Assembly (NCBI RefSeq): GCF_000384415.1
Contig: NZ_ARVU01000001.1
Location: 2,046,001-2,110,000, forward strand
Direction: 5' to 3'
DNA: 64,000 nt
Source of the DNA: Cycloclasticus pugetii PS-1
GTDB taxonomy: Bacteria > Pseudomonadota > Gammaproteobacteria > Methylococcales > Cycloclasticaceae
The position numbers and the translations under genes were made by a program. The notes below the pieces were generated by a model. It was given only the letters and a program-made list of their open reading frames with translations. It ran no database searches and was not told the origin of the DNA. Position 1 is the stretch's first letter; each line of letters begins with the position of its first letter. Of the stretch, positions 1 through 64,000 are shown one piece after another.

Positions 1-2
1 AC

Positions 3-38
3 GGTCAGGTAGTTACCCTTTCCAATAACCAACAATAG
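3..38 (+). CDS. 3' end of RND efflux adaptor (membrane fusion) protein, partial
   Basis: Only the last eleven codons and a TAG stop are in the window; they read GQVVTLSNNQQ. Adaptor proteins of RND pumps commonly end in a short beta segment after a Gly-rich turn, and this frame closes 8 nt before the permease start, as expected for an adaptor-permease operon. The assignment rests mainly on this position, because too little protein is visible to recognise the family by itself. Confidence 0.45.
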   Translation, partial: GQVVTLSNNQQ

Positions 39-46
39 GCATTGCT

Positions 47-3000
47 TTGAACTTTACCAGCATCTTCGTTAAGCGACCTGTATTAGCCAGCGTTGTTAGT
101 TTAATTATTTTGGTGTTGGGCTTGCGCTCAATAGCTTCACTAGAAATACGTGAGTACCCAGAAACCAAAGATACCGTCATCTCTATTACTACGTCTTACC
201 CTGGCGCTAGTAGTGAGCTTATAAAAGGTTTTATTACCACTCCCTTACAGCAGGCCATTGCCCAAGCTGAGGGAATAGACTACCTTTTTTCTTCCAGCAC
301 ACAAGGTCTCTCATCCATTGAGGCTCATATGCGCCTCAATTATGACGCTAATGCCGCAATAGCAGAAATACAAGCCAAGGTGGCTAGTCAAAGTAGTGTA
401 TTACCTCAAGAAGCACTAGACCCTATCATCACCTCCAAAACAGGGTCTACCACTTCGCTGATTTATATCGCTTTTGTTAGTGACACCATGAAAGATATTC
501 AAATCGCCGATTATCTATTGCGTGTCGTTCAACCACGATTACAATCCATTGAAGGTGTTGGCCAAGCAAGCCTCTTAGGCAATAGCACATACGCAATGCG
601 TATTTGGCTAAAGCCAAAAAGGATGGCTGCTTTAGGTGTGAGCGCTGAAGATGTCTCTGCCGCCTTACGCAGAAACAACTACCTTTCCAGTGTTGGTAAA
701 ACAAAAGGCACACTGGTCAGTGTTGAGATGGGCGCTACAACCGATGTCGCTAAAGAAGAAGATTTCTTAACACTGGTCGTTGGCAAACAAAACGACACCC
801 TAATTCGTTTATCTGATATAGCCGATGTTGAACTTGGCGCCGAAGGTTACGAAAGCGAAAACCTCTACAGTGGAAAGCCTGCTGTTTTTATGACGGTAGA
901 TCAATCGCCCGACGCAAACCCGCTTGATGTAGCTAAACGGGTTAACCTTGCCATGGTAGACATTAATAATAACTTGCCCGAGGGACTTGTGTCTCACATG
1001 CCCTATGATGCGAGTAAATTTATCAGCGACTCCATCAACGAGGTAGGAAGAACCTTACTTGAAGCCATCAGCATTGTTATTGTTGTTATTTTCCTATCGC
1101 TAGGCACCATGCGTGCTGCGTTTATACCGGCAGTCACCGTTCCTTTATCACTCATTGGTGCAACTTTCATTATGCTAGCGTTTGGTTTTTCATTAAACCT
1201 ACTGACCTTGCTGGCGATGATCTTAGCAATTGGCTTAGTGGTGGATGATGCTATCGTCATGGTTGAAAATATTCACCGCCATATCGACATGGGAAAACCA
1301 CGTATTCAAGCAGCCATAGATGCCGCAAAAGAACTCAGCTTGCCTATCATCGCAATGACAACTACCCTTATTGCCGTCTATTTCCCTATAGGCTTTATGG
1401 GTGGATTAGTTGGTACATTGTTTACTGAATTTGCTTTTTCTTTAGCTGCTGCTGTCCTTATTTCTGGCATTGTTGCGCTAACACTCGCTCCTATGCTGAG
1501 TGCTCGCATTCTAAAAAGCTCTGAAAGTGCCGGCCGATTTGAAAAGTACGCTGAACACTTTTTTGAAAAATTAGCCAGTGGCTACAAAAAAACTGTTTCG
1601 CCTTTATTATCAACCCCTTCTATTCCCGTTATATTTGGTTTGGTTGTGTTATTAAGCCTTTACCCGATGTACCTGTTATCAAAATCAGAATTAGCTCCCA
1701 TTGAAGACAGGAATTTGCTTATCGCGATGGGTACGGCACCGCAGACATCTACTCTTGACTTTTTACAACAACAAGGCAAAAAGCTATCAGATATTTTTGA
1801 AGCCATGCCTGAGTATGATCATAGCTTCATCTTGCTGGGACTAGGGAATGATACGACTAAATTACTCGGCGGCCTAAAAATGGGCCATCAATCCACCCGC
1901 GAACGTACTCAGATGGAGATACAGCCCGAGCTCCAACAAAAAGTGGCCTCGCTTACAGGTGTGAGAACAGCTGTTGTACAGCGACCGGGGCTTCCAGGCG
2001 CAGGCGGTGGACTGCCTGTACAGTTTGTTGTTATTTCTGACGCTGATTATAGTCAAATTAGTGATGTAACAGGTGAGCTGATTGGTAAAGCTATGCAAAG
2101 CGGCAACTTTATTTTCTTACAAAAAAGCATAGAATTTGACAGACCTAAGTACAATTTGATGGTTGATAAAGACCGTGCAGCAGATTTAGGGATCAGCATG
2201 GAAGAAATAGGCCGTAACTTATCGGTTTATTTTAGTGAAGGTTATGTGAATCGCTTTAGCATGCAAGAGCGAAGCTATAAAGTGATTCCGCAAGTAGCCG
2301 ATATTAGTCGCTCAGATATTGAAAAACTTGATAACATTTACCTAAAAACCTCATCAGGCAAGAAGGTTCCTATCAGTTCAATCGTCACCGTATCAACGCA
2401 AGTTGAACCGGCTAAACGCACACAGTTTCAACAACTTAACAGTATAACTATTGAGGGCTTATTACGCCCAGGTGTGACCATGGGAGATGGCTTAGCTTAT
2501 CTTGAAGAAGAAGCTCAAAAATCTTTCCCTAGAGGCTTTAAGTGGGACCACACGGGTAGTTCACGACAATACAAACAGCAAGGTAGCGCGCTTGTTCTAA
2601 CTTTCTTTATGTCATTGTTAATTATCTACTTAGTACTAGCCGCCCAATTTGAAAGTTGGCGTGACCCCCTTATCATTTTAGTGTCGGTGCCTTTATCGTT
2701 GGCCAGTGCAATGGCTTTTATTATGCTAGGGGTCGCAACGATGAATATCTATACTCAAGTTGGGCTTATTACCTTAATTGGGCTGGTCGCTAAAAATGGT
2801 ATCTTAATTGTTGAGTTTGCCAATCAACTACAAATTACGGAAAAGCTTTCTATTCGAAATGCCGTTGAGGAGGCAGCTACTGTACGTTTAAGGCCGATCC
2901 TAATGACAACTGCATCGATGATTGTTGCGATGGTTCCGCTGCTACTTGCATCAGGCCCTGGTGCGGTTAGTCGGTTTGATATTGGGTTAGTTATTGCTAC

Positions 3001-3091
3001 TGGCTTAGGTATAGGCACTATATTTACACTTTATATTCTGCCTGCTTTTTACTTGATTTTTGCTAGGGATCACTCAAAAGGCAATGATTAG
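47..3091 (+). CDS. RND-type multidrug efflux transporter permease
   Basis: Inner-membrane, proton-driven efflux pump subunit of the AcrB/MexB (HAE1) superfamily, expected to work as a trimer with a periplasmic adaptor and an outer-membrane channel. The 1014-residue length, the N-terminal motif FVKRPVLASVVSL, two large periplasmic loops and two blocks of six membrane helices fit the family. The paired aspartates of the proton relay are visible in GLVVDDAIVMVEN near residue 400 and the helix-10 lysine in GLVAKNGILIVEF near residue 917. The start is TTG. It probably follows its adaptor gene directly. Its stop overlaps the convergent anti-sigma gene by 4 nt. Substrate is unknown; it resembles the MexW/VmeI-like branch more than AcrB. 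Confidence 0.92.
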   Translation: MNFTSIFVKRPVLASVVSLIILVLGLRSIASLEIREYPETKDTVISITTSYPGASSELIKGFITTPLQQAIAQAEGIDYLFSSSTQGLSSIEAHMRLNYDANAAIAEIQAKVASQSSVLPQEALDPIITSKTGSTTSLIYIAFVSDTMKDIQIADYLLRVVQPRLQSIEGVGQASLLGNSTYAMRIWLKPKRMAALGVSAEDVSAALRRNNYLSSVGKTKGTLVSVEMGATTDVAKEEDFLTLVVGKQNDTLIRLSDIADVELGAEGYESENLYSGKPAVFMTVDQSPDANPLDVAKRVNLAMVDINNNLPEGLVSHMPYDASKFISDSINEVGRTLLEAISIVIVVIFLSLGTMRAAFIPAVTVPLSLIGATFIMLAFGFSLNLLTLLAMILAIGLVVDDAIVMVENIHRHIDMGKPRIQAAIDAAKELSLPIIAMTTTLIAVYFPIGFMGGLVGTLFTEFAFSLAAAVLISGIVALTLAPMLSARILKSSESAGRFEKYAEHFFEKLASGYKKTVSPLLSTPSIPVIFGLVVLLSLYPMYLLSKSELAPIEDRNLLIAMGTAPQTSTLDFLQQQGKKLSDIFEAMPEYDHSFILLGLGNDTTKLLGGLKMGHQSTRERTQMEIQPELQQKVASLTGVRTAVVQRPGLPGAGGGLPVQFVVISDADYSQISDVTGELIGKAMQSGNFIFLQKSIEFDRPKYNLMVDKDRAADLGISMEEIGRNLSVYFSEGYVNRFSMQERSYKVIPQVADISRSDIEKLDNIYLKTSSGKKVPISSIVTVSTQVEPAKRTQFQQLNSITIEGLLRPGVTMGDGLAYLEEEAQKSFPRGFKWDHTGSSRQYKQQGSALVLTFFMSLLIIYLVLAAQFESWRDPLIILVSVPLSLASAMAFIMLGVATMNIYTQVGLITLIGLVAKNGILIVEFANQLQITEKLSIRNAVEEAATVRLRPILMTTASMIVAMVPLLLASGPGAVSRFDIGLVIATGLGIGTIFTLYILPAFYLIFARDHSKGND

Positions 3092-3786
3092 AGCCATTCC
3101 ACTGCGTTGCTGGCAAATTCCTCGTCTGGTATATCAGTCGCTGTACCAGCCAAGACGGCCATTGAGCCATTTTTCAATGGCTTAACCCAGCCATGTAAAC
3201 CGGCATAATGAAAAGGTACGGTTTTATCTAGACTGATGTCTGGCATATAAATAATCGTTATGGCTTGCTGATGGTATTGATACACCATATGCAAGCCATA
3301 ACTATCTCCAATAGGGCACTTTTTTGCAAAGCTAATATTTTTAGCTAACCTCAGCCGTATACCAAACTCTTTACTCAACTTTATGAGCTCTTGCTCATTA
3401 AGCGGGTAAGCCACTTGCGTTGAAGATGCCCCATCGTGTGAAAAGTGTTCGTAAACTAACTGATCTATTGGCAACACTGACTCTTCGTTTTGCGTTGGTA
3501 TAAACGTTACCAAGCCTACCGCTAATAGTAACGATGCCGCAAAGGCAATAGGCTTCATTTTAGTCGCACTCCAAAAAGGTGCCTTATACACATAGTCTCT
3601 TATCGAATGCTTTAAACTGCTTGGAACACCTTGGTTAACAACCTCTTTTAATTGCTGCTCAAACAAGTTTTCTTGCGCTGCAAATATTTGACACTGCTCA
3701 CAGGATGCTAGGTGCTCTTTGGCCTCTGCCCCAACCTCATTTGCTGCGACTGTATATTCAAATTTAAAATCATCACATTTCATCAT
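3088..3786 (-). CDS. Anti-sigma factor-like membrane protein (DUF3379-like)
   Basis: Probable membrane-bound regulator of the upstream ECF sigma factor. The 232-residue protein has an N-terminal zinc-binding anti-sigma motif (H25, C29, C32 in HLASCEQC), one predicted membrane helix at about residues 79-96, and a periplasmic domain of about 135 residues. This architecture, and its place after an ECF sigma gene, match the DUF3379 family found with sigma-70 genes in vibrios and relatives; I recall that family rather than having searched it. Translation is coupled to the sigma gene: the ATG overlaps the upstream TGA. A second ATG one codon later could also be used. Signal sensed is unknown. Confidence 0.75.
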   Translation of the reverse strand: MMKCDDFKFEYTVAANEVGAEAKEHLASCEQCQIFAAQENLFEQQLKEVVNQGVPSSLKHSIRDYVYKAPFWSATKMKPIAFAASLLLAVGLVTFIPTQNEESVLPIDQLVYEHFSHDGASSTQVAYPLNEQELIKLSKEFGIRLRLAKNISFAKKCPIGDSYGLHMVYQYHQQAITIIYMPDISLDKTVPFHYAGLHGWVKPLKNGSMAVLAGTATDIPDEEFASNAVEWL

Positions 3787-4292
3787 TCACCTGCCCGGCC
3801 CGCTTCGGGCCTTAAAACACTTCTTAACTTCTGTTTTGCCCTAAACAAACGGGTCATGGTCGCACTTTTAGAAATATGACAAACCGAGGCGATTTCTTCA
3901 CAGCTTAATCCAACAATTACCTGCAACAACAGCGGCTCTTTATATTCATTCGCAAGCTCATTCAATGCCTGCTTAAGAGCAAACGCGTCAGGACTCGTAT
4001 CATTGTCTATATCCCTCAAACTCAACATATCTATATCGAAATCAACTATTTCCGGCCGGAAGCGTGCATATTGACGGGCATGTTCATTTCGCAAGATCGT
4101 CATCAGCCACGCCTTACTGGATAAACTATCACGTAATTTATCCAATGACTTCCAAGCACGCATACAGGTCTCTTGAAGCAAATCTTCAGCCATGTTTTTA
4201 TCGTGACATAGCCAAAGCGCGTAACGAAAAAGTTCATCACTATATGCCAACACTAAGCGCTCATATTCCAGTTTTTTACGTTTTTGTTGCAA
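3783..4292 (-). CDS. ECF-type RNA polymerase sigma factor
   Basis: Directs RNA polymerase to a specific promoter set. Region 2 is visible in AEDLLQETCMRAWKSLD with the following LMTILRNEHAR, and region 4 in the helix-turn-helix LSCEEIASVCHISKSATMTRLFRAKQKL. I chose the TTG at 4292, which follows an AGG-type ribosome site and gives 169 residues starting MQQKRKKLEYERLV, like family members; an in-frame GTG at 4343 would add 17 residues of poor-looking sequence. It is followed without a gap by the anti-sigma gene, so the pair likely forms a self-regulated unit. The target promoter was not identified. Confidence 0.85.
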   Translation of the reverse strand: MQQKRKKLEYERLVLAYSDELFRYALWLCHDKNMAEDLLQETCMRAWKSLDKLRDSLSSKAWLMTILRNEHARQYARFRPEIVDFDIDMLSLRDIDNDTSPDAFALKQALNELANEYKEPLLLQVIVGLSCEEIASVCHISKSATMTRLFRAKQKLRSVLRPEAGRAGE

Positions 4293-4607
4293 TATTAGAC
4301 CTCGATAGCACCGGCTATCTTTCAAGTTAAAAAATGATGCCACACCCAGCAGAAAATTCTTACTGATTGACTATTATCATCTTTGACAACCTTATTCTGG
4401 TACACCTACACCAATAACACAACGAATGATCAATCTCATGCTATGGCTAATAATTAACACATTAAGCTGAATAAAAAGATAGTGATAAACATCGATAGTC
4501 TAAACAAATAACAGGAATATAAAGACATTCACGGCAACACTTAACTTGACCTTCTTATTGTAATAATTTAGCTGAAAGGCGCCTTAAGCCCTATACACAA
4601 AGACTTC

Positions 4608-4616
4608 TTATTCACA
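4608..4616 (+). promoter_or_regulatory. DnaA-box-like site (TTATTCACA)
   Basis: TTATTCACA fits the relaxed DnaA box TTWTNCACA exactly. A related nonamer with one mismatch, CTATACACA, lies just upstream at 4591-4599. These add to the tighter cluster at 4786-4820. Function is inferred only. Confidence 0.45.
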
Positions 4617-4785
4617 AGCTAAAAACACTAGATTAGTCGCCATAAACATATTGCGACGCAATGATTAAAATAACCCTTGCATTATATAACTTGTTGTTTT
4701 TTATAGATATGTTAACAATGGTTTATTTTGTTACAATTTGATGTCAGCCCTTTTTGCATGGGCTTTGAGAGCTATTATAAATAGA

Positions 4786-4820
4786 TAATCCACATAGTTA
4801 TCCACAGAAAATGTGGATAA
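4786..4820. promoter_or_regulatory. Cluster of three DnaA boxes upstream of priA
   Basis: Two perfect DnaA boxes face each other, TTATCCACA at 4798-4806 and its reverse complement TGTGGATAA at 4812-4820, with a one-mismatch box TAATCCACA at 4786-4794. Together with TTATTCACA at 4608 this is far denser than chance. The cluster ends about 100 nt before the priA start codon, so it may place the restart helicase gene under DnaA control, act as a DnaA-titrating site, or be part of an origin. Confidence 0.6.
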
Positions 4821-4918
4821 AATAAAAACCATAGTTAACTCATTAAGTTAGCGATTTATTGTAGATTTTTTTAATCTTTTCAGGCTAACTGATACAAAAC
4901 AAATAACGCTTTTACTTG

Positions 4919-7120
4919 ATGTCTGATTTTTACCTCAATATTGCTGTCGACACCCCCCTGCACCGTATTTTTGACTATCTCCCGATAAAAAATTCGGCTC
5001 GCTCTGATTACCAAATCGGCCAGCGTGTTTTTGTTTCCTTTGGCCGATTAAAAAAAATTGGCGTTATTCTTAACATTTCTTCGTCAACCGAACTTAGCCG
5101 AAAACAACTCAAACCCATCTCCCAATTAATTGATAGGCAGCCTCTAATATCGCTTGATGACTTAAAACTATATAAATGGGCTGCTAACTACTATCATCAC
5201 CCTATCGGCGAGGTGCTTGCTCAGGCCTTCCCAAAACAGCTTCGAGCCGGATTAACACCCACTATAGAGCTCACCACGCGATACACATTATCCAAACATG
5301 GCCTGACACTCGATGAAAATTCCTTAAAACGCTCCCCAAGGCAGCTAGGCTTATGGCATCAACTAAAAAACGCCGATGCACCTGTTGATCGTGATTTCTT
5401 TTCCACACTTGACTGGAACTGGCGCTCGCCCCTTAAAAGCATGATCGAGAAAGGCTGGGTCACTGCCTCACAAGAACACAACACAGCCACACACTCTCCG
5501 ACCACACCTTTATTTGACCCAAACCCGGCCCAACAAACTGCCATTGACTCAATTGCTAAGGCACTCGAAGGCTTTCAAGTATTTTTATTAGATGGCGTCA
5601 CCGGTAGTGGAAAAACAGAAGTTTATCTTCGACTTATTCAGCACGTCATTAGTGCTGGAAAACAGGTGTTAATTTTATTGCCTGAAATCACCCTAACACC
5701 TCAATTAGCTCAGCGATTTAGGCAACGCCTAACAGCACAGATGGTCATTTCACATTCCGGCCTTAACGACACTCAACGAGCTCAAGCCTGGCTTAGATTA
5801 AAAGAAGGCCTTGCCAATATATTGCTGGGCACCCGCTCGGCAGTATTCACGCCGATGCGTACGCCCGGCCTGATCATTATGGACGAGGAGCATGACACAT
5901 CATTCAAACAGCAAGAAGGCTTTCGCTATTCCGCTCGAGATATTGCTGTTATGCGTGCAAGGGACTACAACATCCCTATCGTATTAGGCACTGCAACACC
6001 CTCGCTCGAAAGTCTATACAACGTACAACAAGGTCGTTTCAAACAATTAGTGTTGCCCGAGCGTACCGCAGGTGCCTCACACCCTGATATTCGTTTATTA
6101 GACTGCCGAAACCAAACGTTAGACAATCATTTAAGCCAATCGCTTTTAAAAGCGATTGGCAAAACACTTGAGCGGAACGAACAAGTCATACTCTTTGTGA
6201 ATCGCCGAGGCTTTGCTCCCGTATTAATGTGTCATAGCTGTGGTTGGGTTGCACAGTGTCGTCGTTGCGACTCTCGTCTAGTCATTCATAAAAATGCCAA
6301 TTTACTTCGATGCCATCATTGCGGAGTTGAACATGCCATTCCGAATACCTGCCCATCGTGTCAACAAGCAGAATTATTTCCATTAGGGCTTGGGACCGAG
6401 CGCGTTGAAGAAACATTGAGCTCGCACTTTCCTGGCACCCCTGTGAGTCGAATTGACCGCGATAGCACACGACAAAAAAATGCCATGCAGTCAGTCATCG
6501 ACAAAGTACATGAAGGCGGCGCTCAAATTTTAGTCGGCACGCAAATGCTTGCTAAAGGACACCACTTCCCAAATGTGACCTTAGTAGGCATTGTTGATAT
6601 TGATGCGGGGCTGTTTAGTTGTGATTTCAGAGCCAGCGAACGTATGGCCCAGCTTATTACCCAAGTCGCTGGCCGTGCAGGACGCGAAGAAAAACTCGGC
6701 CGGGTACTCATTCAAACCCACCACCCCGAGCACCCCTTATTAAACACCTTAATCACGCACGGCTACACGCGTTTTGCAAAAGAGGCACTGGATGAAAGGC
6801 AGCAAGCCCAATTGCCCCCCTACCATTATCAAGCTCTATTACGAGTGAACGCCATCAATGAACAAGCGGTTCTAAACTTCTTAAACGATGCTAAGGAGTT
6901 GATCTCTACGATTCAAGCACCGCTGATTCAAATTCTAGGCCCCGTTCCAGCCCCCATGCTAAAAAGGGCGGGACGGTTTCGCTATCAATTATTAATTGAA
7001 TCGGCCCAGCGAAAACCCCGCCATCAATTTTTACAGCAGCTTTTACCGAAACTTGAAAAACTCAAATCCTCGCGTAAGGTACGTTGGTCCATTGATGTTG
7101 ATCCCATTGACTTGTTTTAA
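4919..7120 (+). CDS. priA: Primosomal protein N' / replication restart helicase PriA
   Basis: A 3'-5' DNA helicase that recognises stalled or collapsed forks and starts primosome assembly for DnaB reloading. The N-terminal fork-binding domain starts [14 protein letters not shown]; the Walker A motif [11 protein letters not shown] is near residue 226 and the Walker B/DEEH box reads MDEEHD, as in PriA. The zinc-binding insert has four CxxC pairs between about residues 440 and 490 (CHSCGW, CRRCD, CHHCG, CPSCQ). I use the ATG at 4919; the TTG directly before it is in frame but unlikely. Length (733 aa) matches the family. It leads a gene run with argS and a SPOR protein. Confidence 0.97.
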
Positions 7121-7227
7121 CAGCGTTTAGACTTGCAAGTTTTACCCCACAAGCGATAATACGCAATGACAACGGTGTTCAACACCGAACAGCTATTCAG
7201 CGCATCAATCAACGATCTAAATTTACT

Positions 7228-8985
7228 ATGAAAACACGTTTGGCCTCTTTGCTTCAGCAAGCCATTTCATCGCTACAAACTCAAGGCGAATTGCCTGAAG
7301 AGTTAACGCCTACTATCAAAATTGAGCACACTCGTGACCCCTCTCATGGTGATTACGCCAGTAACGTTGCAATGATGTTGGCAAAGCCTGCAAAAAAGAA
7401 CCCTCGCCAAATAGCCCAAGCTATTATCAATAGCTTGCCAGAAGACAGCGACGTATTAAGTGTTGATATAGCCGGCCCAGGCTTTATTAATTTTTTCATC
7501 AACCCGCTTAGCCAACACGCCGTCATCAAACAGATTCTTGAACAAGGTTCTCGCTTTGGCACCTCCAATATTGCCAAAGGTAAAAAGGTGCAAGTTGAAT
7601 TCGTTTCAGCGAACCCAACCGGCCCCCTTCACGTAGGGCACGGAAGAGGTGCAGCCTACGGTGCAACCGTTGCTAATCTACTGACAGCCATTGGTTACGA
7701 TGTCCATCGCGAGTATTACGTTAATGATGCTGGCCGCCAAATGGACATCCTAGCTACCAGCGTATGGCTACGATATTTAGAACTTTGTGGTGAAAGCATC
7801 CCGTTTCCAAGTAACGGTTACAAAGGTGGCTATATTGCTGAAATTGCAACGCTGATTAAACAGTCACATGGCCAAACCTTTAACATGCCTGTCAGTGATG
7901 TGTTTCTTGATATCCCGGCCGATGAGCCTGATGGCGGCGACAAGGAAAAACATATTGACGGCCTTATTGCGCGTGCTAAAGAGTCCTTAGGGGATAAAAA
8001 CTACCGCATTATTTTTGACGCCGCATTAACATCCATTCTCGGCGATATTCGTCAAGACCTTGAAGACTTTGGCGTTCATTACGACGATTGGTTTTCAGAA
8101 CGCTCACTTATGGACAAAGGAGCCATTGATCGAGCCATTGAAAAGCTTAAAGCTTCTGGCTATATGTACCAAAAAGAAGGTGCTTGGTGGTTTAAATCAA
8201 CCGAGTTTGGCGATGAAAAAGACCGTGTTGTTATTCGCGATAATGGCTTAACCACGTACTTTGCCTCCGATATAGCCTATCATTTACACACCCTCGAACG
8301 TGGTTACGATATCATCGATGTCTGGGGCTCTGACCATCACGGCTATGTGCCACGTGTTAAGGCGGCTTTGCAAGCGATGGGCGCAGACCCCGAGCGTATG
8401 AAAGTCTTGCTGGTCCAATTTGCCGTTTTGTATAAAGGTGGCGAAAAAATGCAAATGTCGACCCGTTCTGGTCAATTTGTAACACTTAGGGAGTTACGCG
8501 ATGAAATCGGCGCTGATGCTGCACGCTATTTTTACGTCATGCGTAAAGCCGAGCAGCACATGGATTTTGACCTTGATTTGGCTACCTCGCAGTCCAATGA
8601 AAATCCCTTATATTACGTTCAATATGCTCATGCGCGTGTTTGTAGTGTGATGCGATTACTGACAGAAAAAGGCCTCAGCTATAGTGCACAGGAGGGTTTA
8701 AAGCATTTAGATCAATTAGCGCAAACGCACGAAACCAACCTGATTGATACCTTAAACCGTTACCCAGAAAAACTGACGCAAGCCGCTCAGCAATACGAAC
8801 CACATCAACTTAACCATTATTTACGTGAACTTTCTACGCAGTTTCACAGTTATTACAATTCACACAAATTCATTGTTGATGATGTAGCACTGATGCAAGC
8901 TCGCCTAGTTCTTATTAATGCAACAAAGCAAGTCCTAGCCAATGGTTTACAGCTACTGGGCGTCAATGCACCGGAGTCCATGTAG
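7228..8985 (+). CDS. argS: Arginyl-tRNA synthetase
   Basis: Class I aminoacyl-tRNA synthetase that charges tRNA-Arg. The 585 residues contain the N-terminal Arg-S additional domain, the HIGH-type motif in [14 protein letters not shown] near residue 131, the degenerate KMSKS-type loop KMQMSTRSG near residue 406, and the C-terminal DALR anticodon-binding domain with the helical segment around [12 protein letters not shown]. The gene lies 107 nt after priA, and its TAG stop overlaps the GTG start of the next gene by one base, so those two are translationally linked. The priA-argS-SPOR order is seen in other gammaproteobacteria. Confidence 0.97.
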
Positions 8986-9563
8986 TGCCTAGAGATTACA
9001 AAAACCGAATTAACAGCAATAACGCGCGCAAAAAAAAACGCCCTATTCCCGGTTATTGGTGGCTAATTACTGGCCTATTAATTGGCGGTTTTGCGATGTT
9101 TTTATCTGACTTGGAAGAAGCGCCAAATAAACCCGTTACTGATGTGAAGCGACCTGTTAGCCAACAAGACGTACGTGATGTAAAAAAGCCCATCGCAACA
9201 ACTGCAAAACCCATCGACAGCACTAAACCACGTTTTGATTTTTATCAAATATTGCCCGACATGGAAATTGTTATTCCTGAGCATGAAATTGAAGAAAGGC
9301 GTCGGCTAGAAGGCACTGGAAAAAGCAAACCTGGCACCTTTATTATTCAAATAGGTTCTTTTAAAAAAGCTCAGCAGGCTGATACTCTTCGCGCCCGCTT
9401 AGCATTGTTAGGTATTGAATCGACCGTACAAACAGTAAACCAAAGCGGTAGCATTTGGCACCGAGTTAAATCAGGCCCGTACACTTCCTTTAGAATGGTC
9501 GATAAAATTCAAAATCGCTTGCACCGCAACAATATAGACAGTATCGCTATCAAACTAAAATAA
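8985..9563 (+). CDS. FtsN-like SPOR-domain membrane protein
   Basis: Probable peptidoglycan-binding cell-division protein. The 192 residues show a short basic cytoplasmic tail (NARKKKRP), one membrane helix at about residues 24-42, a proline/lysine-rich linker and a C-terminal SPOR domain at about 115-192 that begins TFIIQIGSFKKAQQADTLRA and contains WHRVKSGPY. SPOR domains bind denuded septal glycan. The topology and the position after argS match the FtsN-like proteins of Pseudomonas and relatives, but the linker lacks clear FtsN essential-region motifs. The start is GTG, overlapping the argS stop. Confidence 0.85.
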   Translation: MPRDYKNRINSNNARKKKRPIPGYWWLITGLLIGGFAMFLSDLEEAPNKPVTDVKRPVSQQDVRDVKKPIATTAKPIDSTKPRFDFYQILPDMEIVIPEHEIEERRRLEGTGKSKPGTFIIQIGSFKKAQQADTLRARLALLGIESTVQTVNQSGSIWHRVKSGPYTSFRMVDKIQNRLHRNNIDSIAIKLK

Positions 9564-9602
9564 CGTGTAAATCAATAGACCAGATGCAAGTACATTCATA
9601 AC

Positions 9603-10685
9603 ATGGATATAACAAAGGTCTTTTATCGACTGTTATTTTCCCTTAGCCTCTGTCTTTTAGGGCTGTTTGCCTTAGTGTGGTTTAGCACATACCACCCACC
9701 AGCTCTTCAACAAGAAGCGGTATACTGCGGCGAAAACACACCCCGTTTAACGGCGGGCCAAACCCTTAAGCTGTATAACCAAAATGTTCAATTTATGGCG
9801 GGGAAAAACTATGTTTTTTTCTATGACCTACCTAATAATACCGGTCCCGATGAACGCCCTTCTAGCGACGACATCACAAAAACCCTGAAGGGTTTAGCCA
9901 ACCTAATTACACAGCAAAATCCGGATATTATCCTCTTACAAGAAGTCGATGAAGGTGCTCAGCGAACAGATCATGCCGATCAATTAGCTCAATTACTTGA
10001 GTTGCTTCCCAGCGATTATGCCTGTCATACCAGTAGCTTTTATTGGCAAGCCCGCTATCTCCCTCACCCACGTATCATGGGCGCTGTGGGCACCAAGTTG
10101 AGTATTATTTCAAAATACAAAATAACCACGGCTACACGCACTCAACTCAGCCTTATCCCACAAGACCCCATCACGCAATTATTTAACCTTAAGCGTGCCT
10201 TACAGGAAGTTCACCTGCCCATAGAGGGTGCAGATAAACTGGTGCTTTTAAACACTCACTTATCCGCCTTTTCCAAAGGCACCGACACCCTTGAACGGCA
10301 AGTAACACAAATTAATCAACGATTACATTCGCTTAACAAGACTCAAACGCCTTGGGTTCTTGCTGGCGATTTTAATTTACTGCCGCCTAATGCCTATCCA
10401 TTACTCGCACAAGAACAACGTCGCAATTACGATCAACAATCTGCAATAGAAACCTTGTACCAGCAACATTTAGCGGTACCCAGCCTTGCAAACACGCAAT
10501 CCGAGCAACGCAAAGCATGGTTCACCTATGCCCCCAATAGTTCATCAAGCCAAGACCCTGACCGGACAATCGATTATTACTTCTACAGCCCAAATTTATC
10601 TGTGCAAAATGCGTTTGTAGAACAAGCTCAGTCACTCACTTTATCTGACCACATGCCAGTAATTGCTTCCTTTACCTTGCCGTAA
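9603..10685 (+). CDS. Endonuclease/exonuclease/phosphatase-family protein, membrane-anchored
   Basis: Member of the EEP superfamily of Mg-dependent phosphoesterases (DNase I, AP endonuclease, sphingomyelinase and inositol phosphatase types). Family signatures are present in order: NQNVQFM near residue 60, LLQEVDE near 111 (metal-binding Glu), NTHLSAF near 217, GDFNLLP near 255 and the catalytic SDHMPV near 349. A single N-terminal membrane helix or uncleaved signal (about residues 9-28) suggests action at or outside the inner membrane. Substrate cannot be told from sequence. The gene stands alone between the SPOR gene and rlmKL. Confidence 0.85.
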   Translation: MDITKVFYRLLFSLSLCLLGLFALVWFSTYHPPALQQEAVYCGENTPRLTAGQTLKLYNQNVQFMAGKNYVFFYDLPNNTGPDERPSSDDITKTLKGLANLITQQNPDIILLQEVDEGAQRTDHADQLAQLLELLPSDYACHTSSFYWQARYLPHPRIMGAVGTKLSIISKYKITTATRTQLSLIPQDPITQLFNLKRALQEVHLPIEGADKLVLLNTHLSAFSKGTDTLERQVTQINQRLHSLNKTQTPWVLAGDFNLLPPNAYPLLAQEQRRNYDQQSAIETLYQQHLAVPSLANTQSEQRKAWFTYAPNSSSSQDPDRTIDYYFYSPNLSVQNAFVEQAQSLTLSDHMPVIASFTLP

Positions 10686-10794
10686 AAACGATTAAAATGC
10701 GCATAGCGCTTAAGTTTTTACCGCTAAGGACCCAGCCTTCTTAGTTCGTTGCAAATCAAGCACCTCTAGCCGACCCACCTTAAAAAGGATATCC

Positions 10795-12999
10795 ATGCCA
10801 CAACTCAATAACTATTTCGCGACAACCGCCAAAGGCATGGAGCTGATCTTAGCCGACGAATTGGAACAAATCGGCGCCTTGCAAGTAAAACCAGCTGCCG
10901 GTGGAGTTTATTTTGAGGGTGAATTGGAAATGGCTTTACGCGTTTGCCTATGGTCTCGCCTTGCTAATCGCGTCTTAGTGCCCTTGGCTCGATATGCAGC
11001 ACAAACACCTGAGCAATTGTATGCCGGTGCCTTAAAAATAGATTGGTCCAAGCACTTCGATGTCTACAACACTTTTGCCATTGACGCTTCTATTAGACGT
11101 TCAAAAATTAACCACTCGAGATATGCCGAGCAAGTGATCAAAGATGCTATTGTCGACCAATTTAAAGAAGCAACAGACGAGCGGCCAAACGTCCAGCGTG
11201 AGCAACCAGACATTCGCATTAACGCATATATCAATGAAGATAAAGTAACGCTTAGCTTAGACTTATCTGGCGACAGCTTACATCGTCGTCATTATCGTAC
11301 TGAGTCTGTAGAAGCGCCATTAAAAGAGAACCTTGCCGCGGCTATTTTAATTCGCGCAGGCTGGCCAAAGATAGCCGCCGAAGGCGGTGCTTTATACGAC
11401 CCCATGTGTGGATCAGGCACTTTTTTAACAGAAGCCGCCATGATGGCCGGCGACATTGCACCTGGCTTGCTGCGTGAGTATTTTGGCTTTCAAGCATGGA
11501 AACACTTTAACCCCATAATATGGCAACGACTGATAAAAGAAGCCGAATATCGCCGAGAAAAAGGCCTACATAACATCCCACCCATCACCGGCTCTGATAT
11601 CAGCATCAAACACGCTGGCATTGCTAAAGCCAATATTAAAGCGGCTCATCTTACTGACGTTATTAAGGCCACCAGCTTACCGCTTACAAAAGTAGCCCCC
11701 GATCCGTCATGGAAACCTGGCTTGTTTATCGTTAACCCACCGTATGGTGAGCGACTCGGCGACATTAAACAACTCAAACCCTTATATCAAGAAATTGGCA
11801 GCATCCTAAAGGCCCGCTTTAACGGCTGGCACGCCTCTGTGTTTACCGGTAATGTTGAACTTGCATTTAATGTTTCATTAAAGTCACATAAGTCGTACCA
11901 ACTATTTAACGGCGCTATCGCTTGTAAAGTCTTTAACTTTTCGGTGACCCCAGAACGGCACTTTGAAGGACAGCATGCCAGTCAGCAACAACACATTGGC
12001 GACAATTTAAAAAAAGCCTTACTACCGACACCCGGTGATTGGAGCGACGGCGCTACCATGCTGGCAAACCGCCTGCGCAAAAACATTAAAAAACTCTCCC
12101 CTTGGGTGAAGAAAAACAACATCCATTGTTACCGCTTGTACGATGCAGACTTACCCGAGTACGCATTGGCCATTGATGTTTACCAAGGCGAAAAAAAGTG
12201 GGTACATGTACAAGAGTATGAAGCCCCAAAAACCATTGATGAGGCTAAATCTATTCTACGTCTTCGTGATGCCTTAGCCGTTATGCCAGAGGTATTAAAC
12301 ATCCCTCCCCAGCAATTATCACTGAAAATTCGTCGTCGCCAAAAAGGTCGCACACAATACGAAAAACAAGGTACCGATGGTGGTTTCCATGAAGTCAGCG
12401 AAGGGCAGGCAAAGTTTCTCGTCAACTTCAAAGATTACCTCGATACAGGTTTATTCTTAGACCATCGCCCGATACGTTTTTGGATTGGCGAACACGCCGG
12501 CGGTAAACAGTTTTTAAACTTATTTGCCTACACAGGCGCGGCAACTGTACATGCGGCACTGGGCGGTGCCACCACGTCTACAACTGTGGATATGTCAAAA
12601 ACCTATTTAGATTGGGCAAAAAATAATTTTGAGCTAAACCATTTAAACTTAGACAAGCACCAGCTTATTCGAGCTAACTGCATGGAATGGCTTGATACTG
12701 CCGTAGAAGAGCAAAAAAAGTACGAACTTATCTTCATTGACCCACCCACTTTTTCCAACTCAAAACGGATGGACAATGTGTTTGATATTCAACGTGATCA
12801 TGTTGAATTAATTAATAAAGCGGCAAAGTTACTAAGCAAAAAAGGCACAATGATCTTTTCAACTAACTTTCGAAAGTTTAAATTAAACGAAGCCTCACTC
12901 ACCCACTTGGCTGTTCAAAATATTAGTCAAAAAACAATATCAAAAGACTTTGAACGAAATCCAAAAATACATTATTGCTGGTCACTAGCACACCGTTAA
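10795..12999 (+). CDS. rlmKL: Bifunctional 23S rRNA methyltransferase RlmKL
   Basis: Makes m2G2445 and m7G2069 in 23S rRNA. The 734-residue protein is the fused gammaproteobacterial form: an N-terminal THUMP domain (about 45-155), a first methyltransferase domain with YDPMCGSGTFLTEAA near residue 200 and the catalytic NPPYGERLG near 313, then a second methyltransferase with FLNLFAYTGAA near 572 and DPPTFSNSKRM near 648. A good ribosome-binding site (AAAAGGAT) precedes the ATG. Nothing is missing relative to the family. Confidence 0.96.
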   Translation: MPQLNNYFATTAKGMELILADELEQIGALQVKPAAGGVYFEGELEMALRVCLWSRLANRVLVPLARYAAQTPEQLYAGALKIDWSKHFDVYNTFAIDASIRRSKINHSRYAEQVIKDAIVDQFKEATDERPNVQREQPDIRINAYINEDKVTLSLDLSGDSLHRRHYRTESVEAPLKENLAAAILIRAGWPKIAAEGGALYDPMCGSGTFLTEAAMMAGDIAPGLLREYFGFQAWKHFNPIIWQRLIKEAEYRREKGLHNIPPITGSDISIKHAGIAKANIKAAHLTDVIKATSLPLTKVAPDPSWKPGLFIVNPPYGERLGDIKQLKPLYQEIGSILKARFNGWHASVFTGNVELAFNVSLKSHKSYQLFNGAIACKVFNFSVTPERHFEGQHASQQQHIGDNLKKALLPTPGDWSDGATMLANRLRKNIKKLSPWVKKNNIHCYRLYDADLPEYALAIDVYQGEKKWVHVQEYEAPKTIDEAKSILRLRDALAVMPEVLNIPPQQLSLKIRRRQKGRTQYEKQGTDGGFHEVSEGQAKFLVNFKDYLDTGLFLDHRPIRFWIGEHAGGKQFLNLFAYTGAATVHAALGGATTSTTVDMSKTYLDWAKNNFELNHLNLDKHQLIRANCMEWLDTAVEEQKKYELIFIDPPTFSNSKRMDNVFDIQRDHVELINKAAKLLSKKGTMIFSTNFRKFKLNEASLTHLAVQNISQKTISKDFERNPKIHYCWSLAHR

Positions 13000-13269
13000 C
13001 CCGTTTTAAATATTCAAAAACGTACACGATAAAACAGCTTGCTTACTCATTTTACTGTTAGGCCAGTTTATTAGTCGCTGGTTTTGGCCTGATTCTCGGT
13101 TTATAAGGCCTACTCCCAAATATCGAGTTTTTCGTTCTTCACAACGCTTTATTCCCTTATGTAACGGTGAATAAAGCCCAGTCTCAGGGTATTTCCTCAT
13201 TCTTGCGGGCTTTAGTTTATAGGCATATACTGGATAGTCCTACGGGCAAACCATGTAAAAGGTATCGCT
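13000..13269. other. Intergenic region without a supported gene
   Basis: No convincing gene. A minus-strand frame of 64 codons at 13006-13200 has no ribosome site and no recognisable protein character. A possible -10 (TATACT near 13227) lies shortly upstream of the ABM monooxygenase gene. Confidence 0.4.
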
Positions 13270-13563
13270 ATGACAGTTGATGTTATTTTAGATTTACAAG
13301 TTAACCCTGAAAACCGAGAAGAGCTATTAAGCGTTTTTATGTCGATCCTACCCGATACACGTGCCTTCAAAGGCTGCCAAAGTGTTTCGGTAACCAGTGA
13401 TGAGGACGATAGACACCATATTGTTTTACTTGAAAAGTGGGGCCAACGCAGTGACTACGAAAGCTATATGGCCTGGCGGACGGAGCGTGGCGATATTGAT
13501 AAACTCGCCAATTTATTATCGTCACCGCCTACTACCCACTACTTGACCACTGTCCCAATCTAA
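13270..13563 (+). CDS. Antibiotic biosynthesis monooxygenase (ABM)-family protein
   Basis: Small dimeric alpha-beta barrel protein of 97 residues. Family features are the N-terminal strand VDVILDLQVNPENREELLSVF, a central CQSVSVTSDEDD segment and the strand-helix segment HHIVLLEKWGQRSDYESYMAWR. ABM proteins include cofactor-free quinol monooxygenases and haem-degrading enzymes; no residues here allow a narrower call. A ribosome site (AAAAGG) precedes the ATG. The gene appears monocistronic. Confidence 0.8.
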   Translation: MTVDVILDLQVNPENREELLSVFMSILPDTRAFKGCQSVSVTSDEDDRHHIVLLEKWGQRSDYESYMAWRTERGDIDKLANLLSSPPTTHYLTTVPI

Positions 13564-13607
13564 CCCCGCTCGACCTAGTGGCGGAATACCCTTAAGGCCG
13601 ATAAATC

Positions 13608-13623
13608 GTTCATGCGTATGAAC
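13608..13623. promoter_or_regulatory. Short inverted repeat upstream of the ion channel gene
   Basis: The palindrome GTTCAT-GCGT-ATGAAC has six-base perfect arms, which extend with one bulge to ATCG/CGAT. It lies about 70 nt before the channel gene. It could be an operator or a weak terminator for the ABM gene; no regulator is indicated. Confidence 0.3.
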
Positions 13624-13694
13624 ACGATAATTTTCTGCCCGCCAGTATACAATCAACCAATAACCATTACGTTTAGCCCCTATTCCTCAAATCA

Positions 13695-14120
13695 ATGTTT
13701 CATATATTTTTTTTAAATTCACTCGTTGTCGCCATTGCTGTGATCATTCATTACGAATTTTTATACCGTGTTTCTCGATATATCCCAAAAATGAAATTAA
13801 AGCATCGACTGAGAATACTGTTTGGCGTTTTTACTGCCCTTATTGCGCATGCGGTAGAGGTTTGGGTGTTTGCCTTTGCGTTTTACTTTATGCATCATGC
13901 TGAAGGCTGGGGGCATTTAGAAGGCAATTTTGATGGTAGTTTGCTTGATTGCACGTATTTATCTTTCACCACCTTTACAACCTTAGGCTTTGGGGATATT
14001 CAACCCATCGGTGATTTGCGCCATTTAACCGGCTTAGAGTCATTAACCGGACTGGTATTAATCACCTGGACGGCCTCATTCTTATATTATGAAATGCAAC
14101 GTTATTGGGATAATCGTTGA
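13695..14120 (+). CDS. Two-helix potassium-channel-like membrane protein
   Basis: Small ion channel subunit of 141 residues. It has a first hydrophobic segment (residues 1-25), a second (about 40-66), a pore loop with the filter-like sequence FTTFTTLGFGD at about 92-102, and a final helix (about 113-133). LGFGD matches the TxGYGD/TxGFGD selectivity filter of potassium channels. There is no RCK or cyclic-nucleotide domain, so gating is unknown. The ribosome site is weak. The gene stands alone. Confidence 0.8.
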   Translation: MFHIFFLNSLVVAIAVIIHYEFLYRVSRYIPKMKLKHRLRILFGVFTALIAHAVEVWVFAFAFYFMHHAEGWGHLEGNFDGSLLDCTYLSFTTFTTLGFGDIQPIGDLRHLTGLESLTGLVLITWTASFLYYEMQRYWDNR

Positions 14121-14208
14121 CGCAGTAATGTTAACCTTCGGTCACACCGCTCTTTGGCAAACACAGCGTCAATAAAGCGTATTGATGCAAGGAAGCCATC
14201 TGTTTTAA

Positions 14209-14237
14209 TTATTTAAACTGTCAACGACCTGTATAAT
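14209..14237 (+). promoter_or_regulatory. Possible sigma-70 promoter for the S1-domain gene
   Basis: A perfect -10 hexamer TATAAT at 14232-14237 is preceded at 17 nt by a poor -35 (TTATTT). It lies 30 nt upstream of the start codon, with TAGGAG as ribosome site. The call rests mainly on the -10. Confidence 0.4.
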
Positions 14238-14267
14238 TGCCAGCACACCGAATATTAGGAGTACACC

Positions 14268-15110
14268 ATGGTTACGCTAGGAAAAACACATCAATTAGAA
14301 GTCATCAAGTCGCTCGACTTCGGCTTTTATTTAGATGCTAAAGAATTAGGTGAAGTTCTCCTGCCAAACAAGCAGGCTCCAAGTAATTTAACCGTTGGTT
14401 CGTTGATTTATGTTTTTTTATACCTCGACTCAGAAGACCGCCCGATTGCCACCACAAAAAAGCCCAAAGCTCAGGTTGGTGAATTTGCCTACCTAACAGT
14501 CGTGGCACGTACACATGTGGGTGCTTTTTTGGACTGGGGGTTAGAAAAAGATGTTCTTGTACCATTTGCTGAACAACATCGACCAATGGATGTTGGCAAA
14601 TCCTATTTAGTCTACTTATACCTCGACAAGAATGATGGGCGCATTGTCGCTTCATCAAAAATAGACAAGTTCATCGATGATGAAGCACCTCATGACTTTA
14701 CCCCACAACAGCAAGTTGACCTTATCATTGCGAACAGCACCGACTTAGGCTTTAAAGCCATCATTAACCATTCACATTGGGGGGTTTTATACAAAAATGA
14801 TGTCTTCCAAAAATTAAGTTTCGGGCAATCAAAAAAAGGGTTTATTAAACGTATTCGACCCGACGGTAAAATAGACTTAAGCCTCCAAGGCGGCAAAGAA
14901 ACACGCGATAAATACAGTAAAATTATTCTTAATTATTTAAAAAAGAACCATAACTTTGCACCGGTTCACGATAAATCCAGCCCAGAAATCATCTCTGACA
15001 CCTTCGGGATGAGCAAGGGTGCGTTCAAAAAAGCCATTGGTGGTTTATATAAGCAGCGCATTATCAATATCGAAAAAGATGGCATACGCTTGCTAGAAAC
15101 AGATTCTTAA
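14268..15110 (+). CDS. CvfB-like S1 RNA-binding protein
   Basis: RNA-binding protein of the CvfB/YitL family, 280 residues. It consists of consecutive S1-type OB folds: one at about 1-60 (GKTHQLEVIKSLDFGFYLDA), one at about 65-135 (EFAYLTVVARTHVGAFLDWGLEKDVLVPFAEQ, split here by family-typical turns), and a third at about 145-215. A C-terminal winged-helix domain follows (SDTFGMSKGAFKKAIGGLYKQRII). CvfB proteins act in RNA metabolism and virulence-gene expression in Firmicutes; the gammaproteobacterial role is not established. A small DUF3622 gene follows after 21 nt. Confidence 0.88.
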   Translation: MVTLGKTHQLEVIKSLDFGFYLDAKELGEVLLPNKQAPSNLTVGSLIYVFLYLDSEDRPIATTKKPKAQVGEFAYLTVVARTHVGAFLDWGLEKDVLVPFAEQHRPMDVGKSYLVYLYLDKNDGRIVASSKIDKFIDDEAPHDFTPQQQVDLIIANSTDLGFKAIINHSHWGVLYKNDVFQKLSFGQSKKGFIKRIRPDGKIDLSLQGGKETRDKYSKIILNYLKKNHNFAPVHDKSSPEIISDTFGMSKGAFKKAIGGLYKQRIINIEKDGIRLLETDS

Positions 15111-15131
15111 ACTCAAGACAAACTTATACTT

Positions 15132-15353
15132 ATGAGCATTACTAAAAAGTACACTTTTCAAACTTCCGCAGAAAAAGATAGCTGGAGAGCCGACATCGTT
15201 CGTCGCGCCAGTTCAAAAAACACGATTATTTCAAAAACCCAAACGGGGTTTAAATCAGAAGCTGAAGCCGTCCAATGGGCAGAAAAAGAACTCGCCTTGT
15301 TTTTAGAAAAGCAAAGCGCTCGAAACAAGCGCCAAGCAGATAAACGCACCTAA
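15132..15353 (+). CDS. Small DUF3622-like protein
   Basis: A 73-residue protein of unknown function, seen mainly in marine gammaproteobacteria as far as I recall. It has an alpha-beta pattern with the recognisable WRADIVRRASSKNTIISK and FKSEAEAVQWAEKEL segments and a basic C-terminal tail (RNKRQADKR). No catalytic residues are apparent. It follows the CvfB-like gene closely and may share its transcript. Confidence 0.7.
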   Translation: MSITKKYTFQTSAEKDSWRADIVRRASSKNTIISKTQTGFKSEAEAVQWAEKELALFLEKQSARNKRQADKRT

Positions 15354-15376
15354 CTAATACAGTTAACAGCGATTAG

Positions 15377-16105
15377 ATGGGACACGATATTCAAAATATT
15401 CCTCTGTTAAATCTAGCGCTATCTTTTATCCCTGTTCTTTTCGCCTTGGCTATTTTGTTTAAATGGTCATTAGAGTCAAGCAACGCACTTTATGCCCTAG
15501 CACGCATGTTGGTTCAGTTGCTTTTAGTCGGCTACCTGTTGAGCTACATTTTTAACGCTGATAATGCTGCCATTGTTATCACTGTTCTAGCTATTATGGT
15601 CTTTGCCTCCAGCTGGATTGCTCTAGGCACGATCCCGATAAAGCGTAACCTATTGTATAAACAAGCCTTTCTCTCCATTATTGTTGGTGGTGGTTTTACC
15701 CTGCTGGTTATCACTCAAGGTGTACTTAATTTAAAACCATGGTATTTGCCTCAAATCATCATTCCATTAGCTGGAATGATTTTCGCCAATGCGATGAATA
15801 GCGTTAGTTTAGCCGCTGAGCGTATCCATGCAGAAATAGATCGCCATGTCTCTTACTTGGAGGCGCGGCGTATTGCACTTCATGCCTCACTGATCCCGGT
15901 TATAAACTCGCTATTTGCGGTTGGCCTAGTCTCTTTGCCGGGCATGATGACCGGGCAGATACTATCTGGGGTATCACCACTGATTGCTGTGCGTTATCAA
16001 ATTATGGTGATGTGTATGATTTTCGCCTCTTCGGTACTCTCGGCTGCCATTTTCCTTGTTTTGGCTAAACCAATATTTAGCACCCGTTTTACTAAACCGC
16101 AATAA
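15377..16105 (+). CDS. fetB: FetB-like ABC permease (UPF0014)
   Basis: Integral membrane protein of 242 residues with about seven predicted helices, matching FetB/YbbM of the UPF0014 family. The conserved ARRIALHASLIPVINSL and LVSLPGMMTGQILSG segments are present. In Escherichia coli FetB works with the ATPase FetA in iron export and oxidative-stress resistance. No FetA-like ATPase gene is next to it here, so any partner must be elsewhere. The substrate is therefore inferred by family only. Confidence 0.85.
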   Translation: MGHDIQNIPLLNLALSFIPVLFALAILFKWSLESSNALYALARMLVQLLLVGYLLSYIFNADNAAIVITVLAIMVFASSWIALGTIPIKRNLLYKQAFLSIIVGGGFTLLVITQGVLNLKPWYLPQIIIPLAGMIFANAMNSVSLAAERIHAEIDRHVSYLEARRIALHASLIPVINSLFAVGLVSLPGMMTGQILSGVSPLIAVRYQIMVMCMIFASSVLSAAIFLVLAKPIFSTRFTKPQ

Positions 16106-16110
16106 AGTTC

Positions 16111-16524
16111 ATGTTAGTCATCACCCCTCATATCACCCTTGCTGATGATGAAATTAAGCTTACAGCCATCCGCGCGCAAGGAGCTGGGGGGCAAAATGTA
16201 AATAAACTCTCATCGGCCATTCATTTACGTTTCGACATTAACGCATCCTCCCTGCCTGAGCTTTTTAAACAACGATTATTAAGTCGACAAGATCACCGTA
16301 TTAATAATATGGGTATTATCATCATTAAGGCTCAGCAATACCGCACCCAAGAAAAAAATCGTGCCGATGCGCTAGAACGCCTAAAACAGATCATAAAAAG
16401 CGTAACGGTTAGTCAAAAAGCTAGGCGAGCAACCTCACCTAGCAAAAATGCTAAGAAAAAACGGACTGATAATAAAACTCAACGCGGCCAATTAAAAAAG
16501 CTACGTGGCAAACTAACCGAATAA
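16111..16524 (+). CDS. arfB: Alternative ribosome-rescue factor ArfB (peptidyl-tRNA hydrolase)
   Basis: Hydrolyses peptidyl-tRNA on ribosomes stalled at the 3' end of truncated mRNA. The 137-residue protein has the release-factor GGQ motif at residues 26-28 (QGAGGQNVNK) and the long basic C-terminal tail (KARRATSPSKNAKKKRTDNK) that in ArfB enters the empty mRNA channel. Length matches the family. It lies 5 nt after the fetB-like gene, so the two are probably co-transcribed, without an obvious functional link. Confidence 0.93.
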   Translation: MLVITPHITLADDEIKLTAIRAQGAGGQNVNKLSSAIHLRFDINASSLPELFKQRLLSRQDHRINNMGIIIIKAQQYRTQEKNRADALERLKQIIKSVTVSQKARRATSPSKNAKKKRTDNKTQRGQLKKLRGKLTE

Positions 16525-16634
16525 CCTAAAATCATTAATCGCTAAACACCCCCTTAGTCCTTTTAACTGGCCAATAAGACAGGTAAAAACTTATAATGGT
16601 ATTTCCCCCATTAGCTCACACAAAAGGATCTAAC

Positions 16635-16973
16635 ATGAGTGCTTTACCTAATTGCCCCCAATGCAACTCAGAATACACCTATGAAGACGGGACTGTGTAT
16701 ATCTGCCCTGAGTGTGCTCATGAGTGGTCCGCCAATTCAAGCGAAACCGACACTGACGAATTAGTCATAAAAGATTCAAACGGTAACCTTTTACAAGATG
16801 GTGATAGCATCACTGTTATCAAAGACTTAAAGGTTAAAGGCTCTTCATCTGTTGTAAAAGTCGGCACTAAGGTAAAAAATATTCGCTTAGTTGAAGGCGA
16901 CCATGACATTGACTGTAGAATCACTGGTATTGGCCCAATGAAGCTGAAATCTATATTTGTAAAAAAAGCATAG
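16635..16973 (+). CDS. yjdM: PhnA/YjdM-family zinc-ribbon protein
   Basis: Small protein of 112 residues with an N-terminal zinc ribbon (CPQC and CPEC, residues 6-9 and 24-27) and a C-terminal SH3-like beta domain ([18 protein letters not shown], then [14 protein letters not shown]). It was historically named PhnA beside the phosphonate genes, but a role in phosphonate hydrolysis is not supported for this family. The ATG at 16635 follows the ribosome site AAAAGGA; a longer frame from 16596 lacks one. A -10-like TATAAT lies at 16592-16597. Confidence 0.88.
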
Positions 16974-17056
16974 CCGTTATATATTGCCTAGTTGTTTAGA
17001 ATGACTCTAAAATCAGCTGTCGGTATTAACCTTCGGCATATATTCCATTTCAATAA

Positions 17057-17344
17057 ATGAAAAAACGGCAACAAGTCTTAATACCTATTGCACTGATAAG
17101 CATGATGCTTATCAGTCAAATGGCTGCGCTTGCCCATTCTGTAGAGCATTCCTTTCACAAAGCCAGCCATTCGTGCACGGTATTTGTCCAGTGTGAAAAG
17201 TCTAGCAATGGACTCGTTTCGGCTATTCGACTCCCCGCTGTTCCACTATTGTCTAAAACACATGTTGATGGCATTCCCACTCAGCAAGTTCCTCTACTAA
17301 AAACAGCTTATTTCGCTCGCGCACCTCCCTTTACTTTCTTGTAA
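17057..17344 (+). CDS. Small exported His/Cys-rich protein of the zinc-uptake cluster
   Basis: A 95-residue protein with a signal-peptide-like N-terminus (residues 1-26, ending near LAHS) followed by a metal-binding-looking segment with four histidines and two cysteines (HSVEHSFHKASHSC and VQC). The C-terminus is YFARAPPFTFL; similar short proteins ending in ARAPP occur before metal-transport genes, which suggests a DUF2946-like relationship that I cannot confirm. It stands 69 nt before the outer-membrane protein gene and is likely part of the same zinc-responsive unit. Confidence 0.6.
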   Translation: MKKRQQVLIPIALISMMLISQMAALAHSVEHSFHKASHSCTVFVQCEKSSNGLVSAIRLPAVPLLSKTHVDGIPTQQVPLLKTAYFARAPPFTFL

Positions 17345-17412
17345 ACCACATTTTAACGTTACGCGATGGGTTGACCTTGCGTGACTACCTTTTTGTTACA
17401 GGAGAGTTACTT

Positions 17413-18795
17413 ATGCGTAAAGCATTTACTATGGCTGCAATAATCGCCAGTTTAATTATTTCTACCCCGGCACTTTCTAACACTGAAATTGCCTTATTAA
17501 AACAACAGCTAGACACCCTTAAAAAGAACTATGAACAACGCATTGAGGCCCTTGAGTCTAGATTAATAGAAACCGAAAAAAGAACGCAATATGTCGAACT
17601 TAAAACACAGGAAGCAGCAGTTAAACCGAAACAGAGTAGCTTCCTGACCCAAAATTCTTTCAATCCAGCCATTAGCCTTATTCTCGATGGTCGTTTTGCC
17701 GACATGGGCAATGACCCCGATGATTACGCATTGCCCGGCTTCATGCTCGGTGGCGAATCTGGCCTAGGTAGCCAAGGGTTTGCAGTGGGCGAAAGCGAAC
17801 TGGTCATGAGCGCTAATATTGACAACACGTTTTATGGCAAAGCCACTCTTGGTTTTCATAATGATGACGGTAGCACCGAAGTAGACCTAGAAGAAGCCTA
17901 TATACAGACATTAGGTTTAGGGAATGGCCTAACTATCAAGGCCGGTCGTTTTTTTTCTGCCATGGGGTACCTGAATGAACACCATGTTCACACTTGGGAT
18001 TTTGCCGATGCGCCGTTAATTTATCGCGGCTTATTTGGCGACCAACTTAGGGATGATGGTATTCAACTAAGTTATATAGCACCGACCGATACTTTTTTAC
18101 AGTTAGGCGCAGAAATTATGAGTGGTAGCCAATTCCCATCCGCTGGCGAGCAAAGTGGTATTGGCGCAGCAACAGTATTTGCTAACATCGGTGGTGATAT
18201 CGGCATCGAACACAGTTGGCAATTGGGTTTAAGTCATTGGCAAGCTAATAACATAGAAGGTCGTACAGGTGGTGGCCATGCCCATGGTGAAGAAGATAGC
18301 GCTGAAGAAACCCCATCTTTTGATGGCGATAGCAAAATAAACGCTGTTGATTTTGTCTACAAATGGGCGCCCAATGGTAACCCTAAAAACCAACATGTTA
18401 AGGTACAGTTTGAATATTTTGACCGTAAAGAAAACGGCACCATTAGCATGCTAAACAGTGGCCCACCTCTAGAAGAAACCAGCTTCGACGGCCATCAAAA
18501 AGGCTGGTACGCACAAACTATTTATCAATTTAAACCTCGGTGGCGAGCAGGGCTTCGTTATGACCAGTTAGAAAGTGATAACACTGGATTCGATGACGAT
18601 GTGTTAATGGAAGCAGGCTTAGATAGCGACGGTTTTAAACCTAAACGTATGAGTGCAATGATCGAGTGGTTACCGAGTGAATTTTCTAGGATACGGCTGC
18701 AATTTAACCGTGATAAATCCTACCAGGAATCAGATGATCAGATTTTCTTACAATACACTACTAGCCTAGGCAGTCACGGCGCTCATCAATATTAA
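17413..18795 (+). CDS. Outer-membrane beta-barrel protein, likely zinc-uptake porin
   Basis: Predicted outer-membrane protein of 460 residues. It has a signal peptide (1-22), a short coiled coil (about 24-65, many Leu/Glu/Lys heptads), then alternating strands of a barrel (GRFFSAMGYLNEHHVH, YAQTIYQFKPRWRAGLRYDQLES) ending in an aromatic residue. A His/acid-rich loop, GGHAHGEEDSAEE, lies near residue 300, and the C-terminus reads SHGAHQY; both could bind metal. The ATG at 17413 follows AGGAG; the upstream in-frame ATG-less extension is not needed. Its place before znuA-like genes implies metal uptake; substrate is inferred. It is not a TonB-dependent receptor, as no plug domain or TonB box is visible. 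Confidence 0.75.
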   Translation: MRKAFTMAAIIASLIISTPALSNTEIALLKQQLDTLKKNYEQRIEALESRLIETEKRTQYVELKTQEAAVKPKQSSFLTQNSFNPAISLILDGRFADMGNDPDDYALPGFMLGGESGLGSQGFAVGESELVMSANIDNTFYGKATLGFHNDDGSTEVDLEEAYIQTLGLGNGLTIKAGRFFSAMGYLNEHHVHTWDFADAPLIYRGLFGDQLRDDGIQLSYIAPTDTFLQLGAEIMSGSQFPSAGEQSGIGAATVFANIGGDIGIEHSWQLGLSHWQANNIEGRTGGGHAHGEEDSAEETPSFDGDSKINAVDFVYKWAPNGNPKNQHVKVQFEYFDRKENGTISMLNSGPPLEETSFDGHQKGWYAQTIYQFKPRWRAGLRYDQLESDNTGFDDDVLMEAGLDSDGFKPKRMSAMIEWLPSEFSRIRLQFNRDKSYQESDDQIFLQYTTSLGSHGAHQY

Positions 18796-18802
18796 AAACA
18801 AA

Positions 18803-18829
18803 TCGCACAGGCCTTTTGTGCCTGTGCGA
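18803..18829 (+). other. Strong hairpin between barrel gene and znuA
   Basis: A perfect ten-base-pair stem (TCGCACAGGC / GCCTGTGCGA) with a seven-base loop lies between the barrel gene stop and the znuA ribosome site, followed by a moderately T-rich stretch. It may be a partial terminator or a processing/stability element that sets the ratio of barrel to binding-protein transcript. Confidence 0.6.
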
Positions 18830-18852
18830 CATTCATTTGTTTGGAGACAATT

Positions 18853-19752
18853 ATGTTACATCCATGGAAAAAAACATTTATTTTATTACTCACTCTGCTC
18901 AGCCCATTTTACGCCCACGCTGAACTCAATATATTTGCATGTGAACCTGAATGGGCAGCGCTAACTAAAGCTCTCGGTGGTGATAAAGTACACGTCAACA
19001 GCGCTACAACTGCGATGCAAGACCCTCATCATATACAAGCACGCCCTAGCCTGATTGCCAGAATGCGCCGCGCCGACCTGTTAGTTTGCACAGGTGCAGA
19101 CCTCGAAACAGGCTGGCTTCCTTTATTACTACGTAAATCTGCTAACCCTAATGTGCAGGTCGGTCAAACAGGCTATTTTATGGCTGCTGACTACGTTAGC
19201 CTGATGGACAAACCAACCGTGCTTGATCGTAGTCTCGGTGATATTCATGCTGCCGGAAACCCTCACTTTCACCTAGACCCTAAACGCATCGCTCAAGTCT
19301 CCGTGGCCTTAGCTGACAGGCTAGCAATGATTGATCCCTCTCATCAAGCATATTACCAACACAACCTAGCAACCTTTACTCAGCAATGGCAACAGGCAAT
19401 GCAGCAATGGGAACAGCGAAGCAAACCATTACGCGATAAACCTATCGTTGTAAGCCATAATAATTGGGTCTACCTATCAAGCTGGTTAGGTTTAAAGCAA
19501 GTAGCAACTCTAGAGCCAAAACCCGGTATTCCAGCAAGTAGCACTCACCTTGCTAAGGTACTAAGCACATTGAAAAAAGAACCTGCTCAGATGTTACTTT
19601 ATGCTAGTTACCAAAGTGATAAATCGGCACGTTGGCTAAGCAGTAAAACGGCGCTCCCCGCCATTGCTTTACCCCTCAGCCCTGATAATAATGAAACTCT
19701 AATTAATTGGTTTGATCGACTCCTCAGTCAATTATTAAATGTTACATCATGA
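18853..19752 (+). CDS. znuA: Zinc ABC transporter periplasmic binding protein (ZnuA-like)
   Basis: Cluster A-I (ZnuA/TroA) metal-binding protein of 299 residues. The signal peptide ends at AHA before ELNIFAC. Likely zinc ligands are the histidines in DPHHIQARPS (near residue 60), GNPHFHLDPKR (near 140) and VSHNNWVYL (near 205), plus a late Asp in SPDNNE. The His-rich loop of many ZnuA proteins is absent, so manganese or iron cannot be excluded. The ATG at 18853 follows GGAG. Its stop overlaps the permease start (ATGA), which indicates translational coupling. Confidence 0.88.
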   Translation: MLHPWKKTFILLLTLLSPFYAHAELNIFACEPEWAALTKALGGDKVHVNSATTAMQDPHHIQARPSLIARMRRADLLVCTGADLETGWLPLLLRKSANPNVQVGQTGYFMAADYVSLMDKPTVLDRSLGDIHAAGNPHFHLDPKRIAQVSVALADRLAMIDPSHQAYYQHNLATFTQQWQQAMQQWEQRSKPLRDKPIVVSHNNWVYLSSWLGLKQVATLEPKPGIPASSTHLAKVLSTLKKEPAQMLLYASYQSDKSARWLSSKTALPAIALPLSPDNNETLINWFDRLLSQLLNVTS

Positions 19753-20513
19753 ACATTGAAGGACTTCAACTTTCGATTATTGGGCCGGCATTTATTGTCG
19801 GCCTACTGGTCCTCGCAACGCATGTCCCCCTTGGGCAAGAAGTTCTAAAACGCGGCATTATTTTTATTGATCTAGCTATTGCACAAATGGCTGGTTTAGG
19901 GGTTATCGTAGCCTGGCATTTTGGCTGGGAAGCACATGGCTGGGAGGTTCAAGTCGCCGCTTTATCTGCTTCTTTAATCGGCGCATTAGGCTTAAGCTGG
20001 GCCGAAAAGCACTGGGGAAAACACCAAGAAGCCCTTATTGGCATTAGTTTTATCTTAGCCGCTACCGCTAGTATTTTGCTGCTTGCTAATAACCCACATG
20101 GCGGTGATTCACTGAAAGACTTACTGGTCGGTCAAATATTATGGACCACTAGTGATCAACTTTTACCTACGGCCTTGGTAACCTGCTTAATTGTCTGGCT
20201 ATTATTTAACTTTCGAAACCGCTTAGGTAATCTTGTTTTTTACATTTTATTTGCGTTAGCGGTTACCAACTCTGTTCAACTGATCGGGGTGTATCTAGTG
20301 TTTGCGAGCTTAATTATTCCTGCACTGGGTAGCCTGGGGCATAAAAAACCACTCTTAATTGGTTTTCTCATTGGTGCCACCGGTTATGGGTTTGGCTTAA
20401 TTGGCTCATCATTATTTGATTTACCCAGCGGTGCTGTTATCGTCTGGAGCATTGCAATAACTGCCTTATTATTCAAATTTATTGTCAAACCTGCTTCACA
20501 GCAGCTTAATTAA
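19749..20513 (+). CDS. ABC-3 family metal permease (ZnuB-like)
   Basis: Integral membrane subunit of a zinc/manganese/iron ABC importer, 254 residues with about eight helices. Typical ABC-3 segments are IFIDLAIAQMAGLGVIVAW, GQILWTTSDQLL and QLIGVYLVFASLIIPAL. It overlaps the binding-protein gene by 4 nt. No ZnuC-type ATPase gene lies on either side: the next gene is unrelated and a terminator follows. The importer must borrow an ATPase encoded elsewhere or work with another partner. Confidence 0.87.
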   Translation: MNIEGLQLSIIGPAFIVGLLVLATHVPLGQEVLKRGIIFIDLAIAQMAGLGVIVAWHFGWEAHGWEVQVAALSASLIGALGLSWAEKHWGKHQEALIGISFILAATASILLLANNPHGGDSLKDLLVGQILWTTSDQLLPTALVTCLIVWLLFNFRNRLGNLVFYILFALAVTNSVQLIGVYLVFASLIIPALGSLGHKKPLLIGFLIGATGYGFGLIGSSLFDLPSGAVIVWSIAITALLFKFIVKPASQQLN

Positions 20514-20582
20514 CAATTAAGCGCTCATTAAAGACCTAAAATGTAACTGTTCTTCAGTCAGTTCTTAACTTTAACTTTCAAC

Positions 20583-20616
20583 GGAGGCTCTAGTATTTGA
20601 AGAGCCTCCCTTTCTA
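20583..20616 (+). terminator. Intrinsic terminator after the zinc-uptake operon
   Basis: A perfect nine-base-pair stem GGAGGCTCT / AGAGCCTCC with a nine-base loop is followed by CTTTCT. It lies 70 nt after the permease stop and closes the operon. Confidence 0.7.
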
Positions 20617-20798
20617 TCAGCATAGCCCATTAACCGCCATTTAAGGCTGTGAAAACTACTGGCTAGGCTAGCCTCAGCAAGCTGTTTTCATAAGCTAACT
20701 AGAGACCCAGCACGCCAATAAAATTTATATTCTTGTGTTGACATAAAAGATATAGCATGAGATATTGTGCACCGCATCATTTAACAAAGGAACAGATT

Positions 20799-21035
20799 AT
20801 GACAACCATAGATGAACTAGAAACCAAGTCTAAAGAGGCCATTACACACGCAACCGAGCTAAACGAAACGCTTGTTGAAGGTGCCTCTAAAGCAACAAAA
20901 GAAACAGGTATTTTCTATAAACGAATTATTGAAGGCAAACCAACAGACCTTTATCACATTACTAACGCTTTTAAGAAAATAATGGCAAACAACATTGAAG
21001 CAACTCAGCAATTTTTTAACTCATTTAAAAAATAA
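20799..21035 (+). CDS. Small helical phasin-like protein, function unknown
   Basis: A 78-residue protein that appears almost fully alpha-helical and amphipathic (ELETKSKEAITHATELNE, then ITNAFKKIMANNIEATQQFFNSF). Composition and pattern resemble phasin-like proteins that bind polyhydroxyalkanoate granules or membranes, but no PHA genes are in the window, so this is only a resemblance. The ATG at 20799 follows AAGGAACAG; a longer frame from 20757 lacks a ribosome site. It is flanked by terminator-like hairpins and probably transcribed alone. Confidence 0.6.
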   Translation: MTTIDELETKSKEAITHATELNETLVEGASKATKETGIFYKRIIEGKPTDLYHITNAFKKIMANNIEATQQFFNSFKK

Positions 21036-21064
21036 ATGACCGCTTCGCTGTAACAATAGCTAAT

Positions 21065-21089
21065 ATGAGTCGTGTATTTCGCGACTCAT
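21065..21089. terminator. Hairpin downstream of the phasin-like gene
   Basis: An eight-base-pair stem ATGAGTCG / CGACTCAT with a nine-base loop lies 30 nt after the stop codon. It lacks a clear T-run, so it is a weak or bidirectional terminator candidate between convergent genes. Confidence 0.35.
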
Positions 21090-21201
21090 GTTAGCCAATA
21101 CTGTTAACCAGCTGTTGATAACGGCTTGGTTAGCTTTAGGGCTTAATGTCGTCATTGCACGACGATATAGGTCGTCCTACACCCCTTTTATAACAACTTC
21201 T

Positions 21202-22197
21202 TTAAAATGAGCCGCCAAACTGTTCTGCATACTGCATTTTGAGCTCATCTAGCGTCACAACATGGTTTTGCGTACCCGCATGGGCTATTTTAATCGCCCC
21301 CATTAGCCCCGCAATACGCCCTGTTACTTCCCAATCCAAGCCATTCATCAAGCCGTATAGCAAGCCACCGCGATAAGCATCACCACACCCTGTGGGGTCG
21401 ACCAATGCTGTTGCTTTTGCAGGCGGAATATCGATACGCTCCGTCTTGGTATAAACCAACGACCCTTCTGCGCCTTTAGTAATAATTAATGCCTCTACTT
21501 GCTCAGCTATTTCATGTGGTGAAAGGCCCGTCTTTTCTTGCAACATCGCCGCTTCATAATCATTTAAAGTCACCCATGTTGCTTGTTCAATAAACGTTTT
21601 TAATTCATCGCTATCAAACATTGGCATACCTTGACCCGGGTCAAAAACAAATGGAATACCCGCTTCAACAAATTGCTTAGCATGTTCAATCATCCCTGCT
21701 TTACCATCCGGGGAGACTATTCCAATGCTTATATTCGCATCGCTAGGCACCTTGTTAAGCTCGGAGCGTCCCATTGCGCCAGGATGAAAAGCAGTAATTT
21801 GGTTATCATCCATATCACTGGTGATATAAGCTTGACCGGTAAAGTCATCTTCCAGCACTTTTAGATAGTCTTGCTTTACGCCTGTTTTAAGCATCCATTG
21901 CGCATAAGAAGCGAAATCTTTACCCACTGTTGCCATGGGCAATGCGTTTTCACCCAACAAATGTAAGTTATAAGCAATATTGCCTGCACAACCACCAAAC
22001 TCACGGCGTAACTCAGGTACAAAAAAGGATACATTCAACATATGTACTTTATCGGGCAATATATGGTGTTGAAATTTATCAGGAAACACCATAATCGTAT
22101 CAAATGCCATTGAGCCACAAATTAATGCTGATTGAGGCTTAGCGTTCATGTCAGCACCCGCTTCGGCATTTATATCCTTTGACTCTACAGCACTCAT
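21202..22197 (-). CDS. PfkB-family carbohydrate/nucleoside kinase
   Basis: Ribokinase-fold kinase of 331 residues. The first PfkB signature is present in [17 protein letters not shown] and the second, with the catalytic aspartate and anion hole, in [16 protein letters not shown]. The closest type I recall is the adenosine-kinase-like group; the substrate is not decided by sequence. I chose the ATG at 22197, whose ATGA overlaps the gcvPB stop, over one six codons upstream. It is the last gene of the riboswitch-controlled glycine cleavage operon, which suggests that its substrate may lie in one-carbon or purine/nucleoside metabolism (inference). Confidence 0.85.
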
Positions 22198-23648
22198 TGG
22201 TTTAACTCCTGCCATACTACATCCAACTGTTTAACCGCTTTGACATCATCTAAGCGTCTTACAGGTAGACTATAAGGCGCATTTTTTAAGCTTTCTGGCT
22301 GCATTTTTGCTTCATCTAAAATTTTCGCCATCGTGTCGACAAATTCATCGAGCGTTTCTTTAGCTTCAGTTTCTGTTGGCTCAATTAACAAACACTCAGG
22401 TATTAACAATGGGAAGTAGGTTGTTGGCGCATGGAAGTCATAATCCAAGAGACGTTTCGCCACATCCATCGCCGTTACATCAAGTTCTTTTGCTTGTTTT
22501 TTAAGCGTTAGAATAAATTCGTGTGTAGCACGCCGCTCAGGGTATGCAGCGTCATAACCTGCCGCCATTAAACGTTTCAATAGATAGTTTGCATTCAAGG
22601 TCGCAAAGTCTGCAACACGTGACATCCCCTCTCTACCGAGCATTTTTGCATAGATATAAGCTCGTAACAAAACACCCGCATTACCTGCAAAAGCAGACAA
22701 GCGACCAATCGTCTTAGGGCAATCTTGTTCATCTAATAACACGTACTGCCCTTCTTTCTTACCAACAATTGGTACTGGCAAGTACGGTTTCAAGCGCTTG
22801 CTGACACCTACTGGCCCTGCCCCTGGCCCACCACCACCATGTGGTGTAGAGAACGTTTTGTGCAAGTTCATATGAATCACATCAAAACCCATATCACCGG
22901 GGCGTACTTTACCCAAAATGGCATTCAAGTTAGCCCCATCGTAATACAACAACCCCCCGGCATCATGCACAATGCCAGCGATCTCTTTTATTTTACGATC
23001 AAAGACACCTAACGTACTTGGATTTGTCAGCATAATGCCCGCAGTTTGCGGGCCAATCGCCTCTTTTAGCGCCTCAATATCAACATCACCATTCTTTCCA
23101 GTGGGGATTTCTCGCACTTTATAACCACACATAACAGCCGATGCTGGGTTAGTACCATGTGCCGCATCAGGGACTAAGATTTCACAACGCGCCGTATCAT
23201 TACGCTCATCGTGATAGGCTTTAATCATCGCCACACCCGCGAACTCACCTTGAGCACCGGCCGCAGGAGACAAAGAGACTGCCTGCATCCCTGTAACCTC
23301 TTTTAACATGCCTTGTAGTTCATACATACACGATAAAAACCCCTGACCGTGCAAGCTAGGCCCAAGTGGGTGCCGCCCAGTAAATTCAGGTAAACTCGCT
23401 AGCGTATTGCAGGCGCGTGGGTTGTATTTCATCGTACAAGAACCCAACGGGTAAAAATGCGTATCTATCGAGAAGTTTTTCTGAGATAAGCGCGTAAAAT
23501 GACGCACCACCTGCATTTCTGAAACCTCAGGTAAATTTGGCTTGGAGGTTCTTAAGGCGTCTGCAGGCAATGAAGCCAAAGCATCATTATCTTGCGGCAA
23601 CTGAGCGTTTGACGCCCGCCCACTGTGCGATTGCTCGAATATCAGCAT
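22194..23648 (-). CDS. gcvPB: Glycine dehydrogenase (decarboxylating) subunit 2
   Basis: PLP-containing half of the split P-protein that decarboxylates glycine and passes the aminomethyl group to lipoyl-GcvH. The cofactor lysine lies in [16 protein letters not shown] near residue 262, the most recognisable signature. N-terminal conserved elements include [14 protein letters not shown]. The 484-residue length fits the two-subunit form. It is separated from gcvPA by tpx, an unusual arrangement, and overlaps the kinase gene downstream. Confidence 0.96.
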
Positions 23649-23664
23649 GTCAAATTTATCTCTT

Positions 23665-24162
23665 TTATAGTGCGGCTAATGCTGTCTCGTAATCCGGCTC
23701 ATCGGCAATTTCAGCCACCAATTCTGACGTTTTTACATTATTGTTTTCATCTAAACTAATTAACGCTCTCGCTGTAATACCTTTCAGCGGTCCATCACCA
23801 ATCAGCACACCATAATCTTTTGCGAAGTTACGATCGCGCATCATTGACAAGGTAACGACATTTTCTAAGCCCTCGTCGCCACAAAAGCGCGACATTGCAA
23901 ATGGTAAATCCGCCGATACAACAAGAATCACTGTATTAGGGTGGCTCTTAGCGTATTCATTCAATTTTTTGGTTGATAGCTGACAAGTTGGTGTGTCCAA
24001 GCTTGGCACAATGCTAATTATTTTCTTTTTACCGGCATAATCTGCGAGCGATACATCGGCCAACTCTTTGGTTGTTAGGCTGAAGTCTGGCGCGTTTGAA
24101 CCCACTGCAGGAACATCGCCGTTTGTATGAATCTCATTACTTTGTAGTGTAATTGTTGCCAT
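23665..24162 (-). CDS. tpx: Thiol peroxidase Tpx
   Basis: Atypical 2-Cys peroxiredoxin that reduces lipid and other hydroperoxides with thioredoxin. The peroxidatic cysteine is C60 in the motif PSLDTPTCQ and the resolving cysteine is C94 in RFCGDEG, spaced as in Escherichia coli Tpx (C61/C95). The length of 165 residues is normal and both catalytic cysteines are intact. It sits in the same orientation between gcvPA and gcvPB, with gaps of only 11 and 16 nt, so it is transcribed with the glycine cleavage genes. Confidence 0.95.
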
Positions 24163-24173
24163 GGTTATTTCTC

Positions 24174-25538
24174 CTATCCGTTTAATAATGTATCGAGCGT
24201 CGTTGCAAATTGCTCAATGTCGTTTTCTGTGCGTGTTTCAGTAGCACAAACCATCAAGGCATTACCTAATTCAGGGTAATGCGCAGACACTTCAAAACCA
24301 GCCAAAATATGGTGCTCTCGCGCCAACGTATCAATTAATTGTTTAACGTCCATGTCCAACTGAAGAACGCATTCATGAAAGTTGGGAGCATTAAACACTG
24401 TTTTCACACCCTTTATAGCTTGCAAGCGATTGCGTAAAAGTTGGGTGTTTTTATGTGAATTGAGTGCTACTTTTTTAAGTCCCTCTGGACCAAGCAAGGA
24501 CATATAAATAGTAGCCGCTGTTACCAATAACCCTTGGTTTGTACAAATATTTGATGTCGCTTTTGAACGCCTAATATGCTGCTCGCGGGCCTGCAAGGTT
24601 AAGGTGAACCCTTCTTTACCATCTAGATCTGTTGTCCGACCAATAATTCGACCAGGCATTTGTCTAACATGCTTTTGTTTACAGCACATAAAGCCAAAAT
24701 ACGGCCCGCCTGACGCCAACGGAACACCCAGTGGCTGGCCTTCCCCACAAACAATATCAACACCTGTTTGCCCCCACTCACCTGGTGGTTTTAACAATGC
24801 CATTGCTACTGGGTTAACCACAGCGATTGACAGCATTTTATTCTCAGCTGCCCATGCAGTTAAAGCATCTACGTTTTCTATCACACCAAAAAAGTTAGGC
24901 TGGGGAATCACCAAGGCAGAAAAATCTTCGCCTGAAAACGAGTCGAGCGCATTTAAATCAGTTTGGCCCGTTTCTGAATCATACGGCACGGCCACCAGCT
25001 CAATATCTTGATTGTTGACAATCGCCTCTGTTACTGAACGATACACAGGGTTCGTCGTCACCGGCATTAATATTTTCCGTGATTTAGACTTTTTATTCGC
25101 ACGCACCGCCATTAGAACAGCCTCAGCGAGTGCCGAAGCACCGTCATACAGCGATGCATTTGATACATCCATGCCCATTAAACTGGCCATCATCGACTGA
25201 AATTCATACAACAACTGTAAGGTTCCTTGCGAAGCTTCGGCTTGATAGGGTGTATACGCACTATAAAACTCACCGCGCGTGGTTATTTCCCAAACAGCAG
25301 CAGGTATATGGTGTTCGTAAGCACCGGCACCTAAGAAGCATAATGGCAAGCCATCTTGTGCCGCACGGTCTCGAAGTAGACGAGTCACTTCCATCTCGTT
25401 CATACCTTGTGGGATTTTCTCTAAATCACCACACCGTAAATTTGCCGGGATTTCATCAAACAAGTCTTCAATACTATCCGCGCCAATGACCGATAGCATT
25501 TGTTCGATATCTTGCTCTGAATGGGGAATAAAGGGCAT
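24174..25538 (-). CDS. gcvPA: Glycine dehydrogenase (decarboxylating) subunit 1
   Basis: N-terminal half of the split glycine decarboxylase, 454 residues. Typical features are the opening [32 protein letters not shown], the segment [18 protein letters not shown] and the late [14 protein letters not shown]. The subunit has a PLP-enzyme fold but relies on GcvPB for the cofactor lysine. It lies 4 nt after gcvH. Confidence 0.96.
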
Positions 25539-25542
25539 ATTA

Positions 25543-25932
25543 TTACTCGTCGTCGATTAAGTTTTCGTAGCCTTCAGCAGCCAATAAATCATCCAGCTCA
25601 CTGGCATCAGTTGGTTTTACGACAAAAATCCAACCCTCGTCATATGGTGACTCATTAATTGCTTCTGGACTATCTTCTAATGCGTCATTAACCGCTACAA
25701 TTTCCCCTGTTACGGGGCTATAGATATCTGACGCCGCCTTTACCGACTCAACAACACTGCACTCATCGCCTTTACCAACAGCTTGACCAGCCTCAGGTAA
25801 CTCAACAAAAACTAAATCTCCCAATAGTTCTTGCGCATGATCGGTTATCCCAACGCGAATATTACCATCGGCTTCCAGTAATGCCCATTCATGAGAATCC
25901 GCATATTTTCTATCATCAGGTGTATTTGACAT
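25543..25932 (-). CDS. gcvH: Glycine cleavage system H protein
   Basis: Lipoyl carrier that shuttles the aminomethyl intermediate between the P, T and L proteins. The lipoylated lysine is K65 in [10 protein letters not shown], the diagnostic motif. The protein is 129 residues, standard for the family. I chose the ATG at 25932 because AGAGAGG precedes it; the frame extends upstream ten codons without a ribosome site. It follows gcvT after 63 nt. Confidence 0.97.
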
Positions 25933-25995
25933 GTTTTTTCCTCTCTTTGTCCCCAAGGGCACTTATTTCGTTTAAGCGAATTTCGCTTGATGTTG

Positions 25996-27087
25996 TTATA
26001 ACGTTACCTGTACGTCCCCATGACGAACAAAACAAGGGCTGACTACCCTTGCCGTTTTAAGTTTGCCACGAATATCAATTTTACATGTTTCAGCAATATT
26101 TGCTGGTACACGTGCCAGCGCAATAGAACGTTCCATTGTCGGCGAATACCCGCCACTGGTTATTTCGCCAGTAGAGCCATCTTGCAAGACGACTTTTTGA
26201 TGCCCTCTGAGAATGCCTTTATCTTCTAGCAGCAGACCTACAAACTGATCGCTGACACCGTTAGCGTTTATCGTCTCAAGCGCTGAACGGCCAATAAAGT
26301 GACGGTTTTCAGGTTGAAAGGCTACCGTCCATGCTAAGCCAGACTCTAGAGGATGTTTGCTTTCATCCATATCTTGACCGTATAAATTCATACCTGCTTC
26401 CAGCCTTAACGTATCTCTTGCGCCCAAACCACACGGTTTAACACCCACTTCGATTAACTGTTTCCAAAAACCTTCTGCTTTCTCTTCGGGCAGTATAATC
26501 TCAAAGCCATCCTCTCCGGTGTAGCCGGTTCTGCCAATAAACCACTCACCATACCAACAGGCACTAAATGGTTTAATTTCAGCTGCCGACAGCCCTAACC
26601 GCTCCGGTAATAATGGGCAAACTTTTTGACGAGCCTTTGGACCTTGTACTGCAATCATTGCCAATTGAGGCCGCTCAGTCACGGTCACTTCAAATGTGTC
26701 GGCTTGCTTTTCAATCCACGCTAAATCTTTCTCTCGCGTTGAAGCATTAACCACTAGACGATAATTATTATCGTCTAAAAAATAAACAATAAGGTCATCA
26801 ATAATGCCCGCTGCTTCATTCAGCATGCAACTATATAAAGCTTTTCCCTGTCGAGCTAGCTTCGCCACATCATTCGCTAACAGGTATTGTAAAAAAGCTT
26901 TCGCTTGCGCGCCATTAATATCAATAACAGTCATATGCGACACATCAAACATGCCAACCGATTGTCTGACCACATGGTGTTCATCTATTTGCGAACCATA
27001 ATTTACTGGCATATCCCAGCCACCAAAATCCACCATTCGGGCACCCAGTTCACGGTGCGCATCATTTAAAATTGTCTTTTTAGTCAT
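25996..27087 (-). CDS. gcvT: Aminomethyltransferase (glycine cleavage T protein)
   Basis: Transfers the methylene group from aminomethyl-GcvH to tetrahydrofolate and releases ammonia. The 363-residue protein has the folate-binding fold opening RELGARMVDFGGWDMPVNYG, the conserved DVSHMTV, GRTGYTGEDGFE and LGARDTLRLEAGMNLYGQDMD segments (the aspartate in the last being catalytic), and a C-terminal barrel. It is the first gene after the glycine riboswitch, with GGAG as ribosome site. The gcvL (dihydrolipoamide dehydrogenase) gene is not in the window. Confidence 0.96.
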   Translation of the reverse strand: MTKKTILNDAHRELGARMVDFGGWDMPVNYGSQIDEHHVVRQSVGMFDVSHMTVIDINGAQAKAFLQYLLANDVAKLARQGKALYSCMLNEAAGIIDDLIVYFLDDNNYRLVVNASTREKDLAWIEKQADTFEVTVTERPQLAMIAVQGPKARQKVCPLLPERLGLSAAEIKPFSACWYGEWFIGRTGYTGEDGFEIILPEEKAEGFWKQLIEVGVKPCGLGARDTLRLEAGMNLYGQDMDESKHPLESGLAWTVAFQPENRHFIGRSALETINANGVSDQFVGLLLEDKGILRGHQKVVLQDGSTGEITSGGYSPTMERSIALARVPANIAETCKIDIRGKLKTARVVSPCFVRHGDVQVTL

Positions 27088-27102
27088 CTAATTTCTCCGC
27101 AC

Positions 27103-27138
27103 AAAAAAAGGGCGGCACGCGGAAACCACATGCCGCCC
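27103..27138 (-). terminator. Intrinsic terminator of the glycine riboswitch
   Basis: On the minus strand, an eight-base-pair GC-rich stem (GGGCGGCA / TGCCGCCC) is followed by a run of seven T. It sits between the second aptamer and gcvT, and its 5' arm touches the 3' side of the closing P1 helix of that aptamer. Glycine binding would therefore favour antitermination. The mechanism is inferred from the overlap. Confidence 0.85.
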
Positions 27139-27332
27139 CTCTGTCCAAAACCTGAAAGTTTAAGAGCTTTTGCCCTCTTGCCTCTTCGGTGGGCTAAACG
27201 TATCCGCCTAACCTCTCTCCAGAGTCAACTGATTACCGGCAAGCCGGTAAATTCTCTTATGGTCCATTTGCCTGAGCGATTCCGAGCGAATTGCGCCTTC
27301 GGCGTCGGTGTTATACCGATCTCTCCCAAAAG
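27135..27332 (-). ncRNA. Tandem glycine riboswitch upstream of gcvT
   Basis: Two glycine aptamers in series are readable on the minus strand. The first (about 27332 to 27250) has GGGAGAGA, GCCGAAGGCGCAA and CTCAGGCAAATGGACC. The second (about 27226 to 27136) has CTCTGGAGAGA, CCACCGAAGAGGCAA and TTTCAGGTTTTGGACAGAGGG. These are the conserved cores of the gcvT-class RNA. A terminator follows directly, which indicates transcriptional control of the six-gene operon gcvT-gcvH-gcvPA-tpx-gcvPB-pfkB. Confidence 0.93.
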
Positions 27333-27488
27333 AGGTTAATTGATAATCCATTGTACCCTGCTAAAGTCACTATTTCCATCAACAAAAATTTTCAAGCCAT
27401 CGGATCTTTTTGCCCACACTGAAAAATAGTGTTACTGTTTCACCCACATTAAAAAGAATGTATGCGGTCCAACTTAGGGGGATTAATA

Positions 27489-27725
27489 ATGAAATTCAAC
27501 CAAGAACTCATTGATGAACTTAACATCCTTATACAGTACGATCTTAGCAATACCGAGCAGGGCATAAAAATACATCACGACGCTAGCCCAGCAACTATTG
27601 ATGCCGCCGCTCGCTTGTTCGATAAAGGGTTAATCGACAAAAAAGATGGCGGATATTTAACGTCTATTGGCAGAAAGGCGGCCGAACACACACTGTCTAT
27701 TTCGGGCCTACTGACAACTGATTGA
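27489..27725 (+). CDS. Small TIGR02647-type conserved protein
   Basis: A 78-residue protein with a pattern typical of the TIGR02647 family as I remember it: an N-terminal helix FNQELIDELNILIQYDL, a central HHDASPATIDAAARLFDKGLI, and the end GGYLTSIGRKAAEHT. The middle resembles a winged-helix or helix-turn-helix DNA-binding fold, but function is not established. The ATG at 27489 follows a GGGGG ribosome site. It is transcribed alone, divergent from the riboswitch and convergent with ubiI. Confidence 0.75.
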   Translation: MKFNQELIDELNILIQYDLSNTEQGIKIHHDASPATIDAAARLFDKGLIDKKDGGYLTSIGRKAAEHTLSISGLLTTD

Positions 27726-27727
27726 AC

Positions 27728-28909
27728 TTAAACCCCCATAGCATATTTGCAAATTTGGTTTTTCAATAACGCCGACTGGTTAATCAAACCCATACCCGAA
27801 CTTCTAGTCAGCTTAATAAGTGATTGATCTGCAGCGAAAAGCCGTTTAAAGCCATCCATAATGCCCATCATTAACAAATTGTCGCCCTTACGCTGACGCT
27901 CATAACGTCGCAATACTTGCTCACTGGCTATATCGCGTTTTGCTATATGTGCTTTTAACACCACATCGGCTAATACCGTAGCATCTTTGAGCCCCAAATT
28001 TGCGCCTTGCCCTGCAAGCGGATGAATGGTGTGAATCGCATCACCAATCAAAACCATTCTCTGCTGACAATATTGCGATGAAAACTGTAACGCTAATGGA
28101 AATGCTCCGCGTTGGCTTACCAACTCAAGCTTACCAAGCTGCTGCTCAGACGCCTCTACTAACGCTCTACAAAAATCCGAGTCCGACAAGGCTAAGTAAC
28201 CTTCTGTTGTTTCCACCGACGATGTCCAAACAATAGAGATCAAACCATCGCGTAAAGGCAATAAAGCTAAAGGACCTTCTGGCAAGAACCGCTGCCAAGC
28301 AGTATTTTGGTGTGGTTTTTCCGGTTTAATTGTCGCCACCAGCGCTTTTTGCTGATAACTCCAACCATAGTGCTCTATTCCACTTAGTTGCCGTATTTTA
28401 GAATTTGATCCATCAGCGCCCACCAATAGCTGGGCGTTGATCTGGGTATTATTTGACAACTGAATCGACACACCATCTTCATTAGTCTCAAAACTCATCA
28501 ACTGCGTTAATTTAAAAACATCGCAGCTTTTTAACTGCTGTAGTTTTTTCCATAACGCTAAGACAGTAATGCGATTTTCCACCACCGCACCCATTTGCAT
28601 TTCACCAGCCTCGGCCGAATCGATGGCTAACTCACCACTACCGAAATGATCCCACACATACATTTTTTCAATTGGTTGCTCACCCAATTGAACAATCTCG
28701 TCCCAAACCCCTAATGATTTAAACACGTTAATCGAGGCAAGGGTGAGTGCAGAAACACGTAAATCATAACTCTCCTGAGGCCATTCAGCAGATGGATCAC
28801 CAGCATCCACCAGGGCAACCGAGATGCCTTTTTCAGCCAACAAACAAGCCATTGTTGCTCCCGTTATGCCGCCACCAATAATCGCTACTTGGTATTTTTT
28901 TTCGCTCAT
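27728..28909 (-). CDS. ubiI: FAD-dependent ubiquinone-biosynthesis hydroxylase, UbiI-type
   Basis: Flavin monooxygenase of the UbiH/COQ6 family, 393 residues. It has the N-terminal FAD motif IIGGGITGATMACLLAEKG, the middle DG motif LVGADGSNSKIR and the second FAD motif GDAIHTIHPLAGQGANLGLKDA. Family members hydroxylate the ubiquinone ring at C5, C1 or C6. Its place directly after ubiH (one-base overlap) copies the pepP-ubiH-ubiI operon, so C5 hydroxylation is most likely; position rather than residues supports that choice. Confidence 0.88.
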   Translation of the reverse strand: MSEKKYQVAIIGGGITGATMACLLAEKGISVALVDAGDPSAEWPQESYDLRVSALTLASINVFKSLGVWDEIVQLGEQPIEKMYVWDHFGSGELAIDSAEAGEMQMGAVVENRITVLALWKKLQQLKSCDVFKLTQLMSFETNEDGVSIQLSNNTQINAQLLVGADGSNSKIRQLSGIEHYGWSYQQKALVATIKPEKPHQNTAWQRFLPEGPLALLPLRDGLISIVWTSSVETTEGYLALSDSDFCRALVEASEQQLGKLELVSQRGAFPLALQFSSQYCQQRMVLIGDAIHTIHPLAGQGANLGLKDATVLADVVLKAHIAKRDIASEQVLRRYERQRKGDNLLMMGIMDGFKRLFAADQSLIKLTRSSGMGLINQSALLKNQICKYAMGV

Positions 28910-30108
28910 TAACTGACCTTTAACCTTGCGATTGGAGCGCCTAAGCCCATAGCCTGTCGCGCAAACTCGTTCTTCAACAAGGGGATGTTGTCCAACATTA
29001 ACAAACCACTATTTCGCATCACACTCAGCGCCGCGTTATCTGTTGAAAATAATTTAATCACACTGTCGGTAAACCCTGTTATTAATGCTTGGTCTGTTTT
29101 GCGATGTCGCGCATAGACTTCAAGCACATCATCAAGCTCCTCATCTTGCTGCGCTGAGATGATCACCCCTGCTAACATGGCTGCATCACGCAGGCCAAGA
29201 TTAAACCCTTGCCCCGCCACTGGATGAAGTTGGTGTGCAGCATTACCAATCAACACTACTCGATTTGAAATATTCTGCGGGACATGCGACAGACTCAATG
29301 GAAACATTTGGCAGCTTCCCGCTAGCGACAACTCCCCTAACCACTGCCCAAAGCGTAATTGCAACCTCTGCAGAAAAGCGTCCTCTGATAGGTTTTTCAC
29401 CTGTTCGGCTATACTAGACGGCATTGTCCAAACTAACGAATAAAGCCCATCAAAATGCGGCAACATCGCAATTGGACCTTCGCTAGTAAACCGCTCATAA
29501 GCAACGTCATTTTCATCTGACTCAACATGTATTAAGCCCGTGATCGCTTGCTGATCATAAGGATATTCTTTTAATTCAAAAGGGCCTAGTTGACGAACTT
29601 TTGACAGCCCGCCATCCGCACCAACTAATAGTTTGCAAGACAGTGTTTGCTCTTTCCCATTAACACTAACAATCACCTCTACACCGTTGTCATTAACCGT
29701 ATAATCACTTAGCGTTGCCGGCGATAAAACATCAACCGTGGTAGCTGCCAACCTGGTCGAAACAACCGACTCAATGCACCTAGCCTCTACCACATACCCC
29801 AGCGCCTCAACCTGCTGGTTTTGTGCTGACAGTCTCGTTTTACCAAAACGTCCTTTATCGGAAACATGTATATGCCGTATTGGCATCGCTTCATCACTCA
29901 GCTCTTGCCAACTATTTAACCGTTCAAGAATTTCCCTACTACCCCAAGACAAGGCTATTGCTCTTTTCCCTACACTATCGGCTTGTTTTTCATCGATGGT
30001 CTTTGCCTCTACAATAGCAACACGGCGCGATGTCTGGCTCAGCGCCAAACCTAGACACGCACCGACCATCCCACTGCCAATAATAATAAGATCGTAATCA
30101 GTCGTCAT
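28909..30108 (-). CDS. ubiH: Ubiquinone-biosynthesis hydroxylase UbiH
   Basis: FAD-dependent hydroxylase of 399 residues acting on the ubiquinone ring at C1 (2-octaprenyl-6-methoxyphenol hydroxylase). Motifs are IIGSGMVGACLGLALSQ at the N-terminus, LVGADGGLSKVRQ in the middle and GNAAHQLHPVAGQGFNLGLRD near residue 290. It overlaps pepP by 11 nt and ubiI by one base, so the three genes form one tightly coupled operon. Confidence 0.92.
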   Translation of the reverse strand: MTTDYDLIIIGSGMVGACLGLALSQTSRRVAIVEAKTIDEKQADSVGKRAIALSWGSREILERLNSWQELSDEAMPIRHIHVSDKGRFGKTRLSAQNQQVEALGYVVEARCIESVVSTRLAATTVDVLSPATLSDYTVNDNGVEVIVSVNGKEQTLSCKLLVGADGGLSKVRQLGPFELKEYPYDQQAITGLIHVESDENDVAYERFTSEGPIAMLPHFDGLYSLVWTMPSSIAEQVKNLSEDAFLQRLQLRFGQWLGELSLAGSCQMFPLSLSHVPQNISNRVVLIGNAAHQLHPVAGQGFNLGLRDAAMLAGVIISAQQDEELDDVLEVYARHRKTDQALITGFTDSVIKLFSTDNAALSVMRNSGLLMLDNIPLLKNEFARQAMGLGAPIARLKVS

Positions 30109-31423
30109 TAACCTTGCTCATCAGCGACTCGATGTCTTTAATTTCTTTAGGCACACTATCAGTCAACACTTCATGCCCTTTTTTAGTGACAAGCACATCA
30201 TCTTCAATGCGTATCCCAATCCCACGCCACTTTTTATCGACGTCGTTAGCATTTGGGTGAATATACAAACCAGGCTCAACGGTCAACACCATGCCGGGCT
30301 CCAGCAAGCGCCATTGATCATCTAATTTATAATCCCCAACATCGTGCACATCCATCCCTAACCAATGCCCTGTACGATGCATATAATACGGCTTATAGGC
30401 CTCATTTTTAATCAATGTTGACAAGCTACCTTGCAATAAACCAAGCCTAACCAAACCTTTTGTTAACACCTCAACCGCAGCATCATGCGGGTCGTTCCAA
30501 TGATTACCGGGTTTAACTTGCTCTATAGCTGCGTACTGGGCATCTAACACTAATTGATAGAGCGCTTTTTGCTCTTCATTAAACACACCATTTACGGGGA
30601 AAGTTCGGGTAATGTCAGATGCATATTTTTTCCACTCACAACCCGCATCAATCAACAATAAATCACCATCATTTAATACGGCATTATTATCTATGTAATG
30701 CAGAACACATCCATTATGCCCACCACCGACAATCGCTGGGTAGGCTTCTTGCTGTGCGCCATGACTCATAAAACAGTGCTTAAGGTTTGCCTCAACTTGA
30801 TATTCATACATCCCCGGACGACAAGATTGCATAGCCTTAATATGTGCTTTAACTGATATTTTTGCCGCCTTTTTCATCCATTTAATTTCTTGTGCTGACT
30901 TTATAAGCCGCATTTCATGCAAAATATGATCTGACGAAATAAATTCTGCGGGTGCTGATACCCCTGCCCTAGAGCGGCCTCTTACTTGCTGAGACCAATC
31001 CATCAATTGTTGGTCAAAATCAGGCTGTGCCCCCATTGGGAAATACAACCGATTTTTATTTTCCAATAAGCCAGGCAAAATATCATCGATATCATCAATC
31101 GGAAATGCATCATCTACAGCATAATCACGAACCGCGCCTTCTAAGCCCGCACTCGCCCCTACCCATAAAGCGGTTTTCTCATCATATTCTCGGCAAAATA
31201 AAACATACTCGCCTTGTTCCCTACCTGGTACAAACACAATCACCGATTCAGGCTCATCAAAACCGCTTAAATAAAAGAAATCACTGTTTTGACGAAAATG
31301 AAATTCCACATCGCTATTACGTTGCATAATAGATGCGCTGGCGATCACCGCAATATTCCCTTCACCCACCATGCGTAAAAATTGCTGCCTTCTACGGGCA
31401 AATTCTTTTTGCTCTTCTATCAC
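30098..31423 (-). CDS. pepP: Xaa-Pro aminopeptidase PepP
   Basis: M24-family metallopeptidase that removes an N-terminal residue preceding proline. The 441-residue protein has an N-terminal creatinase-type domain (FARRRQQFLRMVGEGNIAV) and a C-terminal pita-bread fold whose metal ligands are visible in LIDAGCEWKKYASDITRTF, HRTGHWLGMDVHDVG, VEPGLY and GIRIEDDVLVT. It lies 20 nt downstream of the ygfB-like gene in the conserved ygfB-pepP-ubiH-ubiI order. Confidence 0.95.
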   Translation of the reverse strand: MIEEQKEFARRRQQFLRMVGEGNIAVIASASIMQRNSDVEFHFRQNSDFFYLSGFDEPESVIVFVPGREQGEYVLFCREYDEKTALWVGASAGLEGAVRDYAVDDAFPIDDIDDILPGLLENKNRLYFPMGAQPDFDQQLMDWSQQVRGRSRAGVSAPAEFISSDHILHEMRLIKSAQEIKWMKKAAKISVKAHIKAMQSCRPGMYEYQVEANLKHCFMSHGAQQEAYPAIVGGGHNGCVLHYIDNNAVLNDGDLLLIDAGCEWKKYASDITRTFPVNGVFNEEQKALYQLVLDAQYAAIEQVKPGNHWNDPHDAAVEVLTKGLVRLGLLQGSLSTLIKNEAYKPYYMHRTGHWLGMDVHDVGDYKLDDQWRLLEPGMVLTVEPGLYIHPNANDVDKKWRGIGIRIEDDVLVTKKGHEVLTDSVPKEIKDIESLMSKVNDD

Positions 31424-31443
31424 AAAGCCTCCTTTATATCTCG

Positions 31444-32007
31444 CTAGTGAAGCGTTGGTTGTTCCGTTGATGAATCGCTATCTGGTTGCAGTTCTTGCAT
31501 TAAAATTTGCACGCCCATCCGCACGTATTCTTGTAACTCCATAAACGCTTGCTCATCTGACTCATCTGAGTTGTCGGCATCTAAACGTGAAATCTCCATT
31601 AAATCTCTTAATATGCCTCTACAGTCCTCACTCCAATCTTTATCATCACCGACCCCCATATAAGCCACGCCATATAAAAAACCCTGGCACCATTCACTCA
31701 TGGCAACTGCCCGCACACCAATCCGTTCTTCCTCATCGGGTAGCAACAAGTCAAAAATAAACTCATCGGTTTTGAGCAATTCCAATGTACCTTGAAACAA
31801 ACCAATTAAGCCTTGCTTATCCTCATTCGTTAAGGCTTTTAGCTGATCTTCCGTATCAAATATTGCACTTATCCAACGATTAAAGTCTGCATCAAATTGC
31901 ACACATAGCATGCCTGACGCCAAGCCATGTGCTTCAGACACATTCATACCAGCATCATGCTCATCAAAAATTAACTGCAAATCCTCATAATTACCTAAAC
32001 GTTTCAC
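31444..32007 (-). CDS. ygfB: UPF0149 (YgfB-like) protein
   Basis: Acidic helical protein of the UPF0149 family, 187 residues. Recognisable elements are the early EAHGLASGMLC, LLLPDEEERIGVRAVAMSEWCQGFLYGV and the late EYVRMGVQILMQEL. In Pseudomonas aeruginosa a YgfB protein represses the ampDh3 gene; whether that holds here is unknown. I chose GTG at 32007, preceded by GGAG at good spacing; an ATG at 32067 adds 20 residues with no family resemblance. It starts the operon with pepP, divergent from the zapB-like gene. Confidence 0.85.
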   Translation of the reverse strand: MKRLGNYEDLQLIFDEHDAGMNVSEAHGLASGMLCVQFDADFNRWISAIFDTEDQLKALTNEDKQGLIGLFQGTLELLKTDEFIFDLLLPDEEERIGVRAVAMSEWCQGFLYGVAYMGVGDDKDWSEDCRGILRDLMEISRLDADNSDESDEQAFMELQEYVRMGVQILMQELQPDSDSSTEQPTLH

Positions 32008-32130
32008 TGCCCACTCCAAACAATTTATCAATGTGGCTATGCTATCATTACGTGACCGAGGCACCAAAACTTACCGACTATATTACTAACGGTATTGACC
32101 TTCTCAGCAATCACACCTACTATTTATCTT

Positions 32131-32349
32131 GTGAATAAAGAACAAAACCCAGAAATTGACTTGCAACACCTTGAGCAGAAAATTGACGCACTTGTTCAAG
32201 TGTGCCAAAACCTGCATGAAGAAAACCAACAACTCAAGAGCCAGCAAGCCGATCTCATTCAACAACGCAGTGCTTTAATGGATAAAACTGAAAAAGCTAA
32301 AACGCGTATTGAGTCAATGATTTCTAGGCTTAAATTAATGGAAATATAA
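32131..32349 (+). CDS. Small coiled-coil protein (TIGR02449/ZapB-like)
   Basis: A 72-residue protein that is one continuous coiled coil (LEQKIDALVQVCQNLHEENQ, then QRSALMDKTEKAKTRIESMISRL). It fits the TIGR02449 family, which usually precedes zapA and may act like ZapB in Z-ring organisation; this is inferred from form and position. The GTG at 32131 gives the family length; the upstream frame would add a non-conserved leader. zapA follows after 2 nt. Confidence 0.78.
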   Translation: MNKEQNPEIDLQHLEQKIDALVQVCQNLHEENQQLKSQQADLIQQRSALMDKTEKAKTRIESMISRLKLMEI

Positions 32350-32351
32350 GC

Positions 32352-32654
32352 ATGTCAACTTCCACGACTGTCACCTTACACCTACTAGATAAAGAATACC
32401 GAGTCAGCTGCTCTGAAAATGAGCGAGCAGGGCTTGAGTCTTCTGCTCGGTTTTTAGATGAAAAAATGCAAAGCATTAAAAAATCCGGACGAGTAGTAGG
32501 CTTAGACCGCATAGCCGTAATGGCTGGCCTCAATATCACACATGATTTTTTAGTTGAAAACCAAAAAAAAAGCGGCGCCTCTTTAAATATTAGTGACAAA
32601 ATAATCGCCCTTCAAAATAAACTAGACTTTGCCATAGACGCCTTCGGTAAATAG
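32352..32654 (+). CDS. zapA: Cell division protein ZapA
   Basis: Z-ring-associated protein that cross-links FtsZ filaments. The 100 residues show the N-terminal strand TVTLHLLDKEYRVSC, the segment RVVGLDRIAVMAGLNITHDFL, and a C-terminal coiled coil. The gene lies directly after the ZapB-like gene and before the 6S RNA, the conserved gammaproteobacterial order. Confidence 0.93.
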   Translation: MSTSTTVTLHLLDKEYRVSCSENERAGLESSARFLDEKMQSIKKSGRVVGLDRIAVMAGLNITHDFLVENQKKSGASLNISDKIIALQNKLDFAIDAFGK

Positions 32655-32836
32655 TTTTCCTACTTTAACTTTAATTTGCCCTACTCATTAAATTAGATAG
32701 GCTTCATACGATATCAACCGCAATCTGTTTAACCTTAGCTGCAAAACGAAGCGGCTTTACACTCTTTAGAAAACATCTTGATCAGCTGTAAAATAATAAA
32801 AATATTTTTTATCTCTCTTTAAATGTAAAAAATATA

Positions 32837-32865
32837 CTGTTAATTTTTTTTCATAGGGTTACACT
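32837..32865 (+). promoter_or_regulatory. Likely promoter of 6S RNA
   Basis: TACACT at 32860-32865 is a fair -10 and places a transcription start near 32872, exactly where the terminal stem of the 6S RNA begins. The -35 (TGTTAA near 32838) is weak, with 16 nt spacing. The agreement with the RNA end is the main support. Confidence 0.45.
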
Positions 32866-32869
32866 GTCA

Positions 32870-33056
32870 GTGCGTTTCCTGCGGTGTTCGAGTTAAGGTG
32901 AAATGCCCTTGGACCTAATTACCTACCCGGGAAGACAGATCATTTTGTTGGTGTGCACGCTCTACATAGAGAAGCCTAATGCAAATGTCCGACTCCCACT
33001 TGAACCTATCGGTTCAAGGTAGAAACCTGAATACGGCACTGGCGGGAAGCGCCCTA
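32870..33056 (+). ncRNA. ssrS: 6S RNA
   Basis: Small RNA that binds the sigma-70 RNA polymerase holoenzyme and mimics an open promoter. The predicted ends form an eleven-base-pair terminal stem, GCGTTTCCTGC at 32872-32882 with GCGGGAAGCGC at 33042-33052. The interior carries the 6S-typical GCGGTGTTCGAG, GGTGTGCACGC, GAGAAGCCT and CTTGAACCTATCGGTTCAAGG segments. The length of about 185 nt and the position between zapA and fau match the family exactly. Confidence 0.93.
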
Positions 33057-33060
33057 TTTT

Positions 33061-33684
33061 ATGACCCAATTAATACCTTCCTTAAGACAATCATTACGAC
33101 GCAGACGTAACACTATTTCGACCTCTGATAGAGCCCGATTTGATTACAGTATCAACCAACATTTGTTAAAAACAGGGCTTCTTCTTCGCTCCTCAAGTGT
33201 TGCGAGTTACCTCGCTAATGATGGTGAACCAACACTCGATTTATTCATACAAGCTTGCTCAAAGACCCGCTGCAAACACTATCTCCCGGCTTTAAATAAG
33301 CAAAGACTTAGATTCTCTTCTTATCTATGGGGCGATCCATTGGAAAACAATCGATTCAATATCCCCGAGCCTGCCAAACAGCTCTATTTACCTGCTAAAT
33401 TATTAACCAGCATACTCATTCCTTTAGTGGGTTTTGACCAGCTAGGCCATCGCATAGGTATGGGTGGCGGCTACTATGACCGTACACTCAATTTTATGTT
33501 GAGTCCGGCATGCAAAAAAAAACCGCTCTTAGTGGGTATCGCTTATAGCCTGCAAATGGTTGATACTATTAAGCCTGAAGCCTGGGATGTTCCATTAGAT
33601 GCCATCGTCACAGAGCTTGGAGTGGTCTGCTTTTCAGCCAAGGCAAAACAACGCCTACTAGGCGACTCATCCGATGCATTATAA
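33061..33684 (+). CDS. fau: 5-formyltetrahydrofolate cyclo-ligase
   Basis: ATP-dependent enzyme converting 5-formyl-THF to 5,10-methenyl-THF (YgfA/MTHFS). The 207 residues include the N-terminal LRQSLRRRRNTIS, the family signature LVGFDQLGHRIGMGGGYYDRTL near residue 125 (shown in shorter parts: GFDQLGHRIGMGGGYYDR), and the late GIAYSLQMVD. It begins 5 nt after the end of 6S RNA with no ribosome site of its own, as in Escherichia coli, where ygfA is made from the longer 6S transcript. Confidence 0.94.
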   Translation: MTQLIPSLRQSLRRRRNTISTSDRARFDYSINQHLLKTGLLLRSSSVASYLANDGEPTLDLFIQACSKTRCKHYLPALNKQRLRFSSYLWGDPLENNRFNIPEPAKQLYLPAKLLTSILIPLVGFDQLGHRIGMGGGYYDRTLNFMLSPACKKKPLLVGIAYSLQMVDTIKPEAWDVPLDAIVTELGVVCFSAKAKQRLLGDSSDAL

Positions 33685-33771
33685 AAAATGATGATTAAAT
33701 AGCTTCTAACTACGCTTAGATGCGATATATCATACGAATACTTCTTAACAACTAACGCCAATCTTTTACTC

Positions 33772-34428
33772 ATGCAAGACGACTTAAAAAAACTAGCCGC
33801 ACAAGCCGCTATCCCGTACGTAAAGAACTGCCGTATTTTAGGCGTTGGTACCGGCTCAACGGTCAACCACTTTATTGATTTATTGGTTCCTCTTAAGCAT
33901 CAATTTGAAGGTGCCGTTTCAAGTTCAGAGGCCAGCACAGAAAGATTATTGGCTTTAGGCATCCCGGTTCTTGATTTAAATGCCGTGGGCACTTTAGATA
34001 TTTATGTTGATGGAGCCGATGAAATTAATACGAATTTAGAACTCATAAAAGGAGGCGGTGGTGCCTTGACCCGTGAAAAGATTATTGCCGCCGCCAGCAA
34101 ACACTTTATTTGTATTGCCGACCACAGCAAGTTAGTCTCTCGATTGGGCAAATTTCCGCTACCTGTAGAAGTCATTCCGATGGCTAGAAGTTATGTGGCT
34201 CGAACCATATCAGCACTTGGTGGTCAGCCCGTCTGGCGAGAAAATTTTATTACTGATAACGGCAACGTCATTTTAGATATTCACCGTTTAGATATTTTAG
34301 AGCCAATGAAACTGGAAAACACACTCAATAACATTACCGGTGTTGTAACAACTGGCCTATTCGCTAACCGGTCGGCTGATACTGTTTTGCTTGCCAGTGA
34401 ACAGGGGACCCAAACCTTAACGCTTTAA
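33772..34428 (+). CDS. rpiA: Ribose-5-phosphate isomerase A
   Basis: Interconverts ribose 5-phosphate and ribulose 5-phosphate in the pentose phosphate pathway. The 218 residues show the phosphate-binding [13 protein letters not shown] near residue 25, [22 protein letters not shown] with the catalytic acidic residues near 81-84, [17 protein letters not shown] and the final [13 protein letters not shown]. It lies 87 nt after fau and is followed by a strong terminator. Confidence 0.96.
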
Positions 34429-34466
34429 ACCAAAGCCTCCAGGACATTTATTTCAGGCAAAAAAAA

Positions 34467-34492
34467 GGGGCTAAAAGCCCCCTAGTTTTTAT
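34467..34492 (+). terminator. Intrinsic terminator after rpiA
   Basis: A stem of GGGGCT / AGCCCC with a three-base loop is followed by CTAGTTTTTATTTTT. It lies about 40 nt after the rpiA stop. Confidence 0.8.
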
Positions 34493-34811
34493 TTTTATTA
34501 TTATTTTTTATGCAGCTCTTCTAACTACAAAAGAAACTGTCTTTCCCCTCTCCTTGCTCTTAAAATGAATAATACAGTGTTTTTGCAAAAAAGCAACAAT
34601 ATATATTTTTTAACTGATTGATTTTATTATAATTTTATTGCATTGCAGCAAAAAAAATGATTGAAGTCAATTTTAAACAACAGCTTAATAAAGTTATTAT
34701 ATATTTATGCTAATTTAATATACCTATAAATCCTGTCAAAGAACGTTACCCCTGCATTTAGCTCAGGTGCGTTACGAATGATAAAAATACGGCGCAATAA
34801 GGTTTTACATC
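34493..34811. other. AT-rich intergenic region before the SulP gene
   Basis: More than 300 nt of very AT-rich sequence with poly-A and poly-T tracts between the rpiA terminator and the SulP gene. A TATAAT hexamer at 34628-34633 has no -35 at proper spacing. A short imperfect repeat (CCTG/CAGG at 34751-34767) lies close to the gene. I see no gene or clear regulatory element. Confidence 0.4.
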
Positions 34812-36515
34812 ATGCTTCTACCAAGCTGGATCAAGACGTACCAAACCGCTCAATTAAAGGGGGATTTAATTGCTGGCGTCATTGTTGCTATTGTCCTTAT
34901 TCCTCAATCTATGGCCTATGGTCTGTTGGCAGGGCTCCCCGCCGAAGTAGCCCTGTATTCATCCGTTCTTCCAATCATTTTATACGCCGCTTTCGGCAGT
35001 AGTCGAACATTGGCCATTGGGCCGGTCGGTATTATGTCGTTAATGACAGGCGCCACTATCGCCGAATTAGGCATCAGCAATATTGACGAAGTAATAAACG
35101 CAGCAAACACTCTGGCTTTATTAACTGGCATCATATTGCTATTAATGCGAGCAGCTAGGTTAGGTAGTATTATAAATTTTCTAAGTCACCCCGTTGTTTC
35201 CGGGTTTATTAGCGCCTCAGCTATCATTATCGCCTTAAGCCAAGTAAAACATATTGTTGGTTTAAACATCACCGAAGGGCTCGCCCCTTACCAGGCTATA
35301 ACCCATATCGTTACCCAACTTCCCCAAGGACACCTAGTAACAAGCATCCTCGGAGTTTGCAGCTTAATGCTTCTATGGTGGTTTAAAGGCCCTTTAGCAA
35401 ACCTCTTAAAGAAAAGAGCATTTAACCCTAACAGCATAAAGTTTATATCGAATTCGGGCCCTCTTATTGTTGCCGTTACTGGCACTCTTGTTGTTTATTA
35501 TTTCCATTTAAATACACGATTTGAGGTATCCGTGGTTGGTTATATTCCACCAGGGCTTCCTCATATTATTCTGCCTAATTACGATGAGCAACTATTTAAA
35601 CAACTCCTTCCCTCTGCTCTGCTTATCGCTTTAATTGGTTATCTAGAAAGTGTTTCTATTGCAAAATCCATGGCTGGGCAGAAACGACAAAAAATCGATG
35701 CGAATAAGGAACTCTTAGGACTCAGTGCTGCCAATGTCTCATCAGCTCTTAGTGGTGGCTATCCAGTAGCTGGAGGTTTTGGTCGTTCGATGGTTAATTT
35801 CACCGCCGGCGCTAACTCCCCCTTGGCGTCTATTATTACGGCTTGTTTAGTTGGTTTGACTCTGTCTGTTTTAACACCCTTATTCTTTTTTTTACCAAAG
35901 GCTGCACTCAGTGCAGTTATTATATTTGCCGTACTACCTCTCATTGACACACACACCCTTAAACACACATGGCGCTACGACCGTACAGAGGCCACTTTGA
36001 TGTTAATAACTTTTCTTACTGTGTTATTTATTAATGTAGAAAGCGGCATTCTGGCTGGCATTATTATCTCTATTGGCTTATACCTACATAGAAGCAGCCA
36101 ACCTCATATTGCTGTAGTTGGGCAAGTGGGAAACTCTGAGCATTATAGAAACATCAAGCGCTATAAAGTAAAAACGGATAAAGAAATTCTTGCCATACGC
36201 GTTGACGAAAACCTTTATTTTGCTAACACAAACTACCTTGAAGACAATATTATGGGGTTGGTTGCGGACAACCAGTCGATTAACCATATTGTACTTATTT
36301 GTCAGTCGATAAGCTTTATTGACACCAGCGCGCTACAATCCTTAAGTGACATTCTTTACCGACTTGAAAAAGCCAACATTCAGCTACACTTAGCTGAAAT
36401 AAAAGGTCCGGTTATGGATAAGCTGAAAGATACTGAGTTTCTAAAAAAGATAGGCACGGAAAATATTTTTTTAAGCACTCATCAAGCCATAACGACATTA
36501 CAAGCGCGCCGCTAA
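34812..36515 (+). CDS. SulP-family anion transporter with STAS domain
   Basis: Inner-membrane transporter of the SLC26/SulP family, 567 residues. The membrane part (about 1-420) has the family motif IPQSMAYGLLAGLPAEVALYSS near residue 36 and AGGFGRSMVNFTAGANSPLA near 318 (shown in part). The cytoplasmic C-terminal STAS domain (about 440-560) includes HIVLICQSISFIDTSALQSL. Family substrates include sulfate, bicarbonate and dicarboxylates; none can be fixed here. Because sulfate-activation genes lie at 56-60 kb, sulfate is an attractive but unproven substrate. A modest ribosome site (AAGG) precedes the ATG. Confidence 0.92.
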   Translation: MLLPSWIKTYQTAQLKGDLIAGVIVAIVLIPQSMAYGLLAGLPAEVALYSSVLPIILYAAFGSSRTLAIGPVGIMSLMTGATIAELGISNIDEVINAANTLALLTGIILLLMRAARLGSIINFLSHPVVSGFISASAIIIALSQVKHIVGLNITEGLAPYQAITHIVTQLPQGHLVTSILGVCSLMLLWWFKGPLANLLKKRAFNPNSIKFISNSGPLIVAVTGTLVVYYFHLNTRFEVSVVGYIPPGLPHIILPNYDEQLFKQLLPSALLIALIGYLESVSIAKSMAGQKRQKIDANKELLGLSAANVSSALSGGYPVAGGFGRSMVNFTAGANSPLASIITACLVGLTLSVLTPLFFFLPKAALSAVIIFAVLPLIDTHTLKHTWRYDRTEATLMLITFLTVLFINVESGILAGIIISIGLYLHRSSQPHIAVVGQVGNSEHYRNIKRYKVKTDKEILAIRVDENLYFANTNYLEDNIMGLVADNQSINHIVLICQSISFIDTSALQSLSDILYRLEKANIQLHLAEIKGPVMDKLKDTEFLKKIGTENIFLSTHQAITTLQARR

Positions 36516-36535
36516 CTACGCCAAACATTTAAGGA

Positions 36536-38050
36536 TTATATTGCCCGCTCACTCAAGCATTGGTTCCTTCCTAAACTTTTAGCTTTATACAAGGCCTGAT
36601 CAGCCCTTCCATAGACATCACTTACCGTATCTCCAGGAGCAAACTCGGCACAACCAACAGACATTGTTATTGTAAGTCGTTTACCTTGATAACCAAACTT
36701 ACAATCTTCTACACTTTTTCGAAATTGCTCTAACCTTTTTAACCCACTATCAAGGTCACTACCTGTAAAAATAACAGCAAATTCTTCGCCGCCAATTCGA
36801 CCAAAGAAATCACTTTCTCGTACCTGCTTATTAATTAACTGGCTAATCGTGCATAACACCTTGTCACCTACAGAGTGCCCATACGTATCATTAATTTTTT
36901 TAAAACGGTCAATATCTAACACGGCCAACACCAAAGGCTCTGCATTTCGTTTCCAGCGCTCGTACTCGAGCCTAATACGCTCATCAAACGCTCGCCTATT
37001 TGCAACCCCCGTCAACACATCAACCAGTGCTTCTTCATGTGCTTGTATTAGCGATAATTTCAGCTCTTGTACTTGTAACTCCATTTTTTTTAATTTATTC
37101 GCTACGGAAAATGCATACCCTTCGACTTCATCTACTCGACGCCTTTCTACCTCGGTAAATTCAGAGACTGTTTGACTAAACTCAGCAAGGCGTTTGATCA
37201 GCAAGGCCTTTAATAACGCTAAATTATCTGCTTGCAACACCGACTCTTGCAATGTTTTAACCTGACCACCCATCAACTCAGTCAACCGCCATCGATCTTT
37301 TAATTCATCTGCTTCTTCAGCTCCTGCTTGCCTAAGATCTGAAGAAAGTTCAGCCAACTTATGAATAACTGTTTCAACAAGCCCAGAGAACTCAACAATG
37401 AGCTCATTCTTGTTTACAATGCCGTTTCCTAGCACATCAAAAGTTTCTTTATGAAAAGTACTAAGGTCAGATAAGTTAGCCATCCTCTCAATATCTTTAT
37501 GCAACCCAGCCACCTTAATCGACTCTGCAAGCCCGGCGTCTAATGCTTCAAGACTTCCTAATTGACGTGCTAGATCACCCTTTAATCCGTTTAAAGAAGC
37601 TTTAATTGAAGGACCACTATTATCAAAAAGCGCCCCAACTATTAAATTAACGACTTTTCGGGTAAAAGCTTTTAACTCATTTGGAGTACGAATCTTAGCG
37701 GCATCTTTTTGCAAGATTTCAACATCATCACCCAATACATCTGACATTTTTAAATTTTCTAACAGAATATCTAACGTGGTAATTGCTGAACGTAAATCGT
37801 CTTTATCAAAATAGCTTATCACTAAGTCTCTTACACGACTTAATGCTTCAACAGGTGCTCCTTCACCATTGGGCGTATTCCTAGGTAACGAGTTAATCGC
37901 TTTATCTATTGCCTTATGGTGCCCTTTAACTCCTTTTAATATCGACATTAGTACTTGATACAACGCCTGAATACTATCCGTCGCCTTTTGCTCGGACTCA
38001 TCCAGCTCTTTTAATGCACGCCTATACTTCTCTTTATAGTCTGCCATCAA
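36536..38050 (-). CDS. Diguanylate cyclase (GGDEF) with large helical N-terminal region
   Basis: Makes the second messenger c-di-GMP. The C-terminal 170 residues form a GGDEF domain with the active-site variant GGEEF and the catalytic-domain opening DVLTGVANRRAFDER. An inhibitory I-site RxxD (RESD) lies five residues before GGEEF, so product feedback is expected. The N-terminal 330 residues are helical and acidic, without membrane segments or a sensor domain that I recognise. The protein is 504 residues, or 503 if the second ATG is used. It follows rpsI in the same direction but is separated by a terminator. Confidence 0.92.
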   Translation of the reverse strand: MMADYKEKYRRALKELDESEQKATDSIQALYQVLMSILKGVKGHHKAIDKAINSLPRNTPNGEGAPVEALSRVRDLVISYFDKDDLRSAITTLDILLENLKMSDVLGDDVEILQKDAAKIRTPNELKAFTRKVVNLIVGALFDNSGPSIKASLNGLKGDLARQLGSLEALDAGLAESIKVAGLHKDIERMANLSDLSTFHKETFDVLGNGIVNKNELIVEFSGLVETVIHKLAELSSDLRQAGAEEADELKDRWRLTELMGGQVKTLQESVLQADNLALLKALLIKRLAEFSQTVSEFTEVERRRVDEVEGYAFSVANKLKKMELQVQELKLSLIQAHEEALVDVLTGVANRRAFDERIRLEYERWKRNAEPLVLAVLDIDRFKKINDTYGHSVGDKVLCTISQLINKQVRESDFFGRIGGEEFAVIFTGSDLDSGLKRLEQFRKSVEDCKFGYQGKRLTITMSVGCAEFAPGDTVSDVYGRADQALYKAKSLGRNQCLSERAI

Positions 38051-38130
38051 TCAGTATCTAAATAATCATGTTTGAAGTATAGACCAACCTTTAAAAAGAT
38101 ACCAACACACCGATTTCTTTTCCTTTTGCA

Positions 38131-38165
38131 CAAAAAAAGCCCATTTTAATAATGGGCTTTTTTTA
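38131..38165. terminator. Terminator between rpsI and the GGDEF gene
   Basis: The stem GCCCATT / AATGGGC with a five-base loop is flanked by A-runs on one side and T-runs on the other, so it can work in both directions. For the minus strand it ends the rplM-rpsI transcript. Confidence 0.85.
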
Positions 38166-38204
38166 AAACGGTAAGAACTTTCGCTCTTATTTGAATCAAT
38201 ACGA

Positions 38205-38597
38205 TTAACGTTTTGAGTACTGAGGACGTTTTCTCGCTTTGTGAAGACCAACTTTTTTACGCTCAACTTCACGTGAGTCACGTGTTACAAAACCTGCTTT
38301 GCGAAGGGCAGGACGTAACTCGCCATCAAACTCCATTAATGCGCGGGTAATCCCCAATCTAATAGCACCGGCTTGACCTGATGTTCCACCACCTTTTACA
38401 GTGATAAGAAGGTCAAATTTCTCCATTGCTTCTGCTGTTTCTAGTGGCTGACGAACAATCATACGATCAGTTTCGCGGCCAAAATAAGTATCTAGCGTTG
38501 CATTGTTAATTTTAATCTCGCCTTTGCCAGGACGTGCAAAAACACGTGCAACTGAACTTTTACGACGACCAGTTCCATAATATTGGGTTTGTGCCAT
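38205..38597 (-). CDS. rpsI: 30S ribosomal protein S9
   Basis: Small-subunit protein S9, 130 residues. Typical features are the start [19 protein letters not shown], the segment [19 protein letters not shown] and the C-terminal tail ending RPQYSKR, whose last arginine contacts the P-site tRNA. It lies 15 nt after rplM, the conserved pair. Confidence 0.98.
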
Positions 38598-38612
38598 GAT
38601 AATAAACTCTTG

Positions 38613-39041
38613 TTATAGTTCTAATGTTTTAGGTTGTTGGGCTTGATGCGTATGCTCAGCGCCAACAAATACTTTCATTTTCTTGAACATATTTCGACCC
38701 AATGTGTTTTTCGGCAACATGCCTCTAACAGCTGATTGGATGATACGCTCTGGGTGTGTTTCACGAAGCTTACCTAAAGAAACAGACTTTAAGTTACCAA
38801 TGTAACCTGTGTGATGATAATACATCTTGTCTTTTTCTTTATTGCCTGTCACACCAATTTTTTCAGCGTTAATGACAACAATGTAATCGCCCGTATCAAC
38901 GTGAGGTGTATATTCAGGCTTATGCTTACCGCGTAAACGGCGTGCTATTTCTGTGGCTAAGCGCCCCAGCGCTTTACCTTCGGCATCAACAACATACCAA
39001 TCGTGTTCTACTTCTTCTGTTTTTGCGCTAAATGTTTTCAT
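38613..39041 (-). CDS. rplM: 50S ribosomal protein L13
   Basis: Large-subunit protein L13, 142 residues, with [52 protein letters not shown] and [13 protein letters not shown]. It is co-transcribed with rpsI from the promoter annotated just upstream. In Escherichia coli, L13 represses its own operon through the leader; no leader structure can be confirmed here. Confidence 0.98.
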
Positions 39042-39088
39042 TTCTTAATTCCACTCACTCGAGATGCGGGTCTATCAAAGAGCCGCGT

Positions 39089-39117
39089 ATTCTATCTATT
39101 TTTTATCTAAATCACAA
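39089..39117 (-). promoter_or_regulatory. Sigma-70 promoter of rplM-rpsI
   Basis: On the minus strand, TTGTGA and TAGAAT are spaced by exactly 17 nt, followed by a GC-rich discriminator (ACGCGGCTC). GC-rich discriminators are typical of growth-rate and ppGpp-controlled ribosomal promoters. The start would lie about 40 nt before the rplM ATG. Confidence 0.6.
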
Positions 39118-39157
39118 TGTTAAGTTACAAAACTTTATAAAATCGAACTAAAACCGT

Positions 39158-41059
39158 CTAATGAAGCACATTCGCAATAGCACATTGTGGTTTATAACCA
39201 ACCACTGCTTCTGATAATACCGCTCTAATTTCAACATCATCATTGTCATTAATCGCTTGCTGCAAACGTCTAATAAGAATATTCAGCTCTTCCCAAGGAA
39301 TCATACTTTCATTAGCCCGCATGATTTTTTCATGGTCTGTATTTTTCACATCATTACCGATCAATAACTCTTCATACAGCTTTTCACCCGGGCGTAACCC
39401 GGTGAACTTTATTTCGATGTCTCCGTGCGGCGTATCATCTTCTTTAACTTCTAGTCCACTTAAATGAATCATTCGCTTTGCCAATTCTAATATTTTAACA
39501 GGCTCGCCCATGTCTAAAACGAACACATCGCCACCTTTTGCCATGGCACCCGCTTGTATAACCAATTGGGCTGCCTCAGGGATTGTCATAAAGTAACGAA
39601 TAATTTTAGGGTCCGTCACAGTCACTGGACCACCTTCTTTTATTTGCTTCTTAAACAGAGGAATGACGGAGCCTGACGAGCCGAGCACATTGCCAAAACG
39701 CACCATCGCAAATTGTGTTGCAGATACGCCTCTATGCTTATTACTTAATGCCTGCAAAACCAATTCAGCCATTCTTTTTGAAGCCCCCATCGTATTAGTA
39801 GGCCGCACAGCCTTATCTGTTGAGATCAGTATAAAGTCCTTAACCTTCGACTTTAATGCTGCCTCAGCTGTATATAAGGTCCCCAGAATATTGTTTTTAA
39901 TTGCTTCTCTTGGGTTTTTCTCAACTAATGGCACATGCTTATAGGCTGCAGCATGATATACCGTTTCAACGTGCGCCGCCTGACAAGCTAATAAAACTCG
40001 ATCTGAATCCGTTACCGACCCCAAGACAGGCTTAATGACCACTTCTTCGCTGATCGGCTGATTTTTTAAATCATGCTCTATCATATAAAGAGCAAACTCG
40101 CTATGTTCAAATAAAACAATCTCTTTTGGCTTTTGCTGCAAGATTTGACGACACAGTTCAGCTCCGATTGAGCCACCTGCCCCCGTTACCATCACAACTT
40201 TATTATGTATGTTTTTCGCCATCAAAGATTTATTAGGCAATACCTGATCACGGCCTAATAAATCTTCAATTTCAACGTCTCTTATATCATCAACCGTTAC
40301 TTCACCCTCGGCAATTTCAGCTAATGTTGGTAACGTTTTCACAGTTACTGGGTAAGGCTCCAACAAAGCAATAACTTGGTTACGGCGAGACCGTGACACT
40401 GAGGGCATCGCCAATAACACATCCTTCACTCCATGTCGCTCAATAAGTCGGCTCAAATGTGAGAACGGGTGCACACGAACATCACCCATTTGCCGCCGAT
40501 GAAGTGATGGCTCGTCATCAATAAAGGCCACTACTTTCATACCACTTTTTACATTTAGTTGCCCAAGCACTTGCATACCTGACGAGCCCGCACCATAAAT
40601 GACCACATTACGAGCTGCATTTACATTCGCAGGAGCCAACCCTGCCAGCCACCAACGCACCACCATTCGACTTCCACCAACCATAAGGAGAGCCACCAAC
40701 CAATTAATAATGTGAACTGAACGCGGCACAACTTCAATATTCGCCAACACAACAAAAAAAGCAATAAGCAAGCTATAAAGAGAGACCGCCTTAACCACAA
40801 CCCATAAAGAGTGAAAGCCAATATATCTAATAATCGCTCGATACAAGCCCAATCTAATAAAAATAGGTGTTGCTATAAAAGGCGCAACAGCAAACAACCA
40901 AATTACGCTGCCTTCGGGCCAATAAAACTCACCTAGCCGTAGTGAGAAGGATACCCATAAAGCCAACGTAATAACAATAAAATCAAATAGCAGCGTAACC
41001 GCACGCTTTATCCGCCTGCTTCGACTAATGAACCAACCTGGAAGTGAAAAAATATCCAT
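39158..41059 (-). CDS. Membrane nucleotide-sugar 4,6-dehydratase (WbpM/FlaA1-type)
   Basis: Large SDR of 633 residues with the WbpM layout: four or five N-terminal membrane helices (about 20-130), a first Rossmann domain (VVIYGAGSSGMQVLGQLN near 148) and a second, catalytic Rossmann domain (MVTGAGGSIGAELCRQI near 290). The catalytic region reads LISTDKAVRPTNTMGASKRMAE. WbpM and relatives turn UDP-GlcNAc into UDP-4-keto-6-deoxy-GlcNAc, the precursor of N-acetylquinovosamine and related sugars. It is the last gene of a long minus-strand polysaccharide run. Confidence 0.92.
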   Translation of the reverse strand: MDIFSLPGWFISRSRRIKRAVTLLFDFIVITLALWVSFSLRLGEFYWPEGSVIWLFAVAPFIATPIFIRLGLYRAIIRYIGFHSLWVVVKAVSLYSLLIAFFVVLANIEVVPRSVHIINWLVALLMVGGSRMVVRWWLAGLAPANVNAARNVVIYGAGSSGMQVLGQLNVKSGMKVVAFIDDEPSLHRRQMGDVRVHPFSHLSRLIERHGVKDVLLAMPSVSRSRRNQVIALLEPYPVTVKTLPTLAEIAEGEVTVDDIRDVEIEDLLGRDQVLPNKSLMAKNIHNKVVMVTGAGGSIGAELCRQILQQKPKEIVLFEHSEFALYMIEHDLKNQPISEEVVIKPVLGSVTDSDRVLLACQAAHVETVYHAAAYKHVPLVEKNPREAIKNNILGTLYTAEAALKSKVKDFILISTDKAVRPTNTMGASKRMAELVLQALSNKHRGVSATQFAMVRFGNVLGSSGSVIPLFKKQIKEGGPVTVTDPKIIRYFMTIPEAAQLVIQAGAMAKGGDVFVLDMGEPVKILELAKRMIHLSGLEVKEDDTPHGDIEIKFTGLRPGEKLYEELLIGNDVKNTDHEKIMRANESMIPWEELNILIRRLQQAINDNDDVEIRAVLSEAVVGYKPQCAIANVLH

Positions 41060-41074
41060 ATTTAACTCACACCT

Positions 41075-42331
41075 CTACCGACCTACTCCTAAATAATAAA
41101 ACCCGTGCTGTTTAACGACCTCTTTATCAAAAACATTCCTCCCATCAATGATCAAACGATCATTCATGCATTTAGCAAGTTGCTCATAATCAGGTGACCA
41201 ATAAAGCGGCCACTCAGTAACGAGTAATAACGCATCGGCACCAGCTGCTGCATCCATCGGTTCTTTACAATAACGGATCAATGCCTCACCTGCATAATAA
41301 CTTTTTATATTTGGCATTGCTTCTGGGTCATGAATATTAACTTGAACCCCTTGCGCAACCAGTGCATTAATTATTTTTAAGCTGGGCGCATTATCAATGC
41401 TGGCTGTTCCTGACTTAAATGAACACCCCCAAATTGCAACCACTTTATCTTCCAAAGCACCATTATAGTGTTGCCACAATTTTCTGAACAGCAACTCTTT
41501 TTGCACTTCATTTTCGTCAACAACTGCTTTTAATAATGATTGCTGTTGCTTCTGCTGTTGAAAAATGCCAGAGAACTTAGAGACATAAGCATGGAAGTTC
41601 TGCCCTCCAAAACCACAGCCCGGCGACAAGTAATGCTCACCGATCCTTGTATCAGCCCTCATTCCTTCTTGAACAACGCTAATATCCACACCTAACTGAT
41701 CTGCCAGATTAGCCAATTCATTAACATAACCTAAACGAATAGCGAGCATGCCTGTAATAGCAAATTTGGTAAATTCAGCTTCACGAGTTGTCATTAACTG
41801 CAGTGTATTCAAGCCCTCACTAAACGGCCTTAATAAAGCTCGAGCCTTAACTAATGCCTTATGATGATCTAGCCCCAAAACGATCCCGTTAGGTTGACTA
41901 AAACCCTGGATCGCCGAACCTTCTTGTAAATTATCGGGGATATACACCACATAGCCTTTCCCTTTTAATCGAGTTTGCAGGTCACGTGTCGCTCCCACCG
42001 CAAAGTTACATTGATTAACGACCAGCATATCATTTTGAGCTGATTGAGAAAGCCGCTCCATCACTTGCTCAGCCTTGTATTGCTGGTCTGGCTGAAAGGC
42101 AAGCCAATGAATATTAGCCTCTGGCTGCACTCCTTCGTTACGCCGACTAAGTCGGCCACTACTAATCTGTGCTTCTAACTGTTGCAATAAATTCGGCTCA
42201 TCACGAACCGTCGGAATCTTTCCTAATTCACCTTGCGACACACCGCAAATAACTACATCGTTTCCTACTTTAGCTAGGCATGTCGCCGCAACCCAGGCAG
42301 AAAGCCCCGCACCATACACATTAACTTTCAT
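41075..42331 (-). CDS. Ugd-like nucleotide-sugar dehydrogenase homologue lacking catalytic residues
   Basis: A 418-residue protein with the fold of UDP-glucose/GDP-mannose dehydrogenases: N-terminal Rossmann (VYGAGLSAWVAATCLA), central dimerisation helix (EAEFTKFAITGMLAIRLGYVNELA in parts) and C-terminal domain (VAIWGCSFKSGTASIDNAPSLK). The signature that should read GFGGxCFPKD reads GFGGQNFHAY, so the catalytic cysteine is asparagine and the following Lys-Asp are lost. The active-site Asn four residues after the conserved lysine is Thr, and the NAD-ribose Asp is missing (VVICGVSQ). I chose ATG at 42331, which overlaps pgi by 11 nt. It is probably a pseudoenzyme with a binding or regulatory role. 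Alternative: an enzyme of different chemistry. Confidence 0.85.
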   Translation of the reverse strand: MKVNVYGAGLSAWVAATCLAKVGNDVVICGVSQGELGKIPTVRDEPNLLQQLEAQISSGRLSRRNEGVQPEANIHWLAFQPDQQYKAEQVMERLSQSAQNDMLVVNQCNFAVGATRDLQTRLKGKGYVVYIPDNLQEGSAIQGFSQPNGIVLGLDHHKALVKARALLRPFSEGLNTLQLMTTREAEFTKFAITGMLAIRLGYVNELANLADQLGVDISVVQEGMRADTRIGEHYLSPGCGFGGQNFHAYVSKFSGIFQQQKQQQSLLKAVVDENEVQKELLFRKLWQHYNGALEDKVVAIWGCSFKSGTASIDNAPSLKIINALVAQGVQVNIHDPEAMPNIKSYYAGEALIRYCKEPMDAAAGADALLLVTEWPLYWSPDYEQLAKCMNDRLIIDGRNVFDKEVVKQHGFYYLGVGR

Positions 42332-43952
42332 ACTGAGCCTGTTGACGTTGAACACGCTGAATCAATCCCCTAGTAGATGAATCCAGGTCCCCACTCACCT
42401 GTGACTGAAACTCTGGTAATAATGATGAAGCTAGCTTTTTGCCTTTTTCCACGCCCCACTGATCAAACGGGTTTATTTCCCAAATCACCGACTGCACAAA
42501 CACTTTATGCTCATATAAAGCAATCAGTCCGCCAAACGTTTCTGGGGTTAACTCATCCAACATAATCGTGCTACTAGGCTGATTGCCATCGTAATGCTGA
42601 TAACCTAAATCATTTTCCGATTCGGCGCCCAAGGCCAGAAGCCTAGATTGCGCCAAGCAATTAGCAAGCGATAACTGATGCTGCAGCTGAAGCTCTTCAC
42701 CTTCGCCTTCATAGCGTACCGCTGTGGTAATAAAGTCGCACATCACCAATTCAGTACCTTGATGTAAAAGCTGATAAAACGCGTGTTGTGCATTCGAGCC
42801 GACTTCACCCCATAACACTGGGCAGGTTCGGTAATTAAGCCGCTCTCCCTTGGTATTGACACTTTTCCCGTTACTTTCCATTTCCAACTGTTGTAAATAG
42901 GATGGTAAATGTGAAAGACGTCCATCATAAGGCAAAATTGTGTGTGCATGAATATTCAAAAAGTTAATATTCCAAACGCCAACCAAGCCTAATAAAACGG
43001 GCAAATTTTTATCAAAGCTCGTCTCTCTAAAATGCCTGTCCATTGCATGAGCACCTTTAAGAATCGCACGAAAATTTTCCATACCAACTTTAAGCGCAAT
43101 AGGCAACCCTATTACTGACCACAAAGAATATCGCCCACCAACCCAATCCCAAAATAATAATTGGTTTTTCTCGGGAACCCCCCATGATTGTGCCGCACGG
43201 ATATTCCCAGTTGCTGCAATAAAGTGATGTTGATTAATTAAGTCTACAGACTTCCCACCTGCTTTTAACAACCATTCCCTAGCCGTATTAGCATTTGCCA
43301 AGGTGTCAATTGTGCTAAATGTTTTAGAGGCCACAATAAATAATGTTGTCGCGGGCTCTAATAAAGGAAGTAGCTTTTCTAGTTCACTCCCATCCATTGA
43401 TGATACAAAATGGATATCAAGTTGCTTGCTTTCAGCAGGCGTATATTGCTCTAATGCATCACAAGCCATTAACGGCCCAAGGTTTGAACCTCCAACCCCA
43501 ATATTTACAATTGACCGAATAGGTCGACCATCAAAACCTCGCCACTGAGCCTGCTGGATCTGCCTAACCAATAACGCCATTTTTTCTAAGGAAGCATGGA
43601 TATCTTCCGTAATAACCCTGTCGTTAACCTTAAGGGTTTCTTCTTTGGGGAGCCGTAACGCAGTATGCAACGCAGAACGCCCCTCCGATACATTGACTTG
43701 CTCTCCAGTAAATAATTTTTCAATCCATTCGCCCAGCGCTTGCTGCTCAGCTAAGGCCGTTAATTTACCCAATGTGTCTTTGGTAATCCGCTGCTTTGAA
43801 AGATCTAATAAAAAACTCTCGGTAGAAAAACTAAACTCATCAAACCTATCAGCCTCTAGACGAAATAACTCAGATAGGTGCAATCCCTTCATTTCTTCAG
43901 CGTGCGACTGAAGATCAACCCATGCTTTTACCTCACCACTATTCATGCTCAT
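42321..43952 (-). CDS. pgi: Glucose-6-phosphate isomerase
   Basis: Interconverts glucose 6-phosphate and fructose 6-phosphate, linking glycolysis to the sugar-nucleotide pathways around it. The 543 residues contain NIGVGGSNLGPLMACDAL, FIVASKTFSTIDT, DWVGGRYSLWSVIGLPIAL and the second PGI signature near the C-terminus (GTELVMCDF to the ENDLGYQHYDGNQPSS region). It overlaps galU upstream by 14 nt if the first ATG is used, or 8 nt with the next ATG, and overlaps the Ugd-like gene downstream. The overlap indicates a coupled operon. Confidence 0.95.
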   Translation of the reverse strand: MSMNSGEVKAWVDLQSHAEEMKGLHLSELFRLEADRFDEFSFSTESFLLDLSKQRITKDTLGKLTALAEQQALGEWIEKLFTGEQVNVSEGRSALHTALRLPKEETLKVNDRVITEDIHASLEKMALLVRQIQQAQWRGFDGRPIRSIVNIGVGGSNLGPLMACDALEQYTPAESKQLDIHFVSSMDGSELEKLLPLLEPATTLFIVASKTFSTIDTLANANTAREWLLKAGGKSVDLINQHHFIAATGNIRAAQSWGVPEKNQLLFWDWVGGRYSLWSVIGLPIALKVGMENFRAILKGAHAMDRHFRETSFDKNLPVLLGLVGVWNINFLNIHAHTILPYDGRLSHLPSYLQQLEMESNGKSVNTKGERLNYRTCPVLWGEVGSNAQHAFYQLLHQGTELVMCDFITTAVRYEGEGEELQLQHQLSLANCLAQSRLLALGAESENDLGYQHYDGNQPSSTIMLDELTPETFGGLIALYEHKVFVQSVIWEINPFDQWGVEKGKKLASSLLPEFQSQVSGDLDSSTRGLIQRVQRQQAQYES

Positions 43953-44832
43953 TAGCTAACACGTTGATAAACTGTCTCAAACCGTTGGCCGTGTCACTAT
44001 GCTGTAAACCATAGGCAAGATTAGCCTTTAAATAACCCAGTTTTTCTCCACAATCATATGTATCACCCATCATTTTATAGGCCTCCACTGGCTCCAATTT
44101 TAATAGAGCATCAATAGCATCCGTGAGTTGTATTTCGCCACCCGCACCGGGCTTACCGTCAGCCAGCAAACTCATAATCTTCCCAGGTAGCACATAACGA
44201 CCAATAACGGCTAAATTTGAAGGCGATTCGTCTTGCTTTGGCTTCTCGACCAGCCCTTTAATAGCTGTTGATTCGCCAAACGCTGGGGCCACACCTCCAC
44301 AGTCGGCAATACCATATAATTGAACTTTATCGTCTGGCACTTCGCCGACCATAATTTGAGCCGCACCTGTGTTTTCAAACTCAACAACCATTCTCATTAA
44401 GTCATTCGTTTTATCACCCCCGTTATTCACCAACACATCAGGTAAAATAACTACAAATGGTTCGCCGCCAACCATGCTCGCAGCACAATGTACTGCATGC
44501 CCAAGGCCTTTTGCTTCGGGTTGCCGAATTGAAATAATCGATACTTCTGGGGGGACAATATTTTGAATAGCCGCCAACAACGCCATTTTATTTTTACGTG
44601 CTAACTCAGCCTCAAGCTCATAATGCGCATCAAAGTGATCCTCTATTGTTGATTTACCCGCACGCGTCACCAAAATAATTTCCTTTATCCCCGCGGCAAC
44701 AGCTTCTTCAACCACATATTGAATAACCGGCTTATCCACTACTGGCATCATTTCTTTTGGGATCGCTTTACTAGCGGGTAAAACGCGCGTCCCTAAGCCC
44801 GCAACGGGGATTACTGCTTTTCGAACTTTCAA
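43939..44832 (-). CDS. galU: UTP-glucose-1-phosphate uridylyltransferase
   Basis: Makes UDP-glucose. The 297 residues begin with the nucleotide-binding motif VIPVAGLGTRVLPASKAIPKE (shown in part) and continue with MMPVVDKPVIQYVVEEAV, VILPDVLVN and GLVEKPKQDE, all typical of bacterial GalU. It is followed by pgi with overlapping reading frames. It lies 117 nt after the sugar transferase gene, so it may have a promoter of its own. Confidence 0.95.
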   Translation of the reverse strand: MKVRKAVIPVAGLGTRVLPASKAIPKEMMPVVDKPVIQYVVEEAVAAGIKEIILVTRAGKSTIEDHFDAHYELEAELARKNKMALLAAIQNIVPPEVSIISIRQPEAKGLGHAVHCAASMVGGEPFVVILPDVLVNNGGDKTNDLMRMVVEFENTGAAQIMVGEVPDDKVQLYGIADCGGVAPAFGESTAIKGLVEKPKQDESPSNLAVIGRYVLPGKIMSLLADGKPGAGGEIQLTDAIDALLKLEPVEAYKMMGDTYDCGEKLGYLKANLAYGLQHSDTANGLRQFINVLANEHE

Positions 44833-44949
44833 CGTCCTTGCTCCTTAAAACTATCGATAATCGCTAAGTCTAGCAAAGAAAAAAGACTACCAGCTTTTTT
44901 CCTGACTAAATTCGTAAAAATAGCAACCCAGAATCACGTGCCCATTAAA

Positions 44950-45510
44950 TTAATGGGAAACACCATCTCTTTTAAGCACCTTGAGAAACGTTAACCAAAG
45001 GATATAAATATCGAAGAAAAATGAGCGCCGATGCTTGTATTCAACATCTAGCTCTACTTTTTTGGATATAGGCAGCTCATCTCGACCATTAACCTGAGCC
45101 CAACCTGTTAAACCAGGCAACATTTCATGAACACCATTTTTAGTCCGTAGGGCAATCAAGTCACCCTGATTAAACAACGCTGGACGAGGCCCCACGAAGC
45201 TCATGTCTCCTTTTAAAATACACCATAGTTGCGGCAGCTCATCTAGGCTTGATTTGCGCAAAAAACCACCAATTGGCGTTAACAAACTTTTAGGATCCTT
45301 TAGCAAATGAGTGGCAACTGCGGGCGTATCTGTTTTCATGCTACGGAATTTAGGCATTTTAAAAACATCATTATTAATGCCTACTCTATCGGACCAATAT
45401 AAAGCCCCCCCTTTTGACGTTAGTCTAACCAAAATAGTCACAACACAAATGGGAATAAAAAAAATAATAACAGCATTGATAGCCAAAATTAAATCAGCGA
45501 GCCTTTTCAT
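44950..45510 (-). CDS. Initiating sugar-phosphate transferase (PglC/WcaJ-type)
   Basis: Monotopic phosphoglycosyl transferase that starts glycan synthesis by moving a sugar-1-phosphate onto undecaprenyl phosphate. The 186 residues match the minimal form: an N-terminal re-entrant hydrophobic helix (about 6-28), then [10 protein letters not shown], the catalytic-type segment [25 protein letters not shown] (in parts, with the conserved DE pair) and [16 protein letters not shown]. It overlaps the upstream SDR gene by 17 nt. Together with the dehydratase and SDR, the donor may be UDP-QuiNAc (inference). Confidence 0.93.
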
Positions 45511-46453
45511 TCAAGTACGCCTTCACTGTTTTCTTCAACTGTTCATCCATCGTAATAACTGGCTCCCAGCCAAGTAGTTTCCGAGATTTAGAACTATTCA
45601 CCTGCAAAGAACCAAATAACCGATTTACCACATCTGTCTTACCCATCACCCTTGCCACAAACCTCATCCAAGTCACAGGAATAGGCAGTAAGAACGCCTT
45701 TTTGCCAAAGGCATTTGAGACCTTCTGTATTAGCTCAGTTGTTGACACATCTTCGCCATCTGAAATCAAAAAGATTTCATTTGCAGCTCTTGGGTGATCA
45801 ATACAATGAATAATAAAATCAACCAAGTTTTCTAAAGCCACTAACGAGCGCTTATTATCAATAGCACCAAAAGGCAAAGGAACTGTGCTTTCAATCCATT
45901 TTAGCAGACTAGCAAAATTACCTTTGACGCCAGAACCATACACTAGTGTTGGCCTAATAATAACAACCTCCATATCTGTACTCTTTACTAAAGCCAACAA
46001 ACCTTGTTCAGCTTCATATTTAGATAATCCGTATGGGTCAGTTGGAACAAATATATCATCAGGGCAGAAAGCCTCTTTTACCGTCAGCTCACCATTAACT
46101 TTTATAGAACTTATAAAAACAAATCGTCGAACTCCCACCTCAGCCGCTTGTTTCGCTAAATTTAATGTTGACGCCGTGTTTATCTGTCGAAATTCAGCTA
46201 AAGGGTCGGTAACCATCTCATTAATAATATGAGCACGCCCAGCACAATGAATAAGCACATCAACCTTATTTAATTCCTGACGCCAATCAGTTTGTGCCGA
46301 AGTATTACCAACCTCTACCACCTTGACACCTAACCCCAGAATACCGGAACTTTGACGAACCGCCGCCACGACAGAGTGTCCGCTTGAGAGCAACCTCTCC
46401 GTCACAGCCCGCCCAATAAACCCTGTAGCGCCAGTAACTAAAACCCTACTCAT
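45494..46453 (-). CDS. NAD-dependent sugar-nucleotide SDR (4-ketoreductase/epimerase-like)
   Basis: Extended short-chain dehydrogenase of 319 residues. It has the N-terminal NAD motif TGATGFIGRAV, HCAGRAH, the catalytic YGLSKYEAE (YxxxK) near residue 145 and the C-terminal substrate segment. Relatives include UDP-glucose 4-epimerases and the reductases that turn UDP-4-keto-6-deoxy-GlcNAc into UDP-QuiNAc (WbpV, WreQ). Direct linkage to a PglC-type transferase and the nearby dehydratase favour the reductase reading, but sequence alone does not decide. Confidence 0.85.
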   Translation of the reverse strand: MSRVLVTGATGFIGRAVTERLLSSGHSVVAAVRQSSGILGLGVKVVEVGNTSAQTDWRQELNKVDVLIHCAGRAHIINEMVTDPLAEFRQINTASTLNLAKQAAEVGVRRFVFISSIKVNGELTVKEAFCPDDIFVPTDPYGLSKYEAEQGLLALVKSTDMEVVIIRPTLVYGSGVKGNFASLLKWIESTVPLPFGAIDNKRSLVALENLVDFIIHCIDHPRAANEIFLISDGEDVSTTELIQKVSNAFGKKAFLLPIPVTWMRFVARVMGKTDVVNRLFGSLQVNSSKSRKLLGWEPVITMDEQLKKTVKAYLNEKAR

Positions 46454-46456
46454 CAG

Positions 46457-47215
46457 CTAACCCCAAGGGTTAAATAACTGAAAAAACTTTATCGGCAAGC
46501 GAAGGAATACAAACCAGAAGTTTGAATACACACCATTTTCATTTAATGAACGGGCTATCTCTTTGGTTGAGACCCAATAGCTTTTAAAGCCTGACGTACT
46601 GGCACCTCCTAACCTCATTCTAACTAACGTCTTATCTAATTTTGTGTACTTAAACTTATGCTTCACTAGTACTCGAATAAACATATCAAAGTCAGCAGCA
46701 ATTTTATACCCTACTTTATACAAACCAACTTCATTGTATACTGCCTTCTTAATAAATGTCGCGGGGTGGGCAGGCATAAACCCAAACCGCATCTTCCAAG
46801 GCGAAAAGTTAAAAGAAGAGTACTTTCGAACAGGCTTAATTAAATTACGTTCCGAAACAAAATCGACATTACCAGACAATAAAGCAATACCCTCATTTTG
46901 CTTAAATACATTCACTACTTTAGAAATAACATCTGGACTAGAGTAAAAGTCATCGGAATTCAGGACACCAATTATATCACCTGTTGCTAGCTCTATCCCT
47001 TTATTCATCGCATCGTAAATCCCCTTATCTGGCTCACTAATTACGTGATGAATTTGATCAGCAAATTGATTTACAATTTTGAGTGTCCCATCGTTGGACC
47101 CTCCATCAACAATAATATATTCAATGTCAGTGTAGGACTGAGATAGTACTGAATCAATAGATGACCGTATGACTAAGGAGGAATTATAGCAAACTGTAAC
47201 AATCGAAACTTTCAT
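46457..47215 (-). CDS. Family 2 glycosyltransferase
   Basis: GT-A-fold transferase of 252 residues. The N-terminus VSIVTVCYNS, the acceptor region IEYIIVDGGSNDGT, the stretch ISEPDKGIYDAMNKG and the DxD-equivalent LNSDD near residue 90 are typical of WcaA/WcaE-like GT2 enzymes. I chose ATG at 47215 (MKVSIV); the frame extends six codons upstream without improvement. Sugar and linkage are unknown. The enzyme is probably cytoplasmic and extends the lipid-linked glycan. Confidence 0.9.
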   Translation of the reverse strand: MKVSIVTVCYNSSLVIRSSIDSVLSQSYTDIEYIIVDGGSNDGTLKIVNQFADQIHHVISEPDKGIYDAMNKGIELATGDIIGVLNSDDFYSSPDVISKVVNVFKQNEGIALLSGNVDFVSERNLIKPVRKYSSFNFSPWKMRFGFMPAHPATFIKKAVYNEVGLYKVGYKIAADFDMFIRVLVKHKFKYTKLDKTLVRMRLGGASTSGFKSYWVSTKEIARSLNENGVYSNFWFVFLRLPIKFFQLFNPWG

Positions 47216-47283
47216 CACTATAAAGCCGAACATGTTCTCTTGCCCAAGGGCTTATCGCTTACATTAAAGCAAATCAAGGTCGA

Positions 47284-48249
47284 TTAACTTCGTAAAGATT
47301 CCGCTGCATTCACAAACCATTCATATGTCCTTTCTAGGCCGGCCTCTAAACTTGTGCCCGCGCTCCAGCCTAGCCGTTTTAATCGCGTCACCTCCATCAA
47401 TTTACGAGGCGTACCGTCTGGCTTGCTACCATCAAATATCAACTTCCCTTCAAACCCTACAACCTTAGCCATTGTTTCTGCCAATTCACGAATGGTGCAA
47501 TCAACCCCTGTACCAACATTAATGTGCGACAACATCGGCTCTGTATGAGCTTGATACATTGCATTATCTAGGTTCATCACAAAAACACTAGCTGCCGCCA
47601 TATCATCAACATGTAAAAACTCACGCATTGGCTTGCCTGTACCCCAAACGGTTACTTCTTGGTCACCTGCTAATTTTGCTTCATGAAAACGGCGCATCAT
47701 CGCAGGTATCACATGTGAATTTTCAGGGTGGAAGTTATCATTTTTACCATACAAATTAGTTGGCATCACCGAACGATAATCAACACCATATTGGCGATTA
47801 TAAGATTCACACAACTTAATGCCTGCAATCTTAGCAATAGCATATGGCTCATTAGTAGACTCTAAGATCCCCGTCAATAACTCGGACTCTTGCATGGGCT
47901 GTTTTGCCAACTTAGGGTAAATACAAGATGAACCAAGAAATAGTAGCTTTTTTACACCCCCTACATAGGCCTGGTGAATAATGTTTGTCTCAATCATCAG
48001 GTTTTGATAAATAAATTCAGCCGGGTATTCATTATTCGCATATATCCCTCCCACTTTAGCAGCCGCCAAATACACTTGGTCAATCTTTTCTTGTTGAAAA
48101 AATGTAGTCACGTCTGCCTGCGACACCAAGTCCAACTCACGACGTGTCCGCGTAACCAGCTCAACGCCTTTTTCCTGCTGTAGTTGACGGACAATTGCTG
48201 AACCGACCATACCCTCATGACCTGCTATAAAAATTCGTTTTGCAGCCAT
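47284..48249 (-). CDS. fcl: GDP-L-fucose synthase
   Basis: Bifunctional epimerase-reductase that converts GDP-4-keto-6-deoxymannose to GDP-L-fucose. The 321 residues show the NADP motif [17 protein letters not shown], the [10 protein letters not shown] segment, [20 protein letters not shown] with the catalytic YxxxK, and [11 protein letters not shown], matching WcaG/Fcl. It directly follows gmd with a one-base gap, the normal pairing for fucose donor synthesis. Confidence 0.95.
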
Positions 48250-48250
48250 C

Positions 48251-49372
48251 TTAATTCTCTACGGCTATCGCTACATCATGCCCGTGCGATCTCAATAAAG
48301 CATGACGTTTTGCAATATCAAGATCATGAGCCACCATTTCAGCGCACATTTGTTCAACCGTAATGTCTGGTACCCAGCCGAGTTTTTCTTTGGCTTTTGC
48401 TGGATTGCCCAACAAAGTTTCCACCTCAGTTGGACGGAAATAACGCGGGTCAACTTTGACAATCACATCTCCCACCTTAACACCAGGCAATGACTCATCT
48501 GATAGAAATCTAACTATCCCTACTTCATTTAAACCTTCCCCACTAAATTCTAATTCAATGCCCAGCTCAGTAGCTGAGAGTCGCACAAACTCACGCACAG
48601 AAATTTGCTTTCCCGTAGCAATTACAAAGTCTTCTGCAGTTTCCTGCTGCAACATCATCCATTGCATACGCACATAATCTTTTGCATGCCCCCAATCACG
48701 TAGCGCATCCATATTACCTAGGAACAAGCACTCCTCTAAGCCTTGAGAAATATTACTCAAGGCCCGAGTAATCTTACGAGTAACAAAAGTTTCACCACGA
48801 CGAGGCGACTCATGATTAAACAAAATACCATTGCACGCATACAGACCATAAGCTTCACGGTAGTTAACTACAATCCAATAGGCGTACATCTTGGCCACAG
48901 CATAAGGTGATCGCGGGTAGAAAGGAGTCTTCTCCGTTTGAGGAACCTCTTGAACTTCCCCAAACAATTCTGATGTAGAGGCTTGATAAAAACGCGTTTT
49001 CTTTTCTAAACCTAATATACGAATCGCTTCCAATATCCGTAACGTGCCCATCGCATCAACATCTGCCGTATATTCTGGTGACTCAAAAGACACAGCCACA
49101 TGACTCTGAGCCCCGAGATTATATACCTCATCAGGCTGAACTTGTTGCAAAATACGCGTAAGGTTGGACGTATCAGTTAAATCACCATAGTGCAAAAAAA
49201 ACTTTGGATTATCAATGTGTTGATCTTGATAAATATGGTCAACTCGTTCAGTATTAAATGAAGATGAGCGGCGCTTAATACCATGAACTTCATACCCTTT
49301 ATCTAATAACAACTCAGCCAGATAAGACCCATCTTGGCCCGTTACGCCTGTAATTAAAGCTCTCTTATTCAT
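48251..49372 (-). CDS. gmd: GDP-mannose 4,6-dehydratase
   Basis: First step from GDP-mannose toward GDP-fucose. The 373 residues have the NADP motif [14 protein letters not shown], the [15 protein letters not shown] segment, [20 protein letters not shown] with the catalytic Thr/Ser-Glu pair, [21 protein letters not shown] (in parts) and [17 protein letters not shown]. Length and motifs are normal. GDP-mannose supply genes (manB, manC) are not in the window. Confidence 0.96.
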
Positions 49373-49483
49373 CTTTTTCCCATATTTTTATTTACACGCA
49401 ATTATTAATAAATTTCTTTTCATACGCTATTTCTGCTCCTATATAATTTATAAAGAGACATCGAAACATTAAGTCTTAACCAT

Positions 49484-50368
49484 TCAAATACTAGGCAGCC
49501 TATAAACACTTATATAGGCCACTGTGTTTACGATAAAGTAAATCGCTTTTGATAGCTCAAGTCCACCAAGTTTTCGTTTACCATGACGCTGTAGAATTCT
49601 GGCTATTTTAAACAAATATTGAGCTCGAAAAGACTTTTCTCCAAACTTAATTCTTTCGAAAGCCGCTAACTCAAAGACCCTACTCGACCTCACTGTTAGT
49701 GACTTATTATTATCATGCAACCTGTACCCAGCAACTATATTTGAGACCTCTAACCAAGAATGCTTCAAAAAAGCATTGTAAAAAAACACCACATCAAACA
49801 CATAGTTAAACTCTTTGGGCCACACATTTTCATCGTAAACATGTCTTTTCCAAAAGGTTGCCGGTTGTATTACCGCGGTTCGGTAAGGCATCAAATCAAA
49901 ACTATCTAAAGGGTGGTAACGATAATTTATACGTTTCATCCAATTCCCATCTATATCGATATAAGCCCCACCAAAGCTAATTATTTCGGTCGATCGATTT
50001 AGCTTAAAAGCATTAACCACCAAACCAAACACATCATCATCCAGATAGCAGTCATCTGCATTTAAAAAGCACAAGATGTCACCAGATGCAAACTGAAATG
50101 CTTTAGAAATAGCATCTGCTTGCCCAGCATCTTTTTTACTTATTAATCGAAATCTTTCGTCTTCACCGCAAAACCTCTCAATAATTTCCAACGATCCATC
50201 GACAGAACCGCCATCAGCAATTAATACCTCATAATTAGCGTAATATTGCCTTTTAATACTAGCAAGAGCCTCCTCTAAGAAACAAGCATAGTTATATGAC
50301 GGCACTGCGATACTAATTTTTAACTCGTCATCCACTCTACATCCACTTTTTAATAAAAAGGCATTCAC
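49484..50368 (-). CDS. Family 2 glycosyltransferase
   Basis: GT2 enzyme of 294 residues with ISIAVPSYNYACFLEEAL, NYEVLIADGGSVDGS, the SKKDAGQADAISKAF segment and the metal-binding-type LNADDCY near residue 105. The GQADAI motif groups it with transferases that act on polysaccharide repeat units, related to the C-terminal domain of the large fusion protein on the other strand. Its first 15 residues precede the fold and may not all be translated. It is the first gene of the minus-strand polysaccharide run. Confidence 0.88.
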   Translation of the reverse strand: MNAFLLKSGCRVDDELKISIAVPSYNYACFLEEALASIKRQYYANYEVLIADGGSVDGSLEIIERFCGEDERFRLISKKDAGQADAISKAFQFASGDILCFLNADDCYLDDDVFGLVVNAFKLNRSTEIISFGGAYIDIDGNWMKRINYRYHPLDSFDLMPYRTAVIQPATFWKRHVYDENVWPKEFNYVFDVVFFYNAFLKHSWLEVSNIVAGYRLHDNNKSLTVRSSRVFELAAFERIKFGEKSFRAQYLFKIARILQRHGKRKLGGLELSKAIYFIVNTVAYISVYRLPSI

Positions 50369-50674
50369 TCATTCATAAAAACACTTTTGCAATTCAATAC
50401 AAACAAACCTTCCGGCAAAAGTATTGCGAATAACCAATCAAGTAATTCGCTTCCATTACTGACAGATAAAGCAGTAATACGTTATTATACGATAATTGAA
50501 AAAGACCAACAAAAAAGCTACTAAACCTTTGGCCCCACTAAAACCACGTCTTCATAAAAAACGTATCAAAAAAACTAGGCTCGACGTAAACAACATTAAA
50601 ATTTGCAAAAAAGAAGACCTAAGCTTATTTAATTACTATCGCTTTTTAAATTATAAATCACGGATGTTAACCCA
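50369..50674. other. Divergent promoter region of the polysaccharide locus
   Basis: About 300 nt of AT-rich sequence between the divergent GT2 gene and the ABC exporter. It holds an inverted repeat, ATTACTG / CAGTAAT with a ten-base spacer at 50455-50478, placed like an operator. A very basic 61-codon frame from a TTG at 50496 overlaps the exporter start and has no ribosome site; I do not count it as a gene. Exact promoters cannot be set. Confidence 0.45.
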
Positions 50675-51463
50675 TTGCTAACAACAGCCTATAACCATAA
50701 AAGCCTTATTTTTGAGTTATTAAAAAGGGACTTCAAATCACGTTACCTTGACTCAATTTTTGGGCTCGCTTGGGCGTTTATAACGCCCTTAATTATGCTT
50801 GCAATGTATAGTTTAGTTTTCGGCTTTGGGTTAAGAGGAGCCCGAAATGGCATGCCTATAGATAACGGAGAGTATGTTTTAATGCTCTTTTCCGGCCTAA
50901 TCATTTATTTTGCAACATCTGAATGTATTACGAAATCTGTCCGAGTTATCTTAAAAAATCAAACACTCGTAAAAAAAGTCATCTTCCCTGTTGAAATTTT
51001 ACCTGTCATTATTTGCATTTCATCATTACTTCATCTTTTTATTTCGCTGAACATTCTATTAATTGCTTACGCTGTACTAGTCGCCCCCCCTCCTATTCAG
51101 ACTTTCTACATTCCCTTATTGATAGCTATTTGCTTTCCGATGCTCTTAAGCCTCTCCTGGTTAATTGCGGCCTTAGGGACGCTCTCAAGAGACATCGAAC
51201 AAATAACAGGACTACTTGCCCGTGGAATATTATTTATCTCCCCTGTTCTATATCGATTCGAGAACCCTCCTTATATATTAGATGCATTAATAACCATCAA
51301 CCCAATATCACTGATAGTAGAGCAAATGAGAACTATTGTTTTCAATCATTCAGCACCAGACTTTTCGGCTTTAGCTATTTATTTTGTTCTTTCATTAATA
51401 TCCTCTTGTTTGGCATACTTGTTTTTTATGTCCATGAGGAAACACTTTGCTGATTTAATATGA
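50675..51463 (+). CDS. wzm: Polysaccharide ABC exporter permease (Wzm/KpsM-type)
   Basis: Inner-membrane part of an ABC exporter of polysaccharides, 262 residues with six predicted helices. It carries the ABC-2 signature regions LIFELLKRDFKSRYLDSIFGLAWAF (in part) and the middle LVKKVIFPVEILPVI, which fit O-antigen/capsule exporters. The start is a TTG with no strong ribosome site; no in-frame ATG lies nearby. Its last bases overlap the ATPase gene start by 4 nt. Confidence 0.92.
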   Translation: MLTTAYNHKSLIFELLKRDFKSRYLDSIFGLAWAFITPLIMLAMYSLVFGFGLRGARNGMPIDNGEYVLMLFSGLIIYFATSECITKSVRVILKNQTLVKKVIFPVEILPVIICISSLLHLFISLNILLIAYAVLVAPPPIQTFYIPLLIAICFPMLLSLSWLIAALGTLSRDIEQITGLLARGILFISPVLYRFENPPYILDALITINPISLIVEQMRTIVFNHSAPDFSALAIYFVLSLISSCLAYLFFMSMRKHFADLI

Positions 51464-52224
51464 ACGACTTAACCTGCATCACCGTTTCCAACTTAAGCAA
51501 GTGTTACAACATATCCCACTCCCATTTATCTAAAATACTCTGTATGTTTTTTAGCTCCTATAAAAAAGGGATCAAAGAACTCTGGGCTGTCAAAGACGTG
51601 TCTTTCAGTGTTAGCAAAGGAGAGTCCATTGCTATTATTGGAAGAAATGGGGATGGGAAAAGCACTCTATTAGAATTACTAACTGGCACTAGAAAGCCAA
51701 CTAGTGGCACCATTAAAATTGAAGGAAAAATTGCTGCCCTGCTTCAGCTAGGCAGTGGGTTTAATTTGGATTACACCGGCATCGAAAACATCTATTTCAA
51801 TGGTCTCCTCTTTGGCTTAACCAGATCACAAATCAAAAATAAACTTGAAGAAATCATAGCCTTCTCTGGCATTGGTAATGCAGTTAACCAACCTATTAAG
51901 GAATACTCTAGCGGAATGAAAGCTCGCCTTGCTTTTTCAGTTCAAATCGCTCTAGAGCCAGATATTTTAATTATCGATGAAGCCTTAAGCGTTGGCGACT
52001 CCTTCTTTCAAGATAAATGCAAAGAGCATTTAAAGAAATTACAAAAAAATGGAACCACTATTCTCCTAGTTACGCACAACATGAGCTCCATTGACGGTTT
52101 TTGTGATCGCGCCATAGTCCTTAACAAAGGCACTTTAGTTTTTGATGGCTCGCCTAAACAAGCCATTGAATTTTATCGATCAAAAACCACAAAACCACAA
52201 AAAAACTCAAACCCATGGGAATGA
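51460..52224 (+). CDS. wzt: Polysaccharide ABC exporter ATPase (Wzt/KpsT-type)
   Basis: ATP-binding subunit paired with the preceding permease. It has Walker A GRNGDGKST near residues 61-69 (with D for the usual A/S), the Q-loop region LLQLGSGFNLDYTGIENIYFNG (in part), the signature YSSGMKARLAF and Walker B ILIIDEALSVGD. At 254 residues it lacks the C-terminal carbohydrate-binding domain of O9a-type Wzt proteins, so export is probably not linked to recognition of a terminal cap. A sulfotransferase gene follows after 4 nt. Confidence 0.93.
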   Translation: MNDLTCITVSNLSKCYNISHSHLSKILCMFFSSYKKGIKELWAVKDVSFSVSKGESIAIIGRNGDGKSTLLELLTGTRKPTSGTIKIEGKIAALLQLGSGFNLDYTGIENIYFNGLLFGLTRSQIKNKLEEIIAFSGIGNAVNQPIKEYSSGMKARLAFSVQIALEPDILIIDEALSVGDSFFQDKCKEHLKKLQKNGTTILLVTHNMSSIDGFCDRAIVLNKGTLVFDGSPKQAIEFYRSKTTKPQKNSNPWE

Positions 52225-52228
52225 TAAA

Positions 52229-53053
52229 ATGAGAGATATTGAAGAATTTTTAAACCAATTAACATTACCACCCTCTACATCTGAAGCCCCCAGCGTTTAT
52301 GCCTTTTCCCTTCATAAATCTGGCAGCACCCTATTGTTTAATATGTTAAGTGATTTAGCGCCCCATGCTGGCCTTACATACTTTAGCATGCAAGACCAAA
52401 TGTTTATTAATGGGATAATGCCAAACTCAGAAATCCCCAACTCAAAACTATTTTTTAAACCCAAAGGCTACCTGTATGGTGGGTTCCGTTTTTTTCCACA
52501 GGCATACAAATTAGAGAACTTAAATAACCATAAAAAAATATTACTAATAAGAAACCCAATGGACGCTTTAGTTTCCATGTATTTTTCAAGAAAAAAATCA
52601 CACGCCATACCAAAAAAAGGCCTGCTTCGTGAGGTTTGGTTAAAAAGAAGAGAGAGCGCAGACGCCCAAGACATCGAAGCATTTGTGAAAGAAAAATATA
52701 AATCACATATTAAGCGAATCAAAAGCTACAAAGAAATCCTTTCCCAAGACAATTGCGTTATCTATAGGTACGAAGACATCATTTACGACAAACTATCATT
52801 CCTTAAAAACATCTGCCAACAGTATGGATGGGTTATTGAAGAAAAAATTCTCACAAAAATTGTTAATAAATATGATGTTTTCCCTGAAACTGAAAAAGAA
52901 GAAAGTCATGTAAGACAAGTTCACCCGGGGAATTATAAAAAAAAGCTGTCAGCTGAAACGCAACAATTTCTAGAGCTCGAGTTCCAAGATATATTGGAAG
53001 CCTTCGGGTATTCTGTTAGCCCAACATCTGCATTCAGTCGGCTTTCAGCTTAG
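52229..53053 (+). CDS. PAPS-dependent sulfotransferase-like protein
   Basis: Predicted carbohydrate sulfotransferase of 274 residues. The 5'-phosphosulfate loop is visible in SLHKSGSTLLFNML (residues 27-40) and the 3'-phosphate-binding region in ILLIRNPMDALVSMYFS (about 106-122), with the conserved Arg and Ser. The ATG at 52229 lies 4 nt after the wzt stop and follows GGGA; the frame extends upstream into wzt but has no ribosome site. It is cytoplasmic (no signal or membrane helix), so sulfation would precede export. The acceptor sugar is unknown. Confidence 0.87.
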   Translation: MRDIEEFLNQLTLPPSTSEAPSVYAFSLHKSGSTLLFNMLSDLAPHAGLTYFSMQDQMFINGIMPNSEIPNSKLFFKPKGYLYGGFRFFPQAYKLENLNNHKKILLIRNPMDALVSMYFSRKKSHAIPKKGLLREVWLKRRESADAQDIEAFVKEKYKSHIKRIKSYKEILSQDNCVIYRYEDIIYDKLSFLKNICQQYGWVIEEKILTKIVNKYDVFPETEKEESHVRQVHPGNYKKKLSAETQQFLELEFQDILEAFGYSVSPTSAFSRLSA

Positions 53054-53066
53054 CATCCTCTTAAAT

Positions 53067-55664
53067 ATGCCTCCAGACTTAAAGATCATTATTTGTGGCA
53101 TGCCACGCTCCATGACGACGTGGATATTCAATGTCGCTGCAGAACTCTTAAGTGATAATGACGTGCAAACACTGTGGATAGCGCCAGATGACCAAGATGC
53201 TGAAGGTGCCTTCACAACCTCTAAAGGTATTTGTCTAGCAAAGTGCCATCATTACAGCAAAACACTTGCAGAACATGCTGATTTAACCATCTATTCTTTC
53301 AGGGACATTAGAGCAGTGGCAGTTAGTTGCTACAGAAAATTTGACTTACATTACTCTTCTGATGAAATTACTTCTTGGCTAGATGCACACAAGCAATGGA
53401 CGAGCAGTGCCGACATATCAATACGCTATGAAATTGCGAACAGCAACAAAGAATCAACGTTAGTCGAGATAAAGGAGTTAATTAACAATATAAGTCCGCA
53501 CCTACAACTGCATGAAGATGAACTTATGTTGCATAAAATTGATAAAAAATTTACATGCAAACAGACCTCAGAATCAAACTCTTATTCTCCCAAAGATATG
53601 GTACTCGGGCAACATAGAACGTTTCAGCCCGACCCCGCACACCTCAGCGGTATCGAAAAACAAATATATCAACAAACCCAAGAAGATTTTTCAACTTGGC
53701 TACAACAAAATGGATACATCACGATGGATGAATACGGTCAGGAAATAGAATACAATATAGCTAGGGAGTTTTTTTCTCAATTTAAGCAACCCTATGTCGT
53801 CGATATCGGTGTCGAACGCGGTAGTTTTATAGACTTAGCCATCAAATCGGGCGCTGGTAAAGTTGACGGTTTTGAACCTTTACCTCGACACCTTGATAAC
53901 CTCCGCAAAAAATATGAAGCGTCTAATGTCGTTTCAATCAACCCCTACGCTGTTTCAAATGAAACAGGCTCCGCACAATTTCATGTGGCTACTGATAACG
54001 ATGGAAATGAGCTGGACTACCATCACACATTGAGTGACCTGGGGGACTCTTCCACGGTAAATAGAAGCAACACAATAGTAGAAGTTAAAACATGTACGCT
54101 GAAAGATTTTTTTAGTGGCAAGCCCGAGCAAATTGACTTTCTAAAAATAGATACCGACGGTCATGATTTGAATGTTCTACACGGACTAGGTAGTTTACGA
54201 CCAACCATTATCATGGCTGAGTATTGGAACGACTTACCCGAAACAAGTGGCGCGAATTCTTATACTTTAGAAGACTTAGTGATATGGGCAGAAAGCAATG
54301 GTTATCCAGAATCAGTTATTGTGCGTAGAAACGGCTCAATCGAAGTCATTGAAAGAAACATGCCCTGGTCCATAAGCGGTGACTGGGGAAATGTATTCTT
54401 TGTTCACCAACGTTTTGATTTCAACAACATAAAAACGTTTATTAATGAACAATCCAAAAAATCATATCAATCAATATGCTCCCATGTTAACCAGCTTATA
54501 GCAGGGTTAGAAGAAAAAGAAGCCGTAATACAAGAGCAGTTAAAAGAATTGCAAACAAAAGAAAGTGTTATTCAAGAACAAAAAACTGCATTGCTTGGAA
54601 AACAAGCCGTAATACAAGAGCAGTTAAAAGAATTGCAAACAAAAGAAAGTGTTATTCAAGAACAAAAAACTGTATTGCTTGAAAAACAAGCCGTCGCATA
54701 TGAGCTATCCAAATCAATTTGTAGACAGCTAATACACCGCTGCAAGATTATACCAATCTACTTTAAGTTAAAATTTAACCGCCTCGCCCGTCCGCGTTTA
54801 GGTTGGTTGAGGCAATACTCTCCTAGGCCATTAAAAACTCCGCCTAACGATAAAGTAGTACTGACACATTCACCTAAACTCTCTATCGTTACACCATCAT
54901 ATGGACAAGCCAACTTTATAGAAAGAACCATAAACAGTGTATTAAACCAAGAGTACCCTAACCTTGAGTACTTCATACAAGACGGTGGCTCGACCGATGG
55001 TACTGTAGAGGTCCTTAAGAAAAATGGACACCTGTTAACAGGCTGGAAATCAGAACCTGATAACGGACAATCTCAAGCTATCAACCGTGGGTTCTTGAAC
55101 ACATCGGGGGAGATTATGGCTTGGCTGAATTCCGATGACTTATTATTACCAGGTGCAATAAACACCGTTATTGAATATTTCAACCAACACCCCCATATTG
55201 ATGTAGTATATGGCAATCGATTGATGATTGATGATGATGACATGGAAATTGGCAGATGGATTTTACCTGACCACTGCGAAAAGACTTTAGCTTGGGCTGA
55301 CTATATACCTCAAGAGACCTTATTTTGGAGGCGCTCCATTTGGGAAAAGGCAGGTGGCAAAATAGATGAGTCTTTCCAATTTGCTATGGACTGGGATTTA
55401 TTGATGCGTTTTTACAATGTAGGCGCTACATTTGGCCATATTCCTCAATTTTTAGGCGCGTTCCGTGTTCACTCTCAACAAAAAACATCTGCCGAAATGG
55501 ATAAAATAGGCATTGAGGAGATGAACATCATACGAACAAGAGAACTAGGTTATACACCAACAATAAAAAACATTAGGAAATCAATTTTTCCATTCATGCT
55601 TAGACACTTTATTGTTGATCTGAAATTTCGTATAAAACAGCGCTACAGCGCAGCAAGGTCATAA
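53067..55664 (+). CDS. Three-domain fusion: sulfotransferase-like, FkbM methyltransferase-like, GT2 glycosyltransferase
   Basis: An 865-residue multidomain protein. Residues 1-225 resemble a sulfotransferase (IIICGMPRSMTTWIFNVAAE; IYSFRDIRAVAVSCYRKF as a 3'-phosphate site). Residues 235-440 resemble an FkbM-type methyltransferase (VVDIGVERGSFIDLAIKSGA; GFEPLPRHLDNL; the acidic motif FLKIDTDGHDLNVLHGL). Residues 470-560 form a coiled coil with two near-identical 28-residue repeats. Residues 600-830 are a GT2 domain (LSIVTPSYGQANFIERTI; YFIQDGGSTDGT; WLNSDDLLLPGA near 687). Such a protein could modify and extend one acceptor. The start is ATG at 53067, 13 nt after the sulfotransferase stop. Catalytic activity of the first domain is the least certain. 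Confidence 0.88.
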   Translation: MPPDLKIIICGMPRSMTTWIFNVAAELLSDNDVQTLWIAPDDQDAEGAFTTSKGICLAKCHHYSKTLAEHADLTIYSFRDIRAVAVSCYRKFDLHYSSDEITSWLDAHKQWTSSADISIRYEIANSNKESTLVEIKELINNISPHLQLHEDELMLHKIDKKFTCKQTSESNSYSPKDMVLGQHRTFQPDPAHLSGIEKQIYQQTQEDFSTWLQQNGYITMDEYGQEIEYNIAREFFSQFKQPYVVDIGVERGSFIDLAIKSGAGKVDGFEPLPRHLDNLRKKYEASNVVSINPYAVSNETGSAQFHVATDNDGNELDYHHTLSDLGDSSTVNRSNTIVEVKTCTLKDFFSGKPEQIDFLKIDTDGHDLNVLHGLGSLRPTIIMAEYWNDLPETSGANSYTLEDLVIWAESNGYPESVIVRRNGSIEVIERNMPWSISGDWGNVFFVHQRFDFNNIKTFINEQSKKSYQSICSHVNQLIAGLEEKEAVIQEQLKELQTKESVIQEQKTALLGKQAVIQEQLKELQTKESVIQEQKTVLLEKQAVAYELSKSICRQLIHRCKIIPIYFKLKFNRLARPRLGWLRQYSPRPLKTPPNDKVVLTHSPKLSIVTPSYGQANFIERTINSVLNQEYPNLEYFIQDGGSTDGTVEVLKKNGHLLTGWKSEPDNGQSQAINRGFLNTSGEIMAWLNSDDLLLPGAINTVIEYFNQHPHIDVVYGNRLMIDDDDMEIGRWILPDHCEKTLAWADYIPQETLFWRRSIWEKAGGKIDESFQFAMDWDLLMRFYNVGATFGHIPQFLGAFRVHSQQKTSAEMDKIGIEEMNIIRTRELGYTPTIKNIRKSIFPFMLRHFIVDLKFRIKQRYSAARS
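54522..54689 (+). repeat. Two 84-nt tandem repeats in the fusion-protein coiled coil
   Basis: Copies at 54522-54605 and 54606-54689 differ at two bases only (A/V and G/E codon changes). Each encodes 28 residues (four heptads) beginning AVIQEQLKELQTKESV, so loss or gain of a copy keeps the frame and the coiled-coil register. The near identity at DNA level points to a recent duplication. Confidence 0.95.
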
Positions 55665-55702
55665 AAAACCTATTAGCTCATTACCTAAAAGAGCTTTAGA
55701 CA

Positions 55703-56011
55703 TTAAATAACAAGCCTTTGGACTGTCTTATTATTTTTTATGTGCTGCTCCAGTATTACATCAATATCTCCTTTGCTCTTAAATTGATACCAGGTTTCTT
55801 CGGGATAAATAACCAGCACAGGGCCTTGACCACAGCGATCTAAACACCCTGCATTATTAACCCTTACACCACCTGGTCCTGCAAGGCCTGCTTCTTTTAC
55901 TTTCTTCTTTAAGTAATCACGCATTTCTTGTGCATTATGGTCTTGGCAAGATGCACGACCATCGCTTCGCTGGTTGGTACAAAAAAAGATATGCTGTTTA
56001 TAGTAGGCCAT
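55703..56011 (-). CDS. Thioredoxin-like [2Fe-2S] ferredoxin
   Basis: A 102-residue protein of the thioredoxin-fold 2Fe-2S ferredoxin family. Cluster ligands are C11, C22, C56 and C60 (FFCTN, ASCQ, AGCLDRC), the usual spacing. The segment QGPVLVIYPEETWY is also typical. It is the last gene of the minus-strand cys operon, 13 nt after cysQ, convergent with the fusion gene. An electron-transfer role linked to sulfur metabolism is possible but unproven; cysH or cysIJ are not nearby. Confidence 0.88.
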   Translation of the reverse strand: MAYYKQHIFFCTNQRSDGRASCQDHNAQEMRDYLKKKVKEAGLAGPGGVRVNNAGCLDRCGQGPVLVIYPEETWYQFKSKGDIDVILEQHIKNNKTVQRLVI

Positions 56012-56024
56012 ATAAGTTTATTTG

Positions 56025-56810
56025 TTAGCTAATGGATGAAACAATAAAAAAAGGATTCAGTAAATTTTGTTTATTATATACAAGCGGTTTTGAGATCCCA
56101 CCCTTATTAAACTCACATACCTTCATTCCAGCGCATAAAACAACCGCGTGTGCCGCAGCCGTGTCCCATTCCATTGTTGGCCCTAGTCTTGGATAAATGT
56201 CAGCTTCACCTTCTGCAACGAGACAAAGCTTCAAGGAACTACCAATGGATACTAGCTCTTTGACTTTTTCTGTTTTTATCTCATCAATGAATTGTTTTGT
56301 TTCATCAGACAGATGCGAACGACTAGCTACTACTTTATAGCTATCGCGCTGCTCAGCTCGTTTTAACGGTAGAGCCTGCCCGTCTTTAAAGGCCCCTTCG
56401 CCTTGCTTAGCCCAATACATTTGCCCCAGCGCTGGCGCATACACCACGCCTAAAACAGGCATGCCTTGATTTATTAAGGCAATATTGACGGTGAACTCAC
56501 CATTTTTTTTGATAAATTCTTTAGTACCATCTACAGGGTCAACCATCCAGAAGTAGTCCCAATCCTTTCTATCCTGATAAGGAATATTTTTGCCTTCTTC
56601 TGACATCAAGGGGATTAGCCTATTATTCTTTTGATCCAGCTCTTTTAAGCCTTGTTCTATAATCTTATGCGCCGCCGTATCGGCCTCAGTCAGTGGCGAT
56701 TGATCAGCCTTAAACTCAACCTCAAAATCTTTTTGATAAATATCCATAATGGCATCACCTGCTTTTTTTGCGAGTGCCACAATGTCTTCTATGTTTATAT
56801 TATCTAACAT
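56025..56810 (-). CDS. cysQ: 3'(2'),5'-bisphosphate nucleotidase CysQ
   Basis: Mg-dependent phosphatase that hydrolyses 3'-phosphoadenosine 5'-phosphate (PAP), the by-product of PAPS use. The 261 residues have the inositol-monophosphatase-fold motifs LMSEEGK, VDPVDGTKEF near residue 90 and EWDTAAAHAVVL near 215. It lies 2 nt after cysC. Its presence fits a locus in which sulfotransferases generate PAP. Confidence 0.94.
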   Translation of the reverse strand: MLDNINIEDIVALAKKAGDAIMDIYQKDFEVEFKADQSPLTEADTAAHKIIEQGLKELDQKNNRLIPLMSEEGKNIPYQDRKDWDYFWMVDPVDGTKEFIKKNGEFTVNIALINQGMPVLGVVYAPALGQMYWAKQGEGAFKDGQALPLKRAEQRDSYKVVASRSHLSDETKQFIDEIKTEKVKELVSIGSSLKLCLVAEGEADIYPRLGPTMEWDTAAAHAVVLCAGMKVCEFNKGGISKPLVYNKQNLLNPFFIVSSIS

Positions 56811-56812
56811 TT

Positions 56813-57406
56813 TTAAATATATGCGTTCTTTTTAAGGTAAGCCACAACTTCCGTAGCCGCCTCTTCAATACTAATGCCGTCGTTAACAACATGCAGCTCA
56901 GGGTTTACCGGCACCTCATAAGGTGAGTCGATACCCGTAAAGTCTTTAATCTCTCCTGCACGCGCTTTTTTATATAACCCTTTAGGATCTCTCTGCTCAC
57001 AAACCTCTAATGGTGCATCAATAAACACCTCCACAAACTGGCCTTGCATGGCCATATCTCGCACCATTTGACGGTCCTTAGCAAACGGGGAAATAAACGC
57101 AGTAACGACAACCAAGCCTGCATCACAAAACAAGTTAGCCACCTCACCTACGCGGCGGATATTTTCTATTCGATCTTCTTCACTAAAGCTAAGTCCTTTA
57201 TTAAGCCCTTGCCTCACGTTATCGCCATCGAGCAAATAGGTGTGCTTCTTCATCGCAAACAGTTGATTTTCTACTGCATTAGCAACCGTTGATTTACCAC
57301 TACCACTTAAGCCGGTAAACCATAAAATACAAGGTTTTTGTTTTTTTAAAATAGAGCGCTGCTTTTGACTAATATGATGCTCATGCCATACCGTGTTTGT
57401 ACTCAT
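56813..57406 (-). CDS. cysC: Adenylylsulfate (APS) kinase
   Basis: Phosphorylates APS to PAPS. The 197 residues show the P-loop GLSGSGKST at residues 32-40, the substrate-binding [41 protein letters not shown] and [15 protein letters not shown], all canonical. It lies 11 nt after the DUF2061-APS-kinase-like gene and 2 nt before cysQ. It should be the active APS kinase of the pair. Confidence 0.95.
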
Positions 57407-57416
57407 TTATTTACCC

Positions 57417-58142
57417 TTATTTGATGTAATGCTTTTTAACGTACTTAACAATTACTTCAACTGACTTGTCAACTGACAAAGCATCCGTATCAACGACTAC
57501 TTCGGCATGCTCAGGTTCCTCATATACCTCATCGACGCCAGGAAAGTTTTTAAACTCCCCACTTAAGGCTTTTGCGTAAGCACCCTTATGATCACGCTTT
57601 TTACACGTTTCGATGTCTGCCTTTACGTAAACAACAATATTATTTCTGACCATTTCACGAATTGCTCTGCGTGATTCTTTATACGGTGAAACAAACGAGG
57701 CAACAGTTGACACTGAATTGTTCTGCAAGGTACAAACAAGGTTGCCAATACGGTGCATATGACGATTTCTATCGTCCCTTGTATAACCAATATTCGGGAT
57801 GAGGTCCCGAATATCTTTTGAATCTATCCGCTCAATGGGGATATCAAGCTTTTCAAGTTGCTCAAAAACTTTATCAGCAATGGTCGTTTTGCCACTCAGT
57901 GGTAAGCCGGTAAACCAAAGATTGAAAGGCTCTATTCTTTTTTTCCCCCAGCGCACTTTTAGCCAAGCCTTTTCGTGCAGCCAAAAAAGTCCAATTTTTA
58001 AAACACTTTCCAGCAACCCCGTTGCAATAGCAAGATCCAGTCGACCAAAAAACACGTAGACAATCAGCATCGTTGTTGTTGTCGCAACAATACGCCACGT
58101 CACCCCTTTGATAAGAGAGCGCTTATTCGTTTCTTTATACAT
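57417..58142 (-). CDS. DUF2061 membrane domain fused to divergent APS-kinase-like domain
   Basis: A 241-residue fusion. Residues 1-68 form a DUF2061-type membrane domain (RSLIKGVTWRIVATTTTMLIVY, in part, then LDLAIATGLLESVLKIGLFWLHEKAW) with two helices. Residues 72-241 form an APS-kinase-like domain with P-loop GLPLSGKTT (79-87), FVSPYKESRRAIREM and KKRDHKGAYAKALSGEFK. The APS-binding DGDN motif is replaced by DSKD and the NIRRVGEVA segment by HMHRIGNLV, so substrate or activity may differ from CysC. It lies between cysN and cysC. It may anchor sulfate activation at the membrane. Confidence 0.88.
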   Translation of the reverse strand: MYKETNKRSLIKGVTWRIVATTTTMLIVYVFFGRLDLAIATGLLESVLKIGLFWLHEKAWLKVRWGKKRIEPFNLWFTGLPLSGKTTIADKVFEQLEKLDIPIERIDSKDIRDLIPNIGYTRDDRNRHMHRIGNLVCTLQNNSVSTVASFVSPYKESRRAIREMVRNNIVVYVKADIETCKKRDHKGAYAKALSGEFKNFPGVDEVYEEPEHAEVVVDTDALSVDKSVEVIVKYVKKHYIK

Positions 58143-58261
58143 CCGTGTATTCTACGTCCTATCCCTAAGAATTTTCATTAACTATTTTCGTTAACTTATC
58201 GACCTTCGCAAGCCGGATTATGAGCCCTGCTTCCATGCAGTGACTAACACCAAGTGATTCT

Positions 58262-59704
58262 TTACGAGAGCAAATCATCAATCGATCGACAGCCCCATTC
58301 GGGAAAGTGCTGTCTAATCAATACATTTAAATCTTTTTCAAAAGCACTGTATTCTTTTGCTGATTGCCCGTTTGCGGCAACAGTAGATTTCTCTTGAATC
58401 ATACCCGCCGCTAACGTGGCGTGAGTGTACTTATCAATCACAATAAAGCTACCCGTTCCCTTTACATCGGCATATGCGTCAAAAGCAATCGCTTGCTTCA
58501 GCGATAAGCGGCAACGAGCAATTTCATTGAGTTGCAATTCACTGGCTTCAATTTTTTCTAATGTATTAACATCGACCTTATGATGAATCTGCTCAAACCT
58601 ACCTGGCACAACATTACTGGCCCTTTTGATTAGGTAATCCACCCCTGTATTCATCGCCGTTTCATTCATCCACACCAAGGTGACATCTAGCTGGTCAGCG
58701 ACGTCTGGAAGATCAGTCGTTTTCACAATCATATCGCCACGACTAATATCCACTTCATCTTCAAGCGTCAAGGTGACCGCCATTGGCGCAAATGCTTCGC
58801 TAACATTCATTTCGCTTTCACTAACTGCGGGCTGAATTACCTGTTTAACCACTGACGTTTTTTGCGATGGCAGCACGGTAATACTATCACCCACCTGGAT
58901 ACTACCCGCCGCAATGGTGCCGCAAAAGCCTCTAAAGTCCAAGTGTGGACGGTTTACGTACTGTACTGGTAAGCGGAAGTTTTCAAGATTTACCGTATCT
59001 TCAAGCGGAATCGTATCGAGCTGCTCCATCAACGGCGCATCGGTATTCCATGGCATATTTTTGCTGGCATTAACAACGTTATCACCAGTCAACGCTGACA
59101 CGGGAACAAACACAGGCGAGTTGATACCCACCTCTTTTGCAAACGACTGATACTCGTCTTTAATTTCATTAAAACGCTGTTCGCTAAATTCAACCAAATC
59201 CATCTTATTGACGGCTACCACAATATGCTTAATACCCAACAAACTTGTAATATAGCTATGACGTCGTGTTTGTGTTTGCACACCATAACGCGCATCAATG
59301 AGAATAATCGCTAAATCGGCTGTAGACGCACCGGTTGCCATATTTCGCGTGTACTGCTCATGCCCTGGGGTATCTGCAATGATGAACTTACGTTTGTCCG
59401 TGGCGAAAAAACGATATGCCACATCAATTGTAATGCCTTGCTCACGTTCAGATTGCAAGCCATCAACCAGTAAAGCCAGATCAACCGCTTCACCTGTTGT
59501 ACCGTGCTTTTTAGAGTCATTATTAATTGCCGCCAACTGATCTTCAAAAATCATTTTACTGTCATGCAGTAAACGTCCAATTAACGTACTTTTCCCATCA
59601 TCTACGCTACCACAGGTAATAAAACGTAATAATTCTTTGTTTTCATGTTGCTTCAAATACCCCTCGATATCAGATGCAATCAAGTTATTTTGCTCAACAG
59701 CCAT
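58262..59704 (-). CDS. cysN: Sulfate adenylyltransferase subunit 1 (GTPase)
   Basis: GTP-driven large subunit of ATP sulfurylase. The 480 residues have the GTPase motifs GSVDDGKSTLIGRL near residue 31, DTPGHEQYTRNMATGAS and VAVNKMDLV, followed by elongation-factor-like barrels. It does not carry a C-terminal APS kinase, unlike NodQ/CysNC fusions; that activity is supplied by the separate genes downstream. Its ATG shares one base with the cysD stop. Confidence 0.96.
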   Translation of the reverse strand: MAVEQNNLIASDIEGYLKQHENKELLRFITCGSVDDGKSTLIGRLLHDSKMIFEDQLAAINNDSKKHGTTGEAVDLALLVDGLQSEREQGITIDVAYRFFATDKRKFIIADTPGHEQYTRNMATGASTADLAIILIDARYGVQTQTRRHSYITSLLGIKHIVVAVNKMDLVEFSEQRFNEIKDEYQSFAKEVGINSPVFVPVSALTGDNVVNASKNMPWNTDAPLMEQLDTIPLEDTVNLENFRLPVQYVNRPHLDFRGFCGTIAAGSIQVGDSITVLPSQKTSVVKQVIQPAVSESEMNVSEAFAPMAVTLTLEDEVDISRGDMIVKTTDLPDVADQLDVTLVWMNETAMNTGVDYLIKRASNVVPGRFEQIHHKVDVNTLEKIEASELQLNEIARCRLSLKQAIAFDAYADVKGTGSFIVIDKYTHATLAAGMIQEKSTVAANGQSAKEYSAFEKDLNVLIRQHFPEWGCRSIDDLLS

Positions 59705-60618
59705 TAGAAATACCCCTCAATCTTTTTCTTCTCCATCGACCCTGATTCATCATGGTCTATCAATCGCCCCTGGCGCTCGGATACTTTGGTTAGCAGCATT
59801 TCTTGAATAATTTCAGGCAATGTTTCCGCTGTAGACTCCACTGCCCCTGTTAGCGGGTAACAACCCAGCGTCCTGAAACGCACCTTCTCCATCACCGCCT
59901 TGTCACGTAACTCTTCAGGCATGCGCTCGTCATCGACCATTATTTTGGTTCCACCGTACTCAACCACTGGGCGTTCTTTTGCAAAATACAAATCAGGAAT
60001 AGGTATCCCTTCAAGGTAGATATATTGCCAAATATCGAGCTCAGTCCAATTAGATAACGGAAATACCCGAATCGACTCCCCTTTTTGATGGCGCCCATTA
60101 TAGGTATCCCATAATTCTGGGCGTTGCGCCTTTGGGTCCCAACGGTGATTTTTATCGCGGAATGAATAAATTCGTTCTTTAGCACGTGACTTTTCTTCGT
60201 CACGACGAGCGCCGCCAAACACCGCATCATATTGATAACTATCTAACATCTGGCGCAGGCCTTCTGTTTTCATGATATCGGTATGCATCGATGAGCCATG
60301 TTCAAATGGAGATATGTTTAGCTCCTTACCCTTTGGGTTAATATAGACAATCAAGTCCATACCCACTTCTTTGGCCCGCTTATCTCGAAACTCGATCATT
60401 TCTTTGAACTTCCAAGTGGTATCGACATGCACCAAAGGAAACGGCGGTTTGGCAGGAAAGAACGCTTTTTGTGCCAGATGCAACATCACCGAAGAATCCT
60501 TACCTACACTATAAAGCATTGCCGGGTTATCAAATTCAGCAATCACTTCACGTATAATATGCACAGACTCCGCTTCTAAGCGCTTCAAATGCGTCAGTTG
60601 TTTTTTACTTATAACCAT
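59704..60618 (-). CDS. cysD: Sulfate adenylyltransferase subunit 2
   Basis: Catalytic small subunit that joins sulfate and ATP to APS. The 304 residues contain the PP-loop-like [19 protein letters not shown] (in part), [22 protein letters not shown] (in part), [19 protein letters not shown] and [20 protein letters not shown] (in part). It is the first gene of the cysDN-apsK-like-cysC-cysQ-ferredoxin operon, divergent from the GlcF-like gene across a 73-nt AT-rich promoter region. Confidence 0.96.
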
Positions 60619-60691
60619 AATGTTTATTTAAATAAAATTATATAATGTTTAATTATAACGAATTATCCGCACTCTTGCCTATTTTATTATT

Positions 60692-61867
60692 TTGACAAAC
60701 CAAATCAACTATACCGATACAGACCTTTGCGTTAAGTGTGGATTATGCCTACCACAGTGCCCCACGTACAATTTAACTAAAAATGAAAACGAATCACCCC
60801 GTGGCCGCCTAGCCCTCATTCAAGGTTGGTCAGAAGGCCATCTCGAACTAACAAACACGCTTAGCGAGCACATTGATAATTGCTTAACCTGTAGAGCCTG
60901 CGAACAAATGTGCCCCGCCAAAGTACCATATGCTAGGCTCATCAACGACTTTCGTGGCGACACAAACACCACCGAGCATAATAAATTAAGCCTGTTAGAA
61001 CGTTCATTCATTAGTCGCCTCAAAGGACAATACAGGAAAAGCCTAAACTTTTTTCTGCGTTTTTATCAGAAAGTTGGTTTAAGTAAACTCCCTTTACAAC
61101 TAAATACTTATTTGCCCGCCAAAATTTCCTCTAATCAGTTTAACGAAACATACCCGACATTGGTTGCAGAAAGGCGAGGGCACGTTGCGCTCTTTACTGG
61201 TTGCGCCACAGAGGTGCTTGATTCTAAAACACTAGAAGATACTGTCTTCCTTCTTCAACATTGTGGCTTTGACGTTTCCATTCCCCCAAACCAACATTGT
61301 TGTGGCGCGATAGATTTACACGCTGGCAATCATCAGCAAGCAATAAAGCTCGCCCAAAACAACCAAAACACGTTTGATAATACACACTACGATGCCGTCA
61401 TTACGGTCGCCAGTGGTTGCGGTTCTACCTTAGCCGAATATGACCATGCTCTATCAAAAAAAGTCGTTGATATCAGTGATTTTATTGCGCCTTATTTAAG
61501 CACACTCTCATTCAAACCACTGAAAGCATCGGCTTGGCTTCACACCCCTTGCACCTTAAAAAATGCTCACCCCTCAACCACCGATATTACTGAACTACTT
61601 GCTAATATCAATGAATTAAACATCCGCTCTTTCAAACCCAATCAAATGTGTTGCGGCGCGGCTGGTAGCTACATGCTCACCCACAAAGAAACCGCAACCA
61701 CCCTACGCGATCAAACCATTGCTCCTTTAAAAGATCACACAATAGATTATTTACTAACCAGTAATGTAGGCTGCGCACTGCATATCCGCTCTGGTTTAAA
61801 ACAAGCAGGGCTTAACACCACCACCTTGCATCCGGTATCATTACTAGCACAACAACTAAAGGTATAA
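60692..61867 (+). CDS. GlcF-like iron-sulfur oxidoreductase subunit
   Basis: Two-cluster ferredoxin-CCG protein of 391 residues, similar to the glycolate oxidase iron-sulfur subunit. Cluster motifs are CVKCGLCLPQCPTYN (near residue 13) and CLTCRACEQMCPAKVPYARL (near 65, in part). CCG-domain motifs are HCCGAIDLHAG (near 204) and MCCGAAGSYML (near 320). Flavin subunits (GlcD/GlcE) are absent nearby, so it may be a lone protein with a different partner. The start is TTG, because no in-frame ATG lies before the first cluster. coq7 follows after 2 nt. Confidence 0.85.
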   Translation: MTNQINYTDTDLCVKCGLCLPQCPTYNLTKNENESPRGRLALIQGWSEGHLELTNTLSEHIDNCLTCRACEQMCPAKVPYARLINDFRGDTNTTEHNKLSLLERSFISRLKGQYRKSLNFFLRFYQKVGLSKLPLQLNTYLPAKISSNQFNETYPTLVAERRGHVALFTGCATEVLDSKTLEDTVFLLQHCGFDVSIPPNQHCCGAIDLHAGNHQQAIKLAQNNQNTFDNTHYDAVITVASGCGSTLAEYDHALSKKVVDISDFIAPYLSTLSFKPLKASAWLHTPCTLKNAHPSTTDITELLANINELNIRSFKPNQMCCGAAGSYMLTHKETATTLRDQTIAPLKDHTIDYLLTSNVGCALHIRSGLKQAGLNTTTLHPVSLLAQQLKV

Positions 61868-61869
61868 CC

Positions 61870-62511
61870 ATGCAAAGAGCTTACTCCACCGCTGACAACC
61901 TCATTGCTCATGCCGACCGTGTGTTACGAACCTTAGCGGGGCATGCTAAAACAACAGGGCGAGAAAACCCGTCTGACGCCGTCGAAGATAACGACCTTAA
62001 TGAAGACGAAGCTAAATTATCAGCGCAACTGATGCGTGTAAACCATGCTGGCGAAGTCGCTGCCCAAGCCTTATATCAGGGTCAGTCATTAACTGCTCGC
62101 AACAAGGCCGTGCAAGAAAAACTGACCCAAGCTGCCGAAGAAGAAAATGATCATCTTGTTTGGTGTCGCAAACGTCTTGACCAGCTTGGCGAAAAAACCA
62201 GCATTCTAGACCCTGCTTGGTATTTGGGCTCTTTAGCCATTGGCGCCACCGCCGGTTTAGCCGGCGACAAATGGAGTCTCGGCTTTTTAGCCGAAACCGA
62301 GAAACAGGTCGTTCAACATATTGAGAGCCATCTCGAAAAACTGCCCGATACCGATCACAAAACACGCGCCATCCTTAATCAGATGCACGAAGATGAAAGC
62401 CAACACGCTACCAGCGCCATCGAGCAAGGCGGGGCTGAGTTACCTGCCCCCATTAAACAAGGCATGCGGCTTGTTTCAAAAATCATGACAAAAACATCTT
62501 TTTGGGTTTAG
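61870..62511 (+). CDS. coq7: Ubiquinone C6-hydroxylase Coq7
   Basis: Di-iron 2-polyprenyl-3-methyl-6-methoxy-1,4-benzoquinone monooxygenase, 213 residues. Diiron-ligand motifs are visible: LMRVNHAGEVAAQALYQGQ, EEENDHLVWC, ETEKQVVQHIESHLEKL and MHEDESQHATSA, which give the EXXH pairs of the ferritin-like fold. This type replaces the flavin enzyme UbiF found in Escherichia coli and, with UbiH and UbiI at 28-30 kb, completes the oxygen-dependent ring hydroxylations. Confidence 0.95.
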   Translation: MQRAYSTADNLIAHADRVLRTLAGHAKTTGRENPSDAVEDNDLNEDEAKLSAQLMRVNHAGEVAAQALYQGQSLTARNKAVQEKLTQAAEEENDHLVWCRKRLDQLGEKTSILDPAWYLGSLAIGATAGLAGDKWSLGFLAETEKQVVQHIESHLEKLPDTDHKTRAILNQMHEDESQHATSAIEQGGAELPAPIKQGMRLVSKIMTKTSFWV

Positions 62512-62517
62512 TCTTAA

Positions 62518-63840
62518 ATGAGCAATAACTGGGAAGACCTTGTCAATTTTGACAAGCAACACATTTGGCATCCTTATACCAGCCTAAGCCACCCAACACC
62601 TGTTTTCCCCGTAAAATCAGCTTCTGGCATTCGATTAACGCTTGAAGATGGCCGTGAATTGATTGATGGCATGTCATCTTGGTGGGCGGCCATTCATGGC
62701 TACAATCACCCCACTTTAAATGCCGCTATTGAAAACCAACTCAAATCTATGTCACATGTGATGTTTGGCGGCTTAACGCACAAACCTGCTGTTGATTTAG
62801 CAAAAAAACTCATCGACATCAGCCACGATGATTTACAACATGTATTCTTTGCCGATTCTGGTTCAGTCGCCGTTGAAGTTGCAATCAAAATGGCCCTTCA
62901 GTATTGCTCATCACTAGGCCAACCGCAAAAACAACGCTTATTAACCATTAAAAATGGTTATCATGGTGATACTTTTGGTGCGATGGCCGTTTGCGATCCC
63001 GATAATGGCATGCATCATCTATTTAGTGACGTTCTCGCTCAACACCTTTTTGCAAAAAGCCCTGATTGCCGAGACCAAACTACATACGATCAAGCCGCCA
63101 TTGATGATTTTGAGCATTTATTAAAAGACAATATAGGTACTATTGCAGCCGTGATTATAGAACCGCTGGTGCAGGGCGCAGGCGGCATGCGGTTTTATAG
63201 CTCCGCCTATCTTAAAAAAGTACGTGAGCTGTGTGATGAGCACGATGTACTACTGATTCTGGATGAAATAGCCACTGGGTTTGGCCGTACTGGAACCTTA
63301 TTCGCCTACGAGCAAGCGCAAATTGCACCTGATATTTTATGCGTCGGAAAAGCGCTAACCGGCGGTTATGTAAGCCTCGCTGCCACACTCTGCTCCAGCA
63401 AAGTAGCCGATGGTATTGGCGGAGGCCAACACCCAACCTTAATGCACGGCCCAACGTTTATGGCTAACCCTTTAGCCTGTGCAGTAGCTAATGCCAGTTT
63501 AGAGGTTTTATTGGCTTCGCCCTGGCAAACCTCGGTACAGAGGATTGAAAAACAATTACAATCTGAACTAGCGCCTTGTTCACAACTGAGCGCTGTAAAA
63601 GAGGTTCGTGTTAAAGGCGCGATTGGTGTCATTGAGCTGCATCAGCCCGTTGATATCCATTGGATACAACCCCGGTTTGTAGAACTCGGTGTATGGGTTC
63701 GTCCTTTTTCAACCCTCATCTACGTGATGCCCCCCTATATTATGACGACAGCTGATTTGTCAACACTAACATCAGCTATGCATCAAGTGGTCTGCGACAT
63801 CGATACAATTAATGACCAACCAAAGGCGGGTGGCAAATAA
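62518..63840 (+). CDS. bioA: Adenosylmethionine-8-amino-7-oxononanoate aminotransferase
   Basis: PLP enzyme of biotin synthesis that makes 7,8-diaminopelargonate with S-adenosylmethionine as amino donor. The 440 residues open with FDKQHIWHPYTS, typical of BioA, followed by DGMSSWWAAIHGYNHP, GYHGDTFGAMAV, LILDEIATGFGRTG and the cofactor lysine in CVGKALTGGYVSLAA. No other bio gene is in the window. Its 3' end overlaps a convergent VOC-family gene by 32 nt. Confidence 0.95.
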   Translation: MSNNWEDLVNFDKQHIWHPYTSLSHPTPVFPVKSASGIRLTLEDGRELIDGMSSWWAAIHGYNHPTLNAAIENQLKSMSHVMFGGLTHKPAVDLAKKLIDISHDDLQHVFFADSGSVAVEVAIKMALQYCSSLGQPQKQRLLTIKNGYHGDTFGAMAVCDPDNGMHHLFSDVLAQHLFAKSPDCRDQTTYDQAAIDDFEHLLKDNIGTIAAVIIEPLVQGAGGMRFYSSAYLKKVRELCDEHDVLLILDEIATGFGRTGTLFAYEQAQIAPDILCVGKALTGGYVSLAATLCSSKVADGIGGGQHPTLMHGPTFMANPLACAVANASLEVLLASPWQTSVQRIEKQLQSELAPCSQLSAVKEVRVKGAIGVIELHQPVDIHWIQPRFVELGVWVRPFSTLIYVMPPYIMTTADLSTLTSAMHQVVCDIDTINDQPKAGGK

Positions 63841-64000
63841 TTTGCACCGTTACGCCGCTAGGATCATAACAATAAAAACTTTTTGCTCCATCACGGTGTT
63901 TGCGTGGTTGAGTTTTCATTTTAACGCCATGATGTTTTAAAAACTCAAACCAATCATCTACATCGTCTTCTCGGTCCAGAAAAAAGCCAATATGGTCTAA
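63809..64000 (-). CDS. VOC (glyoxalase/bleomycin-resistance) family protein, partial
   Basis: The last 63 codons of a minus-strand gene that runs off the window end. The visible part reads LDHIGFFLDRED, FEFLKHHGVKMK and the C-terminal module SFYCYDPSGVTVQIICHPP, the hallmark final strand of vicinal-oxygen-chelate proteins, whose metal-ligand Glu is here near Gln-Ile. The function cannot be set from this fragment. The stop lies inside the 3' end of bioA. Confidence 0.8.
   Translation of the reverse strand, partial: LDHIGFFLDREDDVDDWFEFLKHHGVKMKTQPRKHRDGAKSFYCYDPSGVTVQIICHPPLVGH

Follow-up and report, generated by a model that had tools for sequence, protein, structure and literature searches.

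The window that we analyzed is a 64,000-nucleotide stretch of the genome of Cycloclasticus pugetii PS-1. It contains a gene for an 865-amino-acid protein (P0001) in which a predicted sulfotransferase (ST), an FkbM-family methyltransferase, a predicted helical spacer, and a family 2 glycosyltransferase (GT2) are joined in one reading frame. This gene and its surroundings are listed below; L041 is from a second species of the same genus (genome G009).

44950..45510 (-), initiating sugar-phosphate transferase (PF02397, E = 1e-54)
46457..47233 (-), second GT2, shared by the two species (57% ortholog in L041; phmmer similarity to other GT2s)
47284..49372 (-), two sugar-nucleotide enzymes (orthologs at 82% and 73% in L042)
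49484..50368 (-), GT2 that accompanies the fusion in each of the two species (PF00535, E = 4e-27; 57% ortholog in L041)
50675..51463 (+), Wzm, ABC-2 permease (PF01061, E = 3e-17)
51460..52224 (+), Wzt, ABC transporter ATPase without a C-terminal carbohydrate-binding module (PF00005, E = 1e-22; no Wzt_C match)
52229..53053 (+), stand-alone sulfotransferase beside the fusion (PF00685, E = 2e-8)
53067..55664 (+), fusion protein P0001, ST-FkbM-coil-GT2 (865 amino acids, ATG start; 59% full-length ortholog, L003/L041)
53067..53741 (+), within the fusion, predicted PAPS-dependent sulfotransferase fold, residues 1–225 (AF2 model, Foldseek against the PDB, motif alignment)
53742..54407 (+), FkbM-family methyltransferase, residues 226–447 (PF05050, TIGR01444; ortholog 68% identical)
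54423..54731 (+), predicted single long helix or coiled-coil spacer, residues 453–555 (AF2 model)
54513..54694 (+), 84-bp tandem repeat within the coil (2.2 copies; the two full copies are 81/84 identical)
54789..55661 (+), linker RPRLGW..PRPLK, GT2 domain, and C-terminal helix, residues 575–865 (PF00535)
56025..60618 (-), putative PAPS supply genes (open reading frames; same set in L042 at 75–93% identity)

We take the two sugar-nucleotide enzymes to be a GDP-mannose dehydratase and a GDP-fucose synthase (named by eye from the sequence). The PAPS supply genes are presumably CysQ-like, CysC, a membrane-anchored APS kinase, CysN, and CysD, again named by recognition of their sequences. Wzm, Wzt, the stand-alone sulfotransferase, and, as the last gene, the fusion are tightly packed into one operon, in which neighbors overlap or lie less than 15 bp apart. 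The PAPS genes are convergent to this operon, and the two GT2s, the GDP-fucose-like genes, and the PF02397 initiator lie upstream. No Rfam RNA was found around the fusion gene.

Two of the three catalytic domains are clear from profile searches. The FkbM domain matches PF05050 at residues 246–383 (E = 1e-15; 58.8 bits versus a cut-off of 22.7) and TIGR01444 (E = 4e-18; 66.3 versus 37.7 bits), and the GT2 domain matches PF00535 at residues 606–729 (E = 3e-24; 86.1 versus 23.3 bits). Across 17 aligned sequences, D639, D690-D691, and D775-W-D777 of the GT2 domain are invariant, so both DxD-type and acidic catalytic residues are present.

The first domain of P0001, in contrast, matches no sulfotransferase family in Pfam at E values up to 10. 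The ortholog's N-terminal domain gives matches that fall under the cut-offs, to PF13469 (E = 3e-4; 21.7 bits, with a cut-off of 27) and to PF00685 (E = 4e-3). Searching the PDB with the domain's sequence gave nothing significant (best match 1aqu, E = 0.1), whereas a fold search succeeded. Specifically, the AF2 model of the domain (pLDDT 83, pTM 0.81) was compared to the PDB with Foldseek, and the 19 best matches were all sulfotransferases (TM 0.5–0.6); named matches are SULT1C1 (E = 7e-6), SULT7A1, and Teg12. Also, the motifs GMPRSMTTW (residues 11–19), RDIRAVAVS (79–87), and Y121-E122 align with those of other sulfotransferases. In an alignment of 10 sequences (P0001, its ortholog, and eight further sulfotransferases encoded in the window and in related loci), R79, S87, Y121, and E122 are invariant, and domain 1 has both the 5'-phosphosulfate-binding loop and the 3'-phosphate-binding R...S motif. 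Because the PAPS site aligns and the model matches sulfotransferases in the PDB, we consider residues 1–225 to be a divergent PAPS-dependent sulfotransferase fold, putatively active. A uridine-cytidine kinase does turn up lower in the structural ranking (E = 4e-4 and above), as might be seen if the domain were some other P-loop enzyme, but this is very improbable given the 19 better matches, the presence of both PAPS-binding motifs, and the PAPS genes that adjoin the fusion and co-occur with sulfotransferases. The original prediction, which placed three domains in one 865-residue frame, was thus right about all three (FkbM and GT2 by profile, sulfotransferase by fold and motifs); it had named the sulfotransferase fold beforehand as a point on which it could fail, and structure prediction bears that fold out.

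The fusion is real, because a full-length ortholog exists in the second species: an 882-amino-acid protein with the same domains and 59% identity end to end, which rules out a frame or assembly artifact. By part, the identity is 55% for the ST domain, 68% for FkbM, 38% for the coil, and 67% for GT2. The FkbM motifs and R79 and S87 of the PAPS site are kept in both proteins. At codon positions 1, 2, and 3, the nucleotide identity is 0.69, 0.75, and 0.41 for the ST domain; 0.73, 0.85, and 0.46 for FkbM; and 0.75, 0.81, and 0.40 for GT2. Since third positions are far more diverged than first and second positions, this comparison of coding sequences indicates that all three catalytic domains are under purifying selection.

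The exact ST-FkbM-coil-GT2 architecture was found in these two genomes only, among the genomes of the class and order, plasmids, phages, and IMG/VR. When we searched with the N-terminal domain (as a single sequence against 369 genomes from the class, and as a two-sequence profile against 201 genomes from the order), the only full matches were to the two orthologs, which rules out a common architecture. The plasmid search hit the FkbM part only, the phage search hit the GT2 side only, and IMG/VR gave no match to the fusion. We found no description of an ST+FkbM+coil+GT2 fusion in the full texts searched; sulfotransferase terminators may have been predicted before, for instance in the census of chain terminators by Mann et al. 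2019 (PMID 31504498). The suggestion that this domain order is not a described architecture therefore held up: it is rare, and we found no published description. Each part and the logic of the layout are already known, and what appears to be new is the combination.

Several more distant proteins share parts of the architecture. Four (L022–L025) share with the fusion its GT2 subfamily, a coil, and an FkbM domain. Three of them, from betaproteobacterial records (L022–L024), are FkbM-coil-GT2 and differ in lacking a sulfotransferase. The fourth, a 914-amino-acid protein from a Chloroflexi MAG (L025:8025-10769), has a sulfotransferase at its C-terminus instead (FkbM-coil-GT2-ST; PF00685, E = 2e-7), which is the same set of activities permuted. 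It lies 1.7 kb downstream of Wzm/Wzt, and that Wzt has no carbohydrate-binding module. A locus from an Ornatilinea MAG (L034:1057-8353) encodes a 1108-amino-acid ST-ST-coil-GT2 protein, Wzm, Wzt, and two more sulfotransferases. It resembles the fusion locus in combining sulfotransferase domains, a coil, and the same GT2 subfamily beside Wzm/Wzt, but it has no FkbM domain, it has two ST domains, and its Wzt carries a Wzt_C domain. Another relative (L069, from G597) has an unannotated N-terminal domain before the coil and a GT2 that is 65% identical to that of P0001. Because the relatives include FkbM-coil-GT2, FkbM-coil-GT2-ST, ST-ST-coil-GT2, and another N-terminal domain before coil-GT2, their sequences suggest a single coil-GT2 chassis with exchangeable modifying domains. 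In Alteromonas (L037), a stand-alone sulfotransferase is immediately followed by a stand-alone GT2 that shares 50% identity with that of P0001; this is the pair unfused.

The relatives also bear on whether both N-terminal domains are catalytic. The FkbM-like domains of L022–L024 lack the KIDTDGHD-type motif, domain 1 of P0001 is too divergent for Pfam, and its phosphate-binding loop reads PRSMTTW instead of PKSGTTW. These features would fit a fusion that serves only co-expression or complex assembly, with one of the N-terminal domains being non-catalytic (glycan-binding or structural). We consider this unlikely, as R79, S87, and the FkbM motifs are kept in both orthologs and purifying selection on all three domains is strong.

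Between the FkbM and GT2 domains, AF2 draws residues 453–555 as one helix with modest confidence (pLDDT mostly about 60–79). The original prediction had a repeat-bearing coiled coil here. The repeat and a modeled helix are present; the heptad signal is weak (p about 0.03 on 64 residues, and not significant by another measure), and a Fourier test for heptads in the 100-residue core of the coil was not significant. Unlike the catalytic domains, the coil has near-equal identity between the two orthologs at codon positions 1, 2, and 3 (0.55, 0.52, and 0.50), yet the length from FkbM to RPRLGW is similar (127 versus 133 amino acids). Coiled coils that act as molecular spacers are described as diverging in sequence while keeping their length (PMC5082667). 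Divergence at similar length is spacer-like in the same sense, for n = 2 sequences of which one, P0001, carries a recent duplication (the 84-bp repeat). The similar length is weak evidence because there are only two orthologs.

The transporter has a different history from the fusion. The second species keeps the gene order Wzm-Wzt-ST-fusion-GT2-GT2, but its Wzt is just 39% identical and its Wzm just 17% identical to those in the window, as compared to 59% for the fusion and 50% for the neighboring sulfotransferase (whose relative in the Alteromonas locus is 40% identical). The transporter thus has a separate ancestry, and the biosynthetic genes have moved as a set: judging from these identities, the transporter pair is swapped between the species, and the fusion and neighboring sulfotransferase are kept. 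In the second species, the stand-alone sulfotransferase and the fusion are separated by a region (L041:15890-17126) that holds broken frames with a sulfotransferase start, MIIWLASYPRSGNTLMRN, as well as a coil-like piece, KEKVIQGL; it reads as the remains of another sulfotransferase gene.

The sulfate donor would be supplied by the adjacent PAPS genes. Among 18 genomes from the genus, the second, membrane-anchored APS kinase is present in eight, all of which are among the ten with PF00685 sulfotransferases, and both are absent from the other eight (one of which has a distant CysC match only). This co-occurrence is significant if kinship is ignored (Fisher p = 0.001), and it holds for genomes that are at least 90% complete (5/5 with a sulfotransferase versus 0/5 without; p = 0.008, again ignoring kinship). 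In the window, this second APS-kinase-like protein (57417-58142, minus strand) is encoded beside an ordinary CysC and has a membrane segment at its N-terminus. Seven more genomes from the genus have it at 80–89% identity, and every one of them also has sulfotransferases. CysH is present in 17/18 genomes, including those without the second APS kinase, so PAPS here is apparently used for sulfation and not for assimilation.

The layout of the fusion resembles those of known terminator-polymerases. In ORF6 of the Klebsiella pneumoniae O7 locus, a methyltransferase-kinase is separated by a coil from two GT2 modules (PMC11231755). As in the fusion, the modifiers and GT2 are at opposite ends of a coil in one polypeptide from a wzm/wzt ABC locus; ORF6 has a kinase where the fusion has ST, another type of methyltransferase, and two GT2 modules rather than one; the likeness considered here is one of layout. 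WbbB from K. pneumoniae O12 follows the same logic, a coil setting its modifier apart from its glycosyltransferase. In WsaE from Geobacillus stearothermophilus, a methyltransferase domain lies ahead of two GT domains, and a WbaP-type enzyme acts as the initiator (PMC2943079). WsaE is like the fusion in combining methyltransferase and glycosyltransferase in one (trifunctional) protein of an ABC-transporter pathway, its initiator compares with the PF02397 initiator at the fusion locus, and its methyl group is presumed to cap the chain; it differs in having two GT domains, no sulfotransferase, and no stated coil, and in acting on a Gram-positive S-layer glycan. WbdD from E. coli O8/O9a is also a methyltransferase on a coiled-coil protein, but it lacks a polymerase domain; its partners are WbdA and a Wzt that bears a carbohydrate-binding module. 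The second activity of WbdD from O9a is a kinase, whereas the fusion combines an ST fold with FkbM and has no kinase profile match.

These comparisons support, in part, the original prediction of a WbdD-type device for combined capping and length control: the coil-spaced arrangement of modifier and GT matches O7 ORF6 and WbbB (compare WsaE). The full form is unsupported. In characterized capped or terminated O-antigen systems, Wzt carries a carbohydrate-binding module that reads the cap (PMC11231755), but Wzt in the window (254 amino acids) and at the ortholog's locus (231 amino acids) have the ATPase domain PF00005 only. Since Wzt lacks this module, export is probably not gated by a cap.

Our best explanation, to which we give a probability of roughly 45%, is that the fusion is a coil-spaced polymerase and end-modifier of a sulfated, methylated glycan, with length control. 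The fusion would be a cytoplasmic assembly enzyme for a surface glycan that depends on an ABC transporter. Close to the membrane, the C-terminal GT2 would extend the lipid-linked chain by a sugar, and the helical, coiled-coil-like spacer, which has about 100 residues and would span 15 nm at full extension, would keep FkbM and ST away from GT2. The non-reducing end would come within reach of these two domains only after sufficient chain growth, and they would then methylate and sulfate it. The three folds, the conservation of the PAPS site, the conserved fusion, the operon context, the co-occurrence with PAPS genes, and the spacer-like coil argue for this explanation; we infer catalytic activity, the chain end as the modified position, and a stop in growth upon modification. 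Arguing against it are the Wzt without a carbohydrate-binding module, the difference in transporter pairs, the weak heptad signal, and the small number of orthologs (two). Also, despite the O-antigen-like ABC export locus, the genome of C. pugetii (G000) has no profile match to PF04932 (WaaL-type ligase or Wzy) or to PF05159 (KpsS/KpsC capsule); its one match to Wza-type PF02563 is far from the fusion locus. Length control by the fusion is plausible, but because Wzt has no cap-reading module and the transporter pair is swapped, we take it as no more than a possibility. It is rather doubtful that sulfate and methyl together are the chain terminator, with one polypeptide polymerizing, measuring by its coil, and capping for an exporter that does not read the cap.

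A tentative but serious contender is decoration without length control: ST and FkbM would act on residues along the growing chain, or on its end, during extension by GT2. The fusion would then tether the modifiers to the glycosyltransferase, and the transporter would set the chain length, as in Klebsiella O1/O2, where Wzt lacks a carbohydrate-binding module and length is set by coupling to export (PMC11231755). In Klebsiella O1, a terminal pyruvate merely diversifies the product, and the transporter exports both forms (PMC11231755). Similarly, Wzt lacks the module at both fusion loci and at the Chloroflexi locus with ST, FkbM, and GT2, and the transporter is swapped between species. That the operon encodes a second sulfotransferase, which stands alone, suggests that each chain is sulfated more than once. 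On the other hand, decoration alone leaves the long helical spacer and its spacer-like divergence unexplained. The missing module and the behavior of Klebsiella O1/O2 are why we hold length control at no higher a probability and take decoration seriously.

If the fusion is active, sulfation would join the chemistries known at the far end of the coil in ABC-dependent glycan assembly, and one compact protein could be used to make bacterial glycans that are sulfated and methylated. The locus separates a coil-spaced modifier from a cap-reading transporter, which are usually paired, so that their roles are separately testable.

Other long sulfotransferase open reading frames in sibling species are of different types (TPR-sulfotransferases, NRPS-like, or other) and are not ST-FkbM-coil-GT2. 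Three loci (L088, L089, and L091) encode TPR-sulfotransferase proteins of 508–710 amino acids, so that the genus also has a different kind of multidomain sulfotransferase. A further candidate fusion of GT2 and sulfotransferase in the genus, a 602-amino-acid protein from G013 (L093:190-1998), has a putative N-terminal GT2 and a C-terminal sulfotransferase, as judged by eye and from a weak match to PF00685.
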